Positions 1-64,000 of a stretch of 64,000 nucleotides of DNA are shown here, in pieces. The position numbers and the translations under genes were made by a program. The stretch's first letter is position 1. The number at the start of each line of letters is the position of its first letter. The stretch covers positions 14,029,592-14,093,591 of the forward strand of contig OZ024785.1 of assembly GCA_964017065.1 (NCBI GenBank), given 5' to 3'. The notes below the pieces were generated by a model. The model was not told where the DNA came from. It made no database searches and was given only the letters and a program-made list of their open reading frames with translations. This stretch comes from Haliclona indistincta (Eukaryota > Porifera > Demospongiae > Haplosclerida > Chalinidae).

Positions 1-219
1 ATGTTATGTGACTGCTTAGTGGGGTAGTGTTGATCAGTAACATTCCGTCTTTTAAACAACATTCTAGTTGCCATTTCTCTGGGAAGTTGTTGATCACAAT
101 AGTTTGACCGCCGCATTTGCTTAACCTAGTTGTCAAAGCTTTTGTCATGGAAATTTTCTGTCCCTTATGATTAATCACCTGGAGGAGGACAGTCAGGAGC
201 TTAAGACAATTTATCAGCT

Positions 220-470
220 GTATACAGGAGTTTTCCTGGTTTGTGTTCAACCTGGTAGTTGAAACGTGGTAGTCTCAGTCAAAACCTCAGAACTCTTGGT
301 GGTAGTTGTCAAAGTTTTTCGAGTTGAAGTGGAACAAGTAGCTCATGGTCTGTCTCTATGGTGAACTCTTTTCCCAGAACGAAATCTTGAAACTTCTCAC
401 TAGCCCATGTCACCGCCAATGCCTCCTTCTCGATCTGGGCATATCCTTTCTCAATATCAGATAATGTCTA
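220..470 (-). pseudogene. Decayed Ty3/gypsy RNase H fragment
   Basis: Read on the minus strand, 330-470 encodes a peptide containing [13 protein letters not shown] and then IETDHELL. This is the RNase H segment of a Ty3/gypsy polyprotein and matches the same segment of the intact element at 17.9-22.3 kb (KEALACTWATEKF, ETDHKPLLAL). Further down, 220-330 continues with QLPPRVLRF and a PGK tail, again parallel to the intact element, but with two in-frame stops. It is therefore a dead fragment. No LTR is visible nearby. A peptide in 505-637 (minus) with the pattern LTIATFGSAG could be a retroelement aspartic-protease scrap; this is weak. The rest of 1-220 shows nothing I can name. Confidence 0.7.
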
Positions 471-639
471 CAATCCCCTCAAAATATAATCCTCCTTACT
501 TGATTAGCAATAATACGTTTAATCTTATCCCCGTCTATGAAGGACAAGAGATTCTGTTACCTGCGGAACCGAAGGTTGCAATGGTGAGTGTATGCTCTTC
601 GCAAGCATCGATACCTAACTTCTCACGAGCTCGTTAGAT

Positions 640-1600
640 TCCTGTTGTAGTTACGACTATCAAGCATCTAGCTCTACAAGAGCCCCAAGATGCCTAATTT
701 GCCATGTTTGTTGAACTCTAATGTATTGTGTATTGCAGCATTGACAAGAATAATTATGAATATAATTAAGCGTACAACACGCATCTGTCCATCTGGTTTA
801 TGGTCACTTCCAATCCCTCTCGTATTAGCTAATCTATGTTCAAAACGACTGTCGACTGATGCCCTCCCTCCCTCAACACCTGATGCCCTTCGAGTCCCTC
901 CCAGTAAGATAGAGCAATTAATTTTGAGAAAAATGTAAATCATTTCGGGTCAGTGAATGTAATCACTTTTGTTTCAGCACCGGCACAATTTCAAAATGTA
1001 CACAATGACAGTCATACTTCTATTAATGTTAATGTTTTGGAGAAGGGGGTGGTGGTGGTGGTGGTGGTGGATCTTGCGATGTAGATGGCAACAATAATTG
1101 CCCTGTCTGCAAGTGAATTAAGAATATAGGAATGGTGTTGCTTGTCTAGTCAGCTTACTACATAGAGCTTGTATTCTTCTTCAAGAGTTCCGGGAGTAGG
1201 AGGTGGGGTAGGTTGAGTGCTCATCAGTTGTAGTTGAGCAGGAGCGGGAGGTTGGGTGTTGAGGCTCATTATTTGTAGCTGCCTCTGCATCTGAGAACAC
1301 AAAGTGTTATTATTGTGCTAGAATAATTATAATCATCTTACTAAATTCATCTCATGAACATGAATTTTTTCCAGTTCATTGGCATACTTGTCAAGGAGTG
1401 GTATCAGTACTTTATATGTATATCTGTGATAAGCTTCACAAGCTATAGAGTTGGGTAGGAATTAGCTACAAGAAATAATTATTATTACATACGGCTAAAT
1501 CACTCACATTGTCCTGCCATTCCTATACTGACCAACTGAATGACTGGCTGGCTGGCTGGAAAAAGAAAAGGTCACTTAGGTGTAATGAAAAGAAAAGGTC
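640..1600. other. No recognisable gene; (GGT)n at 1046-1070
   Basis: Open frames on both strands at 674-943 overlap each other and match no family I recognise. A short pure (GGT)n run lies at 1046-1070. Poly-C and splice-like signals occur but no convincing exon. A direct duplication of about 20 bp (gaaaaggtcacttaggtgta) sits at 1563-1610, just past the stop of the NTPase gene. Confidence 0.5.
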
Positions 1601-1602
1601 AC

Positions 1603-3045
1603 TTAGGTGTAATAAGAAAAATGACTAGATTTTTGTTCTTGCTGGTCCATAGGCACGCGGGTGGCGCAAATCGATGGCTGTACTCGCGCCAGCATCATGG
1701 CAGCATTCAGATTCGAGAATGGCTTAGGCAACTTGATTGCACACAGCTCAATGCACTTCTTGAGGGCTTCCGTTGTATTTTCAATGTGTGCCATACTTTG
1801 GAAATTCTTCAGTAGCGTCATAGTCTCTATATTGACACGCTTGTGGAGGTTGATGAGCCCATTCTCTGTGAGCTTAATCCCGAGACGTAAGAGCAATGTC
1901 GCCCACAGCCGTTTCTGCTCCTGATCAAACCTGCACTGTGAATGGGGGAAGTGCAACTCTTCAACTTCTTGCATGGCTGCTTCGACATTGAGGCATAGAA
2001 ACGTTACTGGGTAGCAGCATACGGTGGACGAAGCATGTGCAGGGAGTGGCGGCCGTTTTGTGTATGTTGCAATCACAGTCACTTCGGGAACACTGGCCAG
2101 AGCCTGCAATGCTCCCTTGCTGAACATTGCACCCTTATAGGCTTCATCAACATTATCCTCGTTACGGTCACACATTTTGCGATGTTCGTCAAGGTGCAGA
2201 AGGATCCGGAGTCGCTTGCTAGGACCAGCAATCTTTTTCAGGAACTCCGTCAGTTTAGCATGTGTATTTTCAATGTGTGCCATACTTTGGAAATTCTTCA
2301 GTAGCGTCATAGTCTCTATATTGACACGCTTGTGGAGGTTGATGAGCCCATTCTCTGTGAGCTTAATCCCGAGACGTAAGAGCAATGTCGCCCACAGCCG
2401 TTTCAGGAACTCCGTCAGTTTAGCATGCTTGTCAACTGGGACCAAGTGCGGGCCCTGCTTTCCAGGCAACTCAAGAAGGATCTTCAAGCACTCAAAGATA
2501 AACGAGGCACCCTGGCTCTCGGCGTCGTTGGTAATCTTACTGCTCTTAGACACTTGGAAAAAATTAGAGTCATTGTTGCTAAACGCCAAGTAAAGGTAGT
2601 GTGTGAAACCATCCTTCTCATTCTCGGTGCTCTTCAGAAATGCTGGCAGGATGCAAGAGGTTTTACCAGAACTTCCGGGTGCACACAAGTACTTCACTTT
2701 AGCCCGGAGGTGAGTCGGTTTCTCTAGTTGGTATGCCAAGGATTTCATATCGTTTTCAACTGTCCAGTGAGGAAGTTTGTAGAGAGGGACTTGGTCTCCA
2801 GTGGTATCTTCCCGTCTTACAGGCAGAGAACTCTTGTATACTTCAAAGTCTTTAAAGAGTGGTATGTTGTCATTCTGCATGACTTTGTTGAAGTGTACCT
2901 TGAGACGGTCCTCCAGCGAGGAATGAACAGTGCTCGTCCAGCGGGTTCCACAAATCACCCTAGCATGTTTGGGTTGGGAACACCAGAGAACCATGGACAG
3001 CATCCTTGGCGGACGGCAGAGGGTTGAACGAACCAATGGCAGCAT
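1603..3045 (-). CDS. P-loop NTPase, crinkler/RHS-like (tentative)
   Basis: A single open frame of about 480 residues, taking the ATG at 3045 as start; the frame is open slightly upstream but without an ATG. Residues near 120 carry a Walker A-like motif (APGSSGKTS) followed by a YLYLAFSNNDSNF segment. Near 300 there is a Walker B-like LRILLHLDEH and then VTVIATYTKRP, which fits an AAA/STAND-type ATPase core. The layout resembles the NTPase module of eukaryotic crinkler/RHS-type proteins, many of which spread with transposons; this is inference from pattern only. A 47-residue block (from RLWATLLLRLGIK to MAHIENT) is present twice, once in the expected place near the C-terminus and once inserted in the middle, flanked by duplicated HAKLTEFLK. 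The insertion keeps the frame. No partner genes are adjacent. Confidence 0.55.
   Translation of the reverse strand: MLPLVRSTLCRPPRMLSMVLWCSQPKHARVICGTRWTSTVHSSLEDRLKVHFNKVMQNDNIPLFKDFEVYKSSLPVRREDTTGDQVPLYKLPHWTVENDMKSLAYQLEKPTHLRAKVKYLCAPGSSGKTSCILPAFLKSTENEKDGFTHYLYLAFSNNDSNFFQVSKSSKITNDAESQGASFIFECLKILLELPGKQGPHLVPVDKHAKLTEFLKRLWATLLLRLGIKLTENGLINLHKRVNIETMTLLKNFQSMAHIENTHAKLTEFLKKIAGPSKRLRILLHLDEHRKMCDRNEDNVDEAYKGAMFSKGALQALASVPEVTVIATYTKRPPLPAHASSTVCCYPVTFLCLNVEAAMQEVEELHFPHSQCRFDQEQKRLWATLLLRLGIKLTENGLINLHKRVNIETMTLLKNFQSMAHIENTTEALKKCIELCAIKLPKPFSNLNAAMMLARVQPSICATRVPMDQQEQKSSHFSYYT
1774..1915 (-). repeat. 142-bp direct repeat, source copy (partner 2263-2404)
   Basis: Positions 1774-1915 and 2263-2404 are identical over 142 bp. 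The second copy is bracketed by a 27-bp direct duplication (2236-2262 and 2401-2427). The net insertion is 165 bp, a multiple of three. The pattern is that of a templated insertion at a staggered break inside the NTPase gene. Confidence 0.9.
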
Positions 3046-3363
3046 GATGGCAAGAGTTGGTAATAGAAGGGATCTGATATAAACCAAAGCAATTAGTAAT
3101 TTTGCAATATTGTGTGGTCAATTTTGTAAAATTGATTGTAATGCACCAAGTATATTCATGGCTGTGCAAAGAGAAGCCATAAGCAATACATGTACAAATG
3201 TCAGTGCACAGTGTAATGTGTTAACATGCTATTTAGTGGCCATTTGTGACCCACTGGTAACAAAAACCAACAACTCATGCACACATTAATTTTGTTTCAT
3301 TTTTGTAGACTGCACAATTTTTAATTGTGTTTCTTTTTTTAAAGTACAGTACCCGCCAGTATT

Positions 3364-4052
3364 GAGGTGACGGTTACCCGTTTGAGCTAAGTAATATTCA
3401 CAAAATATAAACGTCTGTAGTAGCAAAAGGGAACATGCTAGAGCGCTAAGTAGACCATCATTCGATGCGCCATAGTTAGTAGTTTTCCCAGAAGTAAAAT
3501 AAGTAAGCAGCAAACACAGCGCGCCGTCTGGTAACGAGGAAAACACGAAGCTGTAATCGTATTTTTCCAGCGAAAGTACTTCGTCGATGCTTCTGGATCC
3601 AGTCGAGGGCCAGAGACTGTTAGGCTTGATCGCTGATAAGTATTACCCGAGTTATGGGCGAACTAAGCTGAACTCACCTTGATTTCGTGGCGATCTCGCT
3701 GACACTTCGCTGCATAACTAGCAAACGGTTAGTTTTGTGACAAGCTGTATAGTCTCTGGCCCTGTGCAGGACTTCATACTAACGAAATAACCTGGAAAGA
3801 CAGCCAGTAGATGAGTGCTGTTCGTCAATTCTGACGCAGAAAATGTACTATGGTTGGCAGCTAGTTGGTATCGATTGTGCTAACCGCCGGTCATAAGACC
3901 GCCTATGCATTCCCCTAGCATCCACCCACGTAAAGCGCGCCACTAGTTTACACACTATTCCTTATTTGAATATACCACAAATGATTGCGTAACAATAATT
4001 ATATTCATACACCAATAGTTTTGTGTGGGCACAACTGGTAACCGTCACCTTA
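3364..4052. mobile_element. Possible non-autonomous element with short inverted ends
   Basis: The sequence gaggtgacggttacc at 3364-3378 recurs inverted at 4037-4052 (ggtaaccgtcacctta). The 660 bp between have no coding potential I trust. Short inverted ends around non-coding DNA suggest a MITE, but I could not find a clean target duplication. The surrounding 3100-4540 has no gene that I can support. GC-rich direct repeats (cggcacggc, cagttcttgtcc) lie at 4440-4510. Confidence 0.35.
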
Positions 4053-4547
4053 AGTTCCTGTTCCGAATCACACACGGGACGGAGCATAGCGGAATTATTT
4101 ACGTACAGTCTGCTTCGTTACGACGGAGCAGCTTCTGGTCTTGCTAGTACTAACCGTAGAAAGATGAAGAACCTATGAATGTCCGCATTATGTAGTGCTG
4201 AAGACCCACAAGCTTGCATATTGCTAAGTGAGAAGGAAACCCTGAGCTATGATGCAGCAATGAAGACAACTCAAGGTGACACTTAAAATTATTACAAAGG
4301 AACATATAATTTACATACTTGCACTTGCAGCCAAACATTTAGATCAATACACATCTCTAGGACATCCATACATCAGAAGCTACAACACATCCTCTGATTT
4401 CTCATGGGTACTGTCTATTACTATGTTTACACTGGAGGAGCACGGCACGGCACGGCGCTGCACAGCTCGGCACGGCTCAGTTCTTGTCCAGTTCTTGTCC
4501 GGTTCAGTCCGAAACACTAATTGACGCGCAAAGACGTAATTCTCAGT

Positions 4548-5059
4548 CTACTGTTCTTTTTCACGATTGTTGTTGCAAGGTTTCTTAGCTGGCGGAGGAC
4601 CAAAGAGACTTCGTGGATTGTTGAAAATATCCAGGGCTTCGAAGTAATAGTCTCTTAGGTCCTCCGTCTGGAAACAGCCGTCATCGCGATTACTGTCGTC
4701 CACAAGTGGTTCCAAGGGTCGAATCGGAGATCCGGGAGCATTGGGGTCCCACGTGGGACTCCAATTCTCCCAAGACGAGGGATACTCCTTCATTGGCAGA
4801 GCTATTAAAGAAGAAAGTTACTGGCTAGTTGCTAGTATGCAGCTCACCGTCTCGCTCGAGGCATCGTAAATGCGGCTCATCATTATCTCCACTTGGGTCG
4901 TCGGCATCATCTTTATCAAGTTCACAATCCTCTTCTTCATCATCTGCGTCATCCTCATCCTCAAATAAATCTAAGTTCACTCTGAGCCACTCCACATCAT
5001 CATCATCATCAGCTGCATCAAATCTATCCACATTCTCCCTCAACCACAAAAAATTTCTT
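4548..5059 (-). CDS. Small acidic two-exon gene, function unknown
   Basis: Two minus-strand exons join in frame: 5059-4848 and 4801-4548, through a 46-bp intron with GTGAGC donor and TTTAATAG acceptor. The upstream exon opens after a CTCAAATAG acceptor, so at least one more 5' exon should exist. The protein begins with two related segments (WLRENVDRF and WLRVNLDLF) inside a very acidic stretch of Asp and Glu, and ends with a PSSWENWSPTWDPNAPGSP-type segment and a basic-polar tail. No domain is recognised. The repeated WLR-N-D-F pattern suggests a short duplicated helix. Confidence 0.5.
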
Positions 5060-6570
5060 CTATTTGAGCATAAGTGGATGTATGTTTTAGCACTTAACAG
5101 AAGATAATAGCTAAGATTAGAATAATAATAGCAGTGTTAGATTATCGCTGTGCTTCAGTGAGTTCGCCCTGAACAATGTCTTGACCTGGTGGTGCTTGTA
5201 CCTACCATTACAGTTCAGCATTCGATCAACTATACATCTGTGTGCCTGCACATGATCCACTCTGGTTACAGTTACAGCCTTTAATTACAACCTCGCCTAT
5301 AGTCAATAACGTGTAGATGTACTGTTAATCATGGCAATGTTCATAGTTCGCTACAAAGCAGATAGTAATGACCACATGATACAGCAAATCATCACAATTA
5401 TAGTGGTGGAGCTCAGCAGGGTCTGAATTCTTGACAACAATTGTGCAAACTTAACGTATACCTATCTTCTTGATCAGTTGCTCTAGTGACTCTGCATACG
5501 AATCCGAACAGAGAAACTTTTCGGTGACTTTACAGCATAAAGTATCTTCATGCTGAAAATTTTCAGAGTTTGAAATTCCATTGTGTCTACAGTGCCGGTA
5601 CCGGTATCCAATTTTGTTTCGTTGAGTTTTTTAACCTCACTTTCTCAGGGATAGCCTCACAGCAGATTCCAAATAAAGAAAACTTCCTTGGTGTAAGGAA
5701 GTACACTGGCCCAGCCATAAAAGAGTTATGTCCTCATTATCTTTTACGAAGGTGCACTGCAAGAACATTCGATGCGTGATTCCACCAAAATCAAAAAATA
5801 ATTATTATTGCAAACAAAGTCAAACCAATTGATAGGAATTGTGCTGTGTAGCTTCTTTCCGTCTAACAAGAAAAGGTTGTGAGCATGCTACTGTCCTTGT
5901 TGTATGACAACTTTGTAAACTTAGGAAGGGAAATCAGGGTCTCATTAATGTACTCTTTGATTGCTTATAGCTACACATAGGGCATTCCTTGAGAGACCAG
6001 CAACTCATATTGACACTGGGATCATCTCCTAAAGGCTGAGGTACATCTCCCAAAGACAACTCCACAGATATTATCTTGTCTTCCCCCTACATTGAGTTAT
6101 ATATGTGTACTACACATATATAACCTGAACAGCAGCAGCAACCATGTTACCTTGCAAAATGACTTCATGTTAACTTGCAGTGGCTAGCTGTTTACTACAA
6201 GTGAACAAACCGCACCGATCACCAACGGTTAATATTTTTTTGCAAACTTTTGTGTGATATCACAGCAACAATGCTTCAATAGTATGTCACCGTATAATTG
6301 GTTTTTATCGTTTTCATTGATCGTATCGACGATCTCGTGCACGGAGTCGTACAGAGTGGATTATTCGTTCCCGTCCAGTTCAGCAATGATACCACCTATA
6401 CATACGGTGTCTGAACGGTCTGCCGTTGTTATAATCTATTGTACGGCAAAGTAACGGCATTCGTGTGCTTTGCTTAGCTAGCTTGCTACCATTTATACCA
6501 CGCGTTGCTACGTTACGTTAGTAAACAAGAAGCAGATTATTAGTAATGAAGAAAATAGAAAACTGTCAAC
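5060..6570. other. Intergenic, with a 165-bp repeat and AT-rich DNA
   Basis: No complete gene seen. The only clear structure is the 165-bp block 5950-6114 shared with 49309-49473. A minus-strand low-complexity exon-like frame follows at about 6580-6790, rich in Ser, Asp and Pro-Arg-Glu repeats with an acceptor-like tttccatttcag, but I could not join it to anything. Confidence 0.5.
5950..6114 (-). repeat. 165-bp dispersed coding-like repeat (partner 49309-49473)
   Basis: Nearly identical to 49309-49473. Read on the minus strand both copies stay open and encode a peptide with MSCWSLKECPMCSYKQS, a CxxC-bearing segment. It may be an exon of a dispersed mobile gene family. Confidence 0.8.
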
Positions 6571-7758
6571 ATTCAGGAAAATGTCACTGTCACTGTCGCT
6601 GGCACTACTTCCGACATCCTCAGATGACTCTGGCTCCCTTGGTTCAGATGACTCCGGCTCCCTTGGTTTAGATGAAGTTGTAGTAGTACTGCTATTAGTA
6701 ATGAACAGCTGCTTTGACGATTGTGTACAACTACGGGTTGGTGTAGTATCAATGTCGATATCGTGTTCTGAAATGAATGGAAAAACATATGGTATATAAA
6801 ACTATATGTCATAATGCTGATGTCATCCCTTTGATGTGGTAGGTTCTATTTACTGGATATAGACCTCTCTTAGAGGTTATATGTATATGATATAGCATGA
6901 TTCAGAGGTCTATATACATTATATTAGCCTGTTCTGTTCGTTTGTGAGCTCTGTCAAGATCCTGAAATGAGATAAGTAGTTTAAAAAAGCATACACAGAG
7001 TCAAAATTTTCTCCAGCATTGTAAATGTCTAGCTCCCATGACATTGTGAAGTGAAAACAATGAGAAATTTCTGTCCAGTTTTTTTCACTGGTCAGCTGAA
7101 AAAGAAGCAAAACCAGAAAGTGTTTTTCTGGGAATTCTTTCAACTGACCAAGCAGACGCGATTCTACGATGGGGCTGAGGGTGCGCGAGCACCCCCCTCC
7201 TCTCCTGTAGATAGTGGCCAGCGCAACGCGATTGTTAACTCTCGAACATTTACAACATATACGGTAAATACGTAACATAAAAAATAGCTGCCCAGCACCC
7301 ATCTGTCCTCATTCCTAGAATCGCCACTGCCAAGGATCAAGAATGCTTGCCACAGTGCCGTGTATTCTTTCGATATCTTCCTTACACAGCGTTTTGATAC
7401 CAAGTGCGCGAGTTGCGCACTGCCTTATGCACGCTCGTGTACAAGTAGTGCACAAGCTTGTTCACTAGACGTGCGCTAGCTTGGACAGGACCAGGAAATG
7501 CACTATTTTGCACAACACACGTGCACAACTTGCGCCCTTGGCGTGCACAAGACTGTGCAACGTTGTGCATTATCTGGAAACCATTGTACACGCTTTTGTA
7601 CACACCAGCTGTATACAAGGTGTCCCACTCGCGCATTGCAGTTCCACACGCTACCGTTGACAGTACTGAATTTTCTTTAAACTTTTTATTACTGACAACA
7701 AGCAATAGCACCGAATTCACATAGTCACTGAATTCACATAGTTCACTAACTGGAGATA
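6571..7758. other. Repeat-rich intergenic DNA with a GTGCAC cluster
   Basis: A 24-bp direct repeat (gttcagatgactc-ggctcccttg) occurs twice at 6632-6680. The minus-strand frame 6919-7302 matches nothing I know. From about 7400 to 7640 the sequence is unusually dense in GTGCAC, TTGTGCA and TGCGC words, giving overlapping open frames on both strands that I regard as by-products. Confidence 0.4.
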
Positions 7759-8985
7759 TCACAAGTCTTGAATCACCTGTAATTTGAACACTGATACGGT
7801 GAATTGGTTTGTTTGAACAGAACTAACTTTAGTCCAGTTTGGAGCCTCAGCTGGCATAGATAATGTAGACAATGATCCTATTCTCCGCTTTTTCTTAGCC
7901 ATTGCCGAGCCTTCGTTGGAGGTTTTTGCTACGTATTGTTCATCCAGCGTGTGCAGAAAATCTACCAGTACTGTTGGACACAAACTTTTAACATGGTAAC
8001 ATGTAACAATCATTTAACTTACCCTGTGACCGCCAGTGTAGGGGATGAACAACAATACCCTGCTCATCACTACTATCATCTGACTCTTCTGACATGAAAT
8101 CCAGTGTCAGCTCCTTCCATTTCTCCTTCTCTTCTTCTAGTACAACAGTACTGCGGCAATCAAACTTCTGGAAAGATTTACATATTAATAATCATTGTCT
8201 TTCACTTGCCCTCTTTCTTCTAGCTCTCTACTTCTTCTTCTTGCTTGTTACTTTCTGCTGCTCCTTTCTTCCATCTTCTTCTCCATCCTTCCATGATCTT
8301 CTTACGCTCTCATACTTGCGCTGCACAGCATCTATCATGTATAGATATGAAAACATGTTGTTATACTATGCTATACTTGTCTCACTCCTAATTTGCTCTT
8401 CTGAACAATCTGGCTTTCTTTCCTTAATTTTCTTCAAAATATTTTCTTTTATATTTTGATTAAAAGGTGATCGAGAGCTATAGTAATACATAGGTGTAAT
8501 TAAAATGCATCAACAACAATAAAATACCTTTCATCTGGACGAAATCCTTCATCGAGACTGTTGTGCACCAATTTTACAGAGTTCTGCAGAGAATAACTTG
8601 AACAGTTTATTTAAACAATAGATTATCTTACTGTGATATCTCTAGGCAACTTTTTCTTACGAGTAGACGATGGAGTTGAATCTGATGCAGCTGTTATGAA
8701 TGACTCGAGAGTGGATTCTAGATCCTGCATCTGCTGTTCTTGCTTATCAACTGTTTGAAGCAGTTTCTTCTGCTCTTGCATAAGATTGAGTAACATTGCT
8801 TGCTGCTTTTGAAGCATACCAATTATGCCGTCCGTCTTTCTTGATGGAGTTGACCTATGCAGCGGTAGCAGCAATGTAATTGGAACATTACTTGCAGGTG
8901 ACAGTGAGCTGTTTGGTAGTGGTGCCGAATACCTGAGTGATAAGAGTAAACTTGCATGCAAGAGATATTATATTAATTACGTACT
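7759..8985 (-). CDS. Coiled-coil protein gene with Myb/BEN-like region, multi-exon
   Basis: Six minus-strand exons join with every phase agreeing: 8932-8632, 8583-8528, 8477-8386, 8331-8252, 8167-8023 and 7970-7759 (stop). A seventh exon lies upstream, ending at 8985 with a GTACGT donor and reaching to about 9085; it reads SFLEEQNIEEDEEYYEDQ. The first large exon holds a Gln-rich coiled coil (about MLQKQQAMLLNLMQEQKKLL). The middle exons encode a basic helical region with KPDCSEEQIRN and VQRKYESVRRSWK, which may be a DNA-binding Myb- or BEN-like fold (inference). The C-terminal exons contain MSEESDDSSDEQ, VVHPLHWRSQ and a basic AKKKRR stretch. The start codon is not identified. It could be a host nuclear protein or a transposon accessory gene. 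Confidence 0.65.
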
Positions 8986-9085
8986 GATCTTCATAGTATT
9001 CTTCATCTTCCTCTATATTTTGTTCTTCCAGGAATGAGTCATGGTGCTGATGACGACCAAATTGAACATCAGTTCTATTAGTGCC

Positions 9086-9460
9086 AAATTAACATCAGTA
9101 ACTAATAAATTATTGTATTGTGTATAGAGATTGAAGTCTACACACTCTCATTCTGTGTTGATGTCAGGTTGAGTTCACAAGCAATAATATTATACTATTA
9201 GAATAATTATAGTTACGTCTATCATTGAAGCCAGGATGCTTAATAGTCGATATCGGTTGATATACAATAGTGGATCATATACAGGTAAACCCGTGACGTG
9301 CCAGATCTAGCTATATATAGTCAGAAGAATGTCTGTATAAATGTACCTTCTGGAAGAGAAAACCGGAGGAGACATAGTCACTGGTTCTCCGCTGTCATTT
9401 GCCACACGTACCGTGGCTCTACATCTACGACCATCGCCTGGGGGAATCACCAAGAGACAT
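9086..9460. other. Short intergenic stretch, no gene seen
   Basis: AT-rich spacer between the minus-strand coiled-coil gene and the plus-strand coiled-coil/Death exons. It may contain divergent promoters, but no clear elements are visible. Confidence 0.4.
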
Positions 9461-9482
9461 TATATAATTGACTGAGGTTTGC

Positions 9483-9863
9483 AGGTCTTCCTTACTGGAG
9501 TATGATGGAAGAGACAATGATACCCTCAGAAGTGATAATGCAGAATTAAGGCCTGAAAACAGTGCCCTCAAGATTGAAAGTGATTTAAGGAACGAGAACA
9601 AAGAACTGAAAAGGTGGTGCTCTATGCTAGAAGAACTTAATAAACAAGAAAAAGGTTACTCGGTAGTACAGCAGCATTACGACGATACCAAAGATGGACA
9701 TACGATTTTGACCCAACAAACACCTCCTTCATGTGATATGTGTCACCAGAATACAGTGGACAGCTCACACCAATCATTTAAAACGGTGGTCACTAACGAT
9801 GATCCTAGCTCTAATTTGTATCACTCTCCGAGATCATCTGATTCTCGGAGTGATACAAATTAG
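9483..9863 (+). CDS. Coiled-coil exon upstream of a Death-domain exon
   Basis: An open exon after a ttgcag acceptor encodes a charged coiled coil (LRSDNAELRPENSALK, then RNENKELKRWCSMLEELNK) followed by a Ser/Thr-rich tail. The last residues are encoded by one arm of a long hairpin (9808-9866), and the stop codon lies in that hairpin. The Death-domain exon follows about 550 bp downstream on the same strand with open stretches between (10040-10140 and 10170-10260). One gene with coiled coil and Death domain is therefore plausible, but I could not join the exons with certainty. Confidence 0.45.
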   Translation, partial: RSSLLEYDGRDNDTLRSDNAELRPENSALKIESDLRNENKELKRWCSMLEELNKQEKGYSVVQQHYDDTKDGHTILTQQTPPSCDMCHQNTVDSSHQSFKTVVTNDDPSSNLYHSPRSSDSRSDTN

Positions 9864-9866
9864 AGC
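9808..9866. repeat. Long hairpin in coding sequence
   Basis: Left arm 9808-9833 and right arm 9843-9866 are complementary apart from a 2-nt bulge, around a 9-nt loop. The arms begin gctctaatttgtatcact. The structure overlaps the end of the coiled-coil reading frame. Confidence 0.85.
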
Positions 9867-10414
9867 ACAACAAATTATCAAGTACAACCGCTATTATCAA
9901 ATTATCAACCGCTATTATCGAGTACAGCTATTATCAAATAGCTCACCTATTGTGATTTCTGATACGGAGGTAGACATGGTTCCTGAAATGATTGAAGTAA
10001 GTCCAAATGATATAAGTGATCGATTGCTCTCAGGATAGTACCTGTAGTTGGTCCTTGGATGGCTCAGTTTGTTGCATCACTTCATCATCACTCCAGTCCT
10101 AATGATCCGCTTCCCATAGCCTACGCACCAGAAAGGGAAGACGCGTATTGAGGATCAAGATGGTGAAGATTTTGTTGAAAATAATGTCCATATTTTTTGC
10201 GAAAAGAATAAAGATAGCACCTACTGTATTCTTTTTGGGTCATGTAAAAAGAACGGACCACAGTGAACATGCAACCCTCCCAAGCGTGGATTCGCCTGGC
10301 CCGAACATTGCCGTCCATCGTGTTGGTCCGTTCAATTCACATGATCCTGTTAGCCTCTTATTCGTCAGTTATATTCCCATGAATGGTATTCTATTAATTC
10401 TTTAATATACACAG

Positions 10415-10849
10415 GCACAGAGTGTAAATGAGTTGGAACAATTGTGGGAGGGGCTGCCTTCGTTTGTACTCAACGAATTGGCAAGTGATAAAGTGCTTTT
10501 GGAAGTCTCTAGAATGACAATGTGTGAAACAGAAACACTTGGTTGTGCTCTTGGAATAGAAGCTTGCGATATTTACAATTGCCTTCCAGAAAATAGCTTC
10601 ACTCATTGAGACAAGAAAATGGAAGTTCTTCAACTTTGGAAACGCCAGAAGGGTAAAGATGCCACTAATCGTTCTCTCTTGGGTGGTATAGAGCGGCCGG
10701 GCACATTAAATAGGCAACTCATTGAAGTTGTCGTTGATATGATGAAAAAGGAGCATTGTCTTGTGCAAGAAGTAGGTGACTCATCACTCCAGGCCCAAGA
10801 AATTGACCTTATTATTATTGACCTTATTATTACATTATTGATTGAATAG
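10415..10849 (+). pseudogene. Death-domain exon with an in-frame TGA
   Basis: After an acceptor at 10414 the frame reads VNELEQLWEGLPSF, then CALGIEACDIYNC, and after the stop EVLQLWKRQKGKDATNRSLL. This is the pattern of a Death domain (LGI..DI, then LxxWKxxxGxxATxRxLL), which in known proteins mediates homotypic assembly in apoptosis and immune signalling. A TGA at 10607-10609 interrupts the domain in frame. A CGA-to-TGA change at a CpG would explain it. Downstream coding continues in the same frame to 10849. It is either a pseudogene, a polymorphic null, or a gene with an unseen splice around the stop. Confidence 0.6.
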
Positions 10850-11272
10850 AGACTGAACTTGGAAAAGCGTAGTGCATGCATCACGTTCCCGAGCGGGTAC
10901 TCCCACTGCAGTAGCCGAGACGCCCTCTGGAAATTACCAAGGCCAAAGAATGGTTCACAGCGCTGGAGAAGAAAATGGATGAATGCTGTGACATGAGAAT
11001 AATGGTGTCAGGGAATAATGGGAATAATGGTGTCAGTGACACGTAGTATAACTCGCCCCTTGATAGCACGATCGAAGCGCTAGACTCACACAAAACGACG
11101 ATAAGTAGTTTTTTCCTGTTTTCCACACTTTGCTTCGCTCTCCTTACGGTCGCTGTCTCTACACTACACAGCAGATCCTACCATGACCTCGACCTCAGCT
11201 ACCTCGTGGCCATGCGGTTTTACTGACGTCATTTAGCAACGGTGCGGCCACCGGAAGCAACGGAAATAAATC
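10850..11272. other. No gene seen
   Basis: Overlapping short frames on both strands only. A duplicated gggaataatggtgtcag sits at 11005-11038. Confidence 0.4.
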
Positions 11273-11393
11273 AGTTATATCGCCTCCGTATACTTGTTAA
11301 ATATCCGTTTTACAGTCACGAGCACGAGGGCGCGAAGCGCCCTCGTGCTCGTGACTGTAAAATGGATAATTCCCTCGTAGGGGTGATATAACT
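11273..11393. mobile_element. 121-bp hairpin MITE
   Basis: A perfect hairpin with 26-bp arms (11308-11333 and 11337-11362) and a GAA loop is centred in a longer imperfect inverted repeat whose outer ends read agttatatc at 11273 and gatataact at 11393. No coding capacity. This fits a minimal foldback MITE. The arms are GC-rich against AT-rich flanks. Confidence 0.7.
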
Positions 11394-11858
11394 ATTACTT
11401 ACACACTGCCTTACTATTGGACTCGCCATTGCTAGCAGTATCATGGTATTCCTAACTTGTGTTATGCATATGGAACAAACAACTTGGGTCGGAATTCTTT
11501 ACCGTGATTCATAATGATTATCATATGATTGTAGAAAATACCTCGATAACGCTGGACTCTATTCTCTCAAGGGCCTCCGAGTCCTCTACTGAGAAACTGG
11601 TTGCAACAGGACCTTTTCTTTTTCTTGTAGAAAGTCTTCTTCTCTGCTGTTGCAATGCTATTATATTTTCAAAGTCTATGTGCTTTGCACTGTAGAACCG
11701 CCTACTTGGCGTTTTCTAGAAATCCAATTCTGCACAAATAAACTTAAAAGGAATCAAGATTAGTATAAATGTACCCACGCTAAGCTGACCTTTGTCAACA
11801 TCTGAAATTGGAATAAACTTTGCATCTAAAAGTACCAGGTCATCACTGCCAACATCAG
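11394..11858. other. No gene seen
   Basis: Possible minus-strand exon remnants but nothing that joins to a known family. Confidence 0.35.
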
Positions 11859-12299
11859 TTACTTTACTAGCAAATGATGATAATATAGACGAGACTGATA
11901 GATTATTTCCGGAATCTTGACATAAACGTTGTCAATGGTCGTTTCTACTGTGATCTTTCCATAGTCATTAAGATTGAGGGTGACATACGGAATTGTACAT
12001 TTGAAATTGAAGCATTGTTCTGTGTGCCCAGCAGTGGTGGTACATGTATTCCTTGGCTTAGAACTTGAAGGCAGCAAGGGGCTTTGACTGTGACTTGGTG
12101 CTAGAAAGGAGCATCCATGCCGCTGCCCAGGTGTCCACGACCGTGGGGTATTCCAGACGTTTCCATTATAGCCTGGTTGCTCATCACTCATCCGTTCATC
12201 GTCTCCACACGCCTTGTATCGTCCTCTGGACACGATGAATTGTCCATCACAGTTGGGTAGCTCTACTTTTTTAGTGACTTCCTCTTCAAGATAAACAGA
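11859..12299 (-). CDS. Hypothetical protein exon, cysteine-containing
   Basis: A minus-strand open exon from about 12299 to a stop at 11859. It encodes EVTKKVELPNCDGQFIVSRG, then a polar segment with RSWTPGQRHGCSFLAPS and a segment with CFNFKCTIPYVTLNLNDYGK. The regular Cys spacing and absence of stops over 440 bp support real coding or recent coding origin. I do not recognise the family. Its upstream end abuts the dispersed repeat starting at 12308, so the 5' part of the gene may have been displaced. Confidence 0.35.
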   Translation of the reverse strand, partial: SVYLEEEVTKKVELPNCDGQFIVSRGRYKACGDDERMSDEQPGYNGNVWNTPRSWTPGQRHGCSFLAPSHSQSPLLPSSSKPRNTCTTTAGHTEQCFNFKCTIPYVTLNLNDYGKITVETTIDNVYVKIPEIIYQSRLYYHHLLVK

Positions 12300-12307
12300 G
12301 TCTGGTT

Positions 12308-12830
12308 TAAGGTAGAAAGGGAGGATATTTTTGAAAAAAATTGTAGAAAAATTATAAATAAATTTTTAGATAGACAGTATGAGAGTTAATGTTCACAGTA
12401 AGTTTAAACATAGTAAGATCCCTAATAATAGAATTATTCAAAGAAAAAGATAAATTTATCTCATTATTTGCAACATGATTCCATAGGAACTGTTACAGTG
12501 GCACCAGTGGGATTAGCACAGCTGGTACAATTCATATCAAGCTACAAGACTGCTGTTTTATTTTTTAATGATCACTTTCAATTTCATTATTATTGTTGTT
12601 GAAAACACCATAAGATCATCAGTTGGTTTTAATAATGTTTGTTTGCAACTTTTGGAAACAAATAAAGCGATAGACCTGTAATGATAGGTTTATAGACCAT
12701 GTTGTGCCACTTTGAGCATGACGAATGTGGTTCTGTGCTGTGGAATTGAGCTTTATTTCTTATGTTGTGAACCAGCAGAATACTAATGAGTTGAGTGGTA
12801 GCCTGTGTCAGCTTACAATTGATTTGTGGT
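12308..12830. repeat. Dispersed 0.5-kb repeat (partner 25288-25820)
   Basis: Starts ttaaggtagaaagggagga, identical to the start of 25292. Blocks of similarity recur in the same order across both copies (tacagtggca, tactgttttat / gctgttttat, gctgtggaatt, gtcagctt). Divergence is substantial, so this is an old repeat. Confidence 0.65.
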
Positions 12831-12904
12831 TGTCTGTGCACTGATTTTATGTATGCTAGTGGTCGCCAGTGACGTGCGAGTGGCTTTTTGACTGATATAC
12901 AAAA

Positions 12905-13354
12905 ATGTTCTCACTTGTAAGAAAAGATAAGCGTCTTTCCTCAGCAAGAAAGAGACTGATGAGCCAACTGGGAAAAAGGAAAAGAAGGGCTGGAAATTGT
13001 TTTGGAGAACAGGCCGCAATTCGAGATCAAGAACCATATGACGAAGTTGCAGGTTCGGAGGACGACACCTCACAATCTACCGACATGGAACCAGAGGTAA
13101 GTGAATTGCTGCTTGAAAGTGATTCTGTACATCCAGCAAGCAGTGAGTCCGAGTATTTTCCCACACCTGAGAAGCGACAGCGCGTTGCCGTTATGCAACA
13201 GTCAATTGAGGCTGTTTCTCTGGGCAGGGGAGTGTTTGCGTGTTTCTCTTCACAGATATCAGCATTTTTAGATCAGGTCAATGCAATGATAATACTACAA
13301 GAACAATTACTGTGTTGGCACGTTGGCACTGCTCGCATATATATTGTTTGTTAA
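12905..13354 (+). pseudogene. Truncated copy of the Mutator-like transposase N-terminus
   Basis: The first about 125 residues parallel the N-terminus of the intact transposase at 28796: both begin MFS and share RKDKRLSSARKRLMSQLGKR, an acidic linker, SSESEYFPTPEKR and a FLDQVNA end. After FLDQVNA the similarity stops and the frame ends quickly, so the catalytic domain is missing. It shares no more than this exon-like N-terminal module with the intact gene. It is either a decayed transposon copy or a short DNA-binding derivative. Confidence 0.7.
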
Positions 13355-14766
13355 GTTCATGTTTTGCTACAGTTCTCGATATGCACGCTTACATGATTAT
13401 TGAAAAATGTTTTTAGGCATCACATCTCGCATACTTCCTTGCTATGGCAATAAGCACATGCGCCTAATAACGCACCAGTTCAATATTATATAACTCACAT
13501 ATAATCATCGGAGTGTCTCTAAGTCTGTGAATCTAAAAATGAAAGAGAATTAAAGAACAAAGCAGTTGACCAGAGCAGAGTGTGGCAAAGTATGCGAGTG
13601 CATGAATTAAGTGCTTGCATGCACATGGGATGCATGTGCATGCATATATAGGTAGTGATGGAGTAGGCTGATGACAGTGTTGGCACCTGTTTCAGCAGCA
13701 ACCGACTCGTCAATGAAGTATACGTGTTACTATACCACGGGTATGCTATTAGGTAGTTTTCACTCCATTCGTTATAAGCATCGTGTTTCTCAAAAACATA
13801 ATACACAAAAATAAGATAAATAACTAGTATGATAACTGACAATACAATATTGGATGATAACCATTATAATTATAACTGATAACTATTAAGCAACTGTGTC
13901 ATCCTCTATACATTCTTGCTAAAGTTGCTAGGCATGTCTGCATGTGATAGTGCGTTACATTTTTGTTGACTACTTTGAGTTTGTTTCTGAGAAGGCTCAG
14001 ATGTACGCCGGAGGTTGCGGTACCTCTGAATAATGTATGTCTCCACTGACTCCTACAAAGAGCACAATTTAATAGAACAAATCTCATTAAGCCCACGGTA
14101 CATGTACTAGCTTATTGTATAGTTGCGACAATAGCTTACCTAATACAACTGTATGCCGCAGGCAAAGTTGCACGCTGCTGACTTCGATGGCAGCATAGTC
14201 TGCCTTGTTTGCGTTCTTAGAAGAACGGGTGAGTTTTAACCACGGGCTCGATCTCAAAGACGCCGTGCAGTGGAGTGAAGTTGCTAGAGACAGTGCAAGT
14301 CCTTGGATGGATGATGACACTGGTAGACAAGGAACTGAAGTAGAGACTCGCAGCTGGAGTAATCCAGAGGAAAGCAGCTGCGCTTTGATAGCAGTAATCA
14401 TTTTTGCATGCTTTTGCCTCCCCTAGCTAGTCCACGGGAAATAAACGGGCGTTTGCGGCCGTGACGTCACGCGGAAAATTGTCCGTTACGTTCTTTTGTG
14501 TGACATCTCCAACACCCTTGAGGTAAAGTAACACTTCAAAGTACGGGAGAATTTTCAAGGATAGCAATTTATTAGTTACATGTACTGACCGAATTCAAGT
14601 CAGTAGAATCATCGTGCTGGGTAGTATTATATTACCAGAGACAGTAAGAGACACACTGGAACTTGACTGGAAATTTACTTCGTAAATAATTTTACCAAAA
14701 ATTAGTAATCTTTCAATCACTGCTATTATTGCACGTCATGACCAATTACAATTAACAGGTTCAGTT
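13355..14766. other. Mostly non-coding, with possible minus-strand exons
   Basis: A minus-strand exon candidate runs 14055-13911 after a ctctttgtag acceptor (ESVETYIIQRYRNLRR in one phase, or GDIHYSEVPQPPAYI in another). A second candidate lies at about 14240-14141 with a GTAAGC donor (NKADYAAIEVSSVQL). The phase that the donor allows gives the DIHYSEVP reading, which holds an ITIM-like I-x-Y-x-x-V pattern. This is too little to call a gene. The remainder is AT-rich. Confidence 0.3.
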
Positions 14767-16045
14767 CTATGCCACTAGCTTGCGCATAGCAGCAATCACT
14801 AGGGCTTTCTGTTCAGCAAATTCATGTGGAGGAAGTACATTTAGCTCTAGCAGTTCCTGTAGTTCTCTTAGTTCCTGTAGATGCCCCTTCTCAACTCAGA
14901 GGCTTTTCCAGGCGAGTGTCTACCTGAAGGTCTGGAATCTGGAGTGTCTGCTGGAGTGGTTGTAACTGTGTCTGCTGGAGTGGCATTTTTAGTGGCATCG
15001 ATTGGAGTTCATCCACTTTCTCTTCAATTTGCCTTCTCTTGCTAGGTGGGTTAATGGAAGGTGATGGTTGCTTATTTCCAACATCAGGGCTATCTTGCTT
15101 TGCTCCATCACACCATAGCATGACATCGCGCTTGGTTCCTATTGATGAATACATTGAAGGTAATATATGGTATTTTAGGTGCTCCCTCTTCGATTAGAGT
15201 AGGACGAGCTTCATCATCACACCAGCTTTCACTCCAAATTTCCTCCCAATCATCATCTAATGGTGAGGTGCAAGGTTTAAGTAACTTAACACTGAATCAT
15301 ACCATCAAAAAATTCTTCTAGATACTCCACCATTTACTGCTCTTCATCTAAGTGGAAAGACGGCAAAGCCTTTGCATTAGAATGCATGAAGGATTGTTGA
15401 TTTGCTTACCCTCTTTTGCCATCTTTACTGTACAACGCGGTAGTGACAGGTACAGAGGGGCTCGAGATCTTTCCTTGGCCATGCCATCATGCTCCCTACA
15501 GATGTCGTTGTATCTCAATCACACATCTCTCACTGTGTGGACTTACAGTGCCAGTAGTTGCCGGCTGTAGTCACGTATGAACCCAGGCATCTTGACAAAC
15601 AGTGCTCGGTGTACCATGTTCTAAAGTAGGAAACTCTCTCTCTTCCACTGGTCGCAGCTATCGTTGGCGTTACACATATGTTACACACATCTGCTTCAAT
15701 AAAGCAATCGTCAGAAGGAGCTGCCATTGAAATGGGTGAGCTACTGTCGGAAGGAACTGGCATTGAGATCGAGCAACTGTCAGAAGGAACTGGCGTTGAG
15801 ATCGAGCAACTGTCAGAAGGAACTGGCATTGAGATCGAGCAACTGTCAGGAGGAGCTGGCAATTGTGGCTGTGGAATATAAATATATAGGCTTCCATTTC
15901 CTAGTAATTCAAATAGCTCCTGACCATCAATAGGTGGATCTATCTTTACCAGATCAGATTTATCTGCTTTGTAATAAGTAATACTCAAACAGGGTTTCTC
16001 CGTCACAAACTTGTTGACAATCATAGCTTCAATTTCTTCTCCAGT
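14767..16045 (-). CDS. PB1-like/low-complexity protein gene, exons incomplete
   Basis: Minus-strand exons of one apparent gene. 16045-15620 encodes an N-terminal domain (SMTGEEIEAMIVNKFV, then SITYYKADKSDLVKID and DGQELFELLGNGSLYIYI) that resembles PB1/ubiquitin-like folds, followed by an 11-residue repeat (VPSDSCSISMP type) in four units. 15154-14940 encodes VMLWCDGAKQD and PPSKRRQIEEKVDEL. The last piece (about 14896-14767) encodes HLQELRELQELLELNVLPPH and ends EQKALVIAAMRKLVA, similar to the C-terminus of the protein at 49835-50820. The two proteins share the order PB1-like, LWCD, basic/acidic helix, short LxxLxEL C-terminus. I could not fix all splice phases, and the last piece lies in a different frame from its neighbour. 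Confidence 0.4.
15716..15860 (-). repeat. 33-bp coding tandem repeat, about four units
   Basis: Units of 33 bp (gtcagaaggaactggcattg and variants) encode an 11-residue Ser/Pro/Cys repeat in the PB1-like gene. Units differ by a few substitutions. Confidence 0.8.
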
Positions 16046-16060
16046 CATTGATGACTGCAC

Positions 16061-16690
16061 TTTTAAATCTTGAATTCTTCCAGCCTTTGCAAGTTTTTCA
16101 CGGGAACTTCTTCGCGGAACAGCATGTCATAAAAGCAGCAGCAAGGCCGCGTGTCTGTACAGTCGACGCACTCGACAGCACTATACCATTACTGGGAGCT
16201 GCATTCACCCTCCCTCCACATCCCTATATCTCAGCATCATTCATATGCAGTATGTATGTCTTTTTAAAAAATCAATAACATAAAGGGGGGTTCCCTGGCC
16301 CATCTGGAGGAGATTAGCACACAGAATGGTGCCCATCTCCTATCTCCTTCAGAGCAGGACACCTCTTCCCCCCTTTTTTTCCCGCACATGGTCAACCACT
16401 ACACGCCGATGTCTAACGCATGCCTTCAACCCCCTTAACGGTGTTAATCGGTCATTATCAATCACAACAATAATCAAAAAGGTTTAAAACTGTTATTTGT
16501 TTATACAAAAAAAATTGAGAAAATAAAAATTTCACACCTTTGGGGTCTGCCCCACCTTAATTTTGTATAGCTATTTCTTTCACATCAACTACAGAAGACA
16601 ATGCTGAGTGAGCATGTATAACAGAGGCCACCATTTGCTTGAGTAACAATGCGACCATACAAAATGTCATAATGCCTTATCTCAGGCAAT
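16061..16690. other. No gene seen
   Basis: AT-rich, with poly-A/poly-T runs. Further exons of the F-box gene may lie at 16560-16690, but none could be confirmed. Confidence 0.4.
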
Positions 16691-16696
16691 GCTCAC

Positions 16697-17301
16697 CTGA
16701 ACCAATCAAACATAATTCACAGTCAATGACCAAAGATTCTTTGTACACTCCAGAGTGGACCAGGATACGATCCCCCTGGAGCAGGCTGCAATTGCAGATG
16801 ATATTGTGAGAAATTTCTGCACAACAAGACAATGGTCAGTGATGCTAGGGATAGTCAAATCTCAAATTGTCTTATAATACCTTACCTTGAGATTTTTTGC
16901 TGAGTGATCAGCATGGACCGGAGGCTCTTTTCTAACATGGATGCAACCATGCTGTAGAAATTGTAATCGATTGATTTGAAACAACCTCAAGCACAATAGA
17001 TGTTGAAATGCTGTCAGCTAATAGCATACCATTGTTAGACGGTGTGTTAGGGTCTCATATGCATAAGGTGCATAGTGATAGTGCATCTCAAATGCACTGT
17101 CGAACAAATCTCTCGTTTAAGCAAGAGACAAAAAAGAGAAATGAGATAGAGAAAGGTGAAAGTAGCTCACCATAGTGAATCCATAGAGCAGATTTCTCTG
17201 AAACGTTTGTTGACCTGTGCTGCACTGCACATGTGAACTTCATTGAGTTGTGAGAATATTTTCTCCAACATTTCAGTAGGTAGTGCTTCAAACAATCCCA
17301 T
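16697..17301 (-). CDS. F-box/beta-helix protein, FBXO10/11-like, partial
   Basis: Exon 17301-17171 starts ATGGGATTG and encodes a clear F-box: FEALPTEMLEKIFSQLNEVH, then AAQVNKRFREICS. Exons 16951-16886 and 16785-16697 follow in matching phase (phase 2 at each junction). The last encodes LLQGDRILVHSGVYKESL and CELCLIGSG, the repeat signature of right-handed parallel beta-helices (PbH1) seen in FBXO10 and FBXO11. Such proteins are substrate receptors of SCF ubiquitin ligases. Downstream exons are not visible before the AT-rich stretch at 16.3-16.6 kb, so the gene is either truncated or continues through long introns. One exon between the F-box and helix may be missing from my reading. Confidence 0.6.
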
Positions 17302-17901
17302 ACCACAGCATGAAAGAAGTAAGAATATCAAAAACAGTACATTCTGGTTTAAGATACAAATATTGCTGGCAAGAATGGAAAATGCTTGTACCAGGTTGTG
17401 CATTTTTGTTAGAAAACACTAGGGATGGTAGCATGTGCCTGTAACTGAAGCTCTTGTAGGGTGGGACATGGGAATGGCTCGTGACTGGGATTTTTCTCAG
17501 TCAACTTAAATTTTTTGTTTTGACCCGCCATCCAATCACTTTGGAATAGTTCTTGCTAGTTGGTTATTGGCTAGTTGTTTATTGGCTAGTTGGTTATTGG
17601 CATGTTACTCATAACAGAATTTACAAAGGGCCATAGATTGAGTGAATTAGCACTTCTACTAATAATTGACACCCCTTCAAGTTGAAAAAAGCGTCCATTT
17701 GCATAGCATTATACTCAGTGTTTCATTGCTGTATTTCCTATAATAGTTATTAATAATTATTAGAGGAACTTACATTGCATCGCGACAGCAGGTACTCTAG
17801 ATCTTTCACTTAACGGCGTACTGCGTATGTGCTTATTTTGTGGCATTTTTTCTGCGCGTGGGCGTGACCAGATATTATTAGGATAATGGTTACGTAGTAT
17901 C
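17302..17901. other. Non-coding spacer
   Basis: No gene. A short direct repeat (gctagttggttattg / gctagttgtttattg) lies at 17556-17600. The target-site copy gtatc of the Ty3 element is at 17897-17901. Confidence 0.5.
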
Positions 17902-18133
17902 TGTAGCAGTAGCCGTGGTAAAATATATCTTATTCAGCAGCAGCAAGACAATGACAATATGACGGCAAAATAGAGTGAGTGAGAGTGTCATGCAAGTAAC
18001 TCAAGTAATGCATGCTAGACAATGAATTACAACTGAACAACACATAATGGCCACGCAAAGCGCAGCGACAAACAAGAGTCATTGTCCAGAGCCTGTGCAC
18101 GGCTCCTGGCTGTCTGCATCAGGGTTGCCCACA
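17902..18133 (-). repeat. 3' LTR of the Ty3 element
   Basis: 232 bp, TG...CA ends. Contains the last codons and stop of the polyprotein (18079). The purine tract occupies about 18134-18146. Confidence 0.95.
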
Positions 18134-21100
18134 TCTCCCTTTCTTAGAGCTCGTGATCGAGAACGAGTCACAGCAGGACTGCCAGGATTCAGCTTGTATC
18201 TTGATGACTTCACAGTTGGTTCAGGTATGCTTGAACTCGGTTCTTTAGTAGGTGGTAGTTCGACAAGATGATGACGATTTCGTCTCACAGTACCAGATGA
18301 AGTGTCGACAAGGTATGATCGTGGAGCATCAGCAGGACTTGACACAACACCAGGCTCTCGACGGTTTTGAAACTCATCCATCACTGGAGTGTCTTTTGGT
18401 AGATCAGGGAGTGGAGTTACCCGATGTCTCTTGTCGAAGTCTTTCTTCATTCTCTCTTTGTAGCATCTCTCAGCATGGTAGAACTTGTCTAGATAGGACC
18501 AATCAGGAATAAGAGTCTGAGGCATCTGAGGTAGATTGGTTCTTAGTCTTCTTCCCATACAGAGTTCAGCAGGGCTAGTGTCACACCAACGGAGAGGGGT
18601 AGAGCGATACACAAGCAGTGAGAGGTAGACATCATCAGATTTCTTCAAGAGATTTTTGATAGTCTGCACACATCTCTCCACTTCCCCATTACTTTGAGGG
18701 TATCTGGGACTGCTGGTCGAATGTTCAAAATTGTAGGAAGAGGCAAATGAGCTCATCTCGTCACAATCGAACTGTGGTCCATTGTCGGTTCTCAGGCGAA
18801 CAGGAATCCCATGTCTAGCAAAAACAGACTTGAGTGCATTGACGACACAAGGTGCTGTAGTTGAAGTCAGCTTCATGAGTTCTGGATACCGAGAGAAGTA
18901 GTCAACCACCAGTAGGTACGTGGTCCCCTTTAGTTGGAACAAATCTGCACCAACTTCCTCCCAAGGGTGAGTAGGTAAGGAAGTGGGTATCAATGGCTCC
19001 TTTCTCTGAGTAGCATGTTCTCGGCACTCTCTGCAATTTTGAATGTGATGCTTTAGCTGTCCTGTTATTCCAGGCCACCACACAGAGATTTCTGCTCGTT
19101 GGAGACACTTCTGGAGCCCGAGGTGTCCAGCATGGATTTTCTCGATGGTAGATTCCTGCATAGAATAGGGCACAACAATGCGAGAACCATACAATAAAAT
19201 GTTGTGAGCTATAGAGAGTTTATGTTGAGCCCCCCAGTACGGACGCAACTGCTTGTGAGGCATCTGTTCCGGCCAACCATCCTGGCAGAACTGGATTACT
19301 TTTTGGCAAGTAGAATCGGCGGCCTGGGCGGTCCTGTAGGCCGACAGAGTCGAGGTGGAGGCAGGCAGGGAAGACACCATAGCGTTTATAAAACAGTTGA
19401 CGTCTTGAGACGATTTCTCAGCTTCATCAGAGACTGAAGTAGAGGCAACATGTCTTGAGAGTGTATCTGCAGTATACAATAGCTTCCCTGGAACGTATTC
19501 TACAGAGTAAGAGTATCGAGACAGACGGAGACGAAAACGGAGTATCCTGGGAGGCAGATGGTCCAGGTTCTTGTCTCCTAATAGAGCTAGTAAAGGCTTG
19601 TGATCTGTCTCCAAAACAAAGGTCTTGCCTAGGACATAGTCAGTAAACTTCTCAGTTGCCCAGGTACAGGCCAATGCCTCTTTCTCCACTTGGGCATAGC
19701 GGCGTTCACACTCGGAAAGTGATCTTGAAGCATACGCGATAGGTTTCCAGCAGTTGTCAGGCTGTTTCTGTAAAATTACTGCACCCAATCCATATGATGA
19801 ACTGTCAGCTGATATCTTCGTATCAAACTGCGGGTTGTAGAGAGCGAGAATAGTAGGTTTAGAGAGTTCTTTCTTTGCTAGCTCAAAGGCTTCTTGTTGT
19901 TCATTAGCCCAGCACCACTCGTTCTTCGAGCTCAGTAGTTCCCGAAGAGGTTTGGTCAGATCAGACAATCTGGAGGAGAACTTTCCCAATTGGTTGATCA
20001 TTCCCATAAACTGACGTAGTCCATGGATGTTTTCTGGAGGCGGCATGTCGACAATAGCTCTGATCTTCTCCGGGTCAGGTGACACCCCCTCTTCATTGAT
20101 GATCAGACCGAGAAACTTGATCTCCTTCTGCTTGAACAGGCATTTCAAGAGGTTGAGAGTAACACCAGCTGATGCAATCCTGTCAAGCACACTCCTGAGG
20201 CGCTGATCATGCTCCTCTTCAGTGGTAGCATAGATGAGGACATCGTCCATGAAGCACACCACACCATCCAGTCCTTGCAATAGCTTCTCCATTCTCTGCT
20301 GAAATAATTCGGGAGCACTGGTTAGACCAAATGGTAATTTATTGAAATGATACCTCCCAAACGGGGTGATGAATGTAGTGAGAGGTCTTGAGGAAGAAGC
20401 AAGCGGTATCTGAAAGAAACCACTATTAGCATCCAGCTTTGAGAACAGCTTGGCACCACTCAGCTTCGAAAGGACCTCGTCAACAGTAGGTAGAGGAAAC
20501 ACCTGTCTTTGAACGCTCTGGTTCAGTGGTTTAAGATCGACGCAGATACGGATGCTGCCAGAGGACTTGGGTACAGCAACCATCCCAGCACACCATGGAG
20601 TAGGATCTTGGATCTTTGATATCACTCCCTGGGATTCCATCCGTGTCAGTTCCTCTTTCACCTTGTCTCTGATCGGGAACGGCACTCGTCTGGGTGTGAA
20701 GATTGCCAGTGGTTTGGCTTCAGGATCAACATGGATGTCACATGGTTCTCCTAGAGTTCCCAGTCCTTGGAAAAGCTGAGAGTAGTCAGAAACGATCCTC
20801 TCTCGATAGGAATCCACAGAGTTCAGTCTTGCGGCAAGTTGTAGGGCTTCAATGGCAGGTAGGCCCAACAAGTTAGACTTTAGACCATGGATGACGTAGA
20901 CAGTCTGCTCAGAACTCCTCTCTCCATAGGCGAGTGTCTCAGTGAACTGTCCCTCCACTGTCAGGTTAGAGCAATCAGGACCCAGCAGAATTTTGCTTGT
21001 CTTGGCAAGGTTTACTCCATGGAGTTGCCTGTAGGAGGAATAAGAGATTGCCGTAACCTCAGCACCAGTATCTAATTTAAACTGCAAGCTATGCTTGCCC

Positions 21101-22029
21101 ACAAGGATATCATTAGTCCAGGCTGTTGGTCTCTCAGCACAGTCTCCAATAGCGTCTAGGAAGCCATAGTCAAATGTAGGAGTAGGTTGCTTTGCAGCAT
21201 CATCAGAATCAGCTCCTAGTCGAACTTGCAGGACGTTCTTCTGTTTGGTACGGCACTGCGAGCTGAAATGACCTCGCTTGGAACAGCGGTGACAGGTAGC
21301 ATCATTAGCAGGGCACTCTGCTCTAGGGTGACCCGGCTTCTTCCCGCATCTAGTACACTGCGACTGCTTTGGTTGCTTGGACTGCTGATGCGGACGTCGG
21401 CGAAAGTTCTTGCTGGGGGCGTGACTTCCGCGTCCAGACATGCCGTCTACCTGCACTGGGTTCTCTCTGCTGTCTCCAGGACTAGCTCCGGTCAGCTTCT
21501 TCGTCTGCTCTTGCACAGCTTCAGTTTGACGAACAAGCTTCTTCGCCTTGTCAAGGTCGAGGGCAGAGTCCAGCTGTAGCTTCTTGGATAACTGCTCGTC
21601 GCGGATACCAACAACTAGTCGGTCCCGAATCTCCTGCTCCATCTGCTCTCTTGAAGTGTAGTTGCAGCGTTCTGCCAGGGTATACAGAGCAAGGATATAC
21701 TGTTCACTGGTCTCTCCCGATAACTGTCTTCGAGTGTTGAACTTGGCTCTCTCGAATATCACGTTCTTCCGAACTCCAAAGTGCTCGTCAAGCTTCCTTA
21801 CAACTCCAGCGTAGGTTGCTCGCTGGGCTGCGGTGATGCCAGTCATGTTCAAAACATCCTCAGCTTCTGGTCCCATGCAGTAGAGCAAGGAACTGATTTG
21901 GCGAGTGTCGTCAGCGGTTGACAGTCCAGATGCCAGCCGGAACTGCTCAAAACGCTGCTTCCATTTGCTCCAGAGGTCGGGCTTGTGGAAGTTGAAAGAC
22001 TCAGGAGGCTGGAGATGAACAGTTGCCAT
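18079..22029 (-). CDS. Ty3/gypsy Gag-Pol polyprotein
   Basis: 1,316 residues, starting ATG at 22029. Order: Gag with a FERAKFNTRRQL segment (about 100-115); two CCHC-type zinc knuckles (CTRCGKKPGHPRAECP and CHRCSKRGHFSSQC, about 227-262); protease with LDTGAEVTA (about 320); reverse transcriptase with VPFPIRDKVKEEL and the catalytic FMDDVLIY; RNase H with SADSSSYGLGAVI and ETDHKPLLAL; integrase with an HHCC finger (H-AGHLGLQKC to CRECREH) and the D, D, E residues in DYFSRYPE, RTDNGPQF and YPQSNGEVERC. Gag and Pol are in one frame with no shift or stop between them. The C-terminus is encoded inside the 3' LTR. All key residues are present, so it may be competent. Confidence 0.95.
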   Translation of the reverse strand: MATVHLQPPESFNFHKPDLWSKWKQRFEQFRLASGLSTADDTRQISSLLYCMGPEAEDVLNMTGITAAQRATYAGVVRKLDEHFGVRKNVIFERAKFNTRRQLSGETSEQYILALYTLAERCNYTSREQMEQEIRDRLVVGIRDEQLSKKLQLDSALDLDKAKKLVRQTEAVQEQTKKLTGASPGDSRENPVQVDGMSGRGSHAPSKNFRRRPHQQSKQPKQSQCTRCGKKPGHPRAECPANDATCHRCSKRGHFSSQCRTKQKNVLQVRLGADSDDAAKQPTPTFDYGFLDAIGDCAERPTAWTNDILVGKHSLQFKLDTGAEVTAISYSSYRQLHGVNLAKTSKILLGPDCSNLTVEGQFTETLAYGERSSEQTVYVIHGLKSNLLGLPAIEALQLAARLNSVDSYRERIVSDYSQLFQGLGTLGEPCDIHVDPEAKPLAIFTPRRVPFPIRDKVKEELTRMESQGVISKIQDPTPWCAGMVAVPKSSGSIRICVDLKPLNQSVQRQVFPLPTVDEVLSKLSGAKLFSKLDANSGFFQIPLASSSRPLTTFITPFGRYHFNKLPFGLTSAPELFQQRMEKLLQGLDGVVCFMDDVLIYATTEEEHDQRLRSVLDRIASAGVTLNLLKCLFKQKEIKFLGLIINEEGVSPDPEKIRAIVDMPPPENIHGLRQFMGMINQLGKFSSRLSDLTKPLRELLSSKNEWCWANEQQEAFELAKKELSKPTILALYNPQFDTKISADSSSYGLGAVILQKQPDNCWKPIAYASRSLSECERRYAQVEKEALACTWATEKFTDYVLGKTFVLETDHKPLLALLGDKNLDHLPPRILRFRLRLSRYSYSVEYVPGKLLYTADTLSRHVASTSVSDEAEKSSQDVNCFINAMVSSLPASTSTLSAYRTAQAADSTCQKVIQFCQDGWPEQMPHKQLRPYWGAQHKLSIAHNILLYGSRIVVPYSMQESTIEKIHAGHLGLQKCLQRAEISVWWPGITGQLKHHIQNCRECREHATQRKEPLIPTSLPTHPWEEVGADLFQLKGTTYLLVVDYFSRYPELMKLTSTTAPCVVNALKSVFARHGIPVRLRTDNGPQFDCDEMSSFASSYNFEHSTSSPRYPQSNGEVERCVQTIKNLLKKSDDVYLSLLVYRSTPLRWCDTSPAELCMGRRLRTNLPQMPQTLIPDWSYLDKFYHAERCYKERMKKDFDKRHRVTPLPDLPKDTPVMDEFQNRREPGVVSSPADAPRSYLVDTSSGTVRRNRHHLVELPPTKEPSSSIPEPTVKSSRYKLNPGSPAVTRSRSRALRKGDVGNPDADSQEPCTGSGQ

Positions 22030-22068
22030 CGTCCTCTCTCTCTCAGGGGTTCAGAGACGCTGCCACCA

Positions 22069-22300
22069 TGTAGCAGTAGCCGTGGTAAAATATATCTTAT
22101 TCAGCAGCAGCAAGACAATGACAATATGACGGCAAAATAGAGTGAGTGAGAGTGTCATGCAAGTAACTCAAGTAATGCATGCTAGACAATGAATTACAAC
22201 TGAACAACACATAATGGCCACGCAAAGCGCAGCGACAAACAAGAGTCATTGTCCAGAGCCTGTGCACGGCTCCTGGCTGTCTGCATCAGGGTTGCCCACA
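22069..22300 (-). repeat. 5' LTR of the Ty3 element
   Basis: 232 bp, identical by eye to 17902-18133. The primer-binding site lies just inside, at about 22048-22068. Confidence 0.95.
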
Positions 22301-22305
22301 GTATC

Positions 22306-22890
22306 CACGTTATACTGACTGATCACAAAGTTTTATTGGACGTTCACTCACAGACCAGAATCACATGGAGATAGTCAGCTGATTGACACATGACAACACA
22401 AATATAATTGTAAACGTGGTGATAATAAAGTGATGAATATTGCTGTTTATAATGAGATTATAAATATAATTGCCAGTTATAAATAATGATTAAATAACAT
22501 CACGGTGACATCATGCCAGCGTGGCGCGGCCTGCATGATAATAAATAATTATTGTTGAGTATATAATTATAATATTTGCAATAATAATCTAAATGATGAT
22601 GATGGTAATTGTTCACAATTTTAGATACTCCACCCTATATAAAAGAAAGTCAGTGACAATAATTATTATTATACAATGTATAATACAAGTTCACTCACAA
22701 TTGCCCATCCTCCCTGGTTCTCTCTTTACCATGCTGAACGGCAGTTGCGGCGATGATTTCCTGCTTTTAGGACTCCCCGGCCCCCCTCTACTTCGGTTTT
22801 AGGGCCACTAGTGCCGGTGCCATTGTGACCTCCTCTGGTGCCGCCACCTCTGCCTTTCCATCTACCTCTATTATTTTGTCTAGGAGGACG
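22306..22890. other. AT-rich spacer; RG-rich frame at its right end
   Basis: No gene in 22306-22720. From 22923 down to 22726 (minus) an alternative frame is rich in Arg and Gly (RWKGRGGG, TRGGHNGTG). It overlaps the end of the small gene at 22895-23184 in another frame and looks like its former continuation. Confidence 0.4.
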
Positions 22891-22894
22891 AGGC

Positions 22895-23184
22895 CTAGTA
22901 CAAGGCGGTGGGTGGCTGTTCATGCTCTATAGGTGGTGCCGGTGGCTTCACCACAACCTCTTGACGAGACGGAGGTTGTGGTGGCATCACATGCTCCTGA
23001 CGAGCCAAAGGTGGTGCCGATGGTGGTGCCGCCGCCGGCGGCGAGTCAGTATCCATAAGTTCTGTACCTTTCAGTAGCTCATCTTTTTCTTTAACTAAAA
23101 TAATATAAATATTATGCTGGTAAAAATAATACCTGATAATGTTTGACATGCCAGACTTGGCACTTCCCTTTCAGCCGCCATCAT
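22895..23184 (-). CDS. Small Pro-rich two-exon protein
   Basis: Exon 1 (23184-23133) starts ATGATGGCGGCTG and encodes MMAAEREVPSLACQTLS. A 38-bp intron follows. Exon 2 (23094-22895) continues in phase with KEKDELLKGTELMDTDSPP and a Pro/Ala/Arg-rich tail (PPQPPSRQEVVVKPPAPP). Total 83 residues. The stop lies just where an RG-rich sequence opens in the next frame (RQNNRGRWKGRGG), so a one- or two-base shift may have cut off an RNA-binding-type RG tail. Function unknown. Confidence 0.5.
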
Positions 23185-23506
23185 CTAATAAAATGTCAGA
23201 AACGAAAGAGACTGAGTGCACCTGCTACAACGCGCCAGATTTCTTTGTGTCTTCCAACTTGTAGAAAAGGCGCTAACAATCTTGCGTGAAACAGCTAGAG
23301 CTCATGTACACCTTGAATCACTATCTAGCTATAATCAAATGCTGTGTTGCAAGCGCTCTGAGTTGTGAAATTTCCTTGCCTGGATAATCTTGGACAATTT
23401 GTTCTATAGTTTAGGTGGTGCCAGAAATAGTACCCATTGGAATGATGCAGTTGAGGAGGACCACGAACTACTGCTGGGGCTGCTGCAGTGAAGGACCATT
23501 AAGTGC

Positions 23507-23725
23507 TTGTGGCGTGTCCTCCGTTTGGGTAGAGGAACACTTATGACCAAGATGGACATTATGCATGCATATCGTAATGTTCCAGTGCACCCTGAAGATC
23601 GCTTGTTGCTTGGAATGATGTGGGAAGGAAAAGTGTACGCGGATAAGACAATTCCTTTTGGTTTGCGGTCAGCACCTCTGATATTCACAGCAGTTGCAGA
23701 TGCATTGATGTGGATGATGCACTGA
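23507..23725 (+). pseudogene. DIRS-type reverse transcriptase fragment
   Basis: About 70 codons with TKMDIMHAYRNVPVHPEDR, LLGMMWEGKVYADK and PFGLRSAPLIFTAVADAL. This is the RT palm region in the form typical of DIRS/Ngaro tyrosine-recombinase retrotransposons. The rest of RT, the RNase H and the recombinase are absent, and both flanks are non-coding. It is an isolated fossil fragment. Confidence 0.7.
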
Positions 23726-24381
23726 TCAATTTGATAGCCACTGATCAAACGGCATCATCATTTTGCAATAGAACAAATTTCGGGAACTGTTTATATAATT
23801 ATTTTAATTATACGAAGTAATAAAATTATGGAAAGTAATTTCAATAAGATAACTGATTAGATTATTGCGCTTACACGTAGTTTGGATTGGATTATGTCGG
23901 TGGGAAAGCTCTGCGTATTTATTGTATGTTAAGACGCCGAGACACTTGCTTGCTGAGGTTTCATCAAAAATTTGCTAATTGGACATTGCAGATAGTCATT
24001 AATATTATTATGTGTTTCATAGAGGATTATTAGTGATTAGTATAATTTACTATTATTGAAATTATTAGCCACTAAATTTAATTATATGAGGAGGCAGACA
24101 CCAGAATCGTTGTTCATATTATACATGCTTCAACTTTTTGGACATTTAGATGAGTCTACAGTACAGCGTGTTATCCAGGCTAGCCATGATGTGGGTGTGG
24201 CAAACACTAGTATCCATGGTATTGTCTGTAAGAGTCATCAAACAGCACAGAGAGGTCAGGAGACAGATTGTGAGCCAGTGATGATGGAGGAGAACGAACT
24301 GACGGCTGAGGAACATGATGAGAGCATGGATGAGAATGTGCTAGAAGAGAATGAGTCCCAGGACGAGAATGAGGAGGTAGG
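23726..24381. other. AT-rich spacer with one acidic exon-like frame
   Basis: A plus-strand frame at about 24086-24381 encodes RRQTPESLFILYMLQLFGHL and then an acidic Glu-rich tail. It ends exactly where the CACAG terminus begins at 24382, so the CACTA-like end may have inserted into a gene. Not recognised. Confidence 0.35.
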
Positions 24382-24575
24382 CACAGGAAATTATAAGCAT
24401 TTCCCATTAATGGGAAATACAATGGGATGTCACCAAATCCCATTGTTTAATCCCATTAATGTGAAAGTGTTACATTACCCATTAATGGGTTTATTGTCTA
24501 TCCCATTGGAGATTTCCATCATGGGTTACAAAACCCATGATGTTAAATATGGTTAAGGATTGCTGATCCCAGCGA

Positions 24576-24866
24576 GAATGGTAAATAGTCAAATCACACT
24601 ATGGTATTGCTGCTTAACCCATTCTGATTTCCTTCAGATCCCATGAACGGGAATCCACTATCCCATTGTAGCGAGAGTGGTAAATAGTCAAATCACACTA
24701 TGGTATTGTTGCTTAACCCATTCTGATTTCCTTCAGATCCCATCAACGGGAATCCACTATCCCATTGTAGCGAGAATGGTAAATAGTCAAATCACACTAT
24801 GGTATTGTTGCTTAACCCATTCTGATTTCCTTCAGATCCCATGAACGGGAATCCCACTATAAAATC
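24576..24866. repeat. 99-bp satellite, three units
   Basis: Units start at 24576, 24675 and 24774 (gaatggtaaatagtcaaatc). Same unit and same 99-bp period as the array at 58101-59367. Confidence 0.95.
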
Positions 24867-25004
24867 TTATGGTATTGGATCTAAAGACTTTAATTATCTT
24901 GTTATTATTTTTAAAACACAATGATCAAGATACAACAAACACAATGATACAACAAACACAATGAAACAACAAACGTAATGGTACAACAAATACAAACAAC
25001 AAAT

Positions 25005-25256
25005 CTATAGAGTACCTATTTTACTACAATCTACCATAGTTAAGTTATCTAGTTTTGCCCAAGGGGCCACCTTCACAACCTTCCCATCGATCAAGGCTAC
25101 CGCAAGAGGTAGAACCAGCTTGGCCTTGTCGGCACTTCTAAACTCACCTGAATTTTTTCAGAGAGTTAAGTGCCGACAAGAGCTGGCCCCTTGTGATGTC
25201 CTTGAAGCGATGCGCCATAAATGCAGTCATGATCACACTAATTGCAGATTTAGTTG
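25005..25256 (-). pseudogene. Last exon of the SAM-type passenger gene, frameshifted copy
   Basis: Minus-strand homologue of 59761-59502: MSTKSAISVIMTAFMAHRFK, DITRGQLLSALNSL, then in another frame EFRSADKAKLVLPLAVALI and LTMVDCSKIGT. Compared with the intact copy there is a 2-nt deletion after ALNSL, which breaks the frame. No upstream exons of the gene remain here. Confidence 0.8.
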
Positions 25257-25287
25257 ACATCTCTATAATAAGGGAAATAAGAAACAG

Positions 25288-25820
25288 TGTTAAGGTAGAA
25301 AGGGAGGATAAATTTTGAATGTAACCAAACCTTTGTACCTAGTAATTTTTCACAGGTATAATGATAAACTATATTCACTGCAAGTGTGAGCTTCATGGGA
25401 TATTCAGTGGTGAAATTATTGGTAAAATACCGCTCACGGTCTCTCCTATTTTGAACACAATTCCGCAAGAGCTATTACAGTGGCAACTGTGAGATTACTA
25501 CAACCTTTGTAGTTCACATGATGCTAATATATTACTGTTTTATATTGTAGTAATTATTTTCAATTTCGATACTATTTCAAACGGAAGATACAGCATTAAA
25601 AATAAATTAAATAGTTTCACTGAATGCAAATTTTGTGAAATTCAAAATGACAGGACTGTAGAGACAGGTTTAAACATCTGACTTTAACAACAATAGTTTC
25701 ATAAATGTACTCGCATGCTGTGGAATTCCAGTTTCACTTGTCATGTTGTTACCTAGGATAGATGAACGAATGCCAAATAAATTGAGATTTACTATGTCAG
25801 CTTGTGGTAACTTATCAGGT
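25288..25820. repeat. Dispersed 0.5-kb repeat (partner 12308-12830)
   Basis: Begins ttaaggtagaaagggagga at 25292. It directly abuts and truncates the CACTA-like partial element. No coding capacity. 25821-26167 shows no gene. Confidence 0.65.
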
Positions 25821-26167
25821 GGGACGGTGTCATAATTACATCATAGAATTTACATTACATCACATTCCTGCATAGCATCACAGAATGTTTGTACAACGCT
25901 AAGCAAAGAAGCAAACCAAACAGAAATAGTAACCTTGTGTAGACAAAGTCTGAACTCTCAAGCAGCAAGTTAGTGCATGTAGGATGTCTTTCATCTGCAA
26001 TCTGTTCTTCAAGTAACATTTGACAACTAAGCCAGTTTCTTGTTTGATGACTCTTCATAAGTACTTTACCTCATGTTTTTCCCAGTTGGTACATTACATG
26101 TCAAATTCACATTGTCATATTCAGTGTATTACACAGCATGAAAATACAATGCTACACAGTCTACATG

Positions 26168-28120
26168 TTAATTGTTCATTGACAAGAATTTATGTAGTAG
26201 TTTCAGTGATGTGACCATTCCAGTAGCCAGATCTTCAGGTTCAGACATGTATAAGGACAGGTCGTACAAGTTCTGATTGTCTCCTCTTTTAGTTACATCT
26301 GCAATAACCTGCTGGAACTAAAGAAACATGCTTACATGTAGTCAGAGCATTGTGCACACACTCACTTTGAAATTCTTCATATACAAACCCAATATCGGAG
26401 GTTGTACCTCAGCACTCCTTTTGGTGAACAAAAAGCGTTTTATGTGGGACGCACACATGTATAGCATCAGTTGTCCAATTTCGCTTTCATCGGTGTCATC
26501 TTCAGGCGCTACCACTTGCCTCCATAACCTACTGTCTTTCTTTCTCTTCTTGTTCTGTAAATATTATTATAGTAATGGTACGTAATAAATGTCGGTGTTT
26601 ACTCATATACAACAAATTAATAAGTGTTCTGCACTGTTTGCATAGCGTCATTTTGACCACAGAAGTTAATTAAGCAATTGGAATGTATGTGGGCGTGACA
26701 TTTACTAGTACCACAAAACAAAAAAGCAATGTTGTCTCCAGATGTCATAGCACTTCTGCTAGCACAAAAGCAATGAAGCATGCTTGGTTCATGGTTCGGT
26801 TTTCAAGGTTACCCAATTTGATGTCCAAAACAACACTTGAAATTGTTTTACCGAAGAGCTGGTATTTTTCGCGCGTATTTATATTTCGCGAGCGGTACAA
26901 TTCGCGAAAATTAAACTCGCAAAAATTTAGTCTTCAATACATTTTTGTATTACGCTCGTTAAAATCGCGAAATTTAAGTCCTGCGAAAATTTATTCAGTA
27001 AAATTTTTGCACCGCGAAAATTACCGGCCCTACGGTATGTGTAAATGCTGCCTAAATTTGATATCAGCCTACAAACAATGTAGCCTACCTCCCCAATAGC
27101 CAAAAAAAGGTAAGGCTCATCTTCTTGGACAACCGACATGTCTGGAACACCCTAACATGAAAACATTGGCATGTTTCTTTGTTTTGTTCTTATGTTCTCA
27201 CTCTGACTTTCTTGATAGGATAGGAATAATCATCTTCACTTTTCTCGTCTTTAAACCCGATTTTTGTTGCAATCCCACCCACTTCTGTGCACTTTGATGG
27301 ACAGACACTATGCCAAAAAAAATATTGTTACAATGCACAGTAACTAAAACTCACACATTGAGACGCAAATTGTGGGTGGGGCATATAGCATGAGTTCGTA
27401 GCAATGATACCATAGCCATGGAAAGTGACTTTACCATCCCATTATAACATCCGTGCTGAAGGAGGGTTCTAACTGCTGTGATAAGCTGATAAACGCGAGC
27501 GTCCTATTATACAAAATAAATAAAAAATCGTATTCATTACTCATATAAAACTGACCTCTTCTTTCAAATCGTACATCCTTGTATGCACTAGTCTCCACTT
27601 TACATCAGCCACAGCTTTGACGAGTGACGAGTCTTGTAACATTCCTTTACACACCAAGCAGGTTTTCACCGGAAATAGTTCTGGACTTAACTCTATGATA
27701 TTGACGAACATGTCGGTGCTAAGCGTTGGTTTTAGAACTTTGTTGTTGGTGAGTTCTTTAAACTTAGCTAAAGTAGAAAAGTGACATGGCCACACTGAGG
27801 GTGAACAAAAACAATAGTAAAATATAATCATTAGAATGCGAAATAATTTTTCATAGTCACAGCTTGCCCAACAAAAATTAGTTGCACAAGATATAATCTA
27901 ACAGGTGTCCACATCAGATAAAATAAGACAGAGATTTTCAATACCCACACCAACACTCATTACCACTTGGGTTATCAACCACTACATATTTGCATCACTT
28001 ACACACAGAATCATCATCATCCGGTTCCTCTAAGGAACTTCGGCTGTCACTGCTGTAGAAATGATCTGAATTGATGTCGCTAATAGCCTCTTTTGGCCGT
28101 TTTCGAGATGGCTCTGCCAT
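26168..28120 (-). CDS. Seven-exon gene, possible PD-(D/E)XK-type protein
   Basis: Seven minus-strand exons join with all phases consistent: 28120-28003, 27794-27556, 27503-27355, 27307-27202, 27151-27089, 26554-26366 and 26317-26168. They give 337 residues from an ATG at 28120. The N-terminus is basic then acidic (MAEPSRKRPKE, EEPDDDDS). The centre reads DARVYQLITAVRTLLQHGCY, and later GVPDMSVVQEDEPYLFLAIG followed by ENKK. The PD...(10-13)...GExK pattern resembles the PD-(D/E)XK nuclease core found in crinkler-type effectors and many mobile-element proteins; this is inference. The C-terminal part (LMLYMCASHIKRFLFTKRSA) is helical. A MITE lies in the intron between exons 5 and 6. Confidence 0.65.
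26849..27037. mobile_element. 189-bp MITE in an intron, TA target
   Basis: Ends read taccgaagagctggtatttttcgc on the left and, inverted, taccgtagggccggtaatttt on the right. The interior is full of ttcgcgaaaa-type words. TA at both ends fits a Tc1/mariner-type target duplication. The ends resemble those of the MITE at 56639-56826. Confidence 0.7.
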
Positions 28121-28795
28121 CTGTGGACAAAAAAACGACGCTTGAGATAAGTACAATGTTACAGCAACAATGTTATGCTGATAATGACCACAGATCTCAT
28201 GCCAGCCAGTTAAACAGGAGGGTGCAAATCTAGTTTCACACCAGTCATGGCACCACATAGCCTTTCTGGCTATGGTGACTGAGTTTCACGCTAGTCACAT
28301 ATTTACATGCATGTGTCAAAAACTCACCAGAAACGGCAAGCACAGTGGGCAGTTTTTGATGGACTAGGAAAGGTGGTCTGAATAGACTAGGACTGAAACA
28401 CGACCAGAAATTGAGCTAAGGGGTGGAAAGGTCAAAATGATTGGGCTATTGTGTTTGCGGATGACATAAACTCACAATAAGTGTCCACTCAACTAGAAGG
28501 AACGTATGTATCGCCAACAGTACGATGGATGGACTTGGATGAACTCGGATCGGATGGGGACAAAATAATACTGAGCTATGAAAGTGAAATCACACGTGCT
28601 AAACCACACCCTCTGATGTTAGTATTAATTATTAATTTTACTTTGCGGTCGTCGAGGCAGGCGGCCTGCGCCGTACTGCTGTACAGTGTAGCCATTATGT
28701 CAGCAGTTGCGGTAAGCAACGCCGGCTCTGTAACTATAGCGTGAGGTTTCTGCTGTAATTCACTGCAAATTACAAGTTTGATTGTCAAAAAATTA
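28121..28795. other. Spacer upstream of the Mutator-like transposase
   Basis: Open frames here lack family matches. Transposon termini could lie here, but I found no inverted partner within the window downstream of 31171. Confidence 0.35.
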
Positions 28796-31171
28796 ATGTT
28801 CTCGTGTACAAGAAAAGACAAGCGTCTTTCTTCAGCAAGAAAGAGACTGATGAGCCAACTGGGAAAAAGGAAAGGAAAGGGTGGGACTTCTTCAGAGGAA
28901 CAGTCTGCAACTCGCGAGCAAAATCAACCGAAAACTGCAGATGCAACAGGCCTAGGAGAACCCATGTCGACGCGGTATGGATATCAAGAATCATCTGAGA
29001 CCGAGGAGGACGATATTAGTACTTCATCACTGACCGGCACAAAGGTAGGTGACTCGCTGCATGATGATGATAGTGGTGATCAAGAGGGTTCTGTACACCC
29101 AAGCAGTGAGTCTGAGTATTTCCCCACACCTGAGAAGCGACGGCGTGTTGCCATTATGCAGCAGCCAGTTGAACCTGTTTCTCTGGGCAAGGGAATGTTT
29201 GTGTGTCTCTCTTCACAGGTGTCAAAATTTTTAGATCAGGTCAATGCTAACATGGCATGCCGTACCCCAGGGTGTAGTGGTATGTATGTTCCAGTCAGAG
29301 TAGTGTGTGAGGGGCTGGGTGGGGGGTTGAAGGTAGAGATTGCTTGTAATGGGTGTAAGATACGTAGATTGACTTTTGACAGTTCCCCTATAGTAGAATC
29401 ATCTCGCCGTACAATAGTCAGCCTCGCTCTACAGGTAGCATTTTATGCTTCAGGATGCACACATGCTCAGTACTATCGCATACTGAAACAGTCACTAGGT
29501 GTTCAGGCTGTCACATGTAAACCATACTGTGAAATGATCAAGCTTGTGTTTCCCCATGTGATTGATATGTTAGGGGAAATGGGCACTGAGGCAATAGATG
29601 ACATGAAAGCATTACCACCTGAAGAAATAGGTAGCATGCAGCGTGCAATAGTAACAGGTGATGGTACATGGCTAACAAGAGGTCACTTCAGTAAGAATCA
29701 CACATACACTATACGTAACTACATGACTGGCGCTCTGTTGTATGTAGTACATGTGTGTATGAGAGGAGAGGATAATTTAGTAGAGGGTGAGTTGTATAAG
29801 GGTACAGCTAAATCAGCTGAAGGGTATGCTGCTGATGAAGCCTTTGGTATGGCAAAGGATGATGGTATGCATGTAGAGGTGCAGTGGCAGGATGCTGACT
29901 CCTCCTCGTCAGCTTCCTTTCGTAAACACTATCCTGATGAAACCAAGTCACATATCATGCTTTGTGCTGGTCATGTCGGTCGTTGCCACACGAAGGCACT
30001 TACCAAACTGTCGCAAAAGAAGAGCTTTACTAAACGATACATAAACAAGCATAAGGAGAGCTTTCCTGAGGTAGGGACAGTGAAATGTTGTTGTGAGGGT
30101 GGTAATCATAGCCAGGGCTGTGGCTGCATGTCAGATGGCTTTTTGCGACAGGCTCGCATCAATTTCTTTTGTTGCCTTGTGCAGTCAGGAAAGGATCCGG
30201 ATGCTTTTGCTAAACGGCTTTGTGACCTAGGTAAGTATCATGCGCGCAATATTCACAGCTGGGAGGGTGGTAGCTGTGATTTTCATTGTGAAAAGAGGTG
30301 TACTTGTGGTAATTGTGAGGAAGACGAGGTAGAGTGTGAAGGTAGGGAGTATGCCACTAAAAACCCACTCACCTGCCCTCTACATGCACTAGCCTATGAG
30401 ATAGAGTGTAATATTAGAGCAGCACGGTCAGATAATGTCATACACCCTGAGCTTGGTAAGGGCCACTCTAATTTGTGCGAGGGATCCCATAATGTGTTGA
30501 TAAGATTTAGATCTAAAGATCTTCACCTCCACCGCCTACATTATATCACATCCACCAATCTGGGACTGTGTCAAAGCAACATGACCTACCTGACAGGTAA
30601 GAAGGGCACAGGATACCACTGGCTGCTGGATCTGTTTGGACGACTCAAGCTACCAATACTGGATGGGATGCAGGAAGCACTGGAGCAGGCAAACAAGAAT
30701 AGGAAGATAAAACTAGGGAAGTTGAGAAGTGAAGAGTCAAAGAAGAAGAGGATCAAGTGGAAGAATGCACGGGACTTGGAACAAGAAGAGAGGAAGCGAT
30801 GGGTTAAGCGACAGGAAATAAGGCATGACTATGGAGAGGGGGATGGTGACGATGACCCTGAAGTTGATGACTCAACAGGTGCTAGGGAACTTCTTGGTAA
30901 CTCCTCAGTGTCTGGGCCCGATAGAGCTGTCATCATTGCTAGTAAAAAGAAGTGTAAGTGTGGGTCTAAAACTCATTTACGAACTAGTCACAGAGAGTGT
31001 CCTATGAATAAGAATAAAGAGCATGGGGATGGCAGTGTAGACTCAATAGGTAACTCTACAAGATCTCAGCAAGATGTTACTACAAAAAAGTGCAAATGTG
31101 GTTCTACTTTTCACCTTCGTACTAGCCATCGAGACTGTCCCATGAATAAAGGTAAGACATCAGGTAAGTAA
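28796..31171 (+). CDS. Mutator-like (MULE-type) transposase, intact frame
   Basis: Taking the ATG at 28796 (MFSCTRKDKR), 791 residues without introns or stops. N-terminal 150 residues are basic then acidic, ending SSESEYFPTPEKRRR. A Cys pair region follows (CRTPGCSGMY, ACNGCKIRR). The catalytic core has VTGDGTWLTRGHFSKNHTY (first D), then VQWQDADSSSSASFRKHYPD (second D), AGHVGRCHTKALTKLS, and SNLCEGSHNVLIRFRSKDLH (candidate E). This agrees with the Mutator-like transposase domain of animal genomes (established family, assigned by motif). Two C-terminal zinc-knuckle-like repeats follow: CKCGSKTHLRTSHRECPMN and CKCGSTFHLRTSHRDCPMN. The transposase would cut and rejoin element ends in the nucleus. 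No frameshift, so it may be active. Confidence 0.8.
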   Translation: MFSCTRKDKRLSSARKRLMSQLGKRKGKGGTSSEEQSATREQNQPKTADATGLGEPMSTRYGYQESSETEEDDISTSSLTGTKVGDSLHDDDSGDQEGSVHPSSESEYFPTPEKRRRVAIMQQPVEPVSLGKGMFVCLSSQVSKFLDQVNANMACRTPGCSGMYVPVRVVCEGLGGGLKVEIACNGCKIRRLTFDSSPIVESSRRTIVSLALQVAFYASGCTHAQYYRILKQSLGVQAVTCKPYCEMIKLVFPHVIDMLGEMGTEAIDDMKALPPEEIGSMQRAIVTGDGTWLTRGHFSKNHTYTIRNYMTGALLYVVHVCMRGEDNLVEGELYKGTAKSAEGYAADEAFGMAKDDGMHVEVQWQDADSSSSASFRKHYPDETKSHIMLCAGHVGRCHTKALTKLSQKKSFTKRYINKHKESFPEVGTVKCCCEGGNHSQGCGCMSDGFLRQARINFFCCLVQSGKDPDAFAKRLCDLGKYHARNIHSWEGGSCDFHCEKRCTCGNCEEDEVECEGREYATKNPLTCPLHALAYEIECNIRAARSDNVIHPELGKGHSNLCEGSHNVLIRFRSKDLHLHRLHYITSTNLGLCQSNMTYLTGKKGTGYHWLLDLFGRLKLPILDGMQEALEQANKNRKIKLGKLRSEESKKKRIKWKNARDLEQEERKRWVKRQEIRHDYGEGDGDDDPEVDDSTGARELLGNSSVSGPDRAVIIASKKKCKCGSKTHLRTSHRECPMNKNKEHGDGSVDSIGNSTRSQQDVTTKKCKCGSTFHLRTSHRDCPMNKGKTSGK

Positions 31172-31702
31172 TTCTTATTTGTATGTGCAACTTACCAGGC
31201 ACTCATGGTAAAAGTTGCATACTGTACACAATAGAACAACCTGTACTGCAAACTATTTTCGTAACTGTTTACAATAAGTTATGTCAGTGTACTCTATTTG
31301 CAGCAGACAACCCTGTATTTAAAAGAGGTATAGTCAAACTATTAGTTGATTACATGTACCTATGTCACTATAGGTCATTCTTACCTAACTGGTATGGTTG
31401 CAGCCTTTTATTATTGAACTGAACTGCTGTAATGAGTTATTAAAATAATTTTTATAGACAAATAACCACAAATAATATTCATATATTTGATCATTATTCA
31501 TTACACTCAGAAGTTGACATGAAGTGTATAGTGAAGTCAATCTTTGTCAACTTGATGGTAGAAATCTTTAGACACAATATATTTGAAATAGTGCATTGCA
31601 CTCAATCAAAAATGCAATGGAAATATTGTGTATGCCATTGTCTATCAGAATTTGTCGTTTATTATTGATAAATAAATGGTCAAAAATAACCTCCTCTCCT
31701 AC
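31172..31702. other. No gene seen
   Basis: AT-rich spacer; terminal repeats of the Mutator-like element were not found. Confidence 0.4.
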
Positions 31703-33830
31703 CTTAATATGACTTGCTACAGCTCTGGAAAGAGGCTTTAAGTCTTTAAAGTACCGTGTCAAAAATCTTGCAACCATCACAATCAAATTTGATCTCATAG
31801 AAGAAATGTCTGTAGCATCTGGAAGAAGAGAAACAGAAGGTAGAGAGGAAATACTTGCTATGCGCCCATGTTGACTTAATGTAGGATCTGTAGTACAGCT
31901 GCTTCCTGCTAGAATGCTGTACAAGTGTAAGAGAGATCTATGATGATCAGACCGCATATCTCGGACAGACCGGTGTTTATCAACGTTGTCTCCCCAAAAC
32001 ATAAAAGGTGTACCAGTAACTAACCACTGTGATAACGGAAGAGTGTGTAAACTAGCGATTTCATCGAGTAATACCAGAGTTGCTGGATAGCTTACACAAA
32101 TTCCCACTTGATTCAAGCGAGAGTATACCTGAATGATTATACAGAAGGTAAAATTAAACTAGAATAGCAATACATTACAAACACATACCTGTTTCTCAAC
32201 ATGTGACTGATACAAGAGCATAGAAATGATCGATTGTACACCGCACATTTCACGATTTCTCTCCTTAAGAAGGATAGCCATACTCATACACAATCCTGGG
32301 TGATGAGCACTTGCCACTTTCAGCTTGTTGCGATGATCGCTGTGACTTACGGTAGTTGATAAAAGGCAAAACAAAGTTGGTGCATGTAGCGACATCTCGT
32401 CAACCAATTAAACGTTGACATGGTCTTAACCAAACTTTTCGGAAAAGTGAAGCATTGTTTCGTCTACATAAAACTGAGCACTCAGAGTCAACAACTCCAG
32501 CAATTAGCTTAATCACGACATCAGCTAACTGTTTGTTCTTAAGAATTGCTTTACCTATACTGAGTAGGTTGCCTCCAGCTACAGCATTTTTAAGTTCAGT
32601 CAATGTGTCACATTGTGATACTGTGCTAGCAGCAGTGGGCTGGTGTGAAGACGCAGAACAAGTACTTTCAGTGAGAGAGTGAGGGTTTGAAGTACCAGTT
32701 GACGATATAGGATGTGTAGTCTCAATCAAAGAGCGAGATGCTATAGCTGATGTAAGACATTAACAAATACAGTGGGAGTATGACCAGCAGCCAAGGAGTC
32801 AAACAATGAAGAGGAAGAGTTACCAATAGCTGAAGTGTTAATCAAGTGGCTAACAGCTGTGGAGTTATAGCTAGCAGCTGACTGATGTAAGGGGTTAGAA
32901 AGAGAATAATCAGAATTAACCAATGAAGAATGAGCAACTGATTGGTTGAAGGAGTTGGTTGAACACTAAGGTATGGTCACTGCATGCATGTGATTCCAAA
33001 TCAACACTTTGTTTCCTTCAAATCAGAACACTACTACTGAGTCCAAAATTCCAAATACCAAATCCAGACTAAAGAGATTTCACTGAATACACCACACAAT
33101 GATACTCATTACCCTATACAAAAGTTGATAGATACCTTTGGTTTTGGAGCAGCTAGTCGTAGATGATGAGGAACTCGAGCTGGAGCTGCCGGCAGCACCG
33201 GAGCCACCGGAGCCTGGGCTACCGGCAGCACCGGAACCTGAGCTACCGGCGCCACCGGAGCCTGGGCTACCGGCAGCACCGGAGCCTGGGCTACCGGCGC
33301 CACCGGAGCCTGGGCTACCGGCAGCACCGGAGCCTGGGCTACCGGCGCCACCGGAGCTAAGGCTACCGGCAGCACCGGAGTCTGGGCTACCGGGACCACT
33401 GGAGCCTGAGTTGACGGTACCGGCAGCACCGGAGCTCCGGCTACCGGCGCCACCGGAGCTTCAGTTGAGGTTACCGGCACCGCCCGAGATTGACTGCTTG
33501 TGGCAACAGACTGCAGCTGGCCAGGCTGTGGCATGCTAGATCCAGAGGGGCCAGCAGATTGACTCCTTAATGCAGCACTAGAGTGCGGTGTACTTGTTAA
33601 CTGAAGAGTTTTACATTAAATTAATAATTATTTAGGAAACTGAAACTAACCAATGATGTCGATGACCCAAGTAAATCCTGTGTCAAATAACAATAGATAA
33701 TCATATCAAGTACTGACATTAATTTTACTCACTGAATTATCCGAACTAGAACTGAAGCAATCGAAGGTTCCTGAATTAGGGAGACACGGTAGTGTCTCCC
33801 TATGTAGGGATGAACGAGAAAACAAGATGG
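31703..33830 (-). pseudogene. Decayed DUF6589-type transposase gene
   Basis: Minus-strand exons parallel the intact gene at 53966-57474. 32128-31703 has WGDNVDKHRSVRDMRSDHHR (the intact copy has GDNVDLRVHVRHQ and DHDHHWFNMYA). 32400-32189 has SMAILLKERNREMCGVQSII and YQSHVEKQ (intact: AAVLLKQRCEGMSALQHII, HGNASKQ). 32680-32400 has LKNAVAGGNLLSIGKAILKN. Between the last two, homologous pieces fall in three different frames, so at least two frameshifts are present. The C-terminal half with GDQLT and the SPRRAH region is missing. Upstream exons at about 33100-33830 encode Ser-rich and VAPVAQAP-type repeats that probably formed its N-terminus. No helicase gene accompanies this copy. Confidence 0.6.
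33109..33534 (-). CDS. Val/Ala/Pro-repeat exon
   Basis: An open minus-strand exon ending in a GTATCTATC donor. It encodes repeated APVAPVAQAPVLPVAQ units and ends HHLRLAAPKPK. The DNA is a GC-rich minisatellite with 30-bp half-units alternating ggctaccggcagcaccgg and ggctaccggcgccaccgg (33184-33480), in strong contrast to the AT-rich flanks. It probably belongs to the decayed transposase gene downstream, as a disordered linker. Confidence 0.5.
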   Translation of the reverse strand: MPQPGQLQSVATSSQSRAVPVTSTEAPVAPVAGAPVLPVPSTQAPVVPVAQTPVLPVALAPVAPVAQAPVLPVAQAPVAPVAQAPVLPVAQAPVAPVAQVPVLPVAQAPVAPVLPAAPARVPHHLRLAAPKPKVSINFCIG

Positions 33831-34021
33831 CGGCTACATACAATGTATTAGCGTTCAAGCGCTGATATTTCGCCTGGTGTTGAATTTTAGACGTCTTTAG
33901 ACACTTAGATCTGCTCTCTGGCGTTGCCCCATCTTACAGTAGCAAGGAGATTGCTCGAAATTGTTACTAAAGTGACGAACCTGTAAACGGTGAAAATCGA
34001 GTTTCGTCATCTTCGTTTTCT

Positions 34022-34070
<49 letters not shown>

Positions 34071-34667
34071 TTTCTTCAACTCGCCTAGCGCCTTTACGCG
34101 AGCAGTGCCGAGACCAAAATATCCACGAACAGTCGTGAAATTCTCCTGGCATGTGCCTTTTGAGCTTTGTTTTTAGCGTAACGGCGATCTAAGTTCCGCG
34201 ATTTCTCGATCGTGATCCATTGTCAGCTTAGTGTTAGACGCCATTATTGTGATTGCGCAATACGCACGTGACCAATTAGCAATGGGTAGTGCACGTGACC
34301 AAGCAGCTAAAGTATCGCTGCGCCGTGTGGATGATTGGATCACTATCACGGAGAACACACACCCGGCATTTGTCTGGAGTCTTCGAAGAACGGTAAGCTC
34401 GTGTAGGATCGCCATTCTGCACTTGCCAGATAGTTATAACCGCCGTGTAGATCTACAAGCAAGTGTGGGCGGGGCTCGTATGCACTGCATACATGCGTAG
34501 GCGACTAGGCAGACCTGATACTAGGCAGACCTGATATATGATTTTAGCTACAAGTTTAAGAAAAGCCATCAACAACAGGAATACTAAACTAATGATGGAA
34601 ACAAAGACTTCTCCGTACATGCATGATATTGAACTGCACTTCACTAAAAAGAAAAAAGGACACAAAC
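33831..34667. other. Old repeat with (TTTC)n; no gene
   Basis: A 10-bp-arm hairpin (agggagacac / gtgtctccct) lies at 33778-33801. It is followed by gtagggatgaacgag..aagatggcggct, and 200 bp later by a pure (TTTC)n run at about 34019-34068 and gcctagcgc. The same order (gtagggatgacctcg, aagatggtggct, then a CTT-rich run, then gcctagcgc) occurs at 40806-41205, so this is a dispersed repeat family. Confidence 0.5.
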
Positions 34668-35057
34668 AAGAAATTAAAAAGATTTCTATCGAAATCAAAA
34701 GGATGTAGTGATGAAGAAATCTACCACTGGTTCACAATGTAAACCAACAAGGAACAAGCATAGAATGGTAACACGATTGACTTGCTAACAGACCATAGAT
34801 CCCTACATCTGTGGCTGTACATAAGATCAATATTTTGTCACAAGCTGAATTCTATTCAAAGTGTCAGTCAACAGTAAATAGCTTAACTAGCTATAGTCTG
34901 GCCACAGCAGCCACTGATGTAGGGATCTATGGTCTGTTAGCAAGTCAATCGTGTTACCATTCTATGCTTGTTCCTTGTTGGTTTACATTGTGAACCAGTG
35001 GTAGATTTCTTCATCACTACATCCTTTTGATTTCGATAGAAATCTTTTTAATTTCTT
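34668..35057. mobile_element. 390-bp foldback element with 149-bp arms
   Basis: Left arm 34668-34817 and right arm 34909-35057 are inverted copies with, by eye, one mismatch, around a loop of about 91 bp. The inner arm edge reads ccctacatctgtggct on the left and agccactgatgtaggg on the right. No coding capacity. It may be a foldback MITE; the high arm identity suggests youth or gene conversion between arms. Confidence 0.9.
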
Positions 35058-35747
35058 TATATTGGAAGTAAAGGAACAATAAATCAACAAAAGCTCTATG
35101 GATCAAGATGCATGTATGCATGCATTTACAAAATTAGGCAACAACAGAAACATCCAAGCATGCTGCAGATCCATGGATAGAAACAAAAATCAATAGCTAA
35201 AAGATAATACCTATACTGTATACTGAGTTCTTCAATGAGCATGCAATAAAGTCTAGATTGCCAACAACAACAATTATAATTATTCAATAATGCAAGACTA
35301 GTATCTATATTCTAGGTATAGGTTAGAGACAGAGGCCAAGTAATCTACGCAGTATAAAAACCCGAGAGGAATCAATATAGAACCCGAGCAGAGTAGCGTG
35401 AAGGTTTCTATACTGCCACATAACACGTTGGCCAGCTGAGGTTTCTAACCGGCTTAGAGTATGTACCCAACAAGGAATTTTTGACGCTGTTGCGCAGATA
35501 TTTTGAAGAACACTGCGATGGGGAACACGAGCGAGTTTAGTTTGCGTACCATAATCTATTTATAGTACTAACTTCTCGATATCCCGAGAAATACTAATAA
35601 GCTTCGTATAAAGCTTGGAGCGCCATGACTCGGAGGAAGTTACGACGCACCGAAAACAAAGGCTCATTTTGTAGCGCTAAGATGCCAGAAGCTGAAAACA
35701 CACGCACCGTCTCTCAAATATTGTACGCCCATACTGTTTATACTCAC
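35058..35747. other. No gene confirmed
   Basis: May contain downstream exons of the gene at 35748-36014, but none is recognisable. Confidence 0.35.
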
Positions 35748-36014
35748 CATTTTGAATTTCTCTCTGTACTTCAGCCTCGGTTGACTGCCGCCCGCGGGTA
35801 GTACAGCCGCGGCTGCTGGAGGTTGTCCTTTTCGCCACTATAATGATAACAAAGATAAATCTTTTTCCCGGTAACATTATATAAACAACTTACTATAGTA
35901 TTTTGTCTGCTCACGAGGACACAGCCTTGTCAATCCGATGTCAGAGTCACTAAACCACGCCACATCCAAAAACGCGTGATTCAGTGTTGCGCATTCGCAC
36001 TTGTGAAAGACCAT
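35748..36014 (-). CDS. 5' part of a small gene, two exons seen
   Basis: Exon 1 (36014-35894) starts ATGGTCTTTCACAAG and encodes MVFHKCECATLNHAFLDVAW, then FSDSDIGLTRLCPREQTKYY. A 56-bp intron (GTAAGT, TTATAG) joins in phase to exon 2 (35837-35748), which encodes AKRTTSSSRGCTTRGRQSTE and AEVQREIQNG and ends in a GTGAGTAT donor. Later exons are not visible. The N-terminus has a CxC pair and then a basic region. Not recognised; probably a host gene or a transposon N-terminal module. Confidence 0.5.
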
Positions 36015-36450
36015 AGCAGTACCGGTTGCCCGTTATTATAGGTAATCTTGGTCCTCCGGGATGAAAATTTCCTTTGCCGTGTGCCAATATACTACGGAAG
36101 CTCGGAGCCAAACATTTCACTTTCCAAATTCCATTTTGTAAAAATTACGGTAAAACACGGCAAAAACTGTAGAGCACACGTTGAAAGATGCATGTTTAAC
36201 TAGAACTAGTAACCATGCAGAGAGCGGTTGTAACTCATTCCAGGCTTCCGGCCCTGCATGCATGGTAGCCTGTGTTTCCGCGGCGAGCCGGCCTGAGCGA
36301 GTACACCGCTCATCTGACATAGTCACTGGGTCACTGTATCTGCGGTTGAGATGCACACGTTATAATAACGATTATTTATTAATTTTTTATTCACAGTCGT
36401 ACAGTGAAAGCCGCTCAGTGGCACGGATCCGTTACAGTACATCGTATTAG
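36015..36450. other. No gene seen
   Basis: GC-richer patch without a convincing exon; possibly the promoter region of the gene to its left. Confidence 0.35.
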
Positions 36451-36800
36451 AACATCTTTCTTCCCAGTTGGAAGCGCGGGTTGCCACGGCTGCTCTGGAT
36501 GTCACTGTTAGGTTGCCGAGGCCCGCAAAGTTGCTGCTCATGACTCTCTCTCTGCCGTGAAGAAGGGACTGATTTAGTATTTTATCATGGCCCTCTCGCA
36601 GTGGATGAGGCCTCTGGGTGCACTGGCTGAGGCTCTCAGGCTTGCTCGACAATAAAAGCAATTGCCCGCATGAGAGACTCTCGTCAGTCTCCGAGTCACC
36701 AACTCATCACTTCTTATCTTCCAGAAACTTTGTTATTTTGTGGAGATGCAATGCTTCTATGTGGGTGTCCCATTGCAGGTCTCTGGACTGTCTTGCTTAG
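36450..36800 (+). pseudogene. Degenerate non-LTR retrotransposon C-terminus
   Basis: Plus-strand pieces in several frames: LEARVATAALDVTV (compare SPAALDVTVIS in 38205-37126) and NFVILWRCNASMWVSHC (compare SISLWRGNASMWLN). Stops and frameshifts separate them. A tail ttagttagttaattt with TTA-rich DNA follows. It is an inverted, decayed relative of the minus-strand copy next to it, so the two fragments lie tail to tail. Confidence 0.6.
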
Positions 36801-37125
36801 TTAGGTTAGTTTTTTAGTATTTCTACCTTTAGTTAGTTAATTTCGTTGTAAATATTGCCACTTTCATTATTATATTATTATTATCAACAGAAAACAAAAC
36901 ATAACATAGATGAATGATTATACCTGACTGAATAATAAATATTGATAGATAAGTGATAAATGATGCAATATAAGGCATATAATTATGGCAATGAACAAGC
37001 AATAATACAATAATATAAGTGACTTGAGTTGAAAGTTTGAGACTATCATGCATAAGTAAAAAAAAAAGAAATAAAGAAAAAACCAATGAATAGATGATGA
37101 TAAAAAGTTAGAACAGTACCTCGAA

Positions 37126-38205
37126 TTACTCAATGCCATCTAAGTAGGGAAGAGGAGCAGAAGAGCTGTTGAGCCACATTGAAGCATTTCCCCTCCACAA
37201 ACTGATAGATAGACGCTGAAAGAGATGGTGAATTGACACACTGGGAAGATTATCCAAACGAGCAGCCTGCCGATGACCAATCTCTTTGAGTATCAACGCA
37301 GCACCAGTACTCCAACCACCTAGTGTCTCAACTGGTAGAGGAAAAAACTGAATGCCAGCTTGTCGGCAGCGCAAATCGTGGATTGAAATTTTCCTGTCGG
37401 CTGCTACTTGCAAAGCATGGCCTTGAGTTATAGCAGATTCAGCTAAGGTCAGTTGCTGCATAGGAGAAATCACTGTTACGTCAAGTGCGGCAGGGGAGCC
37501 ATGATTCCACGAAGGCAGGAAGATATCAGCGGGACGAGCATTTGAGTTGTTGAGTAGGTAGGGAGCTTCCAACTTTGGAGATAACGCAGCTAGTCTGGCA
37601 GCTGAGAAAATGACATCACGTAAGGTATTGTGTCTCGCAATCTTCTCACCATGCCCAAGACATGAAAGATGATGATCACCAAAAGGGTCAATATGACGGC
37701 TACATCGTGCACAGGGGCCCTCTGAAAAGAGGCGAATGCCTAACCAATAGTGAAGAGAGACACGATACTCCTGATCCAACATGTGCAGCCCAAGTGCCCT
37801 TGAAGGGATAACTGAAAGCCAGTCTCCAGCATGTTGAATAGAAGAGGAGAGAGCGAGAGCACGTGAGCGACTGTCAGGGGCGGAGTCAACGAGCCTCTTT
37901 AGAGAGGCCTGATTAATAGCAAAGGATAGAGCTCTTTGGGTGACAGGAACATCTATTTCAGCAACTGACAGCCAATGATCTTTCTCTGCATGCAATGCCA
38001 CCAGTTGAGTATACGGAGTAAATGACGGCGAGAGCGAAATGGCTGAAGAAGAATTAACAATGTCGGAAGCCATATCAGCACATAAAGTGACAGAGCTGAA
38101 GTATGCTGCTCGAGAGTGAAGAGAAGTACAGCGAAGGTTAAGACCACCCATTGAAACAGGAAGGGTAGCTTTGAGCCAGCACCAGGGAGAGACCGGTGTA
38201 CCCAA
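37126..38205 (-). CDS. Non-LTR retrotransposon C-terminal endonuclease-like domain, 5'-truncated
   Basis: A 359-codon open minus-strand frame that begins at a (TTA)n tract, so the 5' part, including any RT, is missing. It contains GGLNLRCTSLHSRAAYFSS, a Cys-His knuckle CARCSRHIDPFGDHHLSCLG, and then RHNTLRDVIFSAA, NARPADIFLPSWNHG and AALDVTVISP. The RPAD...ALDVTV pattern fits a restriction-like (PD-(D/E)XK) endonuclease as found C-terminal to RT in some non-LTR elements (inference). The C-terminus is SLWRGNASMWLNSSSAPLP. No stop codons interrupt it, so the truncation may be recent. Confidence 0.6.
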   Translation of the reverse strand: MGTPVSPWCWLKATLPVSMGGLNLRCTSLHSRAAYFSSVTLCADMASDIVNSSSAISLSPSFTPYTQLVALHAEKDHWLSVAEIDVPVTQRALSFAINQASLKRLVDSAPDSRSRALALSSSIQHAGDWLSVIPSRALGLHMLDQEYRVSLHYWLGIRLFSEGPCARCSRHIDPFGDHHLSCLGHGEKIARHNTLRDVIFSAARLAALSPKLEAPYLLNNSNARPADIFLPSWNHGSPAALDVTVISPMQQLTLAESAITQGHALQVAADRKISIHDLRCRQAGIQFFPLPVETLGGWSTGAALILKEIGHRQAARLDNLPSVSIHHLFQRLSISLWRGNASMWLNSSSAPLPYLDGIE

Positions 38206-39352
38206 CAGAGCAACAAATTATTATTATTATTATTATTATTATCAACAAAACAACAGAACACAACAGAATGTAGAAGGTTGATGATATAACTGATTATAAT
38301 AATTATTATTATTATTACTTTGTTTTAGTAGTTTTAGCTTTAGTTAGTTAATTTTACTATTATTATTATTATTAATTAGTTAAAATAATAATGAACAGAT
38401 TTCACGAAACCCTCGGCGTGTTGCACATTGTAGAGTTAGCTCCTTGGTTATGGTTTGCAGAAGGAGCTTTGCAGCTAAAACCAACCTGGTTGCAATTGAA
38501 ACTGCACTGCTAACCAGAAGACAGCAAAGTGCTCACCACAAGGACAAGGTGTGACAAGTGGGCGTGACCGTGAACACTGAGTAGCTAGCCATTGCTCTTG
38601 GCTTTGATAGGCTTTTTCTTGAGATGTCTACGCACCCCCAGAGCTTTCCTGAAGTTTAGATAGAATCTACAAGTACCTAGGTAGTCAACTGTGGGCGCTT
38701 TTGCCGTCAGAGAGGTCCAAGATGGCTGTCAAGGTGAGCCAGCCATACATAACTCGAGAACGAAAGCACTTTAGCAAAATCCACGAGTCACATTGCAAGC
38801 CATTGTCGTGCTAAGCCTGTTCAGAAGTGAGCGATGGTCTCTGCAGCTCGATGGACAGAATGAATGAACGAACGAAGGAATGAGTGAGTGACAGAGCAAG
38901 TACCATCAAAAGTTCAAAGTTTATTACTGTTGCCCTCTACGGGATAATAATGACAAAAACAAGAACTAAGTAGATGAAATAAAAAAATATAGAGTCAGTC
39001 TGTGAACTTTAGACATGAGATTTTCTCAGCAAGGTTAATAAGTTCATGAAAGTTCCGTAACCCTCACGCATGCGCCGAGGGTTAATAATAATAATTATTA
39101 TTATACAACTCTGTTGTGTGTGCCAGCAGGATACAATGCAATACAATGCATATCTGCTTCAGGACAACAATGATGGCTTGCCAGATCTAAAGTGTATGCA
39201 TGTACGCCACATTGTAGTGATCTATATTCCTAGTGCATGCTGTTTGTTATACACATCTATGTATTAATATTAATAAAATTAATTTCTTGCTGATATATTT
39301 TTTTATTTTCCACTGCCTCGGAATTTCGGGTCAAGGAAATGTATAGCGTAGA
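38206..39352. other. (TTA)n tails and spacer
   Basis: (TTA)n at 38216-38241. A second tail-like segment (gttttagctttagttagttaattt followed by TTA repeats) lies at 38325-38375 and resembles 36805-36845, suggesting another retrotransposon 3' end. No gene. Confidence 0.45.
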
Positions 39353-39945
39353 GCGAGTGAGTATAGTGATTGAGTGAGTGGGTGGGTGAGTGAGTGGGTG
39401 AGTGGAGTGGGTGAGTGAGTGAGTGAGTGAGTGAGTGAGTGAGTGAGTGAGTGGTGAGTGAGTGGGTGAGTGAGTGAGTGAGTGGGTGAGTTGGTGAGTA
39501 TGTGTGTGGGTGAGTGAGTGGGTGAGTGAGTGAGTGGGTGAGTGAGTGGGTGAGTTGGTGAGTAAGTGAGTGGGTGAGTAGGGTGGGTGAGTGAGTGAGT
39601 AGGTGAGTAGTAGTGGGTTAAATTATTAGTGGGTGCGCTAGCGTGAGTTAGTGGGAGATAGGGAAGGAAGGGATTGTATGTGGATTGAGTTAGGTGAATG
39701 GATTTTGTTTAAGTGGGTTTGTGAATTAACGGCTGAGTGAGCTAGAGTAGGTAGGTGAGTGGGCAGGTGCTGGGTGATCATGAGTAGGTGAATGATTGAA
39801 GTGAGTGAGTCAGTGTGTAGTTGGGAGTGAGTGAGTGAGTGTGTGTGTGGGAGATGATTATATTGGTACTGGTGGATAAAGAGTGGGTGAGTGAGTGAGT
39901 GAAGAGTGAGTGAGTGAAGAGTGGTGGATGGGTGAATCAGTGTTG
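39353..39945. repeat. Imperfect (TGAG)n microsatellite, about 600 bp
   Basis: Long run of gtgagtgagtgggtgagtga-type units that decays toward the right, with interspersed gtggg and gtagg variants. Confidence 0.9.
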
Positions 39946-42049
39946 TGGGTAGTTAGGATGGGGGAGTTGAATAAAGTTGCAGTAGTGGTTAAAGGATCGG
40001 TAGGTAAGCTAGGTGGAAGAGAAGTGGGTTAGAGGAAAGGATGGATCAAACAGGGATTGCATGTTGATTGTGTATTGTGTATTGAACGACTGATTTTGGG
40101 CTGATTTTCTTTCCTTTGAATCCTCCCTGGTTGTACTTCTTCGACATATCGGAGAAATGGTCACTCGCCAGACCTTTCCACAACCATGATTTGGCAGTTG
40201 TTGTGGCGAAGTTGTCTGTGTTCGCTTCCACTTCGCAATGCAAATTAGATGCGATTGTTGAAAAATACTCCATTGAGCAGCGCCTGTGAGCAGCGGATAC
40301 TCCATTGAGCAGCGGATTCCTTTTTCCCACAACAACTTTTCTTCCTGTTCTGTCAATGGCTAGTATGCTATTAGATCTTGTTATTAATAGACAATGTATT
40401 ATCTAGATGTAATACAAAATGTTACAATTAATACAAAACAATTGCTAAATTTGAACTGAATCACTACTCCTCTACCTTTCCCTTTTCTCACTCTCCTCCC
40501 ACTTTTACTTTCTTCGTCTTCCTTTCTCTCTCTCTTCTCAGAATAATTTTAGCAATCAAGAGATTGAAGTTCATAAGTGGGCGTTCACAGACTCTGCCCA
40601 TCCTTAAATTGATGCCAATCATGTCACTTGGGAAATGAAAGATTCAATCATGAGTTTATTGTGATAGAGAATGACAATTACATAGAAATTTTACTTCAGC
40701 AATCATTATATTTTTATTACACGAAGTGGTCCATGATTTTACGAGCAGGTAATTTAAGATCATTTTTGAAATAATAATTATCATTGCCGATCGGCAATGA
40801 TATGTAGGGATGACCTCGAACTAAGATGGTGGCTACCCATGTGTGAAAATGAGTTTTCGCACATATCTCTACTGTTATACATTTCTACTGCATTTTAACT
40901 ATCTACGAGGGAATCTGAAGTGCGAGCGCTTGCAGGAAGTCTATGAAAGTCGCCGGGACTGCTTGCTTGACGACGAAAATCAAGATGGCGACTCTCAGAG
41001 AGCCGTTGCAGATCTTCGCTGTTTTAGCGTTTATCGAGATTCCAGACATCTAGGATTGATCAGACGATTGTTCTGAGCAAGAAAATATCTTTGGCGAAGC
41101 TGGCAGACGTTTCTAAAGTGGTAAACTAAAATCGCCGCCCACGCGAATTGTTCATCTTCTTTCTTCTTCTTCTTCTTCTTCTTCTTCTTTCAGTAAGCCT
41201 AGCGCTGTCTTGAGAGAACGAATCACTACCAAACCTGCACCATCGCATGTGTATGCATCTGGGGTAGTGCACTTACTTCTTAGATAGGCATCAAACACTA
41301 CAAGAAACGAATAATCCTTGAAAAACATGGGTTTTGGACCGTTTTGGACAGTTAGAGCGATTCCATTAATTAACCCTCTTGTCGCTGCTGATCATTGACT
41401 CCGCCCACATCAGTTTTGAAACTGAACTCGGTTGTCGCTTTCTCTCTGCTCTGGGCGCTTCAGCGCTCAAGGTAGAGCCTAGAGGTATGAACAAGCAGTA
41501 TACTATACCCTGGGTAGCACTGATCTGTCTATGCTGACATCATTACCCACGGCAGGCGCGAACCGGACGACGGTGGCTACCCGATCTCAGCCTGGGGCAT
41601 AGGCTACTAGTTTCTTACACTACCCGGCGTAGGCTATACCCATAGGACCCTGTGCTGTTGACAACTGGACATTGTAACAAGCTAGAAGCCTCTGTGATCG
41701 TGATATCAACATCAACATGCAAGCCTGGGACTAGTCTACGGACTAGCCATGGCATCATACACTGAGTTGTTAGTGTTAGTCTTTCTTCATCCATCACTGT
41801 GCTAAGAAATATCATGTTGTCAACTCATACTCTCAACCTCTCTAACTAATTTAAACCTTTTCATTATTCTTGTGATTGCCGATAATAACATTCCATGTTC
41901 CTTGACTCTCTGTCTAGAGGCTATTAACCTTCTGATCTACTAGACTAGTATCTGCTGCTCACAGAGTTGTAAAAATGAAATAAGAGCTAGCATAGCTAGA
42001 ATACAGCTAATAAGTTCAAACTGATAGTGATAAAAAAAGTAACAGGAAC
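39946..42049. other. Repeat-rich, no gene confirmed
   Basis: Two overlapping open minus-strand frames at 40009-40356 (one reads WLWKGLASDHFSDMSKKYNQ) are suggestive but unassigned. 40806-41205 is a dispersed repeat shared with 33802-34095, with a (CTT)n run at about 41158-41190. Confidence 0.4.
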
Positions 42050-42922
42050 AAGTAAAGTAAAAAAGTTTTAATAAAAAAAACTAAAAAGTGTAGGGATGAC
42101 GCTTGCAAAAGTAAAGGAACAAGATGGGATGATGCTTGCAAAAGTAAAGGAACAAGATGGGATGATGCTTGAAAAAGTAAAGGAACAAGATGGGATGATG
42201 CTTGCAAAAGTAAAGGAACAAGATGGGATGATGCTTGCAAAAGTAAAGGAACAAGATGGGATGATGCTTGCAAAAGTGAAGTATGTAAAAGTCCCAAGTA
42301 TCCCTACATCAGCGGCTTGAAGGAGGACGCAGTCCGATGAAGTAATTGACGGTTGTAAACAACTAGAGGTATCTGTGTTTGGAGGACGCAGTCCGATGAA
42401 GTAATTGACGGTTGTAAACAACTAGAGGTATCTGTGTTTGGAGGACGCAGTCCGATGAATTAATTGACGGTTGTAAACAACTAGAGGTATCTGTGTTTGG
42501 AGGACGCAGTCCGATGAAGTAGTTGACAGTTGTGAATAACTAGAGGTATCTGTGGTTTGGAAGACACTGTCACACAGTCCGATTAAGTAATTGATGGTTG
42601 TAAAAGGTATAGGAAGAGGATTCCGCATTTGTCAGTTACACGCCATCGCAGCAAGCCGCTGATGTAGGGATACTTGGGACTTTTACATACTTCACTTTTG
42701 CAAGCATCATCCCATCTTGTTCCTTTACTTTTGCAAGCATCATCCCATCTTGTTCCTTTACTTTTGCAAGCATCATCCCATCTTGTTCCTTTACTTTTTC
42801 AAGCATCATCCCATCTTGTTCCTTTACTTTTGCAAGCATCATCCCATCTTGTTCCTTTACTTTTGCAAGCGTCATCCCTACACTTTTTAGTTTTTTTTAT
42901 TAAAACTTTTTTACTTTACTTT
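42050..42922. mobile_element. 873-bp foldback element built from tandem repeats
   Basis: Arms of about 270 bp (42050-42319 and 42652-42922) are inverted copies. Each arm contains six 33-bp units (aaaagtaaaggaacaagatg..) and ends inward with atccctacatcagcggcttg. The loop (42320-42651) holds about five 59-bp direct repeats (ggaggacgcagtccgatgaa..). The 33-bp units happen to be open in both directions (AKVKEQDGMML), which I take as a by-product. Layout is that of a Foldback/FARE-type element. Confidence 0.9.
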
Positions 42923-45900
42923 AATTATAGTGTTTGTCAGAATCATCAATGAGTGAATCATAAGTAAATGCAAGCATGCTATGAATGAGCGATAATTGTA
43001 TTGCAATTACAAAATTTCAAGTGGGGAGATCATACATGGTCTCCTGATTCTTAATTTTACAAAACCAGTTCACACCTCTCATGCTGCTGTACTGAACTAT
43101 GAATAGTTTATGTTCAGTAAAGAATGTGCGGATCAGAATTAGTTACAATGTTGATTATTGTGCAGGAGCCGGACTAGTTCATGAATTTGTTCAGTGCAGT
43201 CTCGTGTAGAGCTAGAATCAAACCTCTCAACGTGGATGCTGCCCCACCCCCTAAATCTAGTCAAACGATATTCTTCGTCTTCACTGCAGTAAAATTCACT
43301 TCCTTCAACTGGAGAAGATCACTGATGTATCACTGATCACTGATGTATCACTGATCACTGATGATCACTGATGTATCATCGCCTTCAAGACGATGTCAGA
43401 GTGGGCGGGTAAGACAATAACTGACCACACCCAGTTATTGCGCAATCTCCACGCGGCAAGAGCAATCAAAATGGCGGAAATCTACTGTCTCTTGTATCGG
43501 TTGCCATCGCGGTGTTTCCTTGTCGTTTGTTCTCTTTCTATACAGGTTTGTGACTAATAAGCAATGTATTTTATCTATGATTGATTTACGAATGTTTACC
43601 TGTTCTGTTTAGGCGATCAATGGCTACCTACCGTCTCTCACTTTGAGGACATGATTGATTCCTAACAACCTGAGCGACTCGTATACATCAACCATTGTTG
43701 TTCGAACTTGCGCTCATCACAAGGTGTTGTAACTCATGGTGAAATTCCAAGTAAGCCACAACTCGTTCAAGTGTTTGTACACGTGTTTGATAGATGAACT
43801 ATCGTTGTTGTACACAGTGGTTTAGTGTGTTACATACTGCTTGATTACAAGATATACGTGAAGGGCAGCTTAAAGAATAGGAGTGCCTGTGTCTGTATAG
43901 ACCCATTGCATGCCATGTCACAGTCATGCACGTCTGTGTATCTTTGTACTCGTTGGGGACAGCAAACTGTTTTAGCAATGCTATGTACACACGGCGAAAC
44001 GAAAGTGTAGATACAGTCATGGGTAAGCTATGCAGGCATGTTTCTTGGAATTTATTGTTTTTGTCGCTGTACCAGAGGTACGAGAAAGGCAACCTGTCCC
44101 CCAAAATGGCTTCCAGTCACGTGATTGTGATGTCACATGTAATCTGCAATATAATGTACTGTATCTGCCTGTGCCTCGTGTTCAGTTATCAAGTGCTTCT
44201 GTGTGTTGTATCGAGTAGCTATGTGTTGGACACACTATGTGTCTACATTGTTGTATCGAGACTATCACTATCGACCAAGTGTCATCACTGTGTGTCCATG
44301 TGCAATTCAAGAATTGTTTTCTTGAAGGTGTTTGTATTGAACCTAGCCAAGATTCTATTTTTTAAAAGACTGTTCATTAGAAGTTTTGTGTGAGCTAATC
44401 ATTGAAAATTGTCAATTAAAGGCCTTGCTTGATGAGACATTGAGACCACTTGTTGGCGAGTCCCATAGTCATTGTTTAGTGTGATAGATGACTATATGGT
44501 TGAATATTGATAACAATATAGTCATTGTTGTACTCAATGGTTTGTTCTGTTTGTGCCTTACGTATCCTTGGTTGCCTGATGGCCTGAGTCCTGTAGTTGA
44601 TATTTGCTAATAATTTAGACTTCTTTGTGTAAGATGGTGCTTTTGTTTTTAACTCCAGTCCAGCCATTCATCTGTTATGCACTATAGTGTATGTAATGAC
44701 TAGTTACAATCTGACATTTCAAGTTACGTTTATGTTTAACGGGTTTAGTAATCATTTGACTAGATAATAGCCAGGTTTTAATAATGATATGACTGTGTCT
44801 GCGTAAACCGACCCTATTGCTATTACCATATCATAGTTATTTAGCCAGTCCAAGTTAGATATAACAAGATTTGTGCCAGGATTAGTATTTTGTTATTATT
44901 AATCTTTTTGTTTGTTTGCTTTCGTAATTCAACATTCTATTTTGCTCGTTTTCATTTCTTGTTTTATAATATTTCATTTCGTTACTATAGTTAAGCAAGA
45001 ATTTACTGTTATGGCAAATTTTATACAATGAATACTTGTGTGCTTTTATTTTTGTTATTAATTTTTTTCTCACTTCCTTCAAATTTTGATGCATTGTTTC
45101 ATTTTGTCCTTTTATTATTTATTTTTGAAGTTTACAATTTATGATAATGTATTCTTGTGTACTTTATTTATTTCTCGTGAGCCGTGACTTCCTTCATTCG
45201 ATGCTTTCGTATTATTTTTAATTTTGACCATTCATTTAATTATTTAAAATTTATAATAACTAGCTCGAGACTAGTTATTGAGAAACATTAGAACGAATTG
45301 TTTATTGCTGGAGTCACGGTTGTATATGGTTAGCAACAGAATTGTTCTAATACACCGACTGCATGAATTCTTCATACCAGCAACTATTGGAATTACAATG
45401 GCAAACAAGATGAAAGCATTATGTTGATTTGAATGAGAATCAAAGAAACAAATTAAGAACGAGACAATCTTACGATGAATTGTGTATTAAGAATCAGATT
45501 GATTGTCATGATTAATCGTCTTGAACTTCTGAAAAAAATATTACGTGAAATTAAGTTGATGGGAGCTCTTGGAGATCGTACAACATAGTGAAAGGAGTTT
45601 TCTATACAGAATAAGTGTCAGCTGTCTAACAGATCTATGCGAAAATCTCCTGAATGATGCCTGACTTCTGTACGAAACAATCTTATCTTTTATTTTTCAA
45701 GCAATTACTTTACCTGTGCTATAGAATGCCAATGTTGTCTTATAAAGCAGTATTGATATACAACAGATATCATATCTACTGAATCACCATCCTTAACAAT
45801 TATTTTACACTGAAACAATGAAGAAGGTGCAGTTTCATCCGTGTACGGTTTTGAAGTAAAGTACATATGAATATCTAGATGGAACTACTCGATCATGCTG

Positions 45901-47397
45901 TGCGAGATATGTTATATCAGCTCTTTATCACTGTCTTGTTGTCGTGAATATAATCTTCCTCTGTCAAATCTTGCACTCTCCTCTATATCAATTTTGTTAT
46001 TGGCTCCACCTTTTTTAACAATGACTTAATATTTTTGGCTTGTTATAACCGTTCATTAAGGAACACTTGAGATCTAATTTTTGTTCATTTTGTGTAGTCC
46101 GTGTCTATTTCTGCATAGTGTTTGAATATAAAATAATATCATTGTTATTTACATTTCTTTCAGTATTACTGTATTGATAAATATTGTTATTGATTTGGGA
46201 CATAATATTTATTCATTAATTGATCGTGTACTTTCTAAGACAATCATCAATTTTTGCTCGATTATGTCACTTTAATTGTGTCACTATGTCACTGTTTCAT
46301 TTATTTAGTTGTTTTGTTTTCAGTATCAATCTTTCAAACATTTTCTTAGAACATTATTCTGTCTTATTCTTATTCTGTCTTGTTTTCCTCAATGGCACAA
46401 TTTTTTTTAATTTTGCTGTATACAAACTTTGCTTTTGTCACAAGTTGTTCTTAAAATATTTTTCATTTTTGGAATTTTTGAATTGTAGTTTTTTTGTTGG
46501 TTGTGTTCAAATTACAATGTGTTTCCTGTCACACTTGTAGCTTTATATTATTTGATTATACAGCGGTTTTGATCTTGAAAAACCGCTATAGTTCACCGTA
46601 TTCTATTCACATTGCTTGATTAGCACTCCCTGTATTAGACTGTGCTGTGATTGCCATGATAGCATGCATGCTTTAGCTTTTGATCAATTTATTGTTATGT
46701 GCTATGACTCCAAATGCTCAAGTCAGTTTTACTAGTTAAGCTATGTAATACTGGTAAGCACACTTGCTGTGCTTTACATAGCTTTTCAACCATTATTGTT
46801 TACTCAGTGTTGGTAATCTTATGTTTGTTAAAAGGCATTTATAAACAATGTACTGACTAGTGACTATAATATATGTAAACTACTTTGGCTGTTATACTGT
46901 AACATTACACTAGCTTCAACATAGTGAATGAGTTACATTGATAATCATTAAAATTTATGATCTAGAAAACTCTTTCTATGACAACAGTTGGATTTTGATT
47001 ACCTTTAACCCCTTAACCCCTATTGTCGCCTTTTGGCGACATACATGCTTCAGACACCATAACTTTATCTAAGTGTTAAAATATCCCAAAATTAAGCTAA
47101 ATTGAAGAATACAAATAACCCTAAAAAATCCACTGGTTTTCGGCGCACCCCCTGCACCAAACGTTATGGTGATGGCTTTTTCTATGGCTTCAGTGTAAAT
47201 TTCACATTTTGAGAAAAACATAATGGCTGCCAAGAAAATTTGGACATTTTATGGCTTCAGAGTGCTCGGAAAACACATTTTTGCGCATTCTCTATGACCT
47301 GGGCTACATTTTGCACTCACCAAAACCACTGCTATTTGTATGTACTTTTCAGTAGCCTGCCCCAAAGTACTAACTTTGAGCAAAATTTGACGAGGTC
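42923..47397. other. Gene-poor AT-rich region
   Basis: No convincing CDS over 4.4 kb. A possible first exon is at 43471-43545 (ATGGCGGAAATCTACTG to a CAGGTTTGTG donor) without identifiable continuation. Short direct repeats gatcactgatgtatcact occur at 43319-43377. A small hairpin tgtcgcc-tttt-ggcgaca is at 47023-47041. The tract 44400-47000 is very AT-rich, compatible with a long intron, an untranslated region or heterochromatin. Confidence 0.4.
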
Positions 47398-47590
47398 TGT
47401 AAAACTGCCGGATTCTCTTTCAGAGTAGGCTTTGATCGCTATCGATCTCGCGATGCACACCGATTCACTCACTGCTCTCGAGCTCTCTCTGAATGTTTAT
47501 TTCAATGTGCGTCATGAATCAACGGTGATTAATAATGATAATATGCAATAATAGCGCTAATGATAGGTTCGTCCCTGGGACAGTTCAACA
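47398..47590 (-). repeat. Candidate 3' LTR of a BEL/Pao element
   Basis: On the minus strand a purine-rich GGCGGGAG precedes TGTTGAACTGTCCC at 47590, as a polypurine tract precedes an LTR. The other end (TGTAAAACTG at 47398 on plus) is a guess. No second LTR is in the window. Confidence 0.35.
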
Positions 47591-47678
47591 CTCCCGCCGT
47601 TGACCAGCAAGGCATGGTCAACCTAAGTGATACAATGATAGATAAAATTAGCAATGCATGATTATGAGTGTGATACAG

Positions 47679-48800
47679 TCAGTCCAGTTTCATATCATCT
47701 TCGACTTCCATCTCAGCTTCGATCCATTTCTTTCTCAGTTCGTCAGCTCTTTTAGCAGCTGCTCTTCTTGGTCTAGAAGTTAGTTCTTGTTCTTCGGGAA
47801 GTTCAGGCGAGGAATCCTCAGCAATGTCGGATTTAGTTTCAATTTCTGATGAATCGCAATGCAATTCCAGCGGGTACAGTAACTGTATCGGTCGATTCAG
47901 TGTCGTGTGTTGACGATCTCTGGAAACTACTCGGACAGTGGCGGCCCTCGTTTTTCCATCCTTCCCGGTTAGTAGTCGCTGAATGAAACCGAGCTTCCAT
48001 AGTCCTCGTGGTAGGTGTTCATCCTTGACGATGACTACTTGTCCAATAGAGACCTTTGTCTTCTCTCCTCGGTAACGTTACTTTGCTGTGTGTGCGTGTA
48101 CCTCCCGTAATTCACTCAAATATTCCGTGCGCCACCTCTTCCAAAACTGTTTCAAAACATTGTTCAGATGCTTCACACGGGCGGTAGCTTGATTGCAAGT
48201 GAGAGAAAAGTCTTCATCCTTGAAGTCGATGAGATGGTTCAGATCATCTGGTAAATTGAGTATTCGGTGTCCAGTGATCAAATGCGACGGAGTGATGGGC
48301 TCTTCAAGGTCGTCGCTAGAGACATATGACAATGGTCGAGAGTTGATCACTGCCTCAATCTCAGCTAGGCTGGTGATTAGCTCATCTAGTGAGAAATTAG
48401 CTCTTCCCACCTGTTTCCTTAAGCAGCGCTTAGTTGACTTCACAAGACGTTCAAAGGCTCCACCCCACCAGGGCGCCAACTCCACGTTGAATTGCCAGGT
48501 TATGCTAAGTCCTGATAGATAAGCCTGAACTGTTTTATCCTTCACAACTGTCTCGAGGTACTTCGCTGTGGACTTGAAAGTTTTCACATTGTCGGAGATA
48601 AATTGCTTTGGTAATCCTCTTCGAGCCAAAAATCTCTTCAGGCAGCGAAGGAAGGTAGGTGTTAACTGATCGGTCACAGCCTCCAAGTGAATAGCTCGCG
48701 TGACGTAACATGTGAACAGTGCTATCCAGGCTTTGGCAGACTGCGACTTAGATACACGGATCAGTATAGGTCCAACAAAATCTACACCTGTGTAGCTAAA
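47679..48800 (-). pseudogene. BEL/Pao integrase and C-terminal domain, truncated
   Basis: Minus-strand frame from about 48800: YTGVDFVGPI (first D), FISDNVKTFKS (second D) and VELAPWWGGAFERLVKSTKR (E), then VINSRPLSYVSSDD, all typical of BEL/Pao integrases. A TAA at 48078-48080 interrupts the frame. The same frame then continues into GEKTKVSIGQVVIVKDEHLP and LWKLGFIQRLLTG, the DUF5641-type end of this family, and stops at 47679. Upstream RT, RNase H and protease are missing, replaced at 48.8 kb by ttctacac low-complexity DNA. A dead 3' fragment. Confidence 0.85.
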
Positions 48801-49196
48801 AGCAGGGGCTTCTTCTACACTTTACATCTTCTTCTACACTTCTACACTTCTTCTACACTTCTACACTTTTCTTAAAACTTTACATAAACTATCAGTACTT
48901 ACTGCTAGTGATACTAAGACATTATCCTCTCTTATGAGTGTGCATTGCACACCACCATCCTCACGATATGTCCCAGGAAGATCACTGAACAAAAGACATA
49001 CCTAATTGAGGTGGTTGATATGTAAACCAACTCACATGTGTACATAGTTGTAGTGCTTCTTGCACAGTCAGTTTTCATGGATGGTATTTAGCAACATCAG
49101 CATCATCACCTTCGCATTACCATTAGCAAACTGATGTTGGGAAGCCAGCGCCGCATGCTTTAAAAAAGCACTTAACTTCCTTGGCTGGATTGAAGA
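48801..49196. other. Low-complexity TTCTACAC repeat, then spacer
   Basis: Irregular cttctacacttctacac units at about 48813-48872 mark the truncation point of the BEL/Pao fragment. No gene follows until the repeat at 49.2 kb. Confidence 0.6.
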
Positions 49197-49473
49197 TCAT
49201 GATAAAACCAAGGGCTTAATTGAGAATAGAATTCCTCTTACTGGTTCTTCAGGAACTTGCCCTAATTTAATATAACCAAAATCCACCTCCTCCAGCTTTT
49301 TCATTAAAGTACTCTTTGATTGCTTATAGCTACACATAGGGCATTCCTTGAGAGACCAGCAACTCATATTGACACTGGGATCATCTCCTAAAGTCTGAGG
49401 TACATCTTCCAAAGACAACTCCACAGATATTATCTTGTCTTCCCCCTACATTGAGTTATATATGTGTACTACA
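49197..49473 (-). CDS. CxxC-bearing exon containing the 165-bp repeat
   Basis: A minus-strand open exon-like frame: MSCWSLKECPMCSYKQSKST, then KLEEVDFGYIKLGQVPEE, stop at 49197. The first 165 bp (49309-49473) duplicate 5950-6114 in the same coding sense. This may be an exon of a mobile gene family. Function unknown. Confidence 0.35.
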
Positions 49474-49834
49474 AGTTGGCTCACTAAAAATAGCATCACA
49501 GGTGCTGATGCCTCAGTAGAATTGCAAAGTATGTACCGCAGTTTGCATACACTTTGACAGGGTGCCAAGCGATAAGCGCTGAGCCGGCCAGTGATAGCCA
49601 CGCCCTTTACCGCGTTATCTGGATATTTCCGTTTATTTGACCGTTAAACTGGCATCGTGGGTCTTGTTTGTAAAGGAGCAACAGTTCACGCGCTTTTCCA
49701 AACACAGGGCTTGCTTCTAAAGAGCAATCGACGTCTCTTACCGGTTATTCTATTGAGGGTAACGACCGATCGTGGGGCGGGCAATGGATCATCCTGGGGC
49801 TATCGTGGGGCGAGCAATGGATCATCGTGGGTCA
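49474..49834. other. Spacer/promoter of the PB1-like gene
   Basis: Contains a short direct repeat (cgtggggcgRgcaatggatc at 49770-49825) just before the start codon. Confidence 0.4.
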
Positions 49835-50820
49835 ATGACTAACCATCTCGTGTACTGCCGTGACACACAATCTGTGGGTTTGTACGACAGGAGCAACAGC
49901 GAATCTTGTGCAACGGCTATTGATACAAGAGTGAGTATAAACTGTGTAGAGTAAGATATCAGCTTCATGTATTTTTACCTCTTTCTATGTAGAGTGATGA
50001 ATTAATAACCAACCAGTATAAGTATAGGGTCAAAGTTATTAATCCAGTGAACAAGAAGCAGTACAAATGGTTATCTCTACATGGAGTCAGCAGAAGATTT
50101 GAATCTCCACTTGATCTTAAGCAACAGTTGCTAGAAAGTCTTGGTGACCATGTACCTGCACTATCATCCATTGATACATTTAATGTCGGATACCTACAAA
50201 GGAAGTCACAAACTAAACATTGGATCGTTTCTGATAAAGACATTGACAGCATGTATGCTCAATATACTGAAGATATTTCACTGTGGTGCGACCAGCGAGT
50301 TGAAGAGGTAGTGACTTCCAGTAATGCTGCTAAACAAAAGAGAGCTGGTGCTGAGAACGCACCACCTCCTAAACGCACTAATTATACCGATCGAGAAGAA
50401 GCTATCGAAGAGATTGCAACAGAATTGAACGAGTTTCATGGAGATAACTACTCATACCCGCAATACAAATTATGGGCACGTCTAATTGCGTGTGGGCAGC
50501 ACACGGACAAGGAAAACCCTCCCAATGTGCCCATGATTACAGGGTCATACTCTAAAGAACGTAAACAGAAAGCTGGCTCGTCAGATCTTGGTGAGATTAT
50601 TGCTGGAGCTGCTGTAGCTATTGTGAAAGCGCTAAAGGATCCATCTGAGAAAAATGCTTCTGTTACCAGTACAGTATCACCCGGTAAAAGAGCTTCACTA
50701 AGTGGGCAGTATCTAAAACAACTAGAAATTATTCAGAAACTGAAAGACGAAGGAGTTTTGAGTCTTAACGAGTATCAGGCTCAAAAGCAGCGTATCATGG
50801 AAAATCTACAACCATTATAA
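49835..50820 (+). CDS. PB1-like domain protein, 307 aa, two exons
   Basis: Exon 1 (49835-49930) starts ATGACTAACCATC and joins in phase across a 62-bp intron to exon 2 (49993-50820). Residues about 33-115 (QYKYRVKVINPVNKKQYKWL, SLHGVSRRFESPLDLKQQLL, then SDKDIDSMYAQYTEDISLWC) look like a PB1/ubiquitin-like fold. A middle helix (DREEAIEEIATELNEFHG) and YPQYKLWARLIACGQHTDKE with NPPNVPMITG follow. The C-terminus QYLKQLEIIQKLKDEGVLSL resembles SHOCT-type oligomerisation helices. The gene at 14767-16045 shares this order. Families of this type recur in sponge and cnidarian genomes, and a link to mobile elements is possible. Function unknown. Confidence 0.7.
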
Positions 50821-51063
50821 TTGTTTGATAATAACCATGTCACTGCGTAGTACTGTACACTCTGTAGCTGAGTCTGTGCATAGAGTGAATTTCATTCACC
50901 ACTCACTGATCACTTGTGTATCTCATGAATTTTTCTGCATCAGCATTACTAATTTTTGTCAATATTCATGTATGGGGGATTGGAATGCGTGCATGAAGAC
51001 TGAATTTAAAACAGAATAATACAATGTACACATGCACATAGTCTTGTACAATGCAAGTTTGCT
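50821..51063. other. Short spacer
   Basis: Non-coding. Contains cttgtacaatgcaag, a small palindrome, beside the stop of the IS630-type gene. Confidence 0.4.
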
Positions 51064-52048
51064 CTATTGGTATCCAGCGTGCTTTATCCAACCTTGGCAT
51101 TGCTGAGGTGTTATTGCAGCAAATGCTGCAGTGAGTACATACTCAATGTCATCTGTTGCTTGCAAAACTGCTTCATTGGCCTTCAGGTAAGCTTTCACAC
51201 TGGAAAAAGCTTCCTCTATAGCATTGAAATCAGGACTATACGGTGCATAAGAAGATCACAAGAGCCCCAATACTTTCTATGAGATCAATGCTGTCAGCAG
51301 CATAGTGAATTGACGCGTTGTCCAGAACAACGATGCTGTGAGGATTTGTCCCGTTAAAAGGCATCAAATGTCTCAGTAAGTTCTCTTCCACAAACACCCT
51401 AAACTCACTTGCATCAACACTACCATGAACAAGTCGGAAATCCAGCATTCCATAGGTAGACATGGCTGATATTGCTGAGACTCGTCTCCCTCTGATCAGT
51501 AACCTGTGAGACTTCGTACGCTTTCCCCTTAAGCTGTATCCAAACTTTCTCATGGAGTCTCTGCGATCACTACCAGTCTCATCAAGAAAAACAATCATAT
51601 CTGCAGCGTACTGTTGCATCTCGTTCATATATCTGGCTCTGCACACTTCACTCTGTTGTATAGCAACAAGTTGAATCTTTGTGCGTGTAAACCCGGCCTT
51701 CTTCAGGAATCTACATACGGTGGCTTCACTTACTTCGGTCCCTGTAAACTGACTAAGTTGTCGGCATATTTCAAGTAGATATATTCCTGGCTGTTCTAGA
51801 ACTAACTCCATTATCATCCATTCGTCATATGAGGTCAGTCGAGTAGGAGGATGGCTTGACCCATACCCTCGCCCGTCAACATTGCCCGTCGTGTCAAACA
51901 GCCTCACCATCCGACGCACAGTGGAATGGCTCACTCCAAGGTTAGCACTAACTCTACCAAGATTGTACTGTAAAACTTTAACTTGATATACCATTCTCCA
52001 GCGAAGATCGCCATCGTACGCTTTGGTTCTTCTTGGTTCATACGACAT
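51064..52048 (-). pseudogene. IS630/Tc1-mariner-type (DDE_3) transposase, frameshifted
   Basis: From ATG at 52048 the frame has a helix-turn-helix (VSANLGVSHSTVRRMVRLF), then FLDETGSDRRDSMRKFGYSL (first D), SIVVLDNASIHYA (second D) and GALVIFL. A one-base shift near 51243 moves the rest to another frame: YAPYSPDFNAIEEAFSSVKA (E) to a TAG at 51064-51066. All three catalytic acids are therefore present but split by the shift. The gene would cut at TA targets. Terminal repeats were not recognised. The 5.55-kb transposon inserted 93 bp upstream of its start codon. Confidence 0.85.
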
Positions 52049-52141
52049 GGTGACCACAGCGCACTGCGGCGCGAATACAGCCGCTATTGCGGCGCTGACC
52101 GGTTTGGCGCTTATCACTTGGTAATTTTTCAAAGTGTATGC

Positions 52142-52219
52142 TAGTCTGGCCGCTGCCCCTCCCCGCCTATTGAGTGGGTGGTGGACGGCGTGTAGGGTCT
52201 AGCAAACATTGCCATTCAT
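52142..52219 (+). repeat. Left 78-bp terminal inverted repeat
   Basis: Perfect inverted match to 57614-57691. GC-rich compared with the interior. Confidence 0.97.
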
Positions 52220-52245
52220 AGTTTCCCAACCGACCAATCAGATTC

Positions 52246-52269
52246 TACTGCTCAAGATCTTGAGCAGTA
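52246..52269. promoter_or_regulatory. 24-bp perfect palindrome near the left end
   Basis: tactgctcaaga followed by its exact complement, 27 bp inside the left inverted repeat and about 50 bp upstream of the helicase ATG. There is no equivalent at the right end. It could be a transposase or repressor site; this is inference. Confidence 0.6.
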
Positions 52270-52318
52270 ATATTCATGGCTCATGGGCTGGGTTTGATCG
52301 TGAATAATATTACAGGCT

Positions 52319-53950
52319 ATGGCAGAACAGGCTGAACAGTTCGGTTGGGTGAATGCCGTGAAAGCTAACAGTCGTGCTGTTGACGATGCGATCAAAGATA
52401 GCCTACCGCGCTTCAAGCATAAATCGCTAAAACCAGCGCAGTGTGAGGCAATTCGTGCGGTACTGTCTGGCAAGGACGCGTTTGTTTCAGTGCCTACTGG
52501 ATATGGGAAGTCTTTGATATATCACATACTTCCATTCTGTGCTGCTAAGCTGATGGAGGGTACTTCAGTTATCCCGTGTGTGTTAGTCTTAAGCCCACTC
52601 ACAGCACTAATGTATGATCAAAACAGAAAGTTGAATACTGACGTTGTTGGAGCCAAATCTGTCCTACTGGCTAAAGATCAACTCGACAAAAGTGCTGTAG
52701 TTGGCATGACCCACATCTTTGCCAGTCCTGAGGCTTTGTTGGATACAGAGAAAGGGCGGTCACTATTACTCAATGAATGCTTTGCACAAAGTTTAGTAGC
52801 TGTGGCTATTGATGAGGCGCATTGCATTGTCAAATGGTAATTACATGCCACCTCGTAGTGTGTAAAGTCACTTGATGTGCCTATATGTGTAAGACATTAT
52901 ATTACACTAGCAGATTTGGGCCACGAATATCGTTTGATCATGTGCACATCATGTTACTTTACACAATTTTTGCATGGGTATACCAGGTGGTTATTAAAAA
53001 TTATGTTCACGTTATTTCTTTTATAGGGGCATAGACTCATCATTTAGAGAATGGTACGGGAAAGTCGTACAGATCAAAGCATTCATCCCTAACTCTACTC
53101 CAGTATTAGCACTAACTGCTACAGCAACCAAGAGAACCTGTGCGACCATCATTAAGCATATGAAAATGATCTCACCTTGTATTGTCTACATCTCACCCGA
53201 CCGTCCTAACATAAGGTATTCTGTTGTTAGAACTAGCAGAGACTGTACACAAGCTTTTCAATGGCTACTTCATGATCTTCAGCAAAATGGCAGAGAAACA
53301 AAGCGTGTACTAGTGTACTGCCAATCGATTCAGACATGTGCTCAATTGTACAAGTTATTTCTCACCACTTTACAAGAACGCAGTTACGCTAATCCATCTT
53401 TACCTTTTGAGATTTCGAACCGCCTTTTCGCTATGTTTCATTCAAGGGTAGATAAAAAGGATAAAGAAATGATACTGGATTGTATGAAAGACCCTAATAG
53501 TGCTTGTCGAGTTGTATTTTGTACAGTGGCTTTCGGAATGGGTGTAGACATCGCAAACATTCGCACAATTATTCATTATGGACCTCCCTCTGATGTTGAT
53601 GATTATGTGCAAGAAACGGGTAGAGGAGGAAGAGACGGGTTAGAGTGTAATGCATGTCTGTACTTGCATTCAGGCTGTAGTGGAAAAGTATAGTCCGTAG
53701 TCTAAATGGAGATCAGTTATCTGAGTTGCGAGCAAAACTTTTTGAATTTAGAAATACCTTACTCCATCGTTCTGTTGGAATAAACTTACTTGTTGGGTCA
53801 GATATTGCTAGTGGTCTTCCAGTGAGTGTGATTGATAGTGTTATTGAAAACGTACAATTTATTGATGGCCCTGCTGATCTTGATCGTATGTGTCATGTGT
53901 GGAATTACTCTGATGAAATATTTGATATAATTTTTGACATTTGTGATTAA
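52319..53950 (+). CDS. RecQ-like SF2 helicase of the transposon
   Basis: Exon 1 (52319-52836) and exon 2 (53027-53693) join in phase across a 190-bp intron. Motifs in order: KSLKPAQCEAIRAVLSGKD (motif 0/Q), PTGYGKSLIYHILP (I), VLVLSPLTALMYDQ (Ia), AIDEAHCIVKWG (II, DEAH), LALTATATKRT (III), RVLVYCQSIQTC (IV), VVFCTVAFGMGVDI (V) and YVQETGRGGRDG (VI). This is a RecQ-family set, which unwinds DNA 3'-5' in known members. The frame stops at 53693, but a neighbouring frame stays open to 53950 (SIVRSLNGDQLSELRAKLFE onward), suggesting a one-base shift or unseen intron near 53685. No RecQ zinc-binding or HRDC domain is evident. It probably assists transposition. Confidence 0.85.
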
Positions 53951-53965
53951 TACAGTTTTTCTACA

Positions 53966-56900
53966 TTAAAATATACTTTTGTCAAGAGCTTGTTGAATAG
54001 CAGCAGATTTTTGGTGCTGTCGAATCCATTTATAAAAGTCGTCCAATTTTGACTTAAGTTTAAACAGTGGATCAGCATGTACGGCTTTGATTGATGAATG
54101 CTTCCTTCCTGAATGGTAGGAGAATACACTAGCTGCTCGTAGAGTCTTTAGAACTAATTTGAAATCATTTGATAGATCTGGTTGGCTGTGACGCCCGCTG
54201 TCAGTATATAAACTAGTAACGTGATCAAAACGGTCCAAAATATCCTGAACAGGGCGCAATGACTGAGAGCTGCGTTGTACACTATGTTCTGAGATATGAG
54301 AATGAAATGTGTTTAAATCTGCCTTGAAAATAGCATTTAAATACTCATTCTTTAGGTCAAGTGGGACATTTTCCCCTCTTCCTCCCTTTGAGTTGCAGGT
54401 ACGATTCCATATCAATTGATGAGCTCGTCTGGGTGAGAGCATTGCTACAATCTGTGCACCCAAGCGAAAAGCCTCTAGTGCGTACTTTGTTCTGCCATCA
54501 TCTTTAAAGTACAGCAAGAAAAATTTCCACATTCTAACTGTTCTTGCACCATCACCTTCTTTCCAAGCATCACGGAAGTTTTTTGCCAAAAGCCCATACC
54601 CTATTACGCGAGAAGCATAATTACGCACTTGATCTTGTGCTTCTGGGTCTTCGGTCCGTGGTGGGTATTGAGTTCCAACGCTTGCCTGTCCCTGTCCCAA
54701 CACTTGTTCTTGTACATCAGTCTCAACGAACTTCATCACGTATTTGTTAACCAACTTCCCAACTATATTCATGAGATCCGTTTCAGTAGGAACTGATTGT
54801 TGTGCTTCTTGGATCAACTGAGGGACATCAGAGATGTCGTCCATTTTGAAATGTTCCATGGTAGCCGCAATAATATGAGCCTCATACACAAGATTCATGA
54901 AATCTTCAACTGCGTTCATGTCATTCTTGACTTTGGTAGTAGGCAAACAAGTTCTTCGAAGAATAGTCTGCAAGTGGGCAAGTGTACCCTTGTCTGCAAT
55001 TGAGTCTTTGCTATACAACTTGTTCCAAATAACCTGCAAATTAAATAACAATTTTATGCTGGACCCGGTATAATTATAGCAAAACTTGCAAACCTGATAG
55101 AACGTCATCCATGCATGCCAATCCTCAACAACGGGTATTAACCCTTTCAACTTTTCATGCTGTTCAGTAGACTGCAACTTTGCATCCTGGGCACCAGTTG
55201 CACGTTCCTTTGTGAGCTGATCTCCTCCAAAGATGATAGGATAGAACTTGCCCGCTGCATTTTTGGGGACATACTTGTGAAGATGAGCCATGATGTCGAC
55301 CATATCTTCACCACTTTGCTCTCTTTTCATTAATACACCTAGTGGCACCTGAAAAACATAACTCACATATCTACATTCTTGTGAGCCAATAATTAACTTA
55401 CAACTTCGGATTTGGACTTCATTGCACCTATGTGTTGATGATTGATGTGATCTGGTACTACTGTTTGCAAAAACCTGAAACATGGAAGGTGCTTAATTAG
55501 CACACGAGCAAACAGAATCGTGAATTCTTTGTGAACGCTAACGCAGTCGTCCACATTGGGAAGAAAAGATGAAAGAGGAAGTTTCTGCACATTAGCTTGA
55601 GGCCCCTGATCAGGTAGATGTAGTCCAAAAATACGATCCTTAATCGCATACATGTTGAACCAGTGATGGTCATGATCCATATGAGAGAGAGTTTGGTGTC
55701 GCACATGAACGCGAAGATCAACATTGTCTCCAATTAGACGATATGTTGGCAAACCTGGGTGAAAGACTATGATTGCATACTTTTATGCGCAATAATCATC
55801 ATTCTTACATGTACCATCCTGCTCATCATTCAAGTCAAAACCAGCTTGAAGAACTTCTGGCCTCACTGATGTGTATTATTTACAGAATTATATAGTAATG
55901 AGCACTGTTCATGCACAAGCAAATTAACCTTTAAGCTTGTTCTCGATTGATTTCTTCCAGTCCATGACAAGAACATCATGACCTTTGCCCAATTGATCCA
56001 TTTTTGTAAGAGTGGCAGTTTGTGATACACAAATTTGCATCTGAGAGAGACGCCTCTGGGTCTAAGATAATAGTTAAGATCAAATTAGTAATTTTTAATT
56101 AATAAAATTATGAATACCTGCTTACTGGCATTGCCATGAAAAAGCATAGTGCCAATAATGTGCTGTAATGCGCTCATACCCTCACACCGCTGCTTTAACA
56201 GGACAGCAGCAGCAGTACACACAGCTGGATACAGACATTCAGTTGTTATACCTTTGTGGCGATTTCTTGAACGACGCTTAGGTGCAGCTACTGTAGTAAG
56301 AAATGAAAGAAAATTAGGAGCTTTCTGTTGAAGTTCACCAGCGACATCATTCCAATCAAACTTTGTCAGATCTTCTGGAGATGAGAGGCGGAGCTTGGTT
56401 TTGCTTAGTGTTGAACAGAGAACCTCACACTCTGCTTTGATCTTCTTCAGTAAGGCATCCGTAACTAGCCTACACAAATCTTTATTGGCTACCACAGCTC
56501 GAGCTACTGAAAGCCAATTCCCTTTACAAAGTGCCAACCCAACTGGTGCTAGTTCCTTCGAGAGCGTGCGTTCAAGTGGGTTTTCTTGAAGGACTATTAC
56601 CTGAAATTAATAATTATAACTTAATAAAACCATTTTTATACTGTATAGCGGGTAATTTTGGCAGGAGGACACTTTGCCGAATTTGGCGAATCGTCAAGCA
56701 TTCGTCAAAACCTGCAATTTTATTTCAGTAATGCGTGAGCCAGGCACTTGAACCAATTTTTTTCAATTTGCCATTATGCAAAATCTAGGTCATTTGCCAA
56801 TATTTTTACCCTCCTGCTATACGGTAGTTAATTACATCTATTACTATACATACCTTTACGGTAACATCATTGCATGAAGTCGGCTGTGCATGTGCCTGTA

Positions 56901-57474
56901 GATGTTGCTGTTGTGATGAAGCCTGTTGCTGTTGAAGTACTTGAACTTGTAGAGGAAGAAGAGGGAGAAGTGATCGCTGATGATGTGCTGGACTAATGTC
57001 GGTTTCTGACGCAAATAAATGTACATGTAATGGATCAGGAAGGTCTTCTGCAGGTGGTTGAGTTGATGGCAAAAGAACACCTGTGGATGGTACTGCCTGC
57101 ATGGGAAAGAGTTCTTTTCTGGTGGCAGGAGTTTGTGTAATTGGGCTGCGTCGCTTCTTTGCCGCTGGTGAAATCCCAGTGCTAAGCTGTGATGGTGATC
57201 TCGAGCGTACTTGACTGTGTCTTTCACCATAGATGCTTCCACTGACAGTAATTATTTTCTCTTTAAAGCTTTCTTTCAACTCATTGAATTCTGTGGAAAG
57301 CTTCTGGATACGATGGATCGATCTCTTACAGCTCTGGCATGCACATGATATATATTCAGTACAGCGTTCCATTTCTATAATGCTTTCCAGTATACTCCCC
57401 AATTCAGTCGGTTTTCCACGTCCATCAGCGAGTTTGTACCTCTTCTCAGTGCTTTCTCCACAAATATCACACAT
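53966..57474 (-). CDS. DUF6589-type transposase, seven exons, 987 aa
   Basis: Exons 57474-56854, 56600-56118, 56061-55929, 55865-55815, 55754-55402, 55348-55094 and 55033-53966 join with all phases consistent, giving 987 residues. The N-terminus has a Cys-rich finger (MCDICGE, CACQSCKRSIHRI) and Gln/Ser-rich linker. The second exon has LCKGNWLSVARAVVANKDL and GMSALQHIIGTMLFHGNASK. Candidate catalytic acids: GDNVDLRVHVRHQ (D), IIFGGDQLTKERATGAQ (D), and a later Glu near TKYALEAFRLGAQIV or the SPRRAHQLIWNRTCNSKGGR region. These motifs match the DUF6589 family (assigned by memory of the pattern). The introns are short (49-63 bp) except the first, which holds a MITE. Confidence 0.85.
56639..56826. 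mobile_element. 188-bp MITE nested in the transposase intron
   Basis: Ends tactgtatagcgggtaatttt and, inverted, taccgtatagcaggagggta, with TA at each edge. It lies wholly inside intron 1 of the transposase, so it need not harm the gene. Its ends resemble those of the MITE at 26849-27037 (shared GGTAATTTT). Confidence 0.75.
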
Positions 57475-57613
57475 TGCTTTGCCTCTATGCCTCTATCCTT
57501 CTTACACAAGCAACTGCAGTCCAGGCGCACTCACCATATGACGTTGAGGAATCCCCGCTCATCATTGCAATATAATTAATTCAAATACGCGATTAATTAT
57601 TCATAAAAAGTCG

Positions 57614-57691
57614 ATGAATGGCAATGTTTGCTAGACCCTACACGCCGTCCACCACCCACTCAATAGGCGGGGAGGGGCAGCGGCCAGACTA
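57614..57691 (-). repeat. Right 78-bp terminal inverted repeat
   Basis: Perfect inverted match to 52142-52219; target duplication agtgtatgc follows at 57692-57700. Confidence 0.97.
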
Positions 57692-57899
57692 AGTGTATGC
57701 AAACTGGGGTAGTGGTTGCAGCTATACAATCAGAAGCCTAGCAGTACTGACCACAAGGAATTCATCTGGGCTGCCTATAATCAAAGCAGTCCATATATGG
57801 CAAGCCAAACCATCCCTTGTTTACATGGCCATACTGTAACGGCCTGCCCTTTCTATTTACATTACCACAGGAGTGGCCTTACAAGGTGTACACTGCCTT

Positions 57900-58100
57900 C
57901 ACAGGAAATTATAAGCATTTCCCATTAATGGGAAATACAATGGGATGTCACCAAATCCCATTGTTTAATCCCATTAATGTGAAAGTGTTACATTACCCAT
58001 TAATGGGTTTATTGTCTATCCCATTGGAGATTTCCATCATGGGTTTTACAAAACCCATGATGTTAAATATTGTTAAGGATTGCTGATCCCATTGTAGCAA
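57900..58100. promoter_or_regulatory. CCCATT-rich subterminal segment with palindromes
   Basis: Contains the perfect palindrome tttcccattaatgggaaa, a second acccattaatgggt, and many further tcccatt/aatggga words. The same segment is at 24382-24575 with few differences. Repeated short motifs next to a CAC end suggest transposase-binding sites (inference). Confidence 0.6.
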
Positions 58101-59367
58101 GAATGGTAAATAGTCAAATCACACTATGGTATTGCTGCTTAACCCATTCTGATTTCCTTCAGATCCCATGAACGGGAATCCACTATCCCATTGTAGCGAG
58201 AATGGTAAATAGTCAAATCACACTATGGTATTGTTGCTTAACCCATTCTGATTTCCTTCAGATCCCATGAACGGGAATCCTCTATCCCATTGTAGCGAGA
58301 ATGGTAAATAGTCAAATCACACTATGGTATTGTTGCTTAACCCATTCTGATTTCCTTCAGATCCCATGAACGGGAATCCACTATCCCATTGTAGCGAGAA
58401 TGGTAAATAGTCAAATCACACTATGGTATTGCTGCTTAACCCATTCTGATTTCCTTCAGATCACATGAACGGGAATCGACTATCCCGTTGTAGCGAGAAT
58501 GGTAAATAGTCAAATCACACTATGGTATTGTTGCTTAACCCATTCTGATTTCCTTCAGATCCCATGAACGGGAATCCTCTATCCCATTGTAGCGAGAATG
58601 GTAAATAGTCAAATCACACTATGGTATTGTTGCTTAACCCATTCTGATTTCCTTCAGATCCCATGAACGGGAATCCTCTATCCCATTGTAGCGAGAATGG
58701 TAAATAGTCAAATCACACTATGGTATTGTTGCTTAACCCATTCTGATTTCCTTCAGATCCCATGAACGGGAATCCTCTATCCCATTGTAGCGAGAATGGT
58801 AAATAGTCAAATCACACTATGGTATTGTTGCTTAACCCATTCTGATTTCCTTCAGATCCCATCAACGGGAATCCACTATCCCATTGTAGCGAGAATGGTA
58901 AATAGTCAAATCACACTATGGTATTGTTGCTTAACCCATTCTGATTTCCTTCAGATCCCATGAACGGGAATCCTCTATCCCATTGTAGCGAGAATGGTAA
59001 ATAGTCAAATCACACTATGGTATTGTTGCTTAACCCATTCTGATTTCCTTCAGATCCCATGAACGGGAATCCTCTATCCCATTGTAGCGAGAATGGTAAA
59101 TAGTCAAATCACACTATGGTATTGTTGCTTAACCCATTCTGATTTCCTTCAGATCCCATCAACGGGAATCCACTATCCCATTGTAGCGAGAATGGTAAAT
59201 AGTCAAATCACACTATGGTATTGTTGCTTAACCCATTCTGATTTCCTTCAGATCCCATGAACGGGAATCCTCTATCCCATTGTAGCGAGAATGGTAAATA
59301 GTCAAATCACACTATGGTATTGTTGCTTAACCCATTCTGATTTCCTTCAGATCCCATCAACGGGAAT
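58101..59367. repeat. 99-bp satellite, thirteen units
   Basis: Units begin at 58101 and every 99 bp to 59289 (the last is partial). Each has gaatggtaaatagtcaaatc, acccattctgatttccttca and cccat(g/c)aacgggaatcc. Unit-to-unit differences are few (tgctgct or tgttgct, tccactatc or tcctctatc) and appear in alternating patterns, suggesting amplification in blocks. Confidence 0.97.
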
Positions 59368-59501
59368 CAACTAAAGACTAATAATATACTATTGTCTTGT
59401 TATCTTTAAACACAATGAAACAACAAACGAAATAGTACAACAAACACAATGATACAACAAACGAAATAGTACAACAAACACAATGATATGATACAAACTA
59501 T

Positions 59502-61208
59502 TTAAATAGTACCTATTTTTTTGCAGTCTACCATTGTAATATTGTCTAGTATTGCCTTTTTGCCGACCTTTATGACCCTAGATCTTATTAGCGCAATCGC
59601 CAAGGGTTTGGCCAGCTTGGCCTTGTCGGCACTCCTGAACTCACTTGAGTTTTTACTCAGTGAGTTTAGGGCCGACAAGAGCTGGCCACGAGATATATCT
59701 TTGAATCTGTGGGCCATAAAGGCCGTCATTATCACGACTTCTGCTGATTTTGTTGATAAATCTGTATAATAAGGGAAGTAAGAACTTAAAATAATGATAC
59801 ATTGCAAACCTTCATAATTCCTTTTAGAACTTCTTGACAGTTCTATAGCTACCTTCACTAGGACTCTCCTCTTTCGCTACCTCTTCTACTTCTTCGTCTT
59901 CTTTCTCTGGTTCCTCTTCTCCCACATCTGCTACCTCTTCTTCTACAGTCCTCATCTTCTTATTAATTGGCTAATATAAAACAGTGAACTGTCGTAAATT
60001 TCATACTTGCACTACCTCTTCTTCCACATCTTCTCCCACATCTGCTACCTCTTCTTCTACTGTCCTCATCTTATTAATTGGCTAATATAAAACAGTGAAC
60101 TGTCGTAAATTTCATACTTGCACTACCTCTTCTTCCACATCTTCTCCCACATCTGCTACCTCTTCTTCTACTTTCCTCATCTTCTTATTAATTGGCTAAT
60201 ATAAAACAGTGAACTGTCGTAAATTTCATACTTGCACTTCAAGTATTACCATCTCGTAATCGTGTCCCTTGTGGACCCTCCTCCTCCTCTCATTGAGGCA
60301 GTCCAACACATGCCTTGTGATACCTCTTCTTCCAAATGTCACACCTGGCAGCGAAGCTGGACTGTAGTTACAGTCTGGTACCAGCTCCGCTACCAGGTGC
60401 TCCAGTTTCCTGTTCTCCTCCTTAGCGGCTGCACCTTTGAATATGGGCAAGTTGTTGCCTGGCCATTTTGCCTTCACTGCTTTATTTATCTTCTTTCTTC
60501 TAAGAGTGTATAATCAATATCATGATTATAATAATTATACCACCAGTAAACATATACTCTTACTTTATTAGGTAGGTGCTCTTCTCCTCAGGGAGTATCT
60601 GGGCCATTTCAGCAGTGGATAGTTTCCTATCCACTGCTGAACTGGCTGCTGGGATGGAGCTAGCCACACCTGACCCCCCGGCATCATTGCAAGGAGTGAC
60701 CTGCACCTTACCAAGTAGTTGCCTAAATTTTAGGCAACTCTTCAGTTTGGTGAGGCCACACCTTTGCAAGTCAGCTGGGATGCCAGATGTGGCTAGCATC
60801 ACCGCCGTCTCGCCGTCAACTTCCTCCTCTGTGTAATAATAGACAATAATTTATATAAAATTAACCCATGGTCAAATTCACTCGCTGCCCATTTTAATTT
60901 GACACACTCGTGTATGTATTCTTAGCGCTTGTCATCAAGCGCTTTGTTTACTTCACTTAAGCTTAACTTAGCGGTGTATTAGTGGGTATGGACTTAAGTA
61001 GGTTTAATTACATTTAGTTTACTTACACATTCCACATTCTACTTACTTACGCATACATACGCTACTTAGCGGTCTGTACTTTGCTTACCTATTTCAGATA
61101 GTATGGCTAGCTATGTGGCTTACCAACAAACTTCTTTGCCACATCTTCCCCGAATTCAACCTCTATCTTTACACGGACCTGCTCTATTGTCCACTTTTCG
61201 TATTCCAT
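59502..61208 (-). CDS. SAM-domain protein with triplicated acidic exons, 382 aa
   Basis: Seven exons, all phases consistent: 61208-61124, 60828-60564, 60499-60232, 60195-60118, 60081-60007, 59970-59853 and 59761-59502. Residues 1-75 form a SAM-type domain: MEYEKWTIEQVRVKIEVEFG, then EEVDGETAVMLATSGIPADL and GLTKLKSCLKFRQLLGK. Then comes a linker and a basic region (PGVTFGRRGITRHVLDCLNE, RRRRVHKGHDYE), three acidic exons (VEEEVADVGEDVEEEVV type), and a helical C-terminus (VIMTAFMAHRFKDISRGQLL, then DKAKLAKPLAIALI). SAM domains mediate protein or RNA contacts. The gene faces away from the transposase gene with a 260-bp gap. A frameshifted copy of its last exon lies in the partial element at 24.4-25.3 kb, which supports passenger status. 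Confidence 0.8.
59853..60195 (-). repeat. Tandem exon-intron triplication
   Basis: Exons 60195-60118, 60081-60007 and 59970-59853 plus their 36-bp introns repeat with periods of 114 and 111 bp. Each exon starts ccaattaataag and each intron is gtatgaaatttacgacagtt onward. The first two units end alike; the third extends into a longer acidic segment. All exon lengths preserve the frame. Confidence 0.92.
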
Positions 61209-61468
61209 CTACATAATAATAGAAATACACATTGTTTTATATACATGTATTGAGAGCAAGCATACCTTTTCCTTGATTGCAGAGCGATTAAAGTAGCTAG
61301 AATATTTCACAGTATAGTAGACGTCTTCTCGCGGATCGATCACTATGATACAGCTGCAAAAAGAGCGCGCAAAGCAAGTGTATCAATACGCATGCGTTGT
61401 AACTAGTTTATTATTATTTTATCTAGCTCACAACTGCTGCAGCTGATCTGATCTAGTTCTTTTTTATC
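61209..61468. promoter_or_regulatory. Bidirectional promoter between SAM gene and transposase
   Basis: The two start codons (61208 minus and 61469 plus) are 260 bp apart. The spacer has no coding sequence and includes the sequence ttattattttatctagctca upstream of the transposase ATG. Shared regulation is inferred from spacing only. Confidence 0.5.
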
Positions 61469-64000
61469 ATGGAGTCGATCGCGACGAGATCGTCCTCGTG
61501 TGGAATAGTTATTTGGAAAAGAGAGGATGTTTCCATTTGCGAATGTTCGTCACAGCCTTACAAACATGTTCATTGCCCGTGTGAAAGCTGCGAAGGGAAG
61601 GCTGTCCAGAGAATTACTGAGTACAGACACTGGAAAGCTGCGAGTGACAGCTCGCTGAGTGTTAACAGAGAGCCGGCCTCTACGAGCAATGCCGACGCCC
61701 AAGTCGAGCTCGCCCACACAAATTCAACTGACCGTGACAACAGCTGTACTATCGGTACCAGTAGTTCTAGTACTTGTGCTACTACAGCGCTGTCCACATC
61801 TGATGATCATGACCCGCTTCTTGACCAGCCCGACATCGAACAGGCAACGCCGGACCTTCCCGCCAATGATTCGTCATCAGGAAGCTCTCAGTCGAATCAG
61901 AGTCAAGATCCTAGAGATGTTGTGGTTTGGAGCGTAATGGAGGTTATGAAACTCGTCGATGATACAAATGTGTCAGAGCAAAGATTTGTTGACATCCTTC
62001 ATTTTAGCAAAGAGTCATACAGAAGAGGCTTAGAAAGTCAAGGTGGATCAATTAATGTCTCAGAACATATTGATGCAATGCAGTGGCCGGAGACATATAG
62101 AGATTCGATGAAACTCATTCAAGAGTTTGGGTATCAGTCACCTCAAAAAATGCATGTATGTCTAAGCAGCAGCCATCCTTGGTTATGGGATGTGACATCA
62201 GGAGAGAAAGAGGTATGCCGTTACTGTCATGAGAGAGGTGATATCCCATACTACTATTTGAGCTTGTCTGATAAGGTGTGTTTAATATAATTTTGTAGTA
62301 TACATTATTATTATGCAATTATATGCAGATAAGACGATGGTGTTCTAGTGAGTCTTTCTGTGACAAAATAACTGCTCATTGGAGACAGAAAGATCACTGG
62401 TTTAATAAACCAGAAGGACACTTTCCAAGGAAAGAGATTTGGGACGGCACACGATTTGCTGAGTTATCGTGGTATTTTGACCCTGCAAAAGAATGGATGC
62501 TTCCAGTCAGATGCCCTGGCTGCAAATCAGTAATATCAGCCTCTGACATTGCAAAGCAACAACAACAATCACAGGTTAGGATAGTTTAACCTCAGCATGA
62601 AAGGCACTTGTGAGTTGGATTTCGCTATAACGCCTTCCATGCAGCGTTCATTGTTGCTTCATGTACTTAACATGCAGGATTATATTTCATGTGATGCGTG
62701 CTACCTCGACTTCCATCACGATCCCCAGTATGCCAAAGGTGATCCTCGGAATCTCGTTTTGATAGGTCATTGGGATGGATTTCAACCCTTTCGCTCAACA
62801 GGAAAGCATAGTTGTGGTAAGAAGCAAACTCACTTATATATTCAAGCATGATGAGGCTAAAATTTCACAGGGTCTATTGATTTCACAATTGGGACTATGG
62901 AAAAAGGTGAACGTGCACGAACTAGCGAAGTGTATGTATCTGGGTTTGTACCCAGCTATCTTCTACCAAAAAAGCGGGCACACTCTCTAGATCCCTTTCT
63001 ACATCCCTTGATTTCTGAAATAGAGGACATATTTATCAATGGTATAACTATAATCGTAAAATTAATTATTGTAATAATTATGTTTTGGTATAGGTATTGA
63101 AGTTGACTATGTGAGTACCATTGATGGCTTAGCACCTGGGAAAGCAATTCTGCGATGTATTTTACTCTGCTGGACTGGTGACTATCCTGCACAGTGTGAG
63201 GTAGGAAAATTCATTAAGAATGGAAAACATCCATGTCGACGTGACAAGTTGGAAGGTATGAACATAATGTATAGTTGTAACGTAAGTTTAACGTTTTGTG
63301 AAGTAAGACAACAATTATTTGTTACTATAACTGATTGCGTACATTGTTTGTTGGTGTTTCACGTGGTGTTTTAATTTTCTTCTTAGGAACCCTTCTAGAA
63401 AACAGCAAAAGCTCACATTATTATTTTGGTAATTGCCGATATCATGCAAAGTACCCACCAGAGAAGCGCATTTTAAGTGATAGTGTGAGAGACATGAATT
63501 TTGTTGATGATGAAGATCGTGTGACTGTACGAGCAAAGAAAGCAAAAGAGACAGGATTTACAGGACTGTCAGCTCTACATCGGCTTAACAAGTTGTATGG
63601 CTTTAATGTTTTAGAAAATATGGTGTTTGATGCAATGCACAATGTTCCACTCAACGTAGTGAGCCAACATTTGCATTACTATGCTGAGAAAAGCCTTCTT
63701 CCAAAAGATAAAGTTGAGTTGCGTCTGGACCATGTTCCATGGACAGCAGGTTAGATTTCATAAAATTACTATGCATAATTAATCATGATTATCATTGGAT
63801 ACAGAATTAAAGAGTGGACGAGTTCCCAATGGAATCACACACAGGCTTGGTTTCTGGAAGGCAGAAGAGATGCAAAAGTTTGCTTTTCCTGCGTCAGAGT
63901 ATGTGCTTGGCGGCTTGCTACCTGATGAAGAGTACCACATTTGGGTTCTAGTGGCAAGGCTAACAGAGCTGATTTTTGGAGCTGGTCGGGATGGTTGGAA
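61469..64000 (+). CDS. tnp2/CACTA-like transposase, 5' part (gene leaves window)
   Basis: Exons 61469-62275, 62329-62574, 62678-62816, 62871-63041, 63094-63255, 63387-63749 and 63805-64000+ join with consistent phases. The N-terminal exon has CPCESCEGKAVQRITEYRHW, then a Ser/Thr/Asp-rich stretch. The core reads LIGHWDGFQPFRSTGKHSCG, VSGFVPSYLLPKKRAHSLDP, FLHPLISEIEDIFINGIEVD, ILLCWTGDYPAQCEVGKF (candidate first D) and FDAMHNVPLNVVSQHLHYYA (candidate second D), then VPNGITHRLGFWKAEEMQKF. This order is typical of the tnp2/Transposase_21-related family in EnSpm/CACTA and Plavaka-like elements (assigned by motif). No stop or shift was found up to the window end; the third acid would lie beyond. 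Confidence 0.8.

Follow-up and report, generated by a model that had tools for sequence, protein, structure and literature searches.

Helitrons are helicase-bearing DNA transposons of eukaryotes and in this respect resemble the element described here; to our knowledge they have no terminal inverted repeats, produce no target duplication and encode a Rep/Pif1-type protein, whereas our element has inverted repeats, a target duplication and a RecQ-type helicase. Elements of the Kolobok superfamily duplicate TTAA at their targets. Helicases are found in more than one superfamily: the relevant passages of PMC9587614 describe KolobokH, reported there only from fungi, as a DDE transposon encoding a RecQ helicase, which in Kolobok-1_CCri lies on the complementary strand. 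Closest to our locus is the superfamily Academ, for which the corresponding section of PMC10045372, citing Kojima 2020, gives duplications of 9 or 10 bp in AcademH and of 3 or 4 bp in AcademX and relates these lengths to the AcademH helicase and the AcademX nuclease, both groups being placed in Academ. Helicase domains are likewise named for AcademH in the part of PMC10799480 that cites Kojima 2020, the title of which (Mob DNA 11:15), as it appears in PMC10799480 and PMC10045372, names animals and fungi.

The 64-kb window (the whole stretch of DNA analysed here) contains a transposon of 5,550 bp (52142-57691), delimited by inverted ends and a flanking duplication. Its left terminal inverted repeat (52142-52219, plus strand), which starts with TAGTCTGGCC, is complementary to the right one (57614-57691, minus strand) at 78 of 78 nucleotides (100%), and the 9 bp adjoining the left end (agtgtatgc, 52133-52141) are matched exactly by those adjoining the right end (57692-57700). 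The element is the sole return of a scan of the window that required exact 9- or 10-bp flanking repeats around the pattern TAGYCTNG...CNAGRCTA (five left and nine right ends, with spacing of 150-12,000 bp). When the two flanks are joined they restore the end of a mariner-like element and match genomic copies of that terminus. Nine of ten retrieved mariner-like paralogues are uninterrupted there and contain the 9 bp just once (with one substitution inside it in L087), while no empty site was seen in the tenth, L085, the match of which stopped short of the junction. The 9 bp are therefore a true duplication, and the transposon sits in an older mariner-like copy, about 10 bp from its tip; the adjoining open reading frame (51236-52132) matches DDE_3 (6.1e-14), consistent with this context. 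The original prediction of a fully delimited transposon with perfect 78-bp ends and an exact 9-bp target duplication is thus confirmed by the ends, the duplication and the empty sites alike.

On the minus strand the element carries a transposase gene in which a profile search of the window proteins detects DUF6589 (E 3e-38); a literature search for DUF6589 found no paper. Our model of the gene has seven exons, the boundaries of which are predicted, with GT-AG introns, no internal stop and a product of 989 residues. Exon 1 (56854-57474) encodes an N-terminal C4 zinc finger resembling zf-AD, a match that is weak in the window (E 0.0015, below the curated cut-off) and clear in the relative L049 (5.4e-9). 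Exons 2 (56118-56600), 3 (55929-56061) and 4 (55809-55865) are open and bounded by GT-AG, and the putative catalytic residues follow in exon 5 (55402-55754; D441 in GDNVD, codon 55728-55726), exon 6 (55094-55348; D592 in GGDQLTKER, codon 55222-55220) and exon 7 (53966-55033; E864, codon 54346-54344). When relatives taken from records of sea urchin, sponge and oyster are aligned with it together with L049 and L050, DN[VI]D, GD.LT and a downstream glutamate prove to be conserved, corresponding to D441, D592 and E864. Both aspartate columns are D in all eight sequences of one alignment; in the larger alignment A1 they have letters in seven and eight rows, all D, since most A1 rows are C-terminal pieces, and 41 of the 43 rows without a gap at E864 have a glutamate there. 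Judging from this conservation, the three residues probably form a DDE catalytic triad.

The helicase gene runs convergently, on the plus strand. Exon 1 (52319-52836) contains the Walker A motif TGYGKS and the DEAH box and belongs to the RecQ family by PDB search, and exon 2 (53027-53693) contains Helicase_C; the profile search detected DEAD at 5e-15 and Helicase_C at 1.3e-17. A PDB sequence search returned 1oyw (1.3e-38), which we take to be E. coli RecQ, and RecQ 4tmu (2.1e-38), followed by BLM and WRN, and since RecQ, BLM, WRN and RECQ1 entries are the highest-ranked matches, a RecQ-type helicase core is present. The assignment of a RecQ-like SF2 helicase and a DUF6589 transposase to convergent genes, made originally from the letters alone, is therefore borne out by domain and PDB searches. 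The window helicase is, however, damaged. Its open frame ends early, at a TAG (53691-53693), giving a two-exon product of 394 residues, and a remnant of the C-terminal tail follows in another frame (53699-53950, plus strand), recognised by comparison with L042, P0006, P0008 and P0021. The proteins P0006, P0008 and P0021 run on through a CRR...CCDxC zinc-binding part into a tail that matches this out-of-frame remnant, and by alignment with P0006 some 75 codons are gone from the window copy, among them those of the RecQ zinc-binding part, together with the reading frame. The profile search did not detect the zinc-binding subdomain PF16124 in the window copy, while it is present in the relatives L049 (9.4e-7) and L050 (2e-10) and, by precomputed Pfam, in P0007, P0008, P0010 and P0021; since relatives keep that part, its absence is damage to this copy. 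The element was called complete, which is true of its ends and not of its genes, as the helicase is internally deleted and frame-broken, and the copy is today at most transposase-competent. A close relative exists elsewhere: P0006, a helicase of 335 aa, is 85% identical to that of the window over 45% of the query and keeps the zinc-binding part, and its longest contig, of 5,608 bases, is about the size of the whole element.

The ends are abundant in the genome. The 33-bp terminus, searched with up to two mismatches in 144 Mb (46 contigs), occurs 95 times in forward and 89 times in reverse orientation, 184 in total, and the reversed control pattern gave no match in the same search. Among the 100 ends that were listed, 64 pair into 32 elements including that of the window and 36 are unpaired. 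The sequences of all 31 other paired copies (L009-L039) were retrieved and compared. Collected in this way by their shared end, the copies repeat the boundaries exactly, so that the transposon stands as delimited, and 24 have an exact duplication, of 9 bp in 16 and of 10 bp in 8. Three more have near-exact duplications with one mismatch each (two of 9 bp, one of 10 bp), bringing the count to 27 of 31, and no duplication was found at the remaining four (L012, L023, L024, L028). When the flanks of the 31 copies were mispaired as a control, exact 9-10 bp matches appeared in 2 of 930 pairings, which we attribute to L010 and L032 because the flanks of these two share the duplicated stretch. L010 and L032 were inserted at one point, facing opposite ways, next to a similar left flank; the duplication measures 10 bp in one of them and 9 bp in the other, and their right flanks diverge a few bases past it.

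Most of these copies (25 of 31) are short, non-autonomous elements of about 450 bp (434-465 bp), on average 97.8% identical to their own consensus. The window ends agree with this consensus at 93.0% overall, the two terminal stretches of 80 columns at 100% and 98.7% and the interior at 89.7%. L009, for example, retains 322 bases from the left and 154 from the right of the element at about 89% identity. By their sequence the short copies seem to derive from a sister element through internal deletion, and they would presumably have moved in trans. The matching repeats had also been read as a sign of recent insertion, a reading that finds no support. Insertion does not generate the inverted ends of a DNA transposon afresh as identical copies, and in this family the ends are conserved far beyond the interior, so that their identity says little about age; dating of the insertion by end identity was dropped for this reason. 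Among the scored matches only the window copy has the coding interior at 100%, the next-best reaching 45% for the helicase (57% over a piece) and, in the last exon of the transposase, 65%.

The gene pair itself is widespread. It had been considered rare for a cut-and-paste transposon to carry a helicase, but at least 53 convergent helicase/transposase pairs exist in this same genome. Of 96 transposase and 131 helicase matches the best 63 and 86, respectively, entered the comparison, the weaker and fragmentary ones of both sets being left out: a helicase match lies within 6 kb of 53 of the 63 transposase matches, all 53 in convergent orientation, against a chance expectation of 0.45. Within the compared sets at most 10 of 63 transposase and at most 33 of 86 helicase matches have no partner within 6 kb, and these figures are upper limits because weak matches that were left out adjoin some of the unpaired ones (C6:12127082 is next to C6:12128434, C8:1689477 next to C8:1687855). 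The linkage of the two genes thus holds at 53 of 63 loci; the outcome that had been named as counting against it, each gene standing apart from the other, also turned up in part, in these solo matches. Distances between helicases and between transposases at eight loci are strongly correlated (Mantel r 0.79, p 0.0002), therefore the two genes have diversified together.

Related ends, starting with TAGCCTCG, TAGTCTCG or TAGTCTAG, are found in other families that contain both genes. Among the seven loci with both genes that were tested first, five have duplications of 9 bp (L042, L049 and L052) or 10 bp (L050 and L051), while no ends were found at L041 and no duplication at L053. In the family of L049 both ends are at the expected place in 7 of 11 copies, four of these with 9 bp and three with 10 bp, so single families mix the two lengths. 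Two of the 33 loci with solo helicases were checked. L089 (514-2826), 2,313 bp long, is a derivative that keeps the helicase and has no transposase match; its ends are of the AcademH type, the same as those of L052, and its flanking repeat measures 8 bp. L088 has a closely similar helicase, with no ends found in the 7 kb examined. After this check solo helicases were dropped as proof that the genes are independent. Four of the ten transposases lacking a helicase partner were also checked: a degraded convergent helicase is present at L091, and none was detected beside the transposase at L040, L092 and L093. The window itself holds a second, truncated transposase fragment on the minus strand (31661-32585), 43% identical to the L050 transposase and with no helicase match or ends detected near it, and a 797-aa open frame on the plus strand (28778-31171) for which Pfam gave no match at E 0.01.

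Taken together, these features make it very probable that the element belongs, as a DNA transposon of autonomous type, to the AcademH lineage of the superfamily Academ, a placement made from the printed description (duplication length and helicase). As in AcademH, a helicase lies beside the transposase, here a putative DDE enzyme, with the helicase C-terminus broken in the window copy, and the duplications are of 9 or 10 bp, in the window and in the copies; we found no defining difference, the missing zinc-binding part being copy damage. Duplications of 3 or 4 bp, which go with a nuclease in AcademX (PMC10045372), flank neither the element nor its copies. The original prediction took 3-4 bp as the length in Academ and considered a distinct lineage on account of the 9 bp; the shorter lengths belong to AcademX, and since a helicase with 9/10-bp duplications is the published description of AcademH as far as the cited section of PMC10045372 gives it, no distinct lineage is indicated and the proposal of a new one was dropped. 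Several observations count against the AcademH placement: the four copies lacking a duplication, the 8 bp of L089, the partnerless matches, and a predicted transposase fold (AlphaFold model of P0003, mean pLDDT 65.3) that gave no clear match in fold comparison.

The strongest rival is a distinct, non-Academ superfamily that gained a RecQ helicase independently and happens to make 9-10 bp duplications. The existence of helicases in more than one superfamily, with a RecQ helicase also in KolobokH (PMC9587614), makes this conceivable, and the named Academ transposases are compared here by description only, yet duplication length and helicase, the only testable features in the descriptions available to us, both fit AcademH, and we regard such a superfamily as improbable. 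Still less credible is a chance or domesticated gene pair within a repeat that is no mobile unit: the broken helicase would agree with it, as would the coding interior, which among the scored matches reaches 100% in this copy only, but the ends, the duplication, the empty sites, the 184 ends genome-wide and the convergent pairs, present in many families of which one counts 11 copies scoring equally for the transposase, speak strongly against it. A KolobokH-type element, in which the RecQ helicase (on the complementary strand in Kolobok-1_CCri, as here) would accompany a Kolobok transposase, can practically be set aside, as 24 of 31 copies have exact 9/10-bp duplications of varied sequence and a TTAA duplication is seen neither at the element nor at its copies.

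For the AcademH element we propose the following mechanism. The DUF6589 transposase would recognise the 78-bp TAGTCTGG ends, its N-terminal zinc finger being, from its sequence, the likely end-binder, would excise the element by cut and paste with the putative triad D441, D592 and E864, and would join it to the two strands of the target at points 9 or 10 bp apart; host repair of such a stagger would therefore leave a duplication of 9 or 10 bp. The RecQ-family helicase, encoded on the opposite strand, would be an accessory that probably unwinds DNA at the cut ends or at gapped joints in the course of excision, insertion or repair; this is the least certain step. A role of the helicase in transposition is not reported as shown in the pertinent parts of PMC10045372, PMC10799480 and PMC9587614. 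The locus is informative in this respect: a helicase-bearing transposon family is classified by features that can be tested here, 9 and 10 bp are mixed within single families, the 9 bp of the window being backed by empty sites, the helicase diversifies together with the transposase, and the genome, with its many families and, in several of them, matches free of stops in both genes, lends itself well to tests of the part that the RecQ helicase plays in transposition.

L040 (C7:4852000-4861900) has an intact seven-exon transposase model of about 914 codons (gene about 2628-6030); neither a helicase nor inverted ends were detected in the 9.9 kb examined there. It is a candidate for a domesticated AcademH transposase or for a copy that lost its ends. 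A single transposase system whose stagger is sometimes 9 and sometimes 10 bp, also where the target position is the same (L010/L032), in which the helicase sets the strand opening at the joint and from which L040 was domesticated, is a combination that we consider unlikely as a whole. The L040 protein is 65% identical to that of the window over the last exon and keeps GDNVD, GGDQLT and NEFLN. As for the targets, the duplicated bases at 25 sites (the 24 exact copies and the window) have a GC content of 61.6% compared with 45.6% in the flanks, and show a symmetric G...C end preference, with G first in 21 of 34 cases when the 17 nine-base sites are symmetrised.
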